Source: an uncultured Gammaproteobacteria bacterium | Lineage (GTDB): Bacteria; Pseudomonadota; Gammaproteobacteria; Arenicellales; JAANXG01 | Assembly: GCA_947259175.1 (NCBI GenBank) | Contig: CAMYKW010000054.1 | Location: forward strand, 1-44,269 | Reading direction: 5' to 3' | Length of the DNA stretch: 44,269 nt | Shown: positions 1 through 44,269 of the stretch, piece after piece | How positions within the stretch are numbered: the stretch's first letter is position 1 | Layout: the number at the start of each line of letters is the position of its first letter | The notes under the pieces: model-generated | Told to the model about the DNA's origin: nothing | The model's input: only the letters and a program-made list of their open reading frames with translations | The model's database searches: none | Position numbers and translations under genes: made by a program

Positions 1-108
1 ATCGCCGTCGACATCGGTATCCAAGCCGGTGGCCGCGTCGTTGAGGTTGTAAACGACGGTGCCGTTGGTGCTGTTCTCGGCCAGCGCGGTGGCGTCGTTG
101 TTGATTTG
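1..108 (-). repeat. Cadherin-like module repeat, copy 2 (partial)
   Basis: This stretch aligns base for base, with scattered differences, to 1819-1925. Both encode the start of a cadherin-like module (N-E-x-x-x-N-G-T-x-V-Y-N-x-N-D, then T-G-L-D-T-D). The copy runs into the window edge, so more modules are likely beyond it. Confidence 0.7.
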
Positions 109-3100
109 AGGCGGGTCATGGTCATCTATATCGATCGTTACGTTTCCATTAACGTTGCCCAGATACTGCAGAAAGAGTGTGGTGCCGGTAACAGCCGCGC
201 GGTAGTCGGAACCGAGGTTCTGGACGATGCCGTCGATTGTCAGCCTGGCTGGTAACGCGGATTCCCAGTTGCTCACTTCGAACACCGGGGCGTAACGGGG
301 TATGAACGAGCCGACCTGAAACTCGAAATTGACGTGATCGTCAGGATCGCCGTCATCCATGGTATACGCGCCGCGCTCATCCGCAAATCCGTCTCCGACC
401 AGCGATCCATCGCCGCCGGGGATGCCGAAAGTCAGGGTCGCAGGATTCAGGTAGTCGTCCTGACGTTGTTCGGTAAGCGTGGTATCGAATCCTGACGTGG
501 TGGTATCGAAGCTGTACATCACGCTCGCGCGGTAGGTGGTTCCGATGGCCGGATTGAATTTTTGAAATCGAAGGTCCATCGTTCCCGTGTCATCGTCGCT
601 GCCGCTCAGCTCCGCGGTACCGAAGTTGCTGATATTCCGCGACGTAGCATTCACAAGACCATCCGTGGCTCCGAGCTCGAACAGTCCTTGATAGGAAATC
701 GGCGTGGCGACGTTCCCCGAATTGGAAGACGGTGCTGGATCGACGGGGGTGTAGATACCGCTGTCGCTTGTAGTTCGTTGATAGACCTCGTCCATGGCGG
801 CATCGTCCCATGCCGCGTAGGTCATGAACATCCAGCGGTTACCCGGGTTGGTGGACAGTGTGATTTCCGCGTCCACCAACACACGATCTTCATACAAGTG
901 CACATTGGTGTTGACCGTCCCGTAGGAGTTCCCGGATGCCGACATCAGCGATCCGGAATACTGGATGTGTTTGGTGACGCTGTTGTCTACCAGGACGGTC
1001 GTGGTGGTGTCCGGATCCCAGTTCATCAGCAGGGAACCAATGCCATTAATCCAATAACTGCCCAGGCTCATGGTAGACAGGATGCTGGTGGTGGGGGAAC
1101 TGGTGCCTTTGAGGAACAAATCTTCCATCAGCCCCGGTGCAAGCACCGCCTTGTATGCGGCAGTTTCGTGGACCAGATCGGGGATTACGGTCAGGGTCGT
1201 AGCGGCGCTGTCATTGTTGATCAGGCCGTCACCTACGGTCGCACCGGTCACCGAACCCTGGAGCGTGTTGCCGCTGGTGGCGGTATCGGCGATGTCGTAG
1301 GTGACGAGGTACTGCACCGACGATGTGGTAACCGATTCGCTCAATCCGCCGAAGCTAGCGGTGTTGCCGACAAAGGATGCAGTGGCGATCAGGGAATCGG
1401 CGCTGTCCCACTGGTTGGCCGTCGAACCGTCGTCGCGCCATATTTTTACTCCGTTTGCGGGCACGTCATTGACCTCAGTGCCTATGAACGACACCGTCAG
1501 GTCCGTCAAAGTGTCGGACCCGGTATCGGTCTTTAGCGTGAAGCTGTCTACGCCGAACTGAAGTCCGCCACCCCACACATCTCGGTCAGCTAGGGCGGCC
1601 CCGTCCCCGATCGTCGTCGTCTCGGGGATGTCGTTTATATCGATGGTGATGTCGGCGGTATCGATGAGGCCGCCGTCCGTGGCTTCTACAGTCAAGATAT
1701 ACTGATTGGTGGTCTCGAAGTCGAGGTTGGTGTTATCCATCACGGTGATCTCACCGGTGGCGATGTTGATGCCAAAGATGCCATCGGTGTTGCCGGCGGT
1801 GATCGAATAGGTGATGGGATCGCCGTCTTGGTCGGTATCCAGGCCGGTGTTGGTGTCGTTGACGTTGTAGACCGAAGTGCCGTTGACCGCGTCTTCGTTG
1901 ACGCTGGTGGTGGCGTTGTCGATCAGCGGCGCCACGTTAGAGACGGGTTTTATCGAGACGGCACCAATGGCCCAAGCTTCGTTGACGTTGGACCAGGACA
2001 TGGTCACGGACGCTGCACCGGTCTCCACGCTGCCGGCGCCTCTCATGTCTCCTCCCCCGCTATTCCAATACTGGGTCTGCCCGGCGCCGACGCTGAGCGA
2101 ATCGGGCTTTTTTCGCGTGACCACGTCAAACACCAGCTCGCCGGAGGTGGAGCTGACGACGGTTGTGGGTGTGGAGGTATCACCTCTTTGCGATTGAAAG
2201 GCGCCGATTGGGGTGCTCTGATCGACGTTGTTGAAGGTCATTACACCGACGACGGCCAAATCCGATGCGCTCCCGGAAAATGAGACCATGACGTTGTGGG
2301 TGCCGACGTCTGGCGCCACCAGCGCCCATATCTCAACGCGAGCCTTGTCTTCTTGCTGCTCGGTCCCCAACAGGCTCAAAGCAGCACCGTTGTATGTTAT
2401 GCCGGATACTGGGAATCCCCCTCCCGCTGGGTTGCCTGATACACCAACCAGCATGAGCCGGTTGCTGCCGGAGGTGGTGTGGGAAATGCTGAGACTGGAT
2501 CCCGTGGTCTGGCCCCAAGAGGAGGCGTCGACACTGACGGTTGCCATAACCTGGGTCCAGCTCTCCTGCGTCGCGCCGGCGACGGCGACGCCGGACTCGA
2601 TCGACCCGCGCGCGTATTCCAGTGTCCAGTCAGCGCCCAAAGATGCGTGCCCGGTGGCGTCGGTGCTGGCGGCGACATCGGCGCCGGTCAGGCTGCTCAA
2701 GGCATCGACCAAGGCTTTGCCTTCATCGCGTTCCGCCAGATTACAGCCGTAAATCAGCAGATCCCCGTCGTCGTGAAAGGCCCCGCGCCAAGTTGTCAGT
2801 TCGTTTGCGTACTGTTCGATGTCGTCCGCACCTAACCAGACGTTGCCCAGTTTGACCGTGTCGCTGTTGCCGTGGGAAATGACATGCACACCCGCCAGAC
2901 CCTGAAAAGCGGACAACTGCCCGGTGATTTGCTCGATGCCGTTGCTATCGCTGTCAAGCAGGAAGATCTGGCTGTCGCCCAGCACTGCCGTGCCGTGGTT
3001 ATCGAGTTCCAGCAGCACCGGATCGGTGGCGGACGTGTCACTGGCGGCCGAGTCCGCGTCCTCGGCGGATACAGTATCCGTGCGCGTCACTGGGGAGGAG

Positions 3101-3837
3101 GTGGCGTCCGGTAGTGCCGTGGACGTGGTTTCGGTGCGAGCGGCGCCGGTGTCTCCATCGTCATCTCCGGCTCTTATTACGCTCGCCTGATCGACGATGC
3201 CCCGTAGCAACGTCTCGTAGTCGGCCACCGTAGGATCGACGAAAATCACTTCCTGAATCACGAACTCCGCCGGCACATCGGATGCCGATGCTGGCTCGTT
3301 TTCGCGGTCGCCGCCGGAGGCTGCGGGTTCGCTAATCACCACGCCGACCGTAGTATTTTCATCCAATGACAAATCGGCGGTTGGAGGCGCCTGTGCTTCG
3401 GACCTGGGGGTGGTGTCAGTTTCGGCGCCGCCGCTGGTGGAGCCGGGGGATGCCGGCGTAGCCGTGTCTACGGGGTCGACATCGACGGGTGGAGCATCGC
3501 GCGGTTCCGCGTCGCTACCGTCGGTGCCTGCTGTCTCGGCCGGTATGTCGGATGCGGGTTCCGCGCTCGGCGAGGTCGACGTGCTGTCGGCGGGTCCGTC
3601 GGTTGATGAAGCACTCGTCTGTATTGCTGCGGGCGGAGCGACGTCCTTCGGCGTCGATACCGGTGCCGGTTCGGCCTCGGCTGGGGACACCACATCAGCC
3701 TGGACGGGAGCCGGCTCCGGCTCCGTCAAGTCATCGATGACATCGATGGGCAGGTCGGCGGACAGCAACAGCCGCGGCTCGAGCTCCTCGAAGATCACCG
3801 GCAGCCGTCGGCCGTGGTGAAGTTTGTTGTACAGCAT
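1..3837 (-). CDS. Giant LEPR-XLL / DUF4347 / cadherin-like surface protein (5' part)
   Basis: The frame is open from ATG at 3837 to the window edge (1279 codons, no stop), so the gene continues to the left. An in-frame TAG lies 15 codons upstream and no better start lies between. The N-terminus contains ELEPRLLLSAD (about residues 18-28), the LEPR-XLL signature of very large exported proteins. A Pro/Ala/Ser/Thr/Asp-rich linker follows (about 30-185). A DUF4347 domain (about 190-430) has VIFVDP, a VISHGNS motif and a LIYGCNLAE motif. A beta-rich domain spans about 430-630. A cadherin-like module (about 635-740) has the pattern NTNLDFETTNQYILTVEATD. A domain I do not recognise covers about 745-1235, and a second cadherin-like module starts at about 1240. 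It is probably a surface adhesin or secreted matrix protein. The C-terminus, where RTX or anchoring repeats would be expected, is not visible. Confidence 0.9.
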   Translation of the reverse strand, partial: MLYNKLHHGRRLPVIFEELEPRLLLSADLPIDVIDDLTEPEPAPVQADVVSPAEAEPAPVSTPKDVAPPAAIQTSASSTDGPADSTSTSPSAEPASDIPAETAGTDGSDAEPRDAPPVDVDPVDTATPASPGSTSGGAETDTTPRSEAQAPPTADLSLDENTTVGVVISEPAASGGDRENEPASASDVPAEFVIQEVIFVDPTVADYETLLRGIVDQASVIRAGDDDGDTGAARTETTSTALPDATSSPVTRTDTVSAEDADSAASDTSATDPVLLELDNHGTAVLGDSQIFLLDSDSNGIEQITGQLSAFQGLAGVHVISHGNSDTVKLGNVWLGADDIEQYANELTTWRGAFHDDGDLLIYGCNLAERDEGKALVDALSSLTGADVAASTDATGHASLGADWTLEYARGSIESGVAVAGATQESWTQVMATVSVDASSWGQTTGSSLSISHTTSGSNRLMLVGVSGNPAGGGFPVSGITYNGAALSLLGTEQQEDKARVEIWALVAPDVGTHNVMVSFSGSASDLAVVGVMTFNNVDQSTPIGAFQSQRGDTSTPTTVVSSTSGELVFDVVTRKKPDSLSVGAGQTQYWNSGGGDMRGAGSVETGAASVTMSWSNVNEAWAIGAVSIKPVSNVAPLIDNATTSVNEDAVNGTSVYNVNDTNTGLDTDQDGDPITYSITAGNTDGIFGINIATGEITVMDNTNLDFETTNQYILTVEATDGGLIDTADITIDINDIPETTTIGDGAALADRDVWGGGLQFGVDSFTLKTDTGSDTLTDLTVSFIGTEVNDVPANGVKIWRDDGSTANQWDSADSLIATASFVGNTASFGGLSESVTTSSVQYLVTYDIADTATSGNTLQGSVTGATVGDGLINNDSAATTLTVIPDLVHETAAYKAVLAPGLMEDLFLKGTSSPTTSILSTMSLGSYWINGIGSLLMNWDPDTTTTVLVDNSVTKHIQYSGSLMSASGNSYGTVNTNVHLYEDRVLVDAEITLSTNPGNRWMFMTYAAWDDAAMDEVYQRTTSDSGIYTPVDPAPSSNSGNVATPISYQGLFELGATDGLVNATSRNISNFGTAELSGSDDDTGTMDLRFQKFNPAIGTTYRASVMYSFDTTTSGFDTTLTEQRQDDYLNPATLTFGIPGGDGSLVGDGFADERGAYTMDDGDPDDHVNFEFQVGSFIPRYAPVFEVSNWESALPARLTIDGIVQNLGSDYRAAVTGTTLFLQYLGNVNGNVTIDIDDHDPPQINNDATALAENSTNGTVVYNLNDAATGLDTDVDGD
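1819..1925 (-). repeat. Cadherin-like module repeat, copy 1
   Basis: Coding repeat inside the giant gene, homologous to 1-108. It encodes the N-terminal strands and the Asp-rich calcium-type motif (DTDQDGDPITYSI) of the first complete cadherin-like module. Confidence 0.7.
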
Positions 3838-4032
3838 TATCAGACACCCAACGTCGACACAAAAAGTGCGCGCCCCACAGTACTAAAGTGTAGTCAGATA
3901 CGCTGTTTTATCCAGTCTCCACGACTAAAAAATGGTTTCCGAATCATGGATTTAAGGCCGAATTGGCGTGACGACAAGCGGTCGCCGACGGGGTGACGCA
4001 CAGCGCGCTGCGACGGCGGCTTGCGCGAGCTG

Positions 4033-4926
4033 TCAGGACTCGGGAATCAGGCGGTAGCGCAGCTCGGCCTCGAGGGGATCGAGCATGGCGCCTTGGGAGT
4101 CCTCGGCGAAAGAACCGGGACTGTGGAACTGGATTTTACAGCGCAAACCGCTGGTCAACCGGTAATCCGGGTTGGGCAGTTCCAGCCGGATGCGAAACGT
4201 CCCGCTGCCGGCATCCAACACCGGATCCACCGTCGTTACCGTGGATTCGAATTCCCCCCCCACGGGGAGTTCCGGGCGCACCGTGGCCCGTTGGTCGGAC
4301 TGGATGGTGCCGAACAACGCCACCGGGGCGACCACTTCCACGCGCAGCGGATCGATTTGCGCAAGCTTGACGATGGGGCGTTCCTCGACCGATTCCCCGG
4401 GATTGAGATACCGGTCCACGACCACGCCGTGGATCGGGCTACGGATGGTCTGCAGGTTGAGCACCTCAATCGCCCGATTCAATTCCAGCTCCGCGAGGCG
4501 CTTGTTATCCTTCGCCTGTTGCAGTTTGTAGCGGGCGATCTGGGTTTCAGTCTCGACGCGGTCGATGTCATGCACCGGCACCACCTTCTTGGCGTGCAGC
4601 TCCGAGATGCGGCGTTCGTTGCGCTGACCGAAGGCCACGTTGATCTCATTGGAGTGAATTTCCGCCATCATCGCGGCGCGGGCGCGGGCCCGTTCCACCG
4701 CTGCCTGTTCCACGCGGGAATCCAGTTTGGCGATCGTCTGGCCGGCGTCGACCCGGTCGCCGCGCTCCACGAACAATTGGTCGATGACCCCGTCGGCGCG
4801 GCTGCTCAGCTCCACCGTGACATTAGGTTCAATTACGCAATCGAGTTCCTGCACCTGCGCCACCGCCGGCAACGCGGGTATCAGCAGGAGCCATGCGTGA
4901 ATCTGCACAATTTCCCTTATCCCCAT
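4033..4926 (-). CDS. Small periplasmic adaptor (HlyD/RND membrane-fusion type)
   Basis: A 297-aa protein. Residues 1-23 form a signal peptide (hydrophobic LLLIPALPAVA, then Q), so it is exported to the periplasm. Residues about 39-70 (ADGVIDQLFVERGDRVDAGQ) are the first half of a lipoyl-like barrel domain. A helical hairpin with coiled-coil character covers about 71-150. The second half-motif (SPIHGVVVDRYLNPGESV) is at about 160-180, followed by a beta-barrel region. This is the architecture of membrane-fusion proteins that link inner-membrane pumps to an outer-membrane channel. It starts 18 bases after the SecA-like gene and lies 195 bases before the giant-protein gene, so it is probably part of that protein's export apparatus. 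No ABC or RND pump gene lies beside it in the window. Confidence 0.85.
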   Translation of the reverse strand: MGIREIVQIHAWLLLIPALPAVAQVQELDCVIEPNVTVELSSRADGVIDQLFVERGDRVDAGQTIAKLDSRVEQAAVERARARAAMMAEIHSNEINVAFGQRNERRISELHAKKVVPVHDIDRVETETQIARYKLQQAKDNKRLAELELNRAIEVLNLQTIRSPIHGVVVDRYLNPGESVEERPIVKLAQIDPLRVEVVAPVALFGTIQSDQRATVRPELPVGGEFESTVTTVDPVLDAGSGTFRIRLELPNPDYRLTSGLRCKIQFHSPGSFAEDSQGAMLDPLEAELRYRLIPES

Positions 4927-4944
4927 TTCTTAATGCGCAGGTTG

Positions 4945-6933
4945 CTATTCCGGCGTTCCGGTGAATCCCAGCAGTCGCCTAGTTTGTTCGTCGAACTTGA
5001 CGAGGTTGCGGCGTAACCGTGCGTCGCGGATTTCCGCCACGCGTTGCGCCACGTTCATCAACCACCGACCCGGAACCGGTAAGCGCCCTGTCCTCAGATA
5101 GCTTATTGTTTTTAGTATAGTCCATGGCAGCATCGCTGAGAGCAGATCGTCCTCCACAGAGGCGATGACTTCGAAATGTCCAGGATCTCCCTGGCGCCCG
5201 CAGCGCCCGAACAATTGGCGATCGATGCGCCGCGCCTCGTTGCGCTCGGTGGCGATCACATGCAGGCCGCCGATTGCGGCGACGCCTGGACCTAAGCGGA
5301 TGTCGGTGCCGCGTCCCGCCATATTGGTAGCCACGGTAATCGCCCCCAGGATTCCCGCATTGGCGACGATTTCGGCCTCGCGATGGTCTTGGCGCGCGTT
5401 GAGTACCTGATGATCCAAGCCCGCGGCCGACAACAGCCGGCTCAGGTGTTCCGATGCTTGCACCGACCGCGTACCCAGCAGCACCGGAATTCCTTCCGCA
5501 TGCAGTTGCTGCACGCGCTTGACCACCGCGGGCCATTTGCTCGCGGCGCAGGCGTGCACTCGACCCCGCCCACGCCGGCGGCGCAGCGGACGGTGGGTAG
5601 GGATGCGCACTACTTGCAGGCCGTACAATGACCACAGCTCGCGCGCGGATTCGGCGGCGGTACCGGTCATTCCGCACAATTTGAGATAGCGGCGGAAGAA
5701 ACGTTGATAGCTGGTGCGGGCCAATGTGCGTTTACGTCGTGTGATGTCGCAACCTTCCTTGGACTCAATGAGCTGGTGTAATCCCAACTCCCAGGAATGA
5801 TCCGCCAAAATCCGGCCGGTATTGAAGTCAATGATTTCCACTTTTCCGTCCTGAAGCAGGTAGTCGCGATCCTTGTGAAAAAGGTGTAGCGCCTGCAAAG
5901 CTTGTCGAATCAATGTGTCGCGCTGCGGTTGATTGCGCCACAGTTTTGCCGAATCAGTATGCTGCGCATCTAGCCATGCCCGTCCCTTTCGCGTCAGCTC
6001 CACTTCACGGCGTTGACGATTGACGCGGAAATCGCGTTGGTTTCGTAATTGCGCCGCTATAGCCAAAACCGACGCGTAGAGTTCCGACCGCGGTGCCTCG
6101 GTCTCGGTTTGCGACAGTATGAGCGGCGTGCGCGCCTGGTCGATCAACACACTGTCGGCCTCATCGACAATGGCAAAACAAAGCCCGCGAAGCAGCAACG
6201 GCTGATGGCCGGCTTTTCCCGCGCTGAACTGTTCGAACTGCCGGTCCAAGCGGCTGCGGCGCTGTCCGGACGCCACGCGGTCGCGTAGATAATCGAACGC
6301 CACCTGCTTACTGGTGCAATAGGTGACGTTGCAGCTGTAGGCCCTGTGGTGCAGGCTTGGATCGGTGATTTTTTCGGTAACCGCACCAACTGAAAGACCC
6401 AAACGGTCGAAGATGGGGGCCATCAGTTCGGCGTCGCGCTCGACCAGATAGTCGTTGGCGGTCACGATATGCACCGGTATCCCGGCCAGGGCGGCGGCGC
6501 ACGCGGGCAGCGTGGCCGCCAGGGTCTTACCGTCCCCGGTTTCCATCTCCGCCAACATACCGTTCGACAACACCCAGCCCGCCATGATCTGGGTGTCGTA
6601 GTGTCGCATCCCCAGCGCGCGGTCCGCCGCCTCGCGAACCAGCGCAAAGGCCTGCGCCGCCAGGGTTTCCTGCAAACCCTGCTGCACGAGATGGTTGCGC
6701 AGCGCCTGCACGCGGTCGGCGAAAGCTAGGTCATCGAGGGTATGCAACCGCCGGGAGCATGCGTCGACCCGGGAGAGAAAACGCCGCGCCTGGTACAGGT
6801 TTCGGTTGCACACACGCTGTGCGAGGCCATTCGTCGCGTGTATCGCTCGGTCGATTGCGCCGCCGGGCAACGGCTCTTTTTCCGGATAGCTGCCCAGCGT
6901 GGCGCCGGGACGCAGGGTGTGGGTAGCCCGCAT
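4945..6933 (-). CDS. Short SecA-like preprotein translocase ATPase
   Basis: 662 aa, compared with about 900 for housekeeping SecA. Clear SecA motifs are: GMRHYDTQ (109-115), Walker A ETGDGKT (131-137), TANDYLVERDAE (158-169), Walker B VDEADSVLID (256-265), GMTGTA (421-426), MAGRGTDI (538-545) and the arginine-finger region GRCGRQGDPG (577-585). The catalytic motor (NBD1, preprotein cross-linking domain, NBD2) is therefore complete. The protein ends just after the segment matching the start of the SecA scaffold helix (RRNLVKFDEQTRRLLGF). The helical wing, two-helix finger and zinc-binding tail are absent. The ATG at 6933 is preceded by a GGTGA-like site. It sits between two adaptor genes, so I infer a dedicated accessory SecA for the giant protein rather than the general SecA. 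Confidence 0.9.
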   Translation of the reverse strand: MRATHTLRPGATLGSYPEKEPLPGGAIDRAIHATNGLAQRVCNRNLYQARRFLSRVDACSRRLHTLDDLAFADRVQALRNHLVQQGLQETLAAQAFALVREAADRALGMRHYDTQIMAGWVLSNGMLAEMETGDGKTLAATLPACAAALAGIPVHIVTANDYLVERDAELMAPIFDRLGLSVGAVTEKITDPSLHHRAYSCNVTYCTSKQVAFDYLRDRVASGQRRSRLDRQFEQFSAGKAGHQPLLLRGLCFAIVDEADSVLIDQARTPLILSQTETEAPRSELYASVLAIAAQLRNQRDFRVNRQRREVELTRKGRAWLDAQHTDSAKLWRNQPQRDTLIRQALQALHLFHKDRDYLLQDGKVEIIDFNTGRILADHSWELGLHQLIESKEGCDITRRKRTLARTSYQRFFRRYLKLCGMTGTAAESARELWSLYGLQVVRIPTHRPLRRRRGRGRVHACAASKWPAVVKRVQQLHAEGIPVLLGTRSVQASEHLSRLLSAAGLDHQVLNARQDHREAEIVANAGILGAITVATNMAGRGTDIRLGPGVAAIGGLHVIATERNEARRIDRQLFGRCGRQGDPGHFEVIASVEDDLLSAMLPWTILKTISYLRTGRLPVPGRWLMNVAQRVAEIRDARLRRNLVKFDEQTRRLLGFTGTPE

Positions 6934-6937
6934 TTGT

Positions 6938-7096
6938 CACCAGGATCCCGGATGCTGGCGCAGGACTCGTGCCCAGCTACTATTCTCAGCAATCCACATC
7001 AGGAATTTAGGCTGTCTCTTCATAGAATTGACGTCACGAGTCTTTCCGGTGCATGCCGGGAATAGTAGCTGGGCGCCTGGAGCGAGACCCATAGCG
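6938..7096. repeat. Dispersed repeat family, copy 1 (carries palindrome-ended unit A)
   Basis: The left edge CACCAGGATCCCGGATGCTGG and the right edge CGCCTGGAGCGAGACCCATAG recur in the same order at 23714-23785, with few mismatches. Here they enclose the 100-bp unit A. The left edge lies immediately upstream of the secA-like start. A perfect 8-bp dyad (ACCCATAG / CTATGGGT, 7087-7094 and 7099-7106) overlaps the right edge. Confidence 0.55.
6973..7072. repeat. 100-bp palindrome-ended repeat, unit A
   Basis: It begins CCAGCTACTATTC and ends with the exact complement GAATAGTAGCTGG. The inverted termini extend to 15 bp (6971-6985 with 7060-7074). Unit B at 7158-7257 has the same length and matches at about 88 of 100 positions by eye. 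The unit has no coding capacity. It could be a MITE-like element or a large RNA hairpin in the transcript between the M50 and SecA-like genes. Confidence 0.8.
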
Positions 7097-7157
7097 AGCT
7101 ATGGGTCGAGCGAAGGTCAAGCGCAGGTGTGCGAGGACCAGCCTGGGCCGGGATAGT

Positions 7158-7257
7158 CCAGCTACTATTCACAGCAATCCGCGTCAGGAATTTTCGCTGT
7201 CTCTTTACAGATTTCACGTCACGAGTCTTTCCGGTGCATAACAGGAATAGTAGCTGG
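7158..7257. repeat. 100-bp palindrome-ended repeat, unit B
   Basis: Direct repeat of unit A, starting 185 bases after it, with the same 13-bp perfect inverted termini (7158-7170 and 7245-7257). The shared sequence continues for 8 bases past the right terminus (GCGCCTGG) in both copies. It ends 21 bases before the stop codon of the M50 gene. Confidence 0.8.
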
Positions 7258-7278
7258 GCGCCTGGTGAGAAATGATGG

Positions 7279-9423
7279 CTAGACATTGAATCGCCGCAGG
7301 AAGAGTTGCCGGAAACGCCGATACCACTGCCGCGCAAGGGGTTCGCGACCGTGATCGAACAATGCGTAGACGCGCCCGCCGAGCCGGTCGATGCTCAGCG
7401 GGAGTTGCAGTTTGACCTCGAAGACTCCCTCCAGCGTGGTGACTCCTCTGGCGTCGGTGGAATCGGTCGGGAAAGGCCCCCCGCCGAGGGGGCCCAATGC
7501 CGGACTGGGCAAGTTGTTGGATGCGGCGGGCACTTGGCGGACCATTTGCGCCTCGACTACCGTGTCCAGGCGCTCGGCGAGGCGCACGTACACGGCTCGA
7601 GTTTGTCGCCGCACCAGACCGATGTCCGCCTGGGGTATGACCACACGCGCCGAGGGACGGTCCGTGTCCATCACGTATGCGACCAGATCCCCCTGTCTCA
7701 GAAACCGTCCAGGAAGGTTATCGGGTTGGTCGGCGACGAATACGCCGTCCGCGGGACTGAGCAACACCAGGGAGTCCAATTGCCCCTGCGCCGCCTCCAG
7801 GTCCGCGCGCACCACGGCGATTTCCTCTTTGACCAGTTCCGCGCGCACCTGCTCGTGTGTGCCTCTGAAGGCGTCGTAGCGGGCTTGCAGCCCGCGCAGC
7901 CGCGCCTCGAGCAACTGCACCTCGGCGTCGAGGAATTCGTCTTGGGTTTCGATCAGCGGTTGACCTTTTTTTACTCTGCGCCCGGGCGCCGAAAGCAGGC
8001 GCGTTATGACACCATCGCCGGCGGCGCGGACTTCGGACTGTTCGGGCGGCGCGATTACACCCTCGGCGATAGTGGTAAGCGGAAACGGAACCGCGAGCAG
8101 CAAACCAGCCAGCCCCAAGGGCAGCGATACGGCAACCGGTATCGCACGAAGACGCCGCCGCTGTACCCGGGGATGGGTAAACACAAACGCGAAGACTTTG
8201 ACAACGGGAATGATGAATAACGTGATGGTTGCCCATGCCGCGAGGATGACGCCGACGGCAAGGAATTTTCCCGCAACCAGCAGGATGATGGTGATCAGGA
8301 TGACGACGCGATAGACATAGGAGGCGACGCCGTAGCCGATAAACCAAGAACGCTCGCCCGGTGCCACCACCGGGGATTTGGCGTCCGGCAGGCCGAGCAG
8401 ATAACGCTGCGTGAGGTAGGCCAAGTACCCCTTGGCGCGCGTCGCCAGGTTTGGGATGGCGATGGCGTCGGCAAACACATAGTAGCCGTCGAAACGCAGC
8501 AGCGGATTGCCGTTGACGAACAGGGTCGATACCGCGCCGATGAGCATGACGTTGTAGGCGAGGGCGCTGATCACACCGGGTTCGACGTTCAACCACAGCA
8601 TCAGCGCCAGCGCCGCCAAAAACGTTTCCACCATGATGCCCGCGGCGCCGACGACGATGCGCCGGTGTTGTTCCGGAAAACCGGTGGCCGATGACGCGTC
8701 CACGTAGGGGACCGGCAGCAGCGCAATGATCACGACGCCCATTTCGTGGACTTCCCCTCCCCATACTTTGGTGGCCAGGCCGTGCCCCAACTCGTGCAGG
8801 GCCTTGACCAGGGGATACAGCAGCCACAACAGGAACAGACTTTGTGGTGCAAGCACCCGGTCTGCGATCCCTTGGGTCAATGGCTCCCAGTAGACGGCGG
8901 CCAGGCCCACCGCGGCGGCCACGACCGCCAACCAAACCAGGAATCCCGCGGCGCCGAACACCGGACGCACAAAGGGAACTAGCCGATCCAACAACCGGTC
9001 CGGGTCTATCAACGGAATGCGAACAGCCAAGGGGTTTTTCAGCGGCCGCAGCCGTCGCCTGCGGCGTAGTTGGACGCGGCGCTCGAACAGCGCCTGCATG
9101 TCTGGGGTGATATCCGACTGCAGGGCATCGGCATGGTGCAGACGCGCCAGTAGATCGATGGTTTCGTCCTGCGTAATCTCCTCATCGGGAAGTTTTTCGT
9201 TAACCAAGCTCCAAATCTGTTGCACGGAGCGCGAACCATCCATGAGACTGATGATGCGATGCGCGGCCTGGGAAACACGAAAGAAACGGCCGGAAACGGG
9301 GTTGTGCAGCACGTACCACGTCTGCCGCCGGAATCGCTGCGGCTGGATTTTTACGTGGACCGCAACGCTGGGGTGTAACCCCGATACCCGATACCACAGT
9401 GGATTTTCCAGGTGGTTATGCAC
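7279..9423 (-). CDS. PqqD-like / M50 site-2 protease / HlyD-type fusion membrane protein
   Basis: About 714 aa from GTG at 9423. This start lies 13 bases past the upstream stop and avoids a 101-base overlap that the ATG at 9537 would need. Numbering is from the GTG. Residues about 25-105 look PqqD-like (WYVLHNPVSGRFFRVS, then LMDGSRSVQQIW, then LLARLHHADAL). Multiple membrane segments follow. The zinc motif HELGH is at about 210-214, and NPLLRFDGYY at about 306-315 supplies the third ligand expected in M50 proteases. After further membrane helices, residues about 465-690 form a HlyD-type adaptor (VRAAGDGVITRLLSAPGRRVKKGQ, then SPADGVFVAD). It probably anchors an export complex in the inner membrane and may process a partner. 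Its location between a GAF-adaptor and a SecA-like gene supports a role in exporting the giant protein. Confidence 0.85.
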   Translation of the reverse strand: MHNHLENPLWYRVSGLHPSVAVHVKIQPQRFRRQTWYVLHNPVSGRFFRVSQAAHRIISLMDGSRSVQQIWSLVNEKLPDEEITQDETIDLLARLHHADALQSDITPDMQALFERRVQLRRRRRLRPLKNPLAVRIPLIDPDRLLDRLVPFVRPVFGAAGFLVWLAVVAAAVGLAAVYWEPLTQGIADRVLAPQSLFLLWLLYPLVKALHELGHGLATKVWGGEVHEMGVVIIALLPVPYVDASSATGFPEQHRRIVVGAAGIMVETFLAALALMLWLNVEPGVISALAYNVMLIGAVSTLFVNGNPLLRFDGYYVFADAIAIPNLATRAKGYLAYLTQRYLLGLPDAKSPVVAPGERSWFIGYGVASYVYRVVILITIILLVAGKFLAVGVILAAWATITLFIIPVVKVFAFVFTHPRVQRRRLRAIPVAVSLPLGLAGLLLAVPFPLTTIAEGVIAPPEQSEVRAAGDGVITRLLSAPGRRVKKGQPLIETQDEFLDAEVQLLEARLRGLQARYDAFRGTHEQVRAELVKEEIAVVRADLEAAQGQLDSLVLLSPADGVFVADQPDNLPGRFLRQGDLVAYVMDTDRPSARVVIPQADIGLVRRQTRAVYVRLAERLDTVVEAQMVRQVPAASNNLPSPALGPLGGGPFPTDSTDARGVTTLEGVFEVKLQLPLSIDRLGGRVYALFDHGREPLARQWYRRFRQLFLRRFNV

Positions 9424-9436
9424 CGCGCGCGCCCCG

Positions 9437-11296
9437 TTAATGCCACCAGGACCACAGCGACAACCGCAGCCAGTCAACGATGCCGTGGGTCCAGAGCCAG
9501 AGACGCCGCCGCTGTCCAGCTTCAATTTTTCCCACACCGCGCATGCCGGGTCTCAGCAGGGGACCGCTGGCGTCCAGGCGGGCCTCGACGCGGAAGAAGT
9601 TGCGGCCTTCGACGGCGGTTGAAATCGGGGTGACACGCTCCACCGTGAATTGATGCACCTCGTTGGGCAGACCCGCCAGAATCAAGCGGCCTGTTTGCCT
9701 TGGACGCACCGCGGCGATTTCACGCTCGTCCACGTTGAGAATGATGCGATAGGAATTGAGCGGGGCCACTTCGAACAACACCTGCCCCCGCTGCACCGGA
9801 GCACCCAGAGACTGGCTGTGGTCGCCGCTGACGACGACGCCATCAATTGGCGCGGTGACCCGGGTGCGGCCGAGTTTTTCCTCTACCAGCGCGAGTTGCG
9901 CATCGGCCTGATCGAGCTTGGCCTTGAGCACGCTGATGCGGGAACGGTCATGGGTAGCCAAGGCTTCGCGGTATTCCTTGACCAGTTTGGCCCGCTCCCC
10001 GGACAGGCTGGTGCGTTCCAGTCTAAGCTCACGGTCCTCCAGCCGACTCATGACCTGTCCCGCGCGCACCACGTCGCCGGCGCGCGCCGGGGCCTCGGCC
10101 AGATAGCCGTCGAAAGGAGCAATGACAACGCGTTGCACTGTGCCTTGCAGATGGGCTTTGCCGTCCACGCGATAGGTGCTGTTGCCCATGGAAAAGATCG
10201 TCAACGACGTTGCGGCGAGCAGCGCCGCAAGGATCTTCCAGGTCCTTGCCCGATTGCCGCGCAGCGCCGTCCAACGGGTTCTTATCGCGGTGATGATTTT
10301 CACCGCCAGCGATTGCTGGTCCCTGCGCTTCAGATCCAGGATGGGACCGACCAGGGATGCCGTGTATTCGCACAGGCTGACGGTGTCGGCGTCGAACGGC
10401 TGCGCGCGAGTTTGTTCCAGTACAATAGCGCCGACGATGTGCCCATCATGATTCATGGGCACGGTACAGATGGCGCCGGCGCCGTACTCGCGGGCCAAGC
10501 TGGCGTGGGACGTGGTCAGGGGAGCGGTGCCGTCCGCAACTGGTGGATACAGGATACTGGCGTCCTGTTCCACGGCTTCTCTGACCGTGTTGGCGAGCGC
10601 ACGCACCAAGTTGGTTTTATCTTCGATCTGCAGCGTCTGGGAAATCGCTTCGATTTCCACATGATGGCCGCGGGTGAATCCAATACTGACACGGTCGCAG
10701 CCGAGGCGATGGGTTAGCTCGGTGGATACCGCCATCGTTGCTGAACGATAGTCACTTTGACCGAGGCTCTTCGCGAGGACGTCGACGACGGCGAGCAGGC
10801 GTTGTTCCAGCGGGTTGGCGTCATGGGTCATCAACATCTCGAGCCATGCCGCGCCCCACTGCAAGACACGAATCGCGGCGCGTTGGCCGCTGACCGGGCG
10901 GCTGGTGATTTCGACCGCCACCGCGCCGCTGATGGGATGTTTGAGCAGCAAGGGGCAGGCGACGATGTTGTATGAGTGTTCGTCCAGCTGGGTATTCGAC
11001 TCGGCGTTGAGCCGCGGCTGCCGCTCCCGGAGGGCTTGTTGCGCGGCGTTGATCAGCGACGAGTCGGGATCGGCGCCGTCGGGCCACAACGCCACCGCAT
11101 TGCAGGTGCCGGAGACGGAGTTGGAGGCACCCAGCACGACCATCGCCCGCTTGACGCCTGACAGCATGCTGCACTGCAGGCTCAACCAGGTACGTGTGAG
11201 CTCATAGACGTAGCCCGTCGCCAGTGTCGATCCACTGGCGCCTGGCGGGTCGGCGGGCTCTGCCGCTTGTTTGTATTGATTCGTAGAAGACTCCAA
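9437..11296 (-). CDS. GAF-like sensor / HlyD-type membrane-fusion hybrid
   Basis: 619 aa. The annotated start is TTG at 11296. An in-frame TGA lies just upstream, no ATG lies near, and a GGGGA stretch precedes it at about 9 bases, so the start is uncertain. Residues about 30-155 and 165-320 look like two GAF-type folds; the second has RLGCDRVSIGF, AICTVPM and GAIVLEQ. A single membrane helix lies at about 353-370. The periplasmic part (about 372-600) is a HlyD-type adaptor with IAPFDGYLAEAPARAGDVVRAGQ, a coiled-coil hairpin and TAPIDGVVVSGDHSQSLGAPV. The arrangement puts a cytoplasmic ligand-sensing module on a membrane-fusion protein. It is the first gene of the minus-strand cluster and may gate the export machinery. 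The GAF assignment is by pattern only. Confidence 0.82.
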   Translation of the reverse strand: MESSTNQYKQAAEPADPPGASGSTLATGYVYELTRTWLSLQCSMLSGVKRAMVVLGASNSVSGTCNAVALWPDGADPDSSLINAAQQALRERQPRLNAESNTQLDEHSYNIVACPLLLKHPISGAVAVEITSRPVSGQRAAIRVLQWGAAWLEMLMTHDANPLEQRLLAVVDVLAKSLGQSDYRSATMAVSTELTHRLGCDRVSIGFTRGHHVEIEAISQTLQIEDKTNLVRALANTVREAVEQDASILYPPVADGTAPLTTSHASLAREYGAGAICTVPMNHDGHIVGAIVLEQTRAQPFDADTVSLCEYTASLVGPILDLKRRDQQSLAVKIITAIRTRWTALRGNRARTWKILAALLAATSLTIFSMGNSTYRVDGKAHLQGTVQRVVIAPFDGYLAEAPARAGDVVRAGQVMSRLEDRELRLERTSLSGERAKLVKEYREALATHDRSRISVLKAKLDQADAQLALVEEKLGRTRVTAPIDGVVVSGDHSQSLGAPVQRGQVLFEVAPLNSYRIILNVDEREIAAVRPRQTGRLILAGLPNEVHQFTVERVTPISTAVEGRNFFRVEARLDASGPLLRPGMRGVGKIEAGQRRRLWLWTHGIVDWLRLSLWSWWH

Positions 11297-11774
11297 GTTG
11301 GCCGGTCCCCATCAATCCGTCTTGTTCACTACGTCTGCACGGCCTGGGTTTCGCCGCACCGCGGCGCATGGTGCGATATGCATGTCATAGGAGTGCTGCT
11401 CGTTATACGTGTTGTCCGGTACAACGTGGCACCAGTCGCTTGATGACCCGATCGGTCCGCGCCCGGCGCGGTTTGATCTGTATACGATATAAGGTCCCCC
11501 GCATGGAGCTACGGACCCTGTGTCCGCACGCGCGATTACTGCGTCAGTGTCAGGAATTCCATCGAGAAAATGGGTCACTGGGCTTCAAGTTGCATCCTAC
11601 TTATATCGACCAAAAATGCCGGAATCTCAAGTAATACCCTCCATTTGAAGGCAAATCACCGCCTCTGGTCGCCGCGCCCTGCGGTTCGCCGCCGCGGAGC
11701 GCTCGGCGAGAGTGAGCGCGGCGGCACCAAGCTGATTTAAGATAACGTTAGATTTCATGCCGGAGACTTCACTG
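11297..11774. other. 478-base divergent intergenic region
   Basis: It separates the minus-strand export cluster from gcdH, so it should contain both promoters. I found no convincing pair of -35 and -10 boxes. It holds AT-rich stretches around 11477-11492 (GTATACGATATAAGG) and a strong GC-rich hairpin at 11689-11726. No plausible gene is seen. Confidence 0.5.
11689..11726. repeat. GC-rich perfect 9-bp inverted repeat
   Basis: GCCGCCGCG at 11689-11697 pairs with CGCGGCGGC at 11718-11726. The 20-base loop contains a smaller GCTC/GAGC dyad. It lies about 50 bases upstream of the gcdH start, so it could act as a leader hairpin or be a REP-like remnant. Confidence 0.5.
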
Positions 11775-12956
11775 ATGGCCACTCAACCGCTTTCGATCTG
11801 GGACGACATTCTGCTGCTCGGCGAGCAGCTCGATGAAGAAGAGCGTATGGTGCGTGACGCCGCGCACGACTACTGTCAGCAAAAGCTGATGCCGCGAATT
11901 CTTTCCGCCAACCGCGAACAACGCTTTGACCGTGAAATTTTGTATGAAATGGGCGAACTGGGCTTTCTTGGCTGTACCTTGCAGGAATACGGCTGCGCCG
12001 GACTCGGCTATGTCGCCTACGGCTTGATTGCCCGCGAAGTCGAGCGGGTGGACTCCAGCTACCGGTCAGCGATGAGTGTGCAATCCAGCCTGGTGATGCA
12101 TCCCATACACGCCTATGGGACGCCGACGCAGAAAGAAAAATTCCTGCCAGGCCTGGCGAGTGGCGAGCTCGTAGGGTGCTTCGGGCTGACCGAGCCGGAT
12201 GCGGGATCCGATCCGGCCGGCATGACAACCCGCGCCAGGACGGTGGACGGTGGTTTCTCGTTGAGCGGCGCGAAAACCTGGATCACCAACGCGCCCATTG
12301 CCGATGTGTTCGTGGTGTGGGCCAAGGACGATGAGGGCGTAATCAGAGGGTTCATATTGGAGCGGGGAATGCAGGGGCTCTCGGCACCGAAGATTGAAGG
12401 AAAGTTCAGTCTACGCGCCTCCGAGACCGGTGAAATCGCGATGAACGATATATTCGTCCCCGAGGAGAACGTGTTTCCTGAAATTCGCGGGCTGAAAGGA
12501 CCGTTCGGCTGCTTAAATCGTGCTCGTTACGGTATTGCCTGGGGGGCGATGGGCGCCGCTGAATTCTGCTGGCACGCGGCGCGCCAATACACGTTGGAGC
12601 GCAAGCAATTCGGCCGCCCCTTGGCGGCGACGCAATTGGTGCAGAAAAAACTCGCCGATATGCAGACCGAGATCGCCCTGGGTCTGCAGGGCGCACTGCG
12701 GGTAGGCAGGCTGATCGACGCGGGGAACTGGGACCCGACGATGATTTCGCTGATCAAGCGCAACAACTGCGGCAAGGCATTGGACGTCGCCCGCACCGCC
12801 CGCGACATGCACGGCGGCAACGGCATTGCCGACGAATTCCATGTGATCCGCCACGTCATGAATCTCGAGGCGGTCAACACCTACGAGGGGACCCACGACA
12901 TCCATGCCCTGATCATGGGTCGGGCGCAGACCGGAATCCAGGCATTCACCGCATAA
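11775..12956 (+). CDS. gcdH: Glutaryl-CoA dehydrogenase
   Basis: Catalyses FAD-dependent oxidative decarboxylation of glutaryl-CoA to crotonyl-CoA, the late step of lysine, tryptophan and glutarate breakdown. The ATG at 11775 (393 aa) is preferred because GGAG lies 9 bases upstream; the earlier in-frame ATG at 11757 has no ribosome site. Family signatures are [16 protein letters not shown] (substrate-binding Arg in YRS), [13 protein letters not shown] (FAD and substrate loop), KTWITNAP, and the C-terminal [20 protein letters not shown]. The last places the catalytic base at about Glu371 and matches GCDH rather than other acyl-CoA dehydrogenases. Length is normal for the bacterial enzyme. It is a single gene running towards a minus-strand methyltransferase gene, with 22 bases between the two stops. 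Confidence 0.95.
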
Positions 12957-12978
12957 CCCGGTGCGCGGGAGTGGATGG

Positions 12979-13533
12979 TCAGCCCGCCGCCAGCCGCCGC
13001 ACGTATTCGTACATGACGATGGATGCCGCGACGCTCACGTTCAGGCTGTCGGTGAATCCGTATTGGGGGATTCCCAGGCATGTAATGCCAGGATATCGAG
13101 ATCCATCGATGCCGATCCCATACTCCTCGTGGCCAAACACAAAGGCGCTCTTGGAAGGGAACTGGTATTGGGATATCGATCGATTACAGTTGGGCTCCAG
13201 GATGAACAAAGTGTATCCCCGTGCAACTAGAGTTTTGTAGGATTGATCGAAGTCCACAAAAACAAGAGCCGGCACACGGCGCAGCGCTCCGACCGCGGGT
13301 GCCGGATCGAATGGTCCGATATCAATCAGGTGTACTTCACGAGCTCCGAAAACCTCGGCGCTGCGGAATATCTTGGGAACGTTAAATCCGGCCTTGAGAC
13401 GGTTTAGCACGATGACAAACTCGTGGCAGCCCGGCGACGCCGAATGCTTATTGCGGAAAAGGTCGGAATGGTAGCGCTGCAGCGCGCGGTCGCGCTCTTG
13501 ACGGCGAATGGATTTTGACTGTTTGCTCCGCAC
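12979..13533 (-). CDS. TrmH/SpoU-family RNA 2'-O-methyltransferase
   Basis: A 184-aa SPOUT-class methyltransferase acting on rRNA or tRNA with S-adenosylmethionine. Three family motifs are present: motif 1 NVPKIFRSAEVFGAREVHLI (about 51-70), motif 2 FVFGHEEYGI (about 130-140) and motif 3 IPQYGFTDSLNVSVAASIVMYEYVRR (about 154-180), which forms the trefoil-knot cofactor pocket. The Arg- and Lys-rich first 20 residues probably contact RNA. The protein is short, close to TrmL/TrmH core length, and has no separate L30e-like domain. The exact RNA target cannot be told from sequence. It converges on gcdH. Confidence 0.88.
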   Translation of the reverse strand: MRSKQSKSIRRQERDRALQRYHSDLFRNKHSASPGCHEFVIVLNRLKAGFNVPKIFRSAEVFGAREVHLIDIGPFDPAPAVGALRRVPALVFVDFDQSYKTLVARGYTLFILEPNCNRSISQYQFPSKSAFVFGHEEYGIGIDGSRYPGITCLGIPQYGFTDSLNVSVAASIVMYEYVRRLAAG

Positions 13534-13858
13534 CTGGGCCGCTTGCGTCGATGTGTCACCAACGACAATATTAATCGATCGTCACGAGCTTGCACCAATC
13601 GATCGGCACCGTATCGCCGCGCCCGATCGTGATATCGCCGGAAATACCCATCACCGCCAGCGAGGTAACTCGTGGTTTGGCCGTATGCGACGCCGGAAAA
13701 TTACGTCATTCCGGGGCTGCGGCCTGACATGCCACGGTTCGCGGGCCGGTGGCGGTAGCGAAAACGGAAACTTTTTGATTGATATCAAGTGCAACTATCG
13801 ACTCATCTGTCTATAGTATTGACGCAGCTATTTCCAGCGTTGGGAGGGTCGGTATAAG
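13534..13858. other. 325-base divergent intergenic region with FNR-type promoter
   Basis: It lies between the TrmH-type and DUF3775 genes, which diverge. The right half holds the FNR-like promoter annotated separately. The left half (13534-13740) contains no gene or signal I can support. Confidence 0.5.
13775..13817 (+). promoter_or_regulatory. FNR/ANR-type box plus -10 element (class II geometry)
   Basis: TTGATTGATATCAA (13775-13788) is an exact match to the TTGAT-N4-ATCAA consensus of FNR/ANR regulators. A -10 hexamer TATAGT lies at 13812-13817. With a start site about 6 bases past the -10, the box is centred close to -41.5, the class-II activator position. It would drive the DUF3775 gene at 13859 under low oxygen. 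Confidence 0.7.
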
Positions 13859-14242
13859 ATGCTACAAGTTAATCCAGAAACGGTGTGTTTTATCATCTCT
13901 AAGGCGCAGGAGTTTCAGACTCAGGAACAAGGCGCGTTTGATGACGAAATGGCGGATTCCGACGGCGAATGGTCATCCCGGTCCGCGCCGGATTATCAAA
14001 GTGGCATGTCTTACGAAGAGCTCAAGAGCACTATCGAGGACCTCGAACCTGATCAACAAGTAAATCTCGTCGCGCTCATGTGGTTGGGTCGCGGTGATTT
14101 TTCCGCGGATGAATGGGGCGCCGCGATCGAGCAGGCAAAAGATAATTGGAATGATCGAACTGCGGATTATCTGATCGCCACGCCGTTGATTGCTGATTAT
14201 CTGCAGGAAGGCTTGAATCAGCTGGGCTATTCCTGCGAATAA
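13859..14242 (+). CDS. DUF3775 domain protein
   Basis: A small acidic soluble protein of 127 aa. The C-terminal half carries the DUF3775 pattern: LEPDQQVNLVALMWLGRGDFSADEWGAAIEQA (about 65-95) and YLIATPLIADYLQEGLNQLGYSCE (about 104-127). The biochemical role of this family is not known to me. The ATG at 13859 has a GGGAGG sequence about 11 bases upstream. The gene has a near-ideal FNR-type promoter, which suggests induction under oxygen limitation. It is followed 128 bases later by a cysteine-rich small protein on the same strand, which may be co-transcribed. Confidence 0.85.
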   Translation: MLQVNPETVCFIISKAQEFQTQEQGAFDDEMADSDGEWSSRSAPDYQSGMSYEELKSTIEDLEPDQQVNLVALMWLGRGDFSADEWGAAIEQAKDNWNDRTADYLIATPLIADYLQEGLNQLGYSCE

Positions 14243-14370
14243 CAGTCCCCACATTTGGTTCTCTATGCTCAGACCTAACCGCCGCGGTGGATGCTGCGTG
14301 GTACCTGTGGAAATCGTCCAGCGCCCGCGATATGTTCTAATTCCATTACTTGGACAATTTCCCGATCCCA

Positions 14371-14757
14371 ATGAATGTAAGCGCTGAATTGGAATGCTGG
14401 AAGTGCGGGGCGTCGCTGGCATCGATTTTGCTGCCGTTCCGGCGATTAGAGGTGTGCCCCGAATGTGACGCGGAGGTTCACGTTTGCAGGATGTGCGAGT
14501 TCTACGATCCAAGTGTCGTGGAAGCGTGTGTCGAAGACAACGCAGAGGAGGTTCGTGATAAGGAGCGCGCCAATTTTTGCGACTACTTCAAGCCCATACC
14601 CGACACTTATCAAGCACGGGATAGTTCGGCGGCCCAGGCCGCCCGCACCGAACTCGACACACTGTTCAGTCGAGGATCCTCAGCGGAGACATCGAAATCG
14701 ACGTCTACCCGCCGGGAATTGGATGAACTGTTTGGCGATAGCGACGATAGCGGCTAA
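14371..14757 (+). CDS. Cysteine-rich zinc-ribbon-like small protein
   Basis: 128 aa from ATG at 14371; an upstream TTG at 14350 is also possible. I do not recognise a named family. The N-terminal half has paired cysteines suited to metal binding: CWKCG (about 9-12), CPEC (about 30-33), CRMC (about 40-43), then single Cys at about 54 and 71. The C-terminal half is acidic and low-complexity. It contains two copies of a short motif, RTELDTLF and RRELDELF, which look like repeated docking peptides. The protein ends in an Asp/Ser tail. It lies downstream of the DUF3775 gene and upstream of a DUF3429 gene on the same strand. A Zn-ribbon adaptor or metal sensor is possible but unproven. Confidence 0.7.
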   Translation: MNVSAELECWKCGASLASILLPFRRLEVCPECDAEVHVCRMCEFYDPSVVEACVEDNAEEVRDKERANFCDYFKPIPDTYQARDSSAAQAARTELDTLFSRGSSAETSKSTSTRRELDELFGDSDDSG

Positions 14758-14784
14758 CTCAATTTGACGGTGCAAGCTCGTATG

Positions 14785-14808
14785 GGGCGTGAAACTTTTT
14801 ACACGCCC
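14785..14808 (+). terminator. Possible terminator-like hairpin
   Basis: GGGCGTG at 14785-14791 pairs perfectly with CACGCCC at 14802-14808 around a T-rich 10-base loop, 28 bases after the stop of the cysteine-rich gene. There is no downstream T-tract, so intrinsic termination is uncertain. Confidence 0.35.
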
Positions 14809-14842
14809 GTAACATGACAATGCCACAAATCGTACCCAAATC

Positions 14843-15280
14843 ATGAATGATCGCGCGATCCCCAGAATCGTGTTGTGGTTAGGCTACGCCGGTTTGGTGC
14901 CGTTCGTTGCCAGCGCCGTGGCGCTCGGGATTGCACCGCCACGGCTGCACGGCTTCGTGCTGTACTCCTTGCTCACCTATGGCGCGGTGATCCTTTCATT
15001 CATGGGGGCAGTCCATTGGGGCCTGGCGATGCGCGATGATGGTGTGTCGTCTCCCGTGCAGCTGGCCCTTAGCGTGGTACCGGCCTTGGTTGGTTGGGTG
15101 TCGCTGGCGCTCGCTCCGATGACTTCGTTTGTCGTGCTGATCGTCGCGTTCGCTGCTTTGTACGTGGGGGACCGACGCGCGGTCCGTCTTGGATTGGCGC
15201 CCACGTGGTATCCACGCCTTCGGCTGCCGCTGACGGTAATCGTAATTGTTTCGCTGGTTGTCAGTGCCTTATTGGTGTGA
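14843..15280 (+). CDS. DUF3429 integral membrane protein
   Basis: 145 aa with about five hydrophobic segments: LWLGYAGLVPFVASAVALGI, LLTYGAVILSFMGAVHWGL, LALSVVPALVGWVSLAL, FVVLIVAFAALYVGD and LTVIVIVSLVVSALLV. The signature GAVILSFMGAVHWGLAM and the C-terminal WYPRLRLPLT match DUF3429. It is an inner-membrane protein of unknown function. The start ATG at 14843 gives a normal length for the family. Confidence 0.85.
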   Translation: MNDRAIPRIVLWLGYAGLVPFVASAVALGIAPPRLHGFVLYSLLTYGAVILSFMGAVHWGLAMRDDGVSSPVQLALSVVPALVGWVSLALAPMTSFVVLIVAFAALYVGDRRAVRLGLAPTWYPRLRLPLTVIVIVSLVVSALLV

Positions 15281-15301
15281 TTGCATCGCCGCAGAATGTA
15301 G

Positions 15302-16195
15302 CTAGGCCTCGTCGCCGGGCTCGCTGCTGTCCAAAATATCGATCAGATGCGGCACCGGGCGGTCGCCGCCTTTTGTCTCCGCACGTTCGAATATCTGTTG
15401 AATCCCCTGGGCGGCGGTGGCGGGTACGTGTTGCTGGTATGCCATGCTGGTGTAATAGGAGAGATCCTTACGGCAGTTCGATAACGAGAATCGAAAGCCG
15501 CCTTCGTCCTGAGTCAGGATATAAGGCGTCAGCCGTTTTAGAGCGGTACTGTCGCCGCCGCCGGATGCCAGAACATCGATAAAGGTTTCGATGTCGACAC
15601 CTCCGCGCCGTGCACAGACGACGGCCTCGGCCAACAATGCGCAATTTCCCAACGAGATAAAATTGTGAAGCAATTTCAAGGTGTGGCCCGCACCCACCGG
15701 TCCGGCATGGTAGATGTTTTCCGCGAAAGTATCCAGCAATGGCCGGATTTCTTCCAGTGTCTGCTCATCGCCCCCCACCATGACGTTGAGCCGCCCCTGT
15801 TCCGCTTCTTTCGGTGTGCGCGTCAGCGGCGCATCCAGGAAGCGGGCGTCCTTGCCAAACACCGCGTCCGCGACTTTCAACGTGATGTGTGGTTCGACTG
15901 TGGAGCAGTCGACCACGGTCTTACCTTCCTCCAGCCCTTCCATGACGCCATCGGAGCGAAATATCGCATCCTCCAGCTGCGGAGACCCGGTGACGCAAAG
16001 GAAGATCACGTCACTGTGCCGCGCGAGCTGTGACGCACTGCTCATGGTCTGGGCTCCGAGCTGCACAAGATCTTCTACGGGTTGGTTGCCGGCGTGTTCA
16101 AGCAGGACCAAATCGTACCCGCCGCGTAATATATTCTTGGCGATGCCATGGCCCATCAGACCGACACCTATAAGTCCTACCTGGGGATTAGTCAT
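15302..16195 (-). CDS. NAD(P)-dependent beta-hydroxyacid dehydrogenase (3-hydroxyisobutyrate dehydrogenase family)
   Basis: 297 aa. The N-terminal Rossmann fold has GLIGVGLMG (about 7-15). VFLCVTGS-type and VVDCSTVEP motifs follow. The substrate loop is DAPLTRTPKEAEQGRLNVMVGG (about 121-142), and the catalytic Lys lies in GAGHTLKLLHNF (about 168-179). These define the family of 3-hydroxyisobutyrate, tartronate-semialdehyde and glyoxylate/succinate-semialdehyde reductases. The usual DAPVSGG is replaced by DAPLTRTP, so the substrate may differ from hydroxyisobutyrate and cannot be fixed from sequence. It is a single minus-strand gene, with the sugar nucleotidyltransferase gene 50 bases upstream on the same strand. 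Confidence 0.87.
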   Translation of the reverse strand: MTNPQVGLIGVGLMGHGIAKNILRGGYDLVLLEHAGNQPVEDLVQLGAQTMSSASQLARHSDVIFLCVTGSPQLEDAIFRSDGVMEGLEEGKTVVDCSTVEPHITLKVADAVFGKDARFLDAPLTRTPKEAEQGRLNVMVGGDEQTLEEIRPLLDTFAENIYHAGPVGAGHTLKLLHNFISLGNCALLAEAVVCARRGGVDIETFIDVLASGGGDSTALKRLTPYILTQDEGGFRFSLSNCRKDLSYYTSMAYQQHVPATAAQGIQQIFERAETKGGDRPVPHLIDILDSSEPGDEA

Positions 16196-16245
16196 GATTC
16201 GTCTTCTTCATAATCCGTAAGATACTAGAGAATGCGCTCGAGATG

Positions 16246-17016
16246 CTAGAAACCGTTGCTCAAGCGGCGCGCGCAAAGCCGATATCCAACGGGGTTTCCA
16301 ACGTCGAATACTGATCCCGGCAGGTGGATCCCGAGCAGGCCGCGCTCGCGGATGAGTCGGTCGCGAATCGGCTCGTCGGTGAATTCTCCGTGTTTTAGAT
16401 CGGCGCGGCTGCGTTGGATTATGTCGAAAATGTGCGGACCGGTGACCATCATGCCGCAGGCTCGCAACTCACTGTCATAGCGCCGCTGAAAATGTCCCGC
16501 GCCTTTTGGCAGACCACTCAGCACGCGGAAAGTGAATTCGTCCACGGACTCCAGATCCACTCTGCCGCTGTTGCTGAAGCCGGATTCATTCGCCTCGGTG
16601 ACCCGTGTCAGTGCGACTACGTCACTGCGTCGCTCGGCGTACGCTTGTCCCAAGGTCTTCAACGCCCCGGTCGTGGTTAGAAATATATTGTCGGGGTAAA
16701 GGATCGCCAGGGAATTGTCGCCAATCACGGATTCAGCCAGGGCAATGGCGTCGGCTTCGCCGGTCAATGCGTTCTGATAACAGATCGTGATCCGCATCTC
16801 TTGCTCTTCCAGATAGCGGCGTACGATCTGTTTACCCCGGTTCAAGATGACAATGACGTGCGCGATCCGCGCCTCCCGCGCCTGTTGCAAGGCATAGTGC
16901 AGGGCAGGATGCGGGCCAAGCGGCAGCATTTCTTTGGGCAGCCAGGGATAAACCGTTTTCATGCGGGTGCCGAGCCCGGCCGCCGGGATCACCAGATACT
17001 GTGGCGGATCAAACAT
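16246..17016 (-). CDS. GalU-like sugar-phosphate nucleotidyltransferase
   Basis: 256 aa, somewhat shorter than GalU (about 290-300). The N-terminal signature IPAAGLGTRM, then LPKEMLPLGPHPALHYAL (about 10-45), is the nucleotide- and sugar-phosphate-binding region of NTP_transferase enzymes. AILYPDN (about 104-110) supplies the metal-binding Asp, and GSVFDVGNPVGY near the end matches the GalU C-terminal motif. The likely reaction is activation of glucose-1-phosphate or a related sugar phosphate. The usual GLGHAV loop is replaced by GEADAI, so sugar specificity is uncertain. Its ATG directly follows the TAG of the MBL gene (TAGATG), implying translational coupling. Confidence 0.83.
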   Translation of the reverse strand: MFDPPQYLVIPAAGLGTRMKTVYPWLPKEMLPLGPHPALHYALQQAREARIAHVIVILNRGKQIVRRYLEEQEMRITICYQNALTGEADAIALAESVIGDNSLAILYPDNIFLTTTGALKTLGQAYAERRSDVVALTRVTEANESGFSNSGRVDLESVDEFTFRVLSGLPKGAGHFQRRYDSELRACGMMVTGPHIFDIIQRSRADLKHGEFTDEPIRDRLIRERGLLGIHLPGSVFDVGNPVGYRLCARRLSNGF

Positions 17017-17766
17017 CTATTCAAGGATCATAAAATCCTCGGCCAGCCGGACATTCGCCCGGCAATTCGCCTGCGCCTCGGCGAGCCGGGTATCGTCTTC
17101 AGACGGCACGGGATATAGATGCGACAGGATCAGGGTTTTGACATTCGCCCTAGCTGCAATTCGACCGCATTCACCGGCCGACAAATGACCATTCACCTTG
17201 AGCGCATCCGGAAAAGAGCAATCCAAGATCAAGATGTCGGCGTTGCGTGCCAGTGATTCAATCGCGGGATCATTCTCGCAATCCCCCGACAATACTATGG
17301 AACGACCCGCCAGTTCAAAACGATACGCGACACTGTTCATGTGTTGCGAGTGCCGGACGGGACAAGTGGTTACCGACAGATCATCGACATACATGGGTTC
17401 AGATGCCTCCACGACTTCGATTGCGAAATGTTTTGGTTTGCTGGCCGTGGGAGTGACGCATTGCTTGAAATAGGTTTCGAATCCGGGCGGACCGAATAAG
17501 CGCAACGGCGACTCGCGTCGAAAGTCCGGCGTCGCCTTCAAGGCATGAATCAGAGGAGCCAGGTCGCCGATATGATCAGGATGCGTATGAGTAATGAATG
17601 CGCCGTCGATGGACTTGTAGTCGGCACCGGCCCGGATCAGCTGCCGTAAAGTACCGCTGCCGCAATCGACCAGATATTGGCGGTCGCGCAGCGATAGCAG
17701 ATATCCGGGAGAACCGCGCGCCAGCGACGGGACACCGGTGCCACTGCCAAGTATCGTCAGTTTCAT
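17017..17766 (-). CDS. MBL-fold hydrolase, RNase Z-like
   Basis: 249 aa from ATG at 17766; an ATG one codon earlier is equally possible. A 63-residue extension would be needed to use the far-upstream start at 17958, and it does not look like family sequence. MKLTILGSGTGVPSLARGSPGYLL opens the fold. HTHPDHIGD (about 60-68) is the metal-binding HxHxDH motif. VLSGDCEND and LILSHLYP supply later ligands. It resembles RNase Z and phosphonate or arylsulfatase-type MBL proteins of this size. The substrate is unknown. It is coupled to the nucleotidyltransferase downstream and diverges from the membrane-anchored protein gene at 17893. Confidence 0.83.
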   Translation of the reverse strand: MKLTILGSGTGVPSLARGSPGYLLSLRDRQYLVDCGSGTLRQLIRAGADYKSIDGAFITHTHPDHIGDLAPLIHALKATPDFRRESPLRLFGPPGFETYFKQCVTPTASKPKHFAIEVVEASEPMYVDDLSVTTCPVRHSQHMNSVAYRFELAGRSIVLSGDCENDPAIESLARNADILILDCSFPDALKVNGHLSAGECGRIAARANVKTLILSHLYPVPSEDDTRLAEAQANCRANVRLAEDFMILE

Positions 17767-17892
17767 CATGTCGGCACGTGGAAGACGGATCGCAATGAAA
17801 ACCCTGATGCGTTTTGTCGGACTCCCAATTTTACATTGCAATCGGGCGGCGTGCTTTGCTTTGCCAGGGCCTTTGAGGCAGTATTCGCACCC

Positions 17893-18591
17893 ATGAATGT
17901 ATCCGCCGAAAACAGTACGCACGGACAGCCCCAGGGACGCCGTTTCGGTTGCCTGCACGTCACGATCTTGCTCTTAGTTGCAATGATTGCCACCGCCGGC
18001 GTGACATACTGGATAGTCCGCAGTTACATATTTCCATCCGCCTTCAAGCCAGTCACGCTGAACGCGAAAGAACAGCAGGCCTTGAATGATAAGTTAGAGC
18101 GGTTGGATCCGCTCGGTCGCCCGCAACACGAGGGGACGGGACGCGGAGACCGGAGCAGCGATACCCTGCAGCCCGAGCGCTACAGTGAGGCCGGTGCGAC
18201 CCGTGAGGTGAGCCTCAGTGAGAGAGAGCTCAACGCGCTGTTGGCCAACAACACCGATCTGGCGCGCAGGCTCGCGATCGATCTTGCCGACAACCTGATA
18301 AGCGCCAAGTTATTGGTCCCGGTGGACGAGGATTTCCCTATATTTGGCGGGCAGATCATCAAGGTAAGGGCCGGTTTGGAGCTGGCGTATGCGATGGGAA
18401 AACCTATTGTCGTGTTACGGGGAGTCAGTATCATGGGGGTGCCCATACCCAACGCCTGGCTCGGTGGTCTCAAGAATATCGATCTGGTACGGGAGTTCAG
18501 CGCAGAAGAAGGATTCTGGAAGGCGTTTGCGGAAGGTGTCGAAGATGTTCGCGTGGAGGAAGGCCGTCTGCAAATCAAGTTGAAGGAATAG
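17893..18591 (+). CDS. Membrane-anchored protein of unknown function
   Basis: 232 aa from ATG at 17893; an earlier ATG at 17836 would add 19 residues with no ribosome site. A hydrophobic helix at about 23-45 (ILLLVAMIATAGVTYWIV) anchors it with most of the protein outside the cytoplasm. The periplasmic part has a charged linker, then SLSERELNALLANNTDLARRL and a beta-rich region with VPVDEDFPIFGGQIIKVRAGLELAY. The rhythm of that region resembles lipid-binding AsmA/LEA-like or DUF-type periplasmic domains. I do not recognise a named family. It stands alone between the MBL gene and the patatin gene. Confidence 0.75.
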   Translation: MNVSAENSTHGQPQGRRFGCLHVTILLLVAMIATAGVTYWIVRSYIFPSAFKPVTLNAKEQQALNDKLERLDPLGRPQHEGTGRGDRSSDTLQPERYSEAGATREVSLSERELNALLANNTDLARRLAIDLADNLISAKLLVPVDEDFPIFGGQIIKVRAGLELAYAMGKPIVVLRGVSIMGVPIPNAWLGGLKNIDLVREFSAEEGFWKAFAEGVEDVRVEEGRLQIKLKE

Positions 18592-18795
18592 CCGCAGACA
18601 ATGCTTCCTGCGAATGTCGTAACGGCTTGGAAAATCCCACTTCAAACAGGTCGCTAAATACCGGCGCGGGTACAGGCTTGGCGACCGGGCACGAGGCGCT
18701 ATCTGGATTGCACAATCTTCGCAGCGGCATGGTTGCTATGCCGGCCTGGTGGCGTAGTATGGCCGCGTTTACGCAACGTGCGATATCAAGAAACC

Positions 18796-19746
18796 ATGCT
18801 TAAAGGTGCGTGCCGTTCGGCAGTTATTTTTTCACTGGTCGCTATCGTTGGCTGCGCCAGCCTTGCTCCGGAAACTGTTTTGAATCCACCGCTTGCGGCA
18901 TCCCGATCCCCCGTTTTGTTGGATGATCGGCCGGTGGTCGCCTATGTTCTTGGCAGCGGCGCGGCACGGGGTTTCGCTCACGTTGGGGTGCTCAAGGTGC
19001 TGGAGGATCACGGCGTACGCCCCGATATCATCGTCGGCACCAGCGCCGGAAGCATCGTCGGCGCTCTGTATGCGGGCGGCATACGCGGTGACGCCCTGGT
19101 GCAAGCCGCTCTGGAGTTGGAGCGCAGCGACGTAGCGGATTGGTCGCTCCCGAATCGGGGCGTGATTCGCGGCAGGCTGTTGCAGAAGCTGGTAAATGAT
19201 CACCTGAATGGCCGCGCCATTGAGCAGTTGGACATCGTATTTGCCTGCGTCGCCACCGCGTTGCGGAACGGTAAACGCACGGTATTTACGCGGGGCAATA
19301 CGGGCATGGCGGTTCGCGCCTCCAGCAGTTTTCCCGGCGTGTTTCGACCCGTAGTTATAGACGGCCAAGAGTATGTTGACGGTGGCGTGGTAAGCCCGGT
19401 GCCGGTAGCGGTGGCACGCGAACTCGGCGCCGAATTCGTGATCGCGGTGGATGTGTCCAAATTACCTGAACGGGATGCGGACATAGACGGCACCATTCAG
19501 GTCCTGCACCAATCGTTCCTGATCATGTCTCAGGCGATAGTGGGCGCCGAACTGAAGGATGCCGATGTCGTGATTCGACCTGATGTCAGAGAAATATCGC
19601 TGATGGCGTTTGATAGGAGGGCGGAGGCGATGGAAGAGGGCGAGCAGGCAGCACAGGCGTCGATCGGCGAGATAAAGCGGCTGCTGCTGCGTCGGGCTCG
19701 TGAGAAAAGTCCACGTCGCTGGAATGCGTCACTACCCCGGTCATGA
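18796..19746 (+). CDS. Patatin-like phospholipase lipoprotein (RssA-like)
   Basis: 316 aa from ATG at 18796; the earlier in-frame start at 18733 would spoil the signal peptide. A lipoprotein signal with lipobox IVGC places Cys20 as the lipidated residue. The patatin domain has the oxyanion motif GSGAARG (about 53-59), the nucleophile elbow GTSAGS (Ser about 83) and the catalytic Asp in DGG (about 195-197). It is a serine lipid hydrolase or acylhydrolase, probably attached to a membrane on the periplasmic side. It overlaps the next small gene by four bases (ATGA), suggesting co-translation. Confidence 0.9.
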   Translation: MLKGACRSAVIFSLVAIVGCASLAPETVLNPPLAASRSPVLLDDRPVVAYVLGSGAARGFAHVGVLKVLEDHGVRPDIIVGTSAGSIVGALYAGGIRGDALVQAALELERSDVADWSLPNRGVIRGRLLQKLVNDHLNGRAIEQLDIVFACVATALRNGKRTVFTRGNTGMAVRASSSFPGVFRPVVIDGQEYVDGGVVSPVPVAVARELGAEFVIAVDVSKLPERDADIDGTIQVLHQSFLIMSQAIVGAELKDADVVIRPDVREISLMAFDRRAEAMEEGEQAAQASIGEIKRLLLRRAREKSPRRWNASLPRS

Positions 19747-19991
19747 GCATGCGTGGCTTGGTGCCGCCGGATCCGGAAACCGACGTATCCCAGGCCCACT
19801 ATGCCGTGGTTTACGTTCCGCGCCGGAACAGGAATCGATTCCCGGCGGGTTGTGTTGAACTGGTGACATCGGCACAGGAAGCGCTGGACCGTGCGAATCG
19901 CGCCGCGAAGCGGTTTCCGGCGCGGGTAGTGGGTCCGTCGAAGTCATCGGAAGGACAAACAATCTATTACTTGTTGGAATGGTTGGAATAA
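19743..19991 (+). CDS. Small conserved hypothetical protein
   Basis: 82 aa with no signal peptide or membrane helix. Its core, HYAVVYVPRRNRNRFPAGCVELVTSAQEALDRANRAAKRFPARVVGPSKSSEG, then YYLLEWLE, reads like a small alpha/beta fold. No named family was recognised. The ATG at 19743 overlaps the patatin stop (TCATGA), so the two are probably coupled; a second in-frame ATG lies at 19749. Confidence 0.7.
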   Translation: MSMRGLVPPDPETDVSQAHYAVVYVPRRNRNRFPAGCVELVTSAQEALDRANRAAKRFPARVVGPSKSSEGQTIYYLLEWLE

Positions 19992-20040
19992 TCCCGAATC
20001 GATCACGCCCCAATTACGAAATCAACAGGAAACACATGCC

Positions 20041-20655
20041 ATGTACATGAAATTTGCCGATATGGAACCCGCCCAAGTGTATTTCACCATGATTCAGACC
20101 ATAATCCCCAGACCCATCGCTTGGGTACTGTCGGAGAACGCCCAGGGACGATACAACTTGGCGCCGTTTTCTTACTTCAACGCGGTATGCAGCGACCCCG
20201 CGCTGATCATGATATCGGTCGGAAAAAAACCGGCTGGGGAATTCAAGGACACGCGGGCAAACATCGAGCAACGTCGTGATTTCGTGGTGCACATCGCCCA
20301 TCGCGAGATGCTCGACGACATGAACCAGAGTTCGGCGACCCTGCCGGCCGAAGATTCGGAACTGGAGGCGCTGGGCCTGAAAACCGTCGCGCTGGAGGGA
20401 TCGCGTCTGCCGCGTCTGGCGGACTGCCGTATCGCGCTCGGTTGTGAATGTTATGAGATCAAAGAGATCGGTGGTGTGCCGCAGTCACTTATCCTCGGTC
20501 TCGTTAATGGCGTATATGTCGATGACGCGATCGTTTCCCAAGACAAGAAGGGGCGATTAAAAATCCGTGCGGACCGAATGGACCCGCTCGCGCGCTTGGG
20601 CGCGAGTGAGTACATGACCTTCGGCAGCATAGAAACGCGCGTGCGTCCCGCATAG
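20041..20655 (+). CDS. Flavin reductase-like FMN-binding protein
   Basis: 204 aa. The flavin-reductase-like split-barrel pattern is clear: IIPRPIAWVLSENAQGRYNLAPFSYFNAVCSDPALIMISVG (about 20-60, flavin phosphate loop), FKDTRANIEQRRDFVVHIA (about 70-88), then SRLPRLADCRIALGCECYEI. Such proteins bind FMN and reduce flavins or partner monooxygenases with NAD(P)H. AGGAAACACATGCC precedes the ATG at 20041; ATG at 20047 is an alternative. No oxygenase partner is adjacent. It converges on the minus-strand kbp gene. Confidence 0.87.
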   Translation: MYMKFADMEPAQVYFTMIQTIIPRPIAWVLSENAQGRYNLAPFSYFNAVCSDPALIMISVGKKPAGEFKDTRANIEQRRDFVVHIAHREMLDDMNQSSATLPAEDSELEALGLKTVALEGSRLPRLADCRIALGCECYEIKEIGGVPQSLILGLVNGVYVDDAIVSQDKKGRLKIRADRMDPLARLGASEYMTFGSIETRVRPA

Positions 20656-20727
20656 ACCGCCTGAGAGGTCCGCGTAAGACGGACTGGCCGATCCAACCGC
20701 GTTGGGATTTTCGTTGCGGCACGCGGG

Positions 20728-21159
20728 TTAGGGCAAGGGGATGCGGATCTTCTGGCCGGGGTATATGAGATCCGGGTCTTTGATCACCTCGCGGTTGGCT
20801 TCGAAGATCTCGGGATACTTGTTACCGTTACCCAGGAAACGCTTGGCGATCGCCCACAAAGTGTCGCCTTTCTGGATCTCATAATATTCCACTTTTTGTT
20901 CTTCCGGCGGGGCGTTTAGCTCATCGGCATTTACCGCCTCGATGCCGAGCACATTACCCGCCATGAGTACCGCTTTCTCCATTGCAGTTCGATCCTTGGC
21001 CTTGCCCTTGATGTTGGCGATGCCGTCTGAAACCACGATATCCAGATCATCGATGCCGGGATTGTCGGCTTCGATATGTTGTTTGATCTTATCGCCCCCG
21101 TCCTGTTCGTCGTCGAACAGCTTTTTCCCGATCGATTTTGCAAAATCAAAAAGCCCCAT
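20728..21159 (-). CDS. kbp: BON-LysM protein (Kbp/YgaU, potassium-binding)
   Basis: 143 aa, near the E. coli Kbp length of 149. It starts [16 protein letters not shown] as in the E. coli protein. A BON domain (about 20-75, IADIKGKA-like motif [14 protein letters not shown]) is followed by a LysM domain (about 92-141, [31 protein letters not shown], then [10 protein letters not shown]). E. coli Kbp is a cytoplasmic K+-binding protein; the same role is inferred here. GGAGG lies 5 bases before the ATG. Confidence 0.93.
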
Positions 21160-21249
21160 GAGATCCTCCGTATGTTGGTATGGTTTAAGCGGCGCTGAGT
21201 ATAAAATAATTGCGCCAACCGTTATACGACAATGACGTCGATACGGATC

Positions 21250-22176
21250 TCAAAGGGGGAATCCAACCTCCGTTAAGATCGTCATCGGTCCACGCCGTTC
21301 CACCAGCGCCGCCTGCTGATGATTCCTTACAAACAAGGAGCCCGCGTAACCCAGACCATTGATGGAAACCGCATCAAAAAATTCATCGGAGCGCGGCACC
21401 AGCAACATCCATCGATTGGTGGCCAGAAGATTGTATGGTCCGGATTGGTACACATCGTTATCGCGTTCGACGGCGTGCAATCCGACCGACTTCAGCATCT
21501 CAATGTAAAGGGTGCAAAGGAGGCCGGACCCGGGAGGCCGTGGCCCGAGGCGTACGAACGCGTGGCGGAACGGCAAGCGATCACACACGCCGACGTGCCC
21601 GATGGGCGCTGATGACGGTAACAAGGCTTCCATGGGTATCGGCGGGCGCGCCGCCGCCAACGGCAGCGCTGCGAGCTGCAGATGTTTGTGCGACTGACTG
21701 GCGCCGGCAACGGTTCCTCCGTTGTAAAACCCGAGGCCCGGGAATTCCACCAGACAGCGCCAAAGCGCGGCAAAATCCAACTCGTTGAGCAGTGTTTCTT
21801 GGTGTTCGAATTTGCGCGTGACAAGCAACAGGTGATGATCGATAACATTGAATTTGTTGAGTACGGCGAGGTGCGAACTCGAGACGTCACCAACGAACAG
21901 GGCCGGTTCGGGCGGCAGAAATGGATTGTTCCGATTGCCGCTTCCTTGCTGACTCTGTATGCGACGCTGATGCTCCTTGCGCGCCAGGCTGGCTGCCACG
22001 CGGACTACAAAAGTCACGCCCCCGTCATCTACAAATTTCGGCACGGTATCGATGGTGCGCAGCACGCCCTGACCGAGGGCGAGCTGTGACTGATCGATCA
22101 TTCGCCGCCACAGCGTACCGGACTTGAACGGCCGCGGGCTGCGTTGTTCAACGGGTTTTGCAGACGGATCTTTCAT
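21250..22176 (-). CDS. ATP adenylyltransferase / Ap4A phosphorylase-like (HIT superfamily)
   Basis: 308 aa from ATG at 22176, which has AGAGG 12 bases upstream; the ATG at 22233 would add 19 residues. The catalytic HIT-like motif is GASQSHKHLQL (about 168-178; His-x-His-x-Gln), preceded by FYNGGTVAGAS. PFLPPEPALFVGDVSSSHLAVLNKFNVIDHHLLLVTR is the conserved N-terminal substrate region, and YNLLATNRWMLLVPR the C-terminal segment. Such enzymes phosphorolyse diadenosine tetraphosphate to ADP and ATP, linking it to stress-nucleotide turnover. The Shine-Dalgarno is part of a perfect 7-bp leader dyad (22189-22205), so translation may be controlled. It diverges from sixA. Confidence 0.88.
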   Translation of the reverse strand: MKDPSAKPVEQRSPRPFKSGTLWRRMIDQSQLALGQGVLRTIDTVPKFVDDGGVTFVVRVAASLARKEHQRRIQSQQGSGNRNNPFLPPEPALFVGDVSSSHLAVLNKFNVIDHHLLLVTRKFEHQETLLNELDFAALWRCLVEFPGLGFYNGGTVAGASQSHKHLQLAALPLAAARPPIPMEALLPSSAPIGHVGVCDRLPFRHAFVRLGPRPPGSGLLCTLYIEMLKSVGLHAVERDNDVYQSGPYNLLATNRWMLLVPRSDEFFDAVSINGLGYAGSLFVRNHQQAALVERRGPMTILTEVGFPL

Positions 22177-22188
22177 GACGTTATGGAA

Positions 22189-22205
22189 CCTCTGATTGTC
22201 AGAGG
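22189..22205 (-). promoter_or_regulatory. Leader dyad covering the Shine-Dalgarno of the Ap4A phosphorylase gene
   Basis: CCTCTGA at 22189-22195 and TCAGAGG at 22199-22205 form a perfect 7-bp dyad with a 3-base loop. On the minus-strand mRNA the AGAGG ribosome site lies inside the stem, 12 bases before the ATG at 22176. The stem could lower translation until opened. Confidence 0.5.
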
Positions 22206-22230
22206 ATCCGCCGGTACAAGGACGTACTGA

Positions 22231-22262
22231 CACAGTTCAATCACGTAAGTCATTGAACTGTG
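22231..22262. promoter_or_regulatory. Perfect 11-bp inverted repeat, possible operator
   Basis: CACAGTTCAAT (22231-22241) and ATTGAACTGTG (22252-22262) are exact complements with a 10-base spacer. It sits between two divergent start codons, where an operator for a dimeric repressor would lie. Confidence 0.55.
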
Positions 22263-22264
22263 GA

Positions 22265-22294
22265 GAAAAACGAAAATCGCACTTTTCGTTTTTC
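22265..22294. promoter_or_regulatory. Perfect 12-bp A/T-rich inverted repeat
   Basis: GAAAAACGAAAA (22265-22276) pairs with TTTTCGTTTTTC (22283-22294) around a 6-base loop. It begins two bases after the preceding dyad and ends 7 bases before a candidate -10 (GATAAT, 22302-22307) for sixA, so it would overlap the -35 region. Confidence 0.55.
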
Positions 22295-22341
22295 GAGCTC
22301 TGATAATTACAGGGAATCGTTAAGCCTGCGAGGAGGCCGCA

Positions 22342-22809
22342 ATGCGCGCATATCTGGTTCGACATGGTGATGCAGTTCCCGAGCATCCCAGCGGTGATCG
22401 ACCGCTGAGTGACCTGGGCAGGAAGGAAGCGCAGCGGATGGCGGAATTCCTGACCGCTCAAGGCGTGGGTGTCGCCAGCATCGTGCACAGCGGAAAGGCT
22501 CGGGCTGCGCAGACCGCTCAGTTGTTGAATGAGGGCCTGTTCGGCGACGCCGAACTCGAGGTTTGGTCAGGGCTACATCCCAACGATCCGGTAGCCCCCG
22601 TCGGTAAACGATTGCGCCGCTTGGAATCCGACCTGATGATTGTCGGACACCTGCCGTTCATGGCTAAACTCGCGGGACACCTGGTGTGCGGGGAGGAAGA
22701 CGCCATCCTGGAACTGCACACCACCGCGGTGGCGTGTTTGCTCCGCGGCGAGGACGACGCGTGGTTGCTCGAGTGGTTGACATATCCGGCATTAGTCGGT
22801 GCTGATTGA
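22342..22809 (+). CDS. sixA: Phosphohistidine phosphatase SixA
   Basis: 155 aa of the histidine-phosphatase (RHG) superfamily. The catalytic motif LVRHGDA (5-11) lies at the N-terminus. VGH within LMIVGHLPFMAKLAG holds the second catalytic His. The S-G-K-A-R-A-x-Q-T-A region (about 51-60) carries the second arginine. SixA removes phosphate from His in phosphotransfer domains. A strong GAGGAGG site precedes the ATG at 22342. It is followed 21 bases later by the asparaginase gene, a likely operon. Confidence 0.9.
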   Translation: MRAYLVRHGDAVPEHPSGDRPLSDLGRKEAQRMAEFLTAQGVGVASIVHSGKARAAQTAQLLNEGLFGDAELEVWSGLHPNDPVAPVGKRLRRLESDLMIVGHLPFMAKLAGHLVCGEEDAILELHTTAVACLLRGEDDAWLLEWLTYPALVGAD

Positions 22810-22830
22810 ACAAGGAAACAGGTTCTATAC

Positions 22831-23682
22831 GTGTCTGGTGCAGCGGCATTGATAGTGCATGGCGGCGCCGGTTCGGTTGCCGAGGATACGGTGCGCGCCC
22901 GCTTGTCGGGGTGCCGGCAGGCGGTGGAGGCGGGTTGGGCGGTGTTGATGCACGGCGGCTCCGCCGTGGCTGCCGTGGAGTCGGCGGTGGTCATCCTGGA
23001 AGACAATCCGTTGTTTAATGCCGGCATCGGTTCACCGCTGAACAGCGACGGTCAAGTTGAGCTCGATGCATCCATTATGGACGGCGCGCAGGGCTATGCG
23101 GGAGCGGTGGCGGCGGTCAAGCGGATTAAAAATCCCATACGCCTGGCGCTTAGAATAATGCAAGATAAGCGCCATATCTTACTGGTCGCGGAGGGCGCGG
23201 AACGATTCGCAATCAGCCACGGGATTTCGCCGTGCGATCCGCGAGATCTAATTCACCCGTCTGCACGACGTCGCAAGCCGCGGTATGGCACCGTCGGTTG
23301 CGTCGCGGTGGATCAGTCCGGCAGGATCGCGGCCGCGACCTCAACGGGAGGAACCGCCGGCAAACACCCGGGCCGCGTGGGGGATTCGGCGCTGATCGGT
23401 TGCGGCACCTACGCCACTCATGAAATCGGCGTATCCTGTACCGGAATGGGCGAGGCGATTATCCACGTGGTACTGGCAAAAACCGTGGTTGATCTGATGC
23501 AGCCTGGTGTCCCCATTCAGGTTACCGCGAAACACGCAATCGGTTTGCTTGCCGAGAAAACCGGAGACGAGGGCGGCGTCATTGTGGCCAACAACTGCGG
23601 CGATGTCGGCTACGCACGCAACGCGACGCACATGCCGGTATGTTGGGTGCGTGATGGCGGTGACATGGTGACGGATATTTGA
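22831..23682 (+). CDS. Ntn-type isoaspartyl peptidase / L-asparaginase
   Basis: 283 aa from GTG at 22831, with AGG 8 bases upstream. It is a plant-type asparaginase of the N-terminal-nucleophile class, made as a precursor that cuts itself before Thr154 in YGTVGCVAVD. IVHGGAGS (about 8-15) and the later STGGTAGKHPGRVGDSALIGCGTYA (about 166-190) are the substrate-binding loops. It hydrolyses isoaspartyl dipeptides and asparagine. The linker before the nucleophile is short relative to E. coli IaaA (321 aa). Lies directly downstream of sixA. Confidence 0.92.
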   Translation: MSGAAALIVHGGAGSVAEDTVRARLSGCRQAVEAGWAVLMHGGSAVAAVESAVVILEDNPLFNAGIGSPLNSDGQVELDASIMDGAQGYAGAVAAVKRIKNPIRLALRIMQDKRHILLVAEGAERFAISHGISPCDPRDLIHPSARRRKPRYGTVGCVAVDQSGRIAAATSTGGTAGKHPGRVGDSALIGCGTYATHEIGVSCTGMGEAIIHVVLAKTVVDLMQPGVPIQVTAKHAIGLLAEKTGDEGGVIVANNCGDVGYARNATHMPVCWVRDGGDMVTDI

Positions 23683-23713
23683 ACCGAACCGCCGCCAACT
23701 AGCCCGGATATTA

Positions 23714-23785
23714 CACCAAGGATCCCGAGAGCTGGCGACGAGATCGATTGGCAACAACGCCGCGCTGGAGCGAAATCCATAGCGG
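23714..23785. repeat. Dispersed repeat family, copy 2
   Basis: CACCAAGGATCCCGAGAGCTGG at the left and CGCTGGAGCGAAATCCATAG at the right match the two edges of the repeat at 6938-7096 in the same order, but without the 100-bp unit inside. It lies in the intergenic stretch between the convergent asparaginase and phasin-like genes. Confidence 0.5.
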
Positions 23786-23875
23786 CATCACCGCGGCAAC
23801 CCGCGTCGGCGGCTTGCCGCGGCGCTGTGTTAAGCTATTAAGCCAGTGATGCGCTGACCGCTGGCGGCGCGCTGA

Positions 23876-24583
23876 TTAGCGCGCGCAAAGCGTCTTTGCC
23901 TGTCCAATCCAGTTGTCGCGCAGAATCCGGCCGGAAAATTTAATGATGGACGTTTCCAGATGCTCGATGTCACGCGGCGACAACTCGGCGATCTGTCGGT
24001 AGGAGACGATGCCTTCTTGCTTGAGCTTCTTTTCCAGGCCCGGGCCGATACCGGCAATCTTCTTGAGGTCATCATTGCTGCCAAGCTCAAGCTGTACCGA
24101 TGCCGTGGCCGCTTTCGCGCGCAGCGCCGGTTTTTTCGCTGTCGGGGCAGGGGCCTGGGTGGTCGCCGTCGCCTTGCGCCGGGTGCGTTTCGCCGTCCTG
24201 GGTTTGCGCGAGCCGGCCTCGGTTTTCTGCGTTAACGATGCCCAGTTCTGGGTGCTACGCGTCACCAGACTGAACCAGTAATCCCAAGCCTGTTTTTGCA
24301 GGTCGAGGCAGGTGTGCACGGTGCGTGTCCCGTACCGCGAGGCCTGCAAGTAGGCATCCGGCTTCAAGCCTTTCTTGATCTGCTCCGCGGAACGCAGCGC
24401 CCAGTCCGACGGCAACTTGCGGGACGGCGACTGCAAACCGGTCCAGCCGGGATTGGACCAGGGGTTTTTCGCCCACAACTGTGACCAGTTGGCAGGGGCG
24501 CTGAAATCCGCGGGCGTCATCCATAAGCGTTGTTGGGCCTGCCGCCAATAATTGGTGAAATCTTCGAAAATTCGTTGTTGCAC
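23876..24583 (-). CDS. Phasin-like / helix-hairpin-helix fusion protein
   Basis: 235 aa from GTG at 24583, which has an AGGAG site 7 bases upstream. Residues 1-115 are aromatic and amphipathic (VQQRIFEDFTNYWRQAQQRLW, then QASRYGTRTVHTCLDLQKQAWDYWFSLVTRST), similar to polyhydroxyalkanoate-granule phasins. A basic Lys/Arg/Ala/Pro linker spans about 120-165. The C-terminus (about 170-230) is a helix-hairpin-helix-like domain: DDLKKIAGIGPGLEKKLKQEGIVSYRQIAELSPRDIEHLE. The basic linker plus this domain may bind nucleic acid, so the protein could tether granules to DNA. The phasin call is by pattern only. Confidence 0.75.
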   Translation of the reverse strand: MQQRIFEDFTNYWRQAQQRLWMTPADFSAPANWSQLWAKNPWSNPGWTGLQSPSRKLPSDWALRSAEQIKKGLKPDAYLQASRYGTRTVHTCLDLQKQAWDYWFSLVTRSTQNWASLTQKTEAGSRKPRTAKRTRRKATATTQAPAPTAKKPALRAKAATASVQLELGSNDDLKKIAGIGPGLEKKLKQEGIVSYRQIAELSPRDIEHLETSIIKFSGRILRDNWIGQAKTLCAR

Positions 24584-24625
24584 GGGGTATCTCCTGGGTG
24601 CGTTGAGTACCGATATTCAAGCCCC

Positions 24626-24654
24626 CTTATAACAATAATTATTGTGCAGTGCAA
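24626..24654 (-). promoter_or_regulatory. Sigma-70-type promoter of the phasin-like gene
   Basis: On the minus strand TTGCAC (-35, 24649-24654) is separated by exactly 17 bases from TATAAG (-10, 24626-24631), 42 bases before the GTG. The -35 sits in a near-palindrome TTGTTGCACTGCACAA, reminiscent of TGCA-rich sites reported upstream of phasin genes. Confidence 0.6.
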
Positions 24655-24763
24655 CAATTCAGCGCCTATCGGCGTGCGGAATCGGTGCAAATTTCCGGGA
24701 TCTGCCGCATCGTTTCCGGGTGACGGGCGGGATCGATCGCCTGTGAAGCCCGGCGCGGTCGTC

Positions 24764-26167
24764 TCAGTGTGCGATTCGGGCGAGGTCGACGGTTTGTCCG
24801 GGGCGGGCGACGCTGACCGGAGCGCGCAGGTCGCGTTCGAGTTTGGTTGCAAGGGCCCGGGCGGACGCGGTCTCGCCGTGGACCAAAATCAGGCGCGGCC
24901 GGTTGTTGAATCCGCCGTACCAGCGGCACAGGTCCTGCTGATCGCCATGGGCCGATAATCCACCGACGGTGTGAATCTTCGCCGCAACTTTGATGGTTTC
25001 GCCGCGAATCCGGACATGCCGGCGGCCGTCCACCAGTTGTCTGCCCAGGGAACCCCGGGCCTGGTATCCGACGATGATGACGTGGCACTCGCGTCGCCAC
25101 AGGTTGTGCTTGAGATGATGCACGATGCGGCCGCCATTACACATGCCGCTCCCCGCGATGACTATCGCTCCGCTTTTCAGGCGATTTATGACGCGCGATT
25201 CTTGCACCGTTCTGGTGAGATGCAGGTTTGCCAATTCAGGCATTTCGTTGATCCGCCGGCGCAGCTTGGTTGCCTCCTCATCGTACAGGTGAGGGTAGTC
25301 CCAGTAGATCTTGCTCACCTCGATCGCCATCGGGCTATCCAGGAATACCCGCCAGTTTTCAAGTTTCCATTGCTTATAGTGTTTGCCAAGCATATACAAA
25401 ATGTCCTGACTGCGGCCGATGGCGAAGGCGGGGATCAGGATATTGCCGTGTTCGTGCGCCGCGTTCTTGATGATATCGCCGATCTCGCGGATGGTGCTGT
25501 TGCGGTCACGATGTGCGCGCCCGCCGTATGTGCTTTCCATTAAAACCACGTCCGCATCCTCAACGACACTGGGATCATGCAGGATGGGAGTGTCATATTG
25601 TCCAAGGTCGCCACTGAAAACCAGAGTGCGTTGTAACGTTCCCTCGCTCAATGTGACTTCGACGATGGCCGAGCCCATGATATGTCCGGCGTCGTGAAAA
25701 CGAATACTGACGCCGGGCAGTATTTCCTCGCGTTTCCGGTATGCAAAACCATTTATTTTCGCCAGCGTTTGTTTGACATGCTCCCGCAGATAGAGCGGCT
25801 CGATGGTCAGCAACCCTTTACGCAAGCGGCGCCGGTTCTCGGCCTCGGTGTCACGTTCATTCAAATCCGCTGCGTCCAGCAGCAGTACGCGGCAGAGGTC
25901 CTTGGTTGCATTTTGAGCATAAATCGGCCCGTTAAAACCGCGCTTGACGAGCAGTGGCAACCGGCCGGAATGATCGAGGTGCGTGTGGCTCAACACCACC
26001 GCGTCGATCTGATCCGCGGCAAAGGGAAATTCGTCGTGGTTTCGGTCTTCGTCCTTTCTGCTTCCCTGGATCATTCCACAGTCGAGTAATAGTTTGTATG
26101 GACCGACGTGGAGGATATGACACGACCCGGTTACTTCGCCGGCAGCGCCGAAAAATTCGAGCTTCAT
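24764..26167 (-). CDS. Beta-CASP metallo-beta-lactamase RNA-processing hydrolase
   Basis: 467 aa. The MBL part has HTHLDHSGRLP (61-71, metal ligands), DAGHIMGSAIVE and SGDLG. The beta-CASP insertion has MESTYGGRAH (about 210-219) and PAFAIGRSQDILYML. The C-terminal RNA-metabolism segment has AGSGMCNGGRIVHHL, ARGSLGRQLVDG and THxxGLSAHGDQ (VGGLSAHGDQQDL). This is the architecture of CPSF73/Ysh1-like exo- and endonucleases found in many proteobacteria. It is a single minus-strand gene upstream of the phasin-like gene. Confidence 0.92.
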   Translation of the reverse strand: MKLEFFGAAGEVTGSCHILHVGPYKLLLDCGMIQGSRKDEDRNHDEFPFAADQIDAVVLSHTHLDHSGRLPLLVKRGFNGPIYAQNATKDLCRVLLLDAADLNERDTEAENRRRLRKGLLTIEPLYLREHVKQTLAKINGFAYRKREEILPGVSIRFHDAGHIMGSAIVEVTLSEGTLQRTLVFSGDLGQYDTPILHDPSVVEDADVVLMESTYGGRAHRDRNSTIREIGDIIKNAAHEHGNILIPAFAIGRSQDILYMLGKHYKQWKLENWRVFLDSPMAIEVSKIYWDYPHLYDEEATKLRRRINEMPELANLHLTRTVQESRVINRLKSGAIVIAGSGMCNGGRIVHHLKHNLWRRECHVIIVGYQARGSLGRQLVDGRRHVRIRGETIKVAAKIHTVGGLSAHGDQQDLCRWYGGFNNRPRLILVHGETASARALATKLERDLRAPVSVARPGQTVDLARIAH

Positions 26168-26324
26168 TGCGTAGCGTATCTCGGTTCTTTATCTGACTTC
26201 ACAAGACCAAGCGGCGCCGGATGGCGTCGTCACGAGGACACCACGTAATTTCTAGACCGGTGATGTTGTGTGGTGCGTGCGTTAATGCGCGATTATGCTC
26301 TATTCGATGGCGACCTGTCTCGGG

Positions 26325-26657
26325 CTACTTGCATCGAAATTGTGGTGCGGCGCCGATCACCTTCTGGGCGGTCAGGCGCGCTACCTGATCTACCGCAACA
26401 CCGTTGTTCCGGGCGATGCGTTCGTACTCAGCCTTACGCTTGCCGTTCACAGAGTTAACCATTGCGTGCACATCTGCGGGTGCGCTGGGATTGGCCACGC
26501 GCGCATAACCGTTATCCTGCTCGCAAACCCAACCAGCGGATTTTGCCTGCGACATATTTGCGGCCAATGTGTGGGCGCCGATGATTAAGCCCATCACTAA
26601 TAGCATTGCGCTGGAAATGTTGCGTACAGAGAATCTTTTCACCGTGCATCTCCTCAT
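26325..26657 (-). CDS. ydbL: YdbL-family (DUF1318) periplasmic protein
   Basis: 110 aa with an N-terminal signal peptide (MLLVMGLIIGAHTLAA, cut near residue 33). The mature part matches DUF1318: AKSAGWVCEQDNGYARVANPS, then VNGKRKAEYERIARNNGVAVDQVARLTAQKVI. The ATG at 26657 overlaps the ynbE stop (TGATG); a GTG at 26642 with AGGAG 7 bases upstream is a serious alternative. In E. coli YdbL supports the YdbH-YnbE lipid bridge. Confidence 0.9.
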   Translation of the reverse strand: MRRCTVKRFSVRNISSAMLLVMGLIIGAHTLAANMSQAKSAGWVCEQDNGYARVANPSAPADVHAMVNSVNGKRKAEYERIARNNGVAVDQVARLTAQKVIGAAPQFRCK

Positions 26658-26860
26658 CAGAACAGTTCCTTGTTTTCCGACAAAAGGTTATCGATATCTT
26701 TCTCCACCTTGACTCTTATCTCGTGTTCGATCTTGACATTCATATTGATTTCTATGGGTTTGTCCGGCGCCTGTACCTTCACGGTCGGTGCGCAGGCCAA
26801 CGGCAGACCGGCAAACAACATGGTCACCGCTGCAATATAGATTGTGCGTCGATTTGTCAT
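26657..26860 (-). CDS. ynbE: YnbE-like outer-membrane lipoprotein
   Basis: 67 aa from ATG at 26860; the earlier in-frame start at 26923 would add 21 non-family residues. The signal ends in the lipobox LACAP, with lipidated Cys at about 23. The mature sequence TVKVQAPDKPIEINMNVKIEHEIRVKVEKDIDNLL is typical of YnbE. In E. coli YnbE self-assembles as beta-strands in the outer membrane and completes the bridge with YdbH. It lies between ydbH and ydbL in the same order as in E. coli. Confidence 0.92.
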   Translation of the reverse strand: MTNRRTIYIAAVTMLFAGLPLACAPTVKVQAPDKPIEINMNVKIEHEIRVKVEKDIDNLLSENKELF

Positions 26861-26937
26861 AGAATTGTGAATCTCAATTTGACGGGTATTGTACCCACAT
26901 ATTCCTGAACCGGAACTGAACATATCGTGCCGGCGCG

Positions 26938-29262
26938 TTACCTGTTGATTTGAATATCCCTCAATATCTGCTTGGCGAAATCACCCTTTAATAACTGACT
27001 GCGTAGCATCATCGGCAGCTCTCCGGTCAGATTGAGATTAAACGCTATGGGGTAGCCATTGTATAGTTCGGGATTCCGTCCTTCTAGCCTCATTCGAATC
27101 CGGTAGTCGCCCCCTGGATCGTAACTGATCGAGATTTTCAGTGTATCGTAGCGAAAATCCTGCAAAGCCTGTAGCGCAATATTATCCGTAGGCGCCATGG
27201 CCGGCCCGGCTGTGTGATAACGCAAGCTGCCCGGTATCGTGCTGTGAAATTCGGCGTCTTTAATTTCGATTCCGTCGTGCAACAGCGCCAGCGGAATCGT
27301 GCCGTCCAGACGGCCGCTGCCGGATAAACCCGGTTGATCGATCATTGCCAGCAAGCGGCCGAAATCAAGGCCCGTGACGCTGACCGCCACACGGTGATCC
27401 TTGTTGCTCAGATCTGTAGTCGTGGGCTTCACGGCGAACACGCCATCGAGAATATGCATGCTGGCTGAGTCAACTGTGATCGCCGTATCGAGGATACGCA
27501 AGCCGACTGCAATGTCGGTGACCATCATCTCGCCCGCCACTTTAGCCTGCGCGACATTGCTGTGCACGACATAGTCGCCGGCGAATACATCCTGACTGAG
27601 CAAGTTGATATCGAGATGCGTGAATTCCGTGTTGTCGATGCTACCCTTGATGCCGGCCCCGCTCAGCTCCAATGTGCTTTTGGTGTCACCATTCCAGACA
27701 AATCGGGCATTACCGGATAAAGCTCCGGACACGAACTTCAAACCGAGCCAGTTCTTGTCAAACAGCGGTTGTACGAACGACCAAAGGTTGGAAATGTCGA
27801 GTTCGTCGATAGATATGATCGCGGCCAAGGCAGTGCCTCTGGGTCCCAGACGCCACTTGGCAAACATTTTCTTGTCTAGAGACGCTCCGCCCGTCGCGGT
27901 GATCCTTCGGTCTTGATGGTCGAATTTACCTGCAAGCGACAGGGCGTTCATAGCCTTCGGCCAATCGCGCATTCTCACACCAGCCGCGGTGAAGCTTCCC
28001 GTGGCTTGCAACCGCCGGTCGGTGTTGAATGTGGCCTCGGCGTTCAGGACGTCGGCGATTATATTGAGTGACGGCAGCGCGGGATGCGTTGCCGACGCTC
28101 GCAACTCCACGCGGCTGTGTTCCGCTAACGGCACGACCTTCCCCGAGAGTCGAAGTTGCTGCGCACGCACGGGCGTGCTGGGATCGAGATAGACTTCCAG
28201 GGCGTTCGCGTTCGCCACGAACGAGTCGACGGTCGTCCGCCACCCGCCATCACCATGGACCGCATGCAATTCGGCCTGTATGTCGAAACTCGCCTCGGGG
28301 GCAATTATCGACGCCTTTTCGTCTCCCCATCGTACATCGGTAAACCGCAATCGTGACTTGGGCGATACGGTGAGTCGCAACTGATCGTTTTTCACTAGCA
28401 CCTTGAAATCGACATGCCCTGCGAGCACCATCCCTTGCTGCCGAAGTCCGCGCCAGGCGCTTTGCCCGTCTCCCGTGAATTCGAACCGATCACCGGTGGT
28501 TTTCAGTTGCCCATTCAGACTCAGTGTTCCATGGTCGATGGAGATTTCTTGCAGGGTCGCGCGAACGTTTTCCGGGATCAGCGGATTGCCAAGCGACCAC
28601 TTCCGCAGCTGATGAAGTTGCACCGTTCCATCGAGCTTGGTGTCGGCGGTGAACGGATCACTGGCGGTGAGTTTGGCCACCGACTCGCCGCCAGCGGTTA
28701 TCACCACCGCTGCGTTGAGTCGCTCAGGATCGGCGGCGAGTTCCAGTTTCTGGCGCGGATCCGTAAACAACGCCACCGTATTGCCGTCCCGTGTGGCGAG
28801 TTCCAATTCCCCCGCGAAAGCGCTGCGTCCCCATTCGGAGTCCATCGTAACCTGCGCGTGTTTAATACGCATTGGGGGTATCGGTGGCAGTCTTCCCGCA
28901 GCGACGGTGCCCGACTCCTCGGTCTTCGGCGGCGCCTGGCGCCAGGAAATCTCACCGGTTTCCGCGGTGACCTCGATGACGCTCAAATCCACGAGCCGAT
29001 AGCGAGCGGTCAGATTCCGCAGGTCTACGACCACGGGTCCGTAATCGGTCTTGCTGTGGAACGAGACACGGCGGAACACGGTATTATCCAGGCGCACCGA
29101 ATCGACTTCGACGATTACAGATTCGAGTCCGTTGCGCTCGGCCACCGATTGGGCGACCATGCGCATGATATGGGGAAGACCGAGCCAGGCGCCGGCGAAC
29201 AGCAGTATCAACAGCGCAATGACTCCGCCGAGGCGAAAATAACGATTGCTCGCGTCAGGCAT
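26938..29262 (-). CDS. ydbH: YdbH-like AsmA/TamB-type intermembrane phospholipid transport protein
   Basis: 774 aa from ATG at 29262 (a TTG at 29307 is less likely). A single N-terminal membrane helix (about 9-27, GVIALLILLFAGAWLGLP) anchors it in the inner membrane. The rest is a long, mostly beta, repeat-like periplasmic domain. The C-terminal end NIALQALQDFRYDTLKISISYDPGGDYRIRMRLEGRNPELYNGYPIAFNLNLTGEL is the YdbH/dicarboxylate-transport family signature. With TamB and YhdP, YdbH moves phospholipids to the outer membrane in E. coli. First gene of a three-gene operon. Confidence 0.92.
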   Translation of the reverse strand: MPDASNRYFRLGGVIALLILLFAGAWLGLPHIMRMVAQSVAERNGLESVIVEVDSVRLDNTVFRRVSFHSKTDYGPVVVDLRNLTARYRLVDLSVIEVTAETGEISWRQAPPKTEESGTVAAGRLPPIPPMRIKHAQVTMDSEWGRSAFAGELELATRDGNTVALFTDPRQKLELAADPERLNAAVVITAGGESVAKLTASDPFTADTKLDGTVQLHQLRKWSLGNPLIPENVRATLQEISIDHGTLSLNGQLKTTGDRFEFTGDGQSAWRGLRQQGMVLAGHVDFKVLVKNDQLRLTVSPKSRLRFTDVRWGDEKASIIAPEASFDIQAELHAVHGDGGWRTTVDSFVANANALEVYLDPSTPVRAQQLRLSGKVVPLAEHSRVELRASATHPALPSLNIIADVLNAEATFNTDRRLQATGSFTAAGVRMRDWPKAMNALSLAGKFDHQDRRITATGGASLDKKMFAKWRLGPRGTALAAIISIDELDISNLWSFVQPLFDKNWLGLKFVSGALSGNARFVWNGDTKSTLELSGAGIKGSIDNTEFTHLDINLLSQDVFAGDYVVHSNVAQAKVAGEMMVTDIAVGLRILDTAITVDSASMHILDGVFAVKPTTTDLSNKDHRVAVSVTGLDFGRLLAMIDQPGLSGSGRLDGTIPLALLHDGIEIKDAEFHSTIPGSLRYHTAGPAMAPTDNIALQALQDFRYDTLKISISYDPGGDYRIRMRLEGRNPELYNGYPIAFNLNLTGELPMMLRSQLLKGDFAKQILRDIQINR

Positions 29263-29654
29263 AGTGTGATACCGCGACCTGAAGTGTGAGTTCAATTGGC
29301 ATGACAAACGCGATCCGTAATGGTGTCCGGGGCGCGCTTGAGCTTCGGTTGCCGTAGTTTGTCATAACCGGGCGCTATAATCCCGCCGCCGTTGATCCGT
29401 CACCGAGACGGTTTCGCGGAATGCGCCGATACCTCTGTTAACTGCCGTGGGACGTGCTGGTACAAAAACCGTAGATTCCGAATTGCATGAATCGCCGGAC
29501 GATCTAGGCTTAAACTATGGGGACGCGAAAGATGTTTTGCCAAGCCATAGCGGCGGCGTCTGTTGACAGCCGATCACGCATGGACGTTTCGCGCCGCAGG
29601 AGCGACTGCGATACCCGCAAGTGCGGGGCGTGCCGGACATTCAGGTAACGAAAA
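29263..29654. other. 392-base divergent intergenic region
   Basis: It lies between ydbH and the histidine phosphatase gene. It contains an 8-bp inverted pair TGACAAAC (29302-29309) / GTTTGTCA (29357-29364) and a TATAAT at about 29380. I could not place a -35 at normal spacing, and no convincing gene is seen. Confidence 0.4.
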
Positions 29655-30164
29655 ATGAGCAAAGAATTAATCTTGTTGCGACATGCCAAGTCATCTTGGG
29701 ACAGCGGCGCGACGCGCGATTTTGATCGTCCATTGAACAAGCGTGGGCTGCGCAACGCGCCGCTCATGGGCCGGTGGTTGAGACAAAAAGACATTATTCC
29801 GGATCACATCACGAGTTCTCCGGCAAAACGCGCGGAACTGACTGTGAGAGCGGTGATCCGGGAATTAGGATTGACGCCGGACCAAGTCGTGTTTGACGAT
29901 GATCTGTACCTCGGCGATTCTCTCGCCTTGCTACAGGCACTGGAGAGATTTCCAGGTGACTCGCAATGCGGACTATTGGTGGGGCACAATCCGGGGCTGG
30001 AAGATTTGCTGCAGTACCTGTGTGGTGACGTGGCTCGTAGAACCCGTGATGGAAAGATCCTCGTCACCGCCGCCCTGGCGCGCATAGCAATACCGGATGG
30101 CTGGCGTAGCTTGCGACGTGAAAGTTGTGAATTGATCGAAGTGGTACGACCGAAAGAGCTGTAA
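29655..30164 (+). CDS. SixA-like histidine phosphatase
   Basis: 169 aa of the histidine-phosphatase superfamily. LLRHAKSSWD (7-16) holds the catalytic His, SSPAKRAELTVRAVI (about 55-69) the second arginine, and LLVGHNPGLEDLLQYL (about 110-125) the second catalytic His. It is a distinct subtype from the SixA at 22342 (RHA rather than RHG). Likely substrates are phosphohistidine or small phosphoesters. AGG lies 9 bases before the ATG. Confidence 0.87.
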   Translation: MSKELILLRHAKSSWDSGATRDFDRPLNKRGLRNAPLMGRWLRQKDIIPDHITSSPAKRAELTVRAVIRELGLTPDQVVFDDDLYLGDSLALLQALERFPGDSQCGLLVGHNPGLEDLLQYLCGDVARRTRDGKILVTAALARIAIPDGWRSLRRESCELIEVVRPKEL

Positions 30165-30224
30165 TCGCACTAAGCTACGTTCATGCGTGTGCGCCGATTG
30201 CGGCCAAATTGCCGGCAACACCCG

Positions 30225-30854
30225 CTATCCTGATTTCCCCCAAAGTTGCTCGAGTCGTCGATCACGGCCACACCCGTGGCGATATAACTTATATCGCAGC
30301 GGGTTCTTTAGATAATAATCCTGATGATATTTCTCCGCCGGATAGAACTCGGGCGCCTGTGTAACCTCGGTGACTACCGGTTCCGGAAAGGATTTGGTGG
30401 CTTCAACGTGTTTTTTGGATTCCTCCGCGAGACGTTCTTGTTCGGCGTCATGATAAAAAATGCCCGCTCGATACTGACTGCCCCGGTCGCAAAATTGTCG
30501 ATCCGGCGTGGTCGGATCGATGTTCCTCCAAAAAACCTCCAATAGTTTCTGGTAACTGATCTTGGTCGGATCGTACTCGACTTGCACGGCTTCGGTGTGA
30601 CCGGTGGTGCCCGAAGATACCTGCTTGTATGTGGGGTTTTTGGTGCTGCCTCCGGTATAACCGGATGTGGTGGATATCACTCCGTCCAGTTCATCATACG
30701 GATGCTCCATGCACCAAAAACAACCCCCGGCGAAAGTCGCGATTGCGTAGCTGTTTTGCTCGGTATTCTTGGGTGACGACGTGTCTGCGTGGGTGTTGAT
30801 AAAAATCAATGCCGCAGGGAGCCATAGCGCCAGCGAGGTATAATATTTCCGCAT
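30225..30854 (-). CDS. msrA: Periplasmic peptide-methionine (S)-S-oxide reductase MsrA
   Basis: 209 aa. An N-terminal signal peptide (LALWLPAALIFINTHA, cut near residue 23) sends it to the periplasm. The MsrA core has GGCFWCMEHPYDELDGV (catalytic Cys45 and nearby Cys48), SGYTGG, CDRGSQYRAGIFYH and the terminal AEKYHQDYYLKNPLRYKLYRHGCGRDRR. It reduces methionine-S-sulfoxide in exported proteins. It converges on the histidine-phosphatase gene and diverges from the DUF488 gene. Confidence 0.92.
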   Translation of the reverse strand: MRKYYTSLALWLPAALIFINTHADTSSPKNTEQNSYAIATFAGGCFWCMEHPYDELDGVISTTSGYTGGSTKNPTYKQVSSGTTGHTEAVQVEYDPTKISYQKLLEVFWRNIDPTTPDRQFCDRGSQYRAGIFYHDAEQERLAEESKKHVEATKSFPEPVVTEVTQAPEFYPAEKYHQDYYLKNPLRYKLYRHGCGRDRRLEQLWGKSG

Positions 30855-30953
30855 GTTCCGACCTGAGAATTGGTTGTTGATTGAGTGTATGACCGCTGAT
30901 CAGCGATTTTGTTTCTTCATGGTTGTTACCAGCATCTCGTAGGATAATGCAGC

Positions 30954-31493
30954 GTGATTACAGTCAATACGATTGGCCACAGCAACCGTCCGCAGCATGA
31001 GTTTCTCCTGCTGTTGCAGGAACTTGAAGTCAAGGCACTGGTCGATGTGCGCGCCGTACCGCGCTCCGGCCGCTATCTGCAGTTCAATGCCGACTCTCTG
31101 CGCGAGGCCTGTGGTCAAGCATCGATCACCTATCATTGGGCGGGGAGGCAGTTAGGGGGTATGCGCGCACCCGCCGCGGACTCGCCGAACACCCTGCTGG
31201 AAGGCGGATTGCGCGGCTATGCCGATCACATGAATTCACCGGTGTTTAGAACCGGGATCAACCAGCTCGTCAATCTCGCAACGGGAGTGACGGTGGCAAT
31301 CATGTGCGCGGAACGGTGTTTCCGCAACTGCCACCGCGCCTTGATCGCAGATTATTTGACGATTCGCGGTGTGACGGTAATGCATATCATGACCAAAGGG
31401 GATGTCCGGCGGCACTCGTTGCGGCCGGAGGCCCGCCAAGCGGCGCAGGGCATCGTTTACGATCGCGGTGTGCAGGGCACGCTGGATGTCTGA
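30954..31493 (+). CDS. DUF488 domain protein
   Basis: 179 aa from GTG at 30954, with AGG about 12 bases upstream. The DUF488 pattern is clear: NTIGHSNRPQHEFLLLL (about 4-20), VDVRAVPRSGRYLQFN (about 31-46), and IMCAERCFRNCHRALIADYL (about 115-135) with conserved Cys-Ala-Glu and Cys-His. The function of the family is not established. A single gene between two oxidative-repair and detoxification genes. Confidence 0.87.
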   Translation: MITVNTIGHSNRPQHEFLLLLQELEVKALVDVRAVPRSGRYLQFNADSLREACGQASITYHWAGRQLGGMRAPAADSPNTLLEGGLRGYADHMNSPVFRTGINQLVNLATGVTVAIMCAERCFRNCHRALIADYLTIRGVTVMHIMTKGDVRRHSLRPEARQAAQGIVYDRGVQGTLDV

Positions 31494-31554
31494 CGCAGTC
31501 ACCGTCCGGCAGCCCGGGTCGGAGAAAACGCGAGTACCAAGCTGAATGAATGTC

Positions 31555-31995
31555 TTACATCTTCAGGGGTTTCACCGGTTCCTGCATCCATGCGTTTGAT
31601 TCTCTCCAATCCACTTGCGGGTCGTCGACATACAATTCGATTTCGTTGCCGTCAGGATCGCGAAGATAAAGACTTTGACTTACCGTGTGATCGGATTGAC
31701 CGTCGATTTGGTGGCCCAGGGTGACAATGCGCTGTCTGGCGGCCCGTAAAACGTCCAGCGATTCGCCTATTTTCCAGCCGATATGATATAGACCCACGCG
31801 CCGTCCGCTCAGAGGTCCGGGTGCATCGCCAACCTCGATAAGTAACAATTCGTGGTGAGTACGTCCCCCGGTGAGCATGGTGGCGCGATCGTTGAAAAGA
31901 TTGCCTTTGGGTGTCAGGCCGACGATATGCGTGTAAAACTCTACCGAGCGTTTCAAATCGCGTACATAGAGTACTACGTGACCTAGTTCAGGCAT
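31555..31995 (-). CDS. VOC-family (glyoxalase/dioxygenase-like) protein
   Basis: 146 aa. One or two beta-alpha-beta-beta-beta modules: LGHVVLYVRDLKRSVEFYTHIVGL (about 3-26, metal His) and YHIGWKIGESLDVLRAARQRIV, then LYLRDPDGNEIELYVD (about 110-125, metal Glu). This is the vicinal-oxygen-chelate superfamily, which includes glyoxalase I and extradiol dioxygenases. The substrate cannot be fixed from sequence. It diverges from the cytosolic msrA. Confidence 0.85.
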   Translation of the reverse strand: MPELGHVVLYVRDLKRSVEFYTHIVGLTPKGNLFNDRATMLTGGRTHHELLLIEVGDAPGPLSGRRVGLYHIGWKIGESLDVLRAARQRIVTLGHQIDGQSDHTVSQSLYLRDPDGNEIELYVDDPQVDWRESNAWMQEPVKPLKM

Positions 31996-32252
31996 GGATT
32001 CTCACTGCTATCGACTTACCGCACCGTCGGTGCCATCAATACCGGGCTTGCAATCAAGATACCCGACTGAGTGTGAATGATAACTGAATTTATCTCCCGA
32101 GCCACCGCACATGTCCGGATCATTGGCGGCGGATGTGGCCGTCCTGGCGGGTCCGGCGCATTCGAACAATCTAGTTTGAGCCCTTGCGGCATAAAAACCG
32201 TTAAAATGCTCCACGAGCTTGAAGTCGCCAGCGAACTACGCGAGACACGATC

Positions 32253-32885
32253 ATGATGCTATTCAGAAATAAAACCGAAATGCCCGATCGGGCGCGGGCG
32301 CTGCCGGGTCGGGCACAAGCCATGGAAGTACCCAGTAAGCACTACGTTACCGGACATCCACTGCAACCCCCTTTCCCGGCGGGTAGCGAGCAGGCCTTAT
32401 TCGGTATGGGATGTTTCTGGGGCGCCGAACGGACTTTCTGGCAGATCCAAGGCGTATATACCACGGCGGTAGGCTACGCCGGCGGCTATACGGCCAATGC
32501 CACGTATGAAGAGGTGTGCAGCGGGAAGACCGGGCACAACGAAGTGGTGCTGATAGTGTTCGATTCGGAAGTCATCGATTACGATCAAATATTGCAGATT
32601 TTCTGGGAATCCCATGATCCCACTCAAGGGATGAGGCAGGGCAATGATGTCGGAACGCAGTACCGTTCCGGTATTTACACCTTCACGCCCGCTCAGCACA
32701 GCGCAGCACTGGCGTCAAAACAGGCCTATCAAAGTCGGCTCGACGATGCGGGGTTCGGTACGATTACCACCGAGATTATTGAAGCGCCGGAGTTCTATTA
32801 CGCGGAGCAATACCATCAACAATACCTCGCCAAGAATCCGCTCGGTTATTGCGGCTTGGGCGGCACCGGCGTTTGTTATTCGTAA
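32253..32885 (+). CDS. msrA: Cytosolic peptide-methionine (S)-S-oxide reductase MsrA
   Basis: 210 aa, E. coli-type MsrA with no signal peptide. Catalytic Cys54 lies in [47 protein letters not shown] and the C-terminal resolving-Cys tail [10 protein letters not shown] are all present. The first 25 residues are a typical N-terminal extension. It repairs S-methionine sulfoxide in cytoplasmic proteins. With the periplasmic copy at 30225 the window covers both compartments. Confidence 0.93.
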
Positions 32886-33043
32886 CCGCCGTGGCGGTCC
32901 AGACACGCCTGTCGCCAGCCATAGTCGAGAGGTAAAGCCGGCGTGGACGGGCAGGGATATACATCGGCGTCAGTTGGACAAAGTAGACGGATTTGCCGCG
33001 AACCGAAAGGGCGACCAGGGAAATCTACCGCCATGCATCATCG

Positions 33044-34225
33044 ATGAGTGACCGGTTTTCAATAGCAAGGCTTCCGCGCATCGAATTCGGTAGCGGCGCG
33101 ATCAGTGTGCTGCCGGACCTGGCGGCGCAATACGGGCGTCGCGTCCTGTTAGTCTCCGGCCAGCGATCGCTGACGGATAGCGAGACTTGGGCGGATTTGC
33201 GCGCGGGGCTGGCGACCAAGGGGCTCACGTTCGAGCACATCAAGGTCTCCGGTGAACCGTCTCCCGGCCAGGTCGACGATATCGTGCGAGCACATGCCGG
33301 GGAGGCCTTTGATGTGGTGACGGGGATCGGCGGTGGCAGCGTGTTGGATACCGCCAAGGCCATCGCCGGTTTACTAAGAGTGCGCCGATCGGTAATGGAT
33401 TACCTCGAGGGAGTCGGGCCGGAATTGCCCTATGAGGGCCCGGCATTGCCCTATATCGCCGCACCCACCACCGCGGGTACCGGCAGTGAGGCCACCAAGA
33501 ATGCAGTGCTCAGTGTTCGGGGTGAAGGCGGATTTAAAAAGTCTTTTCGGCACGATAAGCTGGTTGCACAATACGCGATCGTCGATCCCGATTTGTTGGC
33601 CTCATGCCCCGCCGATCTGATTGCGGCGGATGGTATGGACGCCCTGACACAACTCATTGAATCCTACGTATCGATTCGCGCCAACGCGTTTACGGATGCG
33701 TTGTGTATCAGTGGCATGCGTGCGGCACGCGACGGCTTGTTGCCTCTTTACCAGCACAACCATGCGGCGGCCCGTGAGAAAATGGCCTATGCGTCCATGA
33801 TCTCCGGCATTTGCCTGGCGCAAACCGGCCTCGGTTCGGTCCACGGATTGGCGTCTCCGCTGGGGGCGTTCTATCCGATCCCGCACGGCGTGGTATGCGG
33901 TACGTTGGTGGCGGCGGCGACAGAAACCAACATAAAGTCCATGTTGTCGCGTGATGCGGACAATCCGGCGCTGGCTAAATACGCTCGGATTGGCGAGCAA
34001 TTCAGCAATCAGCGTCACGCATCGCCTCAGATCGCGCGCGGCGCGCTGGTACGGCTGCTCAGTAAATGGACCGGGCAGTTGCGCCTGCCAAGGTTGCGCG
34101 AATACGGATTGACGAGTCAGGGGTTGGACCACGTGGTTGCGCATTCCCGGGGCAGCAGCATGAAGACCAACCCCATCGTATTAACCGACGCTGAGGTCAA
34201 GGCGATCCTCGAGGACCGGTTATAG
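33044..34225 (+). CDS. Iron-containing alcohol dehydrogenase family protein with altered metal site
   Basis: 393 aa from ATG at 33044; a TTG at 32993 is less likely. The NAD-binding loop GIGGGSVLDTAKAIAGLL and APTTAGTGSEATKNAVLS are typical of group III dehydrogenases. Of the four metal ligands known in FucO, Asp (about 199) and two His (about 267 and 281, in SVHGL and PHG) are kept, but the second, normally His in ALTHAIE, is Gln203 in ALTQLIE. The nearby catalytic His of MAH is Ser271. Activity with Fe may therefore be weak or use another metal. Substrate unknown. Confidence 0.88.
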   Translation: MSDRFSIARLPRIEFGSGAISVLPDLAAQYGRRVLLVSGQRSLTDSETWADLRAGLATKGLTFEHIKVSGEPSPGQVDDIVRAHAGEAFDVVTGIGGGSVLDTAKAIAGLLRVRRSVMDYLEGVGPELPYEGPALPYIAAPTTAGTGSEATKNAVLSVRGEGGFKKSFRHDKLVAQYAIVDPDLLASCPADLIAADGMDALTQLIESYVSIRANAFTDALCISGMRAARDGLLPLYQHNHAAAREKMAYASMISGICLAQTGLGSVHGLASPLGAFYPIPHGVVCGTLVAAATETNIKSMLSRDADNPALAKYARIGEQFSNQRHASPQIARGALVRLLSKWTGQLRLPRLREYGLTSQGLDHVVAHSRGSSMKTNPIVLTDAEVKAILEDRL

Positions 34226-34235
34226 CCGATTGACG

Positions 34236-34261
34236 TTGTGGGAGTGGCTTTCAGCCGCGAT
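34236..34261. repeat. REP-like short palindromic element
   Basis: The sequence GTGGGAGTGGCTTTCAGCC (34238-34256) followed by GCGAT closely resembles the GTGGGAGCGGCTTCAGCCGCGAT REP elements common in pseudomonads and other Gammaproteobacteria. It forms a GGCT/AGCC stem. It lies between the convergent ADH and rimO genes, a usual place for REPs. Confidence 0.55.
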
Positions 34262-34305
34262 AACGGTGGTATGGGATAGGTGAGTGTCCCTTCGGGCGAC
34301 GCCCG

Positions 34306-35652
34306 CTAAGGCAGGCTCGCGCGGTCGCCGGTATCGGTCAATGGCCGCGCCCAGAGGTCGTGTTCATCGGCGTCTTCAACAACCACTTCGATCATGTCGC
34401 CCGGCTGGAAACCGTCGTTTTGCAGATAAACGCAACCGTCGATGTCCGGGGCATCGGCGGCGCTTCGTGCGGTTGCCTGACCGCCGTCCACCTGGTCAAT
34501 GAGAACGGTTACTCGCCGGCCCACTTTTGTTGCCAGACGTGCGGCGCTGATCCTGGCCTGGGTTTGCATGAAGCGCTCGTAGCGTTGCCGTTTGATGTCG
34601 TCGCTTATTGTATTGGGCAAGGCGTTGGCGGGGGCGCCGTCCACCGGCGAATACTGAAAACACCCCACGCGATCCAGCTGAGCCTGCTCGAGGAAATCCA
34701 GCAGTTGTTCGAAGTCGTCGTCCGTCTCACCGGGAAATCCGACGATGAAGGTGCTGCGCAGGGTCAGATCGGGGCATTGCTCACGCCAGGATCGTATGCG
34801 GCGCAAGGTATCCTCGGTGGCTGCCGGACGTTTCATCGACTTGAGAATTTTCCGGCTGCCGTGTTGCAGCGGAATGTCGAGATAGGGAAGCAGCTTGCCG
34901 TCCGCCATCAAGGGAATGAGCTCGTCAACATGGGGATACGGATAGACGTAATGCAAACGTACCCACACACCTAACTTCGACAACGCCCGGCACAGGTCTG
35001 TCAAGCGTGTTTTGACCGGCCGGCCGTTCCAGAAACTGGTCGCGTATTTGATGTCGGTTCCATAGGCGCTGGTGTCTTGGGAGATAACCAATAATTCCTT
35101 GACCCCCGCCGAAACCAGACGCTCGGCTTCAGATAGCACGTCGCCCGCGGGCCGGCTGATTAACGCGCCGCGTAACGAGGGGATAATGCAGAATGTACAG
35201 CGGTGGTTGCAGCCCTCCGCGATTTTTACGTAGGCATAATGCCGCGGGGTCAGCTTGACCCCCTGGGGTGGGACCAGGCTGACAAAGGGATCGTGCCGTT
35301 CCGGGGCCGGAAGGTGCCGGTGGATTGCCGAGATCACCTGATCATAGGCGTGGGGTCCGGTGATCTCGAGTACTTGTGGCTGGCGCGCACGAATGTCGTC
35401 GGCGTGAACCCCGAGGCAACCGGTGACGATGACTTTGCCGTTTTGTTCGACGGCTTCACCGATCGCTTCGAGGGATTCCGCTTTCGCCTCATCAATAAAG
35501 CCGCAGGTGTTGACGACTACCAGATCGGCTTGCTCGTATGTCGGCGCGACATCGTAACCTTCGATGCGTAGTTGGGTCAGTATGCGTTCGGAGTCCACCA
35601 GTGCTTTGGGACAGCCCAGACTGACAAAGCCTATCTTTGGCGCAGGATTCAT
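34306..35652 (-). CDS. rimO: Ribosomal protein S12 methylthiotransferase RimO
   Basis: 448 aa from ATG at 35652. A radical-SAM enzyme that adds a methylthio group to Asp of ribosomal protein S12. It carries two 4Fe-4S clusters: the N-terminal Cys14, Cys50 and Cys79 (LGCPK, NTCGF, TGCLG), and the radical-SAM triplet Cys148-x3-Cys152-x2-Cys155 in [21 protein letters not shown] and FQYSPVDGA are typical, and a TRAM domain ends the protein. Length matches the E. coli enzyme (441 aa). Divergent from matB. Confidence 0.96.
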
Positions 35653-35802
35653 GGCATCGCATTTTAGCAACGAATGGGCGTCATTCGCACCGCATGAATA
35701 TGCGTGTGTTCGATTGCCGGTGTTTGATATAGAATTTTCGTTCCGCCTGGTTCCAGCCTGGATGCCGTTATGAAAGTAAATTGCGGGTAATTTGTCTCGA
35801 AT

Positions 35803-37341
35803 ATGCGACGTTCAACAGAAGAAAATCTCTACGCCCTATTGCGAAAGCGCACGCTGCGAGATGCGGCGGATCTCGGTCTCGAGACCGCGGATGGGCGCGT
35901 CATTACCTACGCCGATCTGGACGACGGGTCGGCGCGAATAGCGCGGTTATTCGCGGAGCTTTCTTTGCAGCCGGGAGACCGGGTTATGGCTCAGGTGGAG
36001 AAATCACCGCAGGCGGTGATGCTGTATCTGGCGTGTCTAAGAGCAGGCATGGTGTACGTGCCGTTGAACACTGCATACACCGCAACCGAGCTCAGCTATT
36101 TTTTGTCCGACAGCGAGCCGCGGCTGGTTGTGTGCCGGCCAAACACGGCGACTGAGATAGAAGCCGCTGCGGCCCGCACCGGCGCCCCCCATGTATTGAC
36201 CCTGGACGCATCCGGCGAAGGTTCGTTGACGGCACGGGCGGCGACGCTGCCGCCCAATAACGATATTTTCGTCGCGAAACCCAGTGATGTTGGGGCGATA
36301 TTATATACATCCGGCACCACGGGCAGATCCAAGGGCGCGATGTTGACTCATGGAAATCTTTCCAGTAACGCGCTGACGCTGCATGACATCTGGGGTTGGG
36401 TCCCCGGTGACGTGTTGATACACGCTTTACCCATATTTCACGTGCATGGATTATTCGTGGCGCTGCACACGGCGATGCTGAACGCGAGCCGCATATTGTT
36501 CCTACCGCGCTTTGATGCCGACGAAATCATCGACCTGCTGCCCGGAGCCAGCGTGATGATGGGGGTGCCGACTTTCTATGCGCGTTTGTTGCGTCACCCT
36601 GGATTGACCCGTGATGCATGCCGCAACATGCGTTTATTCATCTCCGGCTCTGCACCTTTGCTGCGGGAGACGTTTGAATCCTTCGAGGCGCGTACCGGCC
36701 ATCGCATACTTGAACGATATGGCATGACCGAAGCCGGAATGATTACCTCGAACCCGCTCCATGGCGAGCGGCTCCCGGAGACTGTCGGTTTTCCACTGCC
36801 CGGGGTTGAGGCGAGGGTAGCCGATGGAAGCGGTAATGCGGTGGCCAACGGCGACGTGGGGGTGCTGGAGATCAAAGGCCCGAATGTGTTCCGGGGCTAC
36901 TGGCGGGCGCCGGACAAAACCAGAACCGAGTTTCGCGACGATGGATATTTCATCACCGGAGATCTGGTGCGCATGGACCAGGCCGGTCGTATTTCCATCG
37001 TCGGGCGCGCCAAGGATCTGATCATCTCCGGCGGCTATAACGTGTATCCCAAAGAGGTGGAGGGGTGTATCGACAGTCTCGATGGCATCGCGGAGTCCGC
37101 AGTCGTGGGTATCCCCCACCCGGATTTTGGTGAGGCCGTGATCGGTTATGTGGTGCTGCAGCCGAATGCCGACATCAGCGAGCAATCCATAAAGGACGCA
37201 TTGGCCGCATCGCTAGCGGGCTTCAAGATTCCCAAGAAATTGTTTTTTGTCGACGAGTTGCCGCGAAACGCAATGGGTAAGGTGCAAAAGAATGTGTTGC
37301 GGGAGCACAATGCCGATATTTTCCGTGACACCGCGAGCTGA
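35803..37341 (+). CDS. matB: Malonyl-CoA (or methylmalonyl-CoA) synthetase MatB
   Basis: 512 aa acyl-AMP-forming ligase. The ATP loop [13 protein letters not shown] (about 168-180), [40 protein letters not shown] (about 308-321) and the C-terminal [10 protein letters not shown] and [16 protein letters not shown] match rhizobial and Rhodopseudomonas MatB closely. It joins malonate or methylmalonate to CoA using ATP. It lies upstream of the methylmalonyl-CoA mutase and propionyl-CoA carboxylase genes on the same strand, which makes methylmalonate a plausible second substrate. Confidence 0.92.
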
Positions 37342-37745
37342 CGGGGCTACGCGAATATGACCCGTGCGACCAGTAACCAAGGGGAAAACCGGTCCGCAGC
37401 CATTACGATCAATGTTTGCATTGTGGCATTGATGGGTATCGCCCACATCGCCTCTTCGTAGTGCTTAAACCAGGGTTGTATCCAGCGATGAGCTTGCGGC
37501 AACGGTTGGGTCGCGAGCGTCGCGTCAAGCGTGCGATCCCCGGGCTTGAGCGGCCGCGGTCGAAGATTGCGGGCCCATCGGTGAAATTTTCCTCATGTTT
37601 TAAGGATGCCCCTACGACGACGCCCCCGTGAATTGCGTTATAATTCCCCGGAAGAATTTGGGGTTGCCGTCCGGCCCCGTTGACAGATGAGGGTTTTGGC
37701 TCGAACGGTTATAGTGCAAAAAGTGTCCAGCAAGGTCAGTTAATC
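37342..37745. other. 404-base intergenic region before the mutase operon
   Basis: It contains a TATAAT at 37639-37644 and a TTGACA at 37680-37685 without partners at consensus spacing. The promoter of the propionate operon is probably here but cannot be pinned down. No plausible gene is seen. Confidence 0.4.
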
Positions 37746-39899
37746 ATGGCAAAACACCCTAAGCATGCAGTGGCGGATTGGGCGGATCTGGCGGCCAGGG
37801 AACTGCGCGGCCGTAGCGCCGAGGATCTGGTCTGGGATACCCCGGAGGGTATCGCGGTCAAGCCGCTATATACCGCACAGGATCTCAAGGGCTTGGAGCA
37901 TCTAGACAGTCTCCCCGGATTTCCTCCATTCACCCGCGGACCGCGGGCGACCATGTATGCAGGCCGTCCCTGGACGGTGAGGCAATACGCCGGCTTTTCC
38001 ACCGCCGAGCAATCCAACGAGTTCTACCGTAAGAATCTTGCGGCCGGTCAAACCGGCCTCTCCGTGGCCTTCGATCTCGCTACGCATCGTGGCTACGATT
38101 CCGATCATCCGCGGGTGCTCGGCGATGTTGGCAAGGCCGGTGTCGCGATAGACACCGTCGAAGATATGAAGCTCTTGTTCGCCGGAATTCCGCTGGATCG
38201 AATGTCGGTGTCGATGACCATGAATGGCGCGGTGCTGCCGGTCATGGCGATGTACATCATCGCCGCGGAGGAACAAGGCGTAAGTCCGGACAAGCTCGCC
38301 GGCACACTACAGAACGACATCCTAAAGGAGTTCATGGTAAGGAATACCTATATCTATCCCCCGGAACCGTCGATGCGCATCGTCTCCGACATCATCGGCT
38401 ATACCGCGGGATACATGCCGAAGTTCAACTCGATTTCAATCTCCGGCTATCACATGCAGGAGGCCGGAGCTACCTGCGTCCAGGAATTGGCGTACACGCT
38501 CGCCGATGGGATCGAATATGTGCGCTCCGCGATCGCCACGGGCCTGGACGTCGATGCCTTTGCACCGCGGCTGTCGTTTTTCTTTGCCATCGGTATGAAC
38601 CTGTTCATGGAGGTCGCGAAACTGCGCGCGGCGAGATGGTTGTGGGCAACGCTCATGCGAGAGCTGTTTCAACCCAAAGACGATCGTTCACTGATGTTGC
38701 GCACACACTGCCAGACCTCGGGTGTGAGTCTTACCAGTCAGGATCCGTATAACAACATCATCCGCACGACAATCGAGGCTTTGGCCGCGGCATTGGGCGG
38801 CACCCAGTCGTTGCACACCAACTCGTTTGATGAGGCGTTGGCTTTGCCTACAGAATTTTCCGCCCACATCGCCCGCAATACGCAGTTGGTCCTGCAGGAG
38901 GAGACCGGCATCAACCAAGTCGTCGATCCATTAGCGGGCTCTTATTACCTGGAGAATCTGACCGCATCCTTGATCAGGGATGCCCGCGAACTGATCGATG
39001 AAGTGGAGGCGCTGGGTGGCATGACCAAGGCGGTGGAGTCGGGCATGCCGAAGCTGCGCATCGAGCAGGCGGCGGCATTGCGCCAGGCGCGTATCGATCG
39101 CGGTGAAGAAGTCATCGTAGGCGTCAACAAGTATCAACGCGAGGATGAGCCGCCGGTTGAGGTTCGCGACATCGACAACACCGCGGTGCGCGAAGCGCAA
39201 ATAAAACGGCTGCAAGAGGTTCGCCGGGGACGCGATGAGTCTCGTTGCCAAGCCGCCCTGGAGGCGCTCAAATCTGCAGCGGATACCAAATCGGGTAATC
39301 TGTTGTCGCTGGCAATCGACGCCGCACGGGCGCGCGCCAGCGTCGGTGAGATATCCGCGACGCTGGAAGCCGTGTATACCAGGCATCGACCGGAGATTCG
39401 TTCCATCAGCGGGGTGTATGGATCCGCTTACGCCGCCGACGAAGATTTCCACAACATCAAGCAGGAAGTGGCGGCGTTTGCCGAGGACGAGGGCCGCCGG
39501 CCGAGAATCCTGGTTGTAAAGATGGGGCAGGACGGCCACGACCGCGGCGCCAAGGTCATCGCCACCGCGTTCGCCGATATCGGTTTCGACGTCGACATCG
39601 GGCCGCTGTTCCAAACTCCGGAGGAGGCGGCGCGCCAGGCGATTGAGAACGACGTTCATGTCGTCGGGGTTTCTACGCAAGCCGCGGGACACAAGACACT
39701 GGTGCCGCAGCTCATCGAAGACCTGAAATCAAAAGGGGCGAAAGAAATTCTTGTTGTCTGCGGGGGAGTGATTCCACCCCAGGACCACGAATATCTGAAA
39801 AATCAGGGCGTCGCCGCGATTTACGGGCCGGGTACGAAGATACCTGACGCCGCCAAGGAAGTGCTTAGTCTCATACGTGGACATCGGGCGGCTGCTTAG
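37746..39899 (+). CDS. scpA: Methylmalonyl-CoA mutase (single-chain, B12-dependent)
   Basis: 717 aa from ATG at 37746; the TTG at 37680 is less likely. Rearranges (R)-methylmalonyl-CoA to succinyl-CoA. The N-terminal TIM barrel has [48 protein letters not shown] and [15 protein letters not shown]. The C-terminal cobalamin domain has DGHDRG (His598 is the lower cobalt ligand), then [18 protein letters not shown] and [11 protein letters not shown]. Both catalytic and B12 domains are on one chain, as in E. coli ScpA. Followed by pccB, pccA and meaB in one operon. Confidence 0.96.
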
Positions 39900-39988
39900 C
39901 CCGGCTCCGGACGTGGTAACCATAATGATGCCGCGCCTGCCGGTGAGTGGGCCGGCGCTACGAACATAATCAACACGGGGAGGAGCTC

Positions 39989-41521
39989 ATGCAGGACATT
40001 ATCGCGCAACTAAAGGAAAAGCGAACCGCCGCCCTGTTGGGCGGAGGTCAAAAGCGCATCGACGCGCAACATGAGAAGGGCAAGCTGACCGCGCGAGAGC
40101 GTATCGAGCTGCTGCTCGACGAAGGGAGTTTCGAAGAGTGGGACATGTTCGTGGAGCACCGTTGCGTCGACTTTGGCATGGCCGACAGTAAGATTCCCGG
40201 GGATGGGGTGGTCACGGGGTACGGAACTATAAACGGCCGGGTGGTATTCGTTTTCAGCCAGGACTTTACGGTGTTCGGGGGTTCATTGTCCGAGGCGCAC
40301 GCGGAGAAGATCTGCAAGATCATGGATCATGCAATGAAGGTCGGCGTTCCGGTGATTGGGCTCAACGATTCCGGCGGCGCGCGAATTCAAGAAGGCGTTG
40401 CCTCGCTGGGTGGGTATGCCGAGGTATTTCAACGCAATGTGATGGCATCCGGTGTAATCCCGCAAATTTCGGTGATCATGGGTCCGTGCGCCGGTGGTGC
40501 GGTGTATTCACCGGCGATGACCGACTTCATCTTCATGGTCAAGGATTCATCGTACATGTTCGTAACAGGTCCCGATGTTGTAAAGACCGTCACCCACGAG
40601 ACGGTAAGCGCCGAACAGCTCGGCGGTGCGGTCACCCATTCCACGGTTTCGGGTGTCTGCGACCGGGCGTTCGAAAATGACGTCAAAGCGCTGTTGATGG
40701 TGCGCCGCTTCATTAATTATCTCCCCGCCAACAACCGGGAAAAACCGCCTTACCGGCCGACGCCGGATCATGCCGACCGGCTTGAAATATCGTTGGATAC
40801 GCTGGTACCCGACAATCCCAACGTGCCCTACGACATGAAGGAATTGATATACAAAGTGGTTGACGACACTGATTTTTTCGAGATTCAGCCCGAGCACGCG
40901 CAGAACATCATCGTCGGTTTTGCGCGTATGGAGGGTAATCCGGTGGGTCTCGTCGCTAATCAGCCCTTGGTGTTGGCCGGTTGCCTGGATATCAAGTCAT
41001 CGATCAAGGCGGCCAGATTCGTTCGCTTCTGTGATGCCTTCAATATCCCGATCATCACGTTCGTGGATGTACCGGGTTTTCTGCCGGGCACGGCGCAGGA
41101 GTACGGCGGCATCATCAAACACGGAGCCAAGCTGTTGTACGCCTATGCCGAGACCACGGTTCCGAAGGTGACGATAATCACGCGTAAGGCTTATGGCGGT
41201 GCGTACGACGTGATGAGTTCCAAACACCTGCGCGGCGATGTCAACTTCGCCTGGGCCAGTGCCGAGATCGCGGTGATGGGTCCCAAGGGCGCGGTGGAGA
41301 TCATCTTCCGCAAGGATATCGCCGACGAGGAGAAGATCGCGGCGCACACCGAGGAGTATCGGCGCAAATTCGCCAATCCGTTTATCGCCGGACACCGCGG
41401 GTATATCGACGATGTCATTGCACCCCACGCGACACGCCAGCGAATCTGCCGCTCGCTTGCCATGTTGCGCGACAAGAAATTGGAAAATCCATGGCGCAAA
41501 CACGGCAATCTGCCGCTTTGA
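39989..41521 (+). CDS. pccB: Propionyl-CoA carboxylase beta (carboxyltransferase) subunit
   Basis: 510 aa from ATG at 39989, preceded by GGGGAGGAG at 5 bases; the earlier start at 39947 lacks this. Transfers carboxyl from biotin to propionyl-CoA, giving methylmalonyl-CoA. [20 protein letters not shown] and [18 protein letters not shown] form the acyl-CoA oxyanion site in the N-domain. [31 protein letters not shown] and [14 protein letters not shown] are the biotin-site motifs of the C-domain. The tail [23 protein letters not shown] is typical of PccB. Between the mutase and pccA. Confidence 0.95.
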
Positions 41522-41564
41522 TGCCATACCCACGAGTCGTCAATAACAGTGATAAAAGGTTACG

Positions 41565-43550
41565 ATGTTTAAGAAAATCCTGGTTGCCAACCGCGGTGAG
41601 ATAGCCTGTCGGGTATTCAAGACGGCGCGAAAGATGGGTATCGACACGGTGGCCGTGTATTCCGATGCCGATCGCGGCGCCCTGCATACCCAAATGGCGA
41701 CTGAGTCGGTCCACATTGGCCCGCCGGCCAGTTCTGAAAGTTATCTGGTGGCGGAACGTATAATCCAGGCGTGCCGGGATACCGGCGCGCAGGCGGTGCA
41801 CCCCGGTTACGGGTTCCTGTCCGAAAACTCCGGGTTTGCCCGCGCCTTGGAGGCGCAAGGGATCGTATTTATTGGTCCCGGAACGGAAGCCATCGAGGCG
41901 ATGGGCGATAAGATTACGTCCAAGAAACTGGCTCTGGAAGCCGGTGTAAACACCATTCCGGGTTTCGCCGGTGTCATCGAGAATGCCGATCACGCGGTGG
42001 AGGTAGCCAAGGGAATTGGTTACCCGGTGATGCTGAAAGCGAGCGCCGGCGGCGGCGGCAAGGGGATGCGTGTTGCCTGGAATGACGACGAATGCCGCGA
42101 TGGCCTTCAAAGAGCCGCCAGCGAGGCCAAGTCCAGTTTCGGCGACGACCGCGTGTTCATCGAGAAGTTCATTGAGGAGCCGCGCCACATTGAGATACAG
42201 ATTATTGCTGATGGGCACGACAACATCGTGTACCTGGGAGAACGGGAGTGTTCGATCCAGCGCCGCCATCAGAAAGTGATTGAGGAGGCGCCGTCGCCGT
42301 TCGTTGACGAAGCCATGAGAAAGGCCATGGGTGAGCAGGCAGTAGCCCTGGCGCGCGCGGTGCACTATAAATCAGCGGGGACTGTTGAGTTCATTGTCGA
42401 TGCGGACAAGAACTTTTATTTCCTGGAGATGAATACCCGGCTACAGGTCGAGCATCCGATCACCGAGTTCGTCACCGGATTCGATTTGGTGGAACTGATG
42501 ATTCGGGTCGCCGACGGTGAAAAATTGCCGTTCACGCAGAATGAAATCAGCCTGAGAGGTTGGGCGATCGAGTGCCGGGTATACGCCGAGGATCCGTTTC
42601 GTAACTTTCTACCATCCACCGGCCGTCTGTTTCGATATGTGCCACCCGAGGAAAGCGACCACGTTCGCGTCGATACCGGCGTGTTCGAAGGCGGCGAGGT
42701 ATCGATGTATTACGATCCGATGATTGCCAAACTGGTCACACACGGCGCGACTCGCGACCAGGCGATTCAGCGGATGCGTGATGCCCTGGACCGCTATTAC
42801 ATCCGGGGCGTGTCGCACAATGTCAGCTTCCTGGCTGCTCTGATCGTTCATCCACGCTTCAACGAGGGCCGGCTGAGCACCAACATGATTGCCGAGGAGT
42901 ACCCGGACGGTTTTCATGCCGCTGACGTCCCCCACGAAGATCCGGCGATGATCATTGCCGTTGCCGCTTCGATCAATCGCCGCTATCGTGATCGTGCGGC
43001 TGAGATCACCGGTCAGATGCGCGGGCATGAACGACAAGTGCGTGACGGTTGGGTCGTGGTAATGGGTAATGAATACCATCACGTTACCGTACAGGCGACC
43101 GATGGCGGCCATGATGTCGAGTATAACGGCGAGGTGTTCACGGTGCGCAGCGATTGGCAGTTTGGACGGCCGCTGTTCGAAGGGACTTTCAACGGAGCCG
43201 AGCTGTGCATGCAGGTCGAGCGCCGCGATACGGCCTACAGGTTGTTTCACGGCGGTTCGGAGATCGAGGTGATGGTGCTGACCCCGCGCGTGGCCGAGTT
43301 GTGCCGGTACATGCCGGTTAAGAAACCGCCGGATATGTCGAAGTTCCTGTTGTCTCCCATGCCCGGGCTGTTGACTTCCCTCGCCGTCAAACCCGATCAG
43401 GAGGTGAAGGCGGGTGAGGAAATGGCCGTGGTTGAGGCCATGAAGATGGAAAATACCCTGCGCGCGGAGCGTGACGGCAAGGTGCTCACCATTCATGCAT
43501 GGCCGGGTGATACCCTGGCGGTCGATCAACCCATCGTCGAATTTGCATAA
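41565..43550 (+). CDS. pccA: Propionyl-CoA carboxylase alpha subunit (biotin carboxylase + BCCP)
   Basis: 661 aa. [23 protein letters not shown] opens the biotin carboxylase domain (1-445); [11 protein letters not shown] is the ATP-grasp glycine loop, and [19 protein letters not shown] and [14 protein letters not shown] complete the active site. A linker (BT) domain follows (about 480-590). The C-terminal biotinyl domain has [11 protein letters not shown] with biotinylated Lys627. Charges biotin with bicarbonate for PccB. An AAAAGG site lies 5 bases before the ATG. 43 bases after pccB. Confidence 0.95.
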
Positions 43551-43560
43551 GACTGCATCC

Positions 43561-44269
43561 GTGGATCCCGACGCCCTTGCGCACGCCGTCCGCAGCAGCG
43601 ATCGTCGGGCGCTCGCGCGGGCGATCACGTTAATCGAGTCAACGCGTACGGATCATCGCGCCGCCGCGGCAACACTGCTGAAACAACTCATGCCGTACAC
43701 CGGAGATTCCATTCGCATCGGCATCTCCGGCGTGCCCGGCGTCGGGAAGTCCACGTTTATCGAGGTGTTCGGCAATCTCGTCATCGATCAGGGTCATCGG
43801 GTGGCGGTGCTCGCAGTCGACCCGACTTCAGCGGTGAGCGGCGGATCGATCCTGGGGGACAAGACCCGGATGGAGACCCTGGCTCGCCGCCGTAGCGCTT
43901 TCATCCGCCCCTCACCCGCCGGTCGGACCCTCGGTGGGGTTGCCCGGCGCACCCGGGAGTCTATCCTGATCTGTGAGGCGGCCGATTTCGATGTGATCAT
44001 CGTGGAGACGGTGGGGGTCGGTCAGTCCGAGTCCGCGGTTGCCGATATGACCGACGTGTTCATCTTGATGTTGTTGCCCGTGGGCGGCGATGAACTGCAG
44101 GGGATCAAACGCGGCAATCTGGAATTGGCGGACATCGTCCTGGTCAACAAAGCCGACGGTGATTTGGCGGCGGCGGCGGAGCGTTCGGCCGCCGATTACG
44201 CCAATGCGTTACGATTTCTTACCTCGCGTTCCCCGGGTTGGCAGGTGCCGGTTAAGACGTGTTCCGCAC
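43561..44269 (+). CDS. meaB: Methylmalonyl-CoA mutase-associated GTPase MeaB (5' part)
   Basis: Cut by the window end after about 236 codons of an expected 310-330. The start GTG at 43561 lies 10 bases past the pccA stop. A G3E P-loop GTPase that protects and repairs the mutase cofactor. Seen motifs: P-loop GVPGVGKST (57-65), [17 protein letters not shown] (about 97-108), ETVGVGQSE (about 156-164) and NKAD (guanine specificity). Last gene seen of the mcm-pccB-pccA-meaB operon. Confidence 0.94.

Follow-up and report, generated by a model that had tools for sequence, protein, structure and literature searches.

The closest described relative of the locus analysed here is a module of SecA_DEAD, M50-HlyD and GAF-HlyD genes, for which Kamneva, Poudel and Ward proposed a secretion function (Kamneva et al., 2015; PMC4452313). 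In the accessible text of that paper, pore formation by the M50 part was suggested and the broader biological role of the module was left as "completely unknown"; PqqD and LEPR are absent from this text, and its sections on the module name no substrate. Kamneva et al. place the module in Methylobacterium extorquens AM1 as META1p2399-2402. Another M50 protease, EpeP, is thought to both cleave and export an epipeptide, according to the accessible part of the source (PMC10885120). A 2025 paper on RiPP recognition elements (RREs) reports RREs fused to many other domains, and the terms M50 and HlyD are absent from its accessible text (PMC12710340), while the accessible part of a review of type I secretion systems (T1SS) mentions nothing on the module (PMC8277102). 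The LEPR-XLL motif has been reported, in a source accessible in part, in a Vibrio giant protein of about 8000 residues. The literature searched (mostly without subscription journals, and in part as incomplete texts) revealed no function for this motif, and the same literature contained no publication joining PqqD with M50 and HlyD, or the module with LEPR-XLL.

The window, i.e., the whole 44,269-nucleotide stretch of DNA that was analysed, carries the same gene set as the module in the accessible text of Kamneva et al. (GAF-HlyD, M50-HlyD, SecA_DEAD and HlyD together). The GAF-HlyD gene lies upstream of a gene encoding a PqqD-M50-HlyD fusion protein, and the genes for a SecA-like ATPase, a short HlyD-type adaptor and an LEPR-XLL protein follow downstream (Table 1).

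Table 1. Features of the module in the window (positions are those of the whole stretch).
Feature	Position	Strand	Details
GAF-HlyD protein, first gene of the module	9437..11296	-	open-frame extent
PqqD-M50-HlyD fusion gene	7279..9423	-	714 aa; GTG start at 9423, stop 7279-7281
PqqD/RRE-type domain (predicted)	9133..9351	-	residues 25-97; three strands and three helices
M50 membrane protease core	8089..9003	-	residues 141-445
HELGH zinc site	8782..8796	-	residues 210-214
NPLLRFDG, presumed third zinc ligand D312	8485..8508	-	residues 306-313
Periplasmic adaptor (HlyD/MexA-like)	7282..8088	-	residues 446-714
SecA-like ATPase	4945..6933	-	662 aa; METGDGKT and VDEAD
Short HlyD/RND-type adaptor gene	4033..4926	-	
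LEPR-XLL protein	1..3837	-	runs off the contig start; DUF4347 and cadherin domains
LEPR-XLL motif FEELEPRLLLSAD, putative secretion signal	3751..3795	-	residues 15-29

The earlier note on this DNA, made from the letters alone, had placed the fusion gene at these coordinates, which are right; the strand is minus. The GTG codon at 9423 is a likelier start than that of a longer open frame reaching 9537, because conservation among homologues begins at about residue 8. The three-part chain proposed in the note (a PqqD-like part, an M50 protease and a HlyD-type adaptor) is real, as judged from profiles, models and the conserved metal site. The residues of the zinc site that had been read in HELGH and NPLLRFDG (H210, E211, H214 and D312) are identical in all 32 aligned proteins, the window protein among them, and the presence in each of both HExxH and the second metal-site aspartate indicates M50 membership. 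With the Pfam M50 profile (cut-off 27.2 bits), the window protein scored 21.8 bits and its paralogue on contig C20 of the same genome 28.2 bits. The adaptor part scored 36.8 bits with HlyD_3 (cut-off 22.2) and matched MexA and MacA in Foldseek with E-values down to 3.5e-11. Basic stretches are located ahead of the first strongly hydrophobic segment and of the final one before the adaptor, a placement that would agree with the N-terminus being cytoplasmic and the HlyD part periplasmic.

For the N-terminal part, the PqqD profile PF05402 gave E = 1.1e-4 and 22.9 bits with the whole open frame, just below the 23.4-bit cut-off, and E = 6.4e-6 and 26.9 bits, above the cut-off, with residues 1-105 alone. 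The same profile was matched at E <= 0.01 by 65 of 71 domains of the family (that of the window included), and the best PDB sequence for a profile built from these 71 domains was PqqD 3g2b (E = 2.3e-4). The AlphaFold2 model of the domain (pLDDT 89.9) has strands at residues 25-31, 34-41 and 46-50 and helices at 52-59, 67-77 and 85-97, the same as in the full-length model. In Foldseek, the top six rows obtained with the domain were TbiB1 with leader peptide, PqqD 5sxy and lasso B1 with leader peptide (E-values of 2.9e-3 to 1.4e-2, none <= 0.001). VIA structural comparison with PqqD 5sxy gave Z 8.8 and an rmsd of 2.6 over 87 residues, and other winged-helix-like folds, such as GdmN (Z 10.4), MINA53 and PKMT2, scored equally high. 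Because the Foldseek E-values are modest and these other folds are similar in VIA, it is the sequence evidence that carries the assignment of a predicted PqqD/RRE fold to residues 25-97. A profile and structure search of the N-terminus against PqqD had been put forward beforehand as a check, and its outcome is positive, with PF05402 and 3g2b matched and RRE/PqqD structures first in Foldseek. With PqqD and the RiPP recognition elements (PF05402), the window protein has in common the predicted fold, the sequence profile and the fusion to a processing enzyme; their ligand is a short RiPP leader, whereas the likely ligand of the window protein is the N-terminus of a giant protein.

The SecA-like protein of the window has an intact Walker A motif. 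The LEPR-XLL N-terminus that the earlier note had seen on the protein encoded at 3837 and below was recovered by NF012209 at residues 15-29, with 22.5 bits against a cut-off of 17. While this protein is over the NF012209 cut-off, matches to PF07595 (Planctomycete extracellular motif) are weak. PF07595 is the sole Pfam family listed for two LEPR N-termini, that of the window protein (3751-3795; E = 0.15, 12.3 bits) and that of the C20 giant (L008:7310-8800; E = 0.0055, 16.8 bits), both below the cut-off of 25.5.

Contig C20 carries a second module, whose fusion protein is 45% identical to that of the window. The C20 giant is a 13,078-residue open frame (L008:7310 to L009:4540) that bears LEPR-XLL close to the N-terminus and RTX repeats towards the end; it also contains a proprotein-convertase P-domain and matches matrixin weakly, and a TolC-family gene lies ahead of it. 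The SecA-like protein of this contig (L009:17212-19137) has, by inspection, lost its Walker A motif. A tryptophan-halogenase-like gene (L009:5888-7507) lies in the interval that separates giant and module. A third, distant copy (26%) on contig C47 is grouped with a TolC-family gene and two HlyD genes, and a SecA-like frame was not found in the C47 stretches examined. Between the M50 and SecA-like genes of the window (6971-7270), there is a 113-base direct repeat, 88% alike, with the palindrome CCAGCTACTATTC. A single copy of this word is also present in each of three other stretches of this genome, L009, L010 and L183; because the L010 and L183 copies are near contig ends, the word may represent a dispersed repeat at which the assembly breaks.

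RTX repeats usually mark the cargo of ABC-type T1SS. Those near the end of the C20 giant, with the TolC-family gene beside it, would suit an arrangement in which the giants use a C-terminal RTX signal to leave the cell through an ordinary ABC-type T1SS, and LEPR-XLL and the fusion protein serve retention, surface release or quality control. This is improbable, since a motif scan with flanks of up to 10 kb detected a candidate ABC transporter of T1SS size (or nearly so) at only two of 80 module loci (L078 and L082) and none in the window. The locus does share with type I secretion systems the HlyD-type adaptor and, at the C20 giant, the TolC-family gene and RTX repeats; it differs from them in that the motif scan found no ABC transporter in the window module and in that the conserved signal is N-terminal.

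A pattern scan of 84,980 species genomes yielded at least 571 relatives. The analysis used the best 80 loci, and this restriction biases the set towards close homologues. Around most of these best 80 of at least 571 loci, the GAF-HlyD and SecA-like genes and other module genes recur, the records concerned carrying titles or labels of Proteobacteria, Desulfobacterota, Myxococcota, Nitrospirota, Omnitrophota and Rokubacteria. Judged by motif, the SecA gene of the best 80 loci is intact at 68, without Walker A at four, cut by a contig end at one and off the contig at two, and the motif search did not find it at the remaining five. Because of these five loci and the four lacking Walker A, a motor role of SecA would not be universal. 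The 13 matches in plasmid records all come from Alphaproteobacteria, judging from genus names. Some of these plasmid-borne relatives are annotated as PqqD family proteins, and relatives of the fusion protein already bear PqqD family or M50 annotations. Among the 14 genomes of the small phylum around G281, the protein occurs in G281 only, and LEPR in G281 and one other genome.

LEPR-XLL (NF012209) was found in 16 of the 22 genomes with a close homologue of the fusion protein and in 8 of the 637 without one (p = 1e-21, treating genomes as independent), the limit for a close homologue having been fixed after the scores were seen (E < 1e-100 with P0001, where the next score is 1.7e-74, or >700 bits with the profile). 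These genomes are random samples, with the three seed genomes left out, of three groups: (i) the class of the window (274 genomes), (ii) the class of G297, a Bradyrhizobium (190 genomes), which serves as background only because it has no close homologue beyond its seed, and (iii) the phylum of G300, a Desulfoluna (198 genomes). One genome with 472 bits and no LEPR (G629) was counted as being without a close homologue because it is below the 700-bit limit. Within the 274 genomes of the window's class, LEPR-XLL is present in 15 of 21 with a close homologue vs. 4 of 253 others; NF012209 was not found in 6 of the 20 close-homologue genomes in the sample of this class. Half of the eight genomes with LEPR and no close homologue (G177, G224, G385 and G626) carry a more distant relative.

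Linkage points in the same direction. LEPR-XLL occurs in 42 of the 49 module-bearing genomes covered for 50 module loci; NF012209 was not found in the other seven, one of which (L079) has a variant motif beside the module. The module genomes contain 55 LEPR matches, of which 40 are on the contig of the matched gene and 15 on other contigs, some in fragmented genomes. In 38 of the 40 same-contig pairs the gene is within 10 kb of the nearest edge of the giant, and in 37 both are on the same strand (giant upstream in 26, downstream in 11); this count leaves out three weak partial matches, uses giant ends estimated from stop-to-stop open frames and includes one copy (G307, contig C44) belonging to clade II, the sister clade described below. 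For the 16 contigs of at least 187 kb holding both, the combined p-value of chance nearness is 9e-10.

M50 enzymes (site-2 proteases) commonly act in regulated intramembrane proteolysis. With a GAF domain encoded in the adjoining gene, the locus might specify such a system, the GAF-HlyD partner sensing a signal and the M50 site cutting a regulator; this is very unlikely, because the conserved linkage is with giant proteins, and three adaptor-domain proteins and a SecA-like gene in one module point to export. The size of the linked proteins bears on another alternative. The open frames bearing the linked N-terminal signals have a median of 7486 residues, which argues against the protein being part of a RiPP pathway, as the daptide or epipeptide proteases are; despite matches to the daptide protease NF041824 (E = 5e-45) and to LiaK/YydH (E = 3e-5), such a role has scarcely any probability. 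The M50 core is common to the window protein and these proteases (NF041824, NF058609; EpeP), and the NF041824 match spans the PqqD-like part too, but the window protein is below both curated cut-offs, carries a HlyD adaptor and adjoins giant-protein genes. RiPP membership was rejected on an NF041824 score of 154 bits vs. an equivalog cut-off of 300.

Motifs were collected from 60 of 61 LEPR loci (L164 yielded none), a few of them from genomes without a close homologue (e.g., L053, L055, L056 and L057). In a separate search around the modules, L088, L098 and L115 were set aside as not being LEPR motifs. In most of the 60, a segment with many basic residues is followed by [FL]-E-x-L-E-P-R-x-L-L-S-A-D, and 56 have no 15-residue stretch with a mean hydropathy >1.6, which suggests that these signals differ from a classical signal peptide. 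The sister clade of the fusion protein (clade II) goes with giants bearing LEPRxMFDAA instead of LEPRxLLSAD. One pattern was applied to both clades, covering the 80 clade I loci (best of at least 571) together with 40 stretches taken from 25 genomes that carry distant relatives. It identified the [SA]A type at 14 clade I loci and the D[AG] type (e.g., ALEPRxMFDAA and LEPRxLFDGA) in 11 of the 25 genomes, so that motif type follows receptor clade (14:0 vs. 0:11); in this count L111, a clade I match, is set aside as not LEPR-like, L215 is assigned to clade II with its M50-HlyD gene (L220) on another contig, L215, L201 and L202 were chosen where NF012209 had matched, and G497 and G368 are near-identical rows. 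All of the motifs lie within the first 200 residues and no types are crossed; no internal motif was found in 785,167 (clade I loci) and 284,279 (distant relatives) residues, 1.07 million in total. That most loci have no motif within reach is expected wherever the giant starts outside the flank. Long open frames starting with a variant motif such as LEPRxMFDAA or LEPRxLFDGA adjoin the clade II M50-HlyD genes in L187, L188, L190, L192, L199, L201, L202, L210, L213 and L219, and NF012209 reports this variant in only a few of those genomes.

In a tree of the M50-HlyD part built without the PqqD domain, the two motif sets split on a 100/100 branch, G060 and G177 being divergent motif-less rows on the clade I side. 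The PqqD-like part of clade II is homologous to that of clade I (profile comparison probability 92%, E = 6.9e-7), and Pfam PqqD matches 2 of 12 clade II domains at E <= 1. Five residues of the PqqD part (W10, R32, W36, W71 and Q85) are conserved in 19 to 22 of 22 clade I proteins and rare in clade II. With the SecA profile, 20 of the 21 clade II genomes in the tree gave no match in their stretches and the remaining one gave a weak match of 18 bits (L186, G162); a strong match (259 bits, L204) was obtained solely in G060, which falls outside clade II. Motif types matched to clades would be expected of a receptor with its signal, and they suggest such a pair without singling out the contacting domain.

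A mirror-distance test with 44 pairs detected no PqqD-specific coevolution (partial r 0.001, p 0.46). LEPR peptide distances showed correlation with all parts of the protein (r 0.20-0.29), and a partial p <0.05 was reached only for the end of the M50 core. Of the hypothesis in the earlier note that the PqqD-like part binds the LEPR-XLL N-terminus, the partnership of the two proteins is supported by co-occurrence, linkage and the motif subtype following the clade; the coevolution test lent nothing to the PqqD-like part specifically. This negative test, and the structural scores of several non-RRE winged-helix-like folds, would agree with a module that exports the LEPR-XLL giants with the SecA-like or another HlyD subunit reading the motif and the PqqD-like domain docking a partner protein. 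We regard that division of labour as rather unlikely, as LEPR giants also adjoin modules in which no SecA gene was found (L084, L085, L113 and L118), and motif subtype goes with the clade to which the PqqD-M50-HlyD protein belongs, clade II having no clear SecA-like gene nearby.

In the reading that we favour, and consider moderately probable, the PqqD-M50-HlyD protein resides in the inner membrane, where it serves an ABC-less, type-I-like system that secretes giant proteins, both as receptor for their signal and as processing subunit; it probably reads a shared N-terminal tag and helps to send the giants out of the cell. The sequences show the domain architecture, preservation of the catalytic residues, a module that is conserved, LEPR-XLL giants that co-occur with it and are linked to it, and motif subtypes that follow the receptor clade; from these we infer peptide binding, cleavage, conduit assembly and the energy source. 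The cytoplasmic PqqD/RRE domain would capture the N-terminal LEPR-XLL signal of the giant and hand the chain to the fused M50 site, with a putative cut at or near the signal. The C-terminal HlyD part, GAF-HlyD and the short HlyD protein (plus TolC) would form a periplasmic conduit. The SecA-like ATPase would be the probable motor where intact, and housekeeping SecA where it is missing or dead. In our own judgement, recognition of the LEPR signal by the fusion protein is rather likely, cleavage of the signal may occur although we lean somewhat against it, and a pore formed by the M50 part is unlikely. The phrase "recognition, cleavage and export by one chain", used in the earlier note, is too strong, as the module has two further HlyD proteins and usually a SecA-like one, and a TolC-family gene lies by the C20 giant.

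The module itself and its proposed secretion role were already known (accessible text of Kamneva et al., 2015; PMC4452313); as far as the literature searched can tell, the pairing of the module with LEPR-XLL giants and the clade-matched signal types are new. More tentatively, and at just under an even chance, the module may represent a distinct class of bacterial secretion, in which a fusion of an RRE, an intramembrane protease and an adaptor replaces the gatekeeper of the ABC transporter and reads a conserved N-terminal signal on proteins of thousands of residues. It would comprise two clades with two signals, LEPRxLLSAD and, in the clade seemingly without a dedicated SecA, LEPRxMFDAA, and the PF07595 motif of Planctomycetes, to which no route has been assigned to our knowledge, may be served by it too. 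Pairing the module with LEPR-XLL makes both testable. If true, it would place the leader-reading fold of RiPP pathways in the secretion of megadalton-sized proteins, and cargo, and receptor clade as well, would be predictable from a short N-terminal motif.
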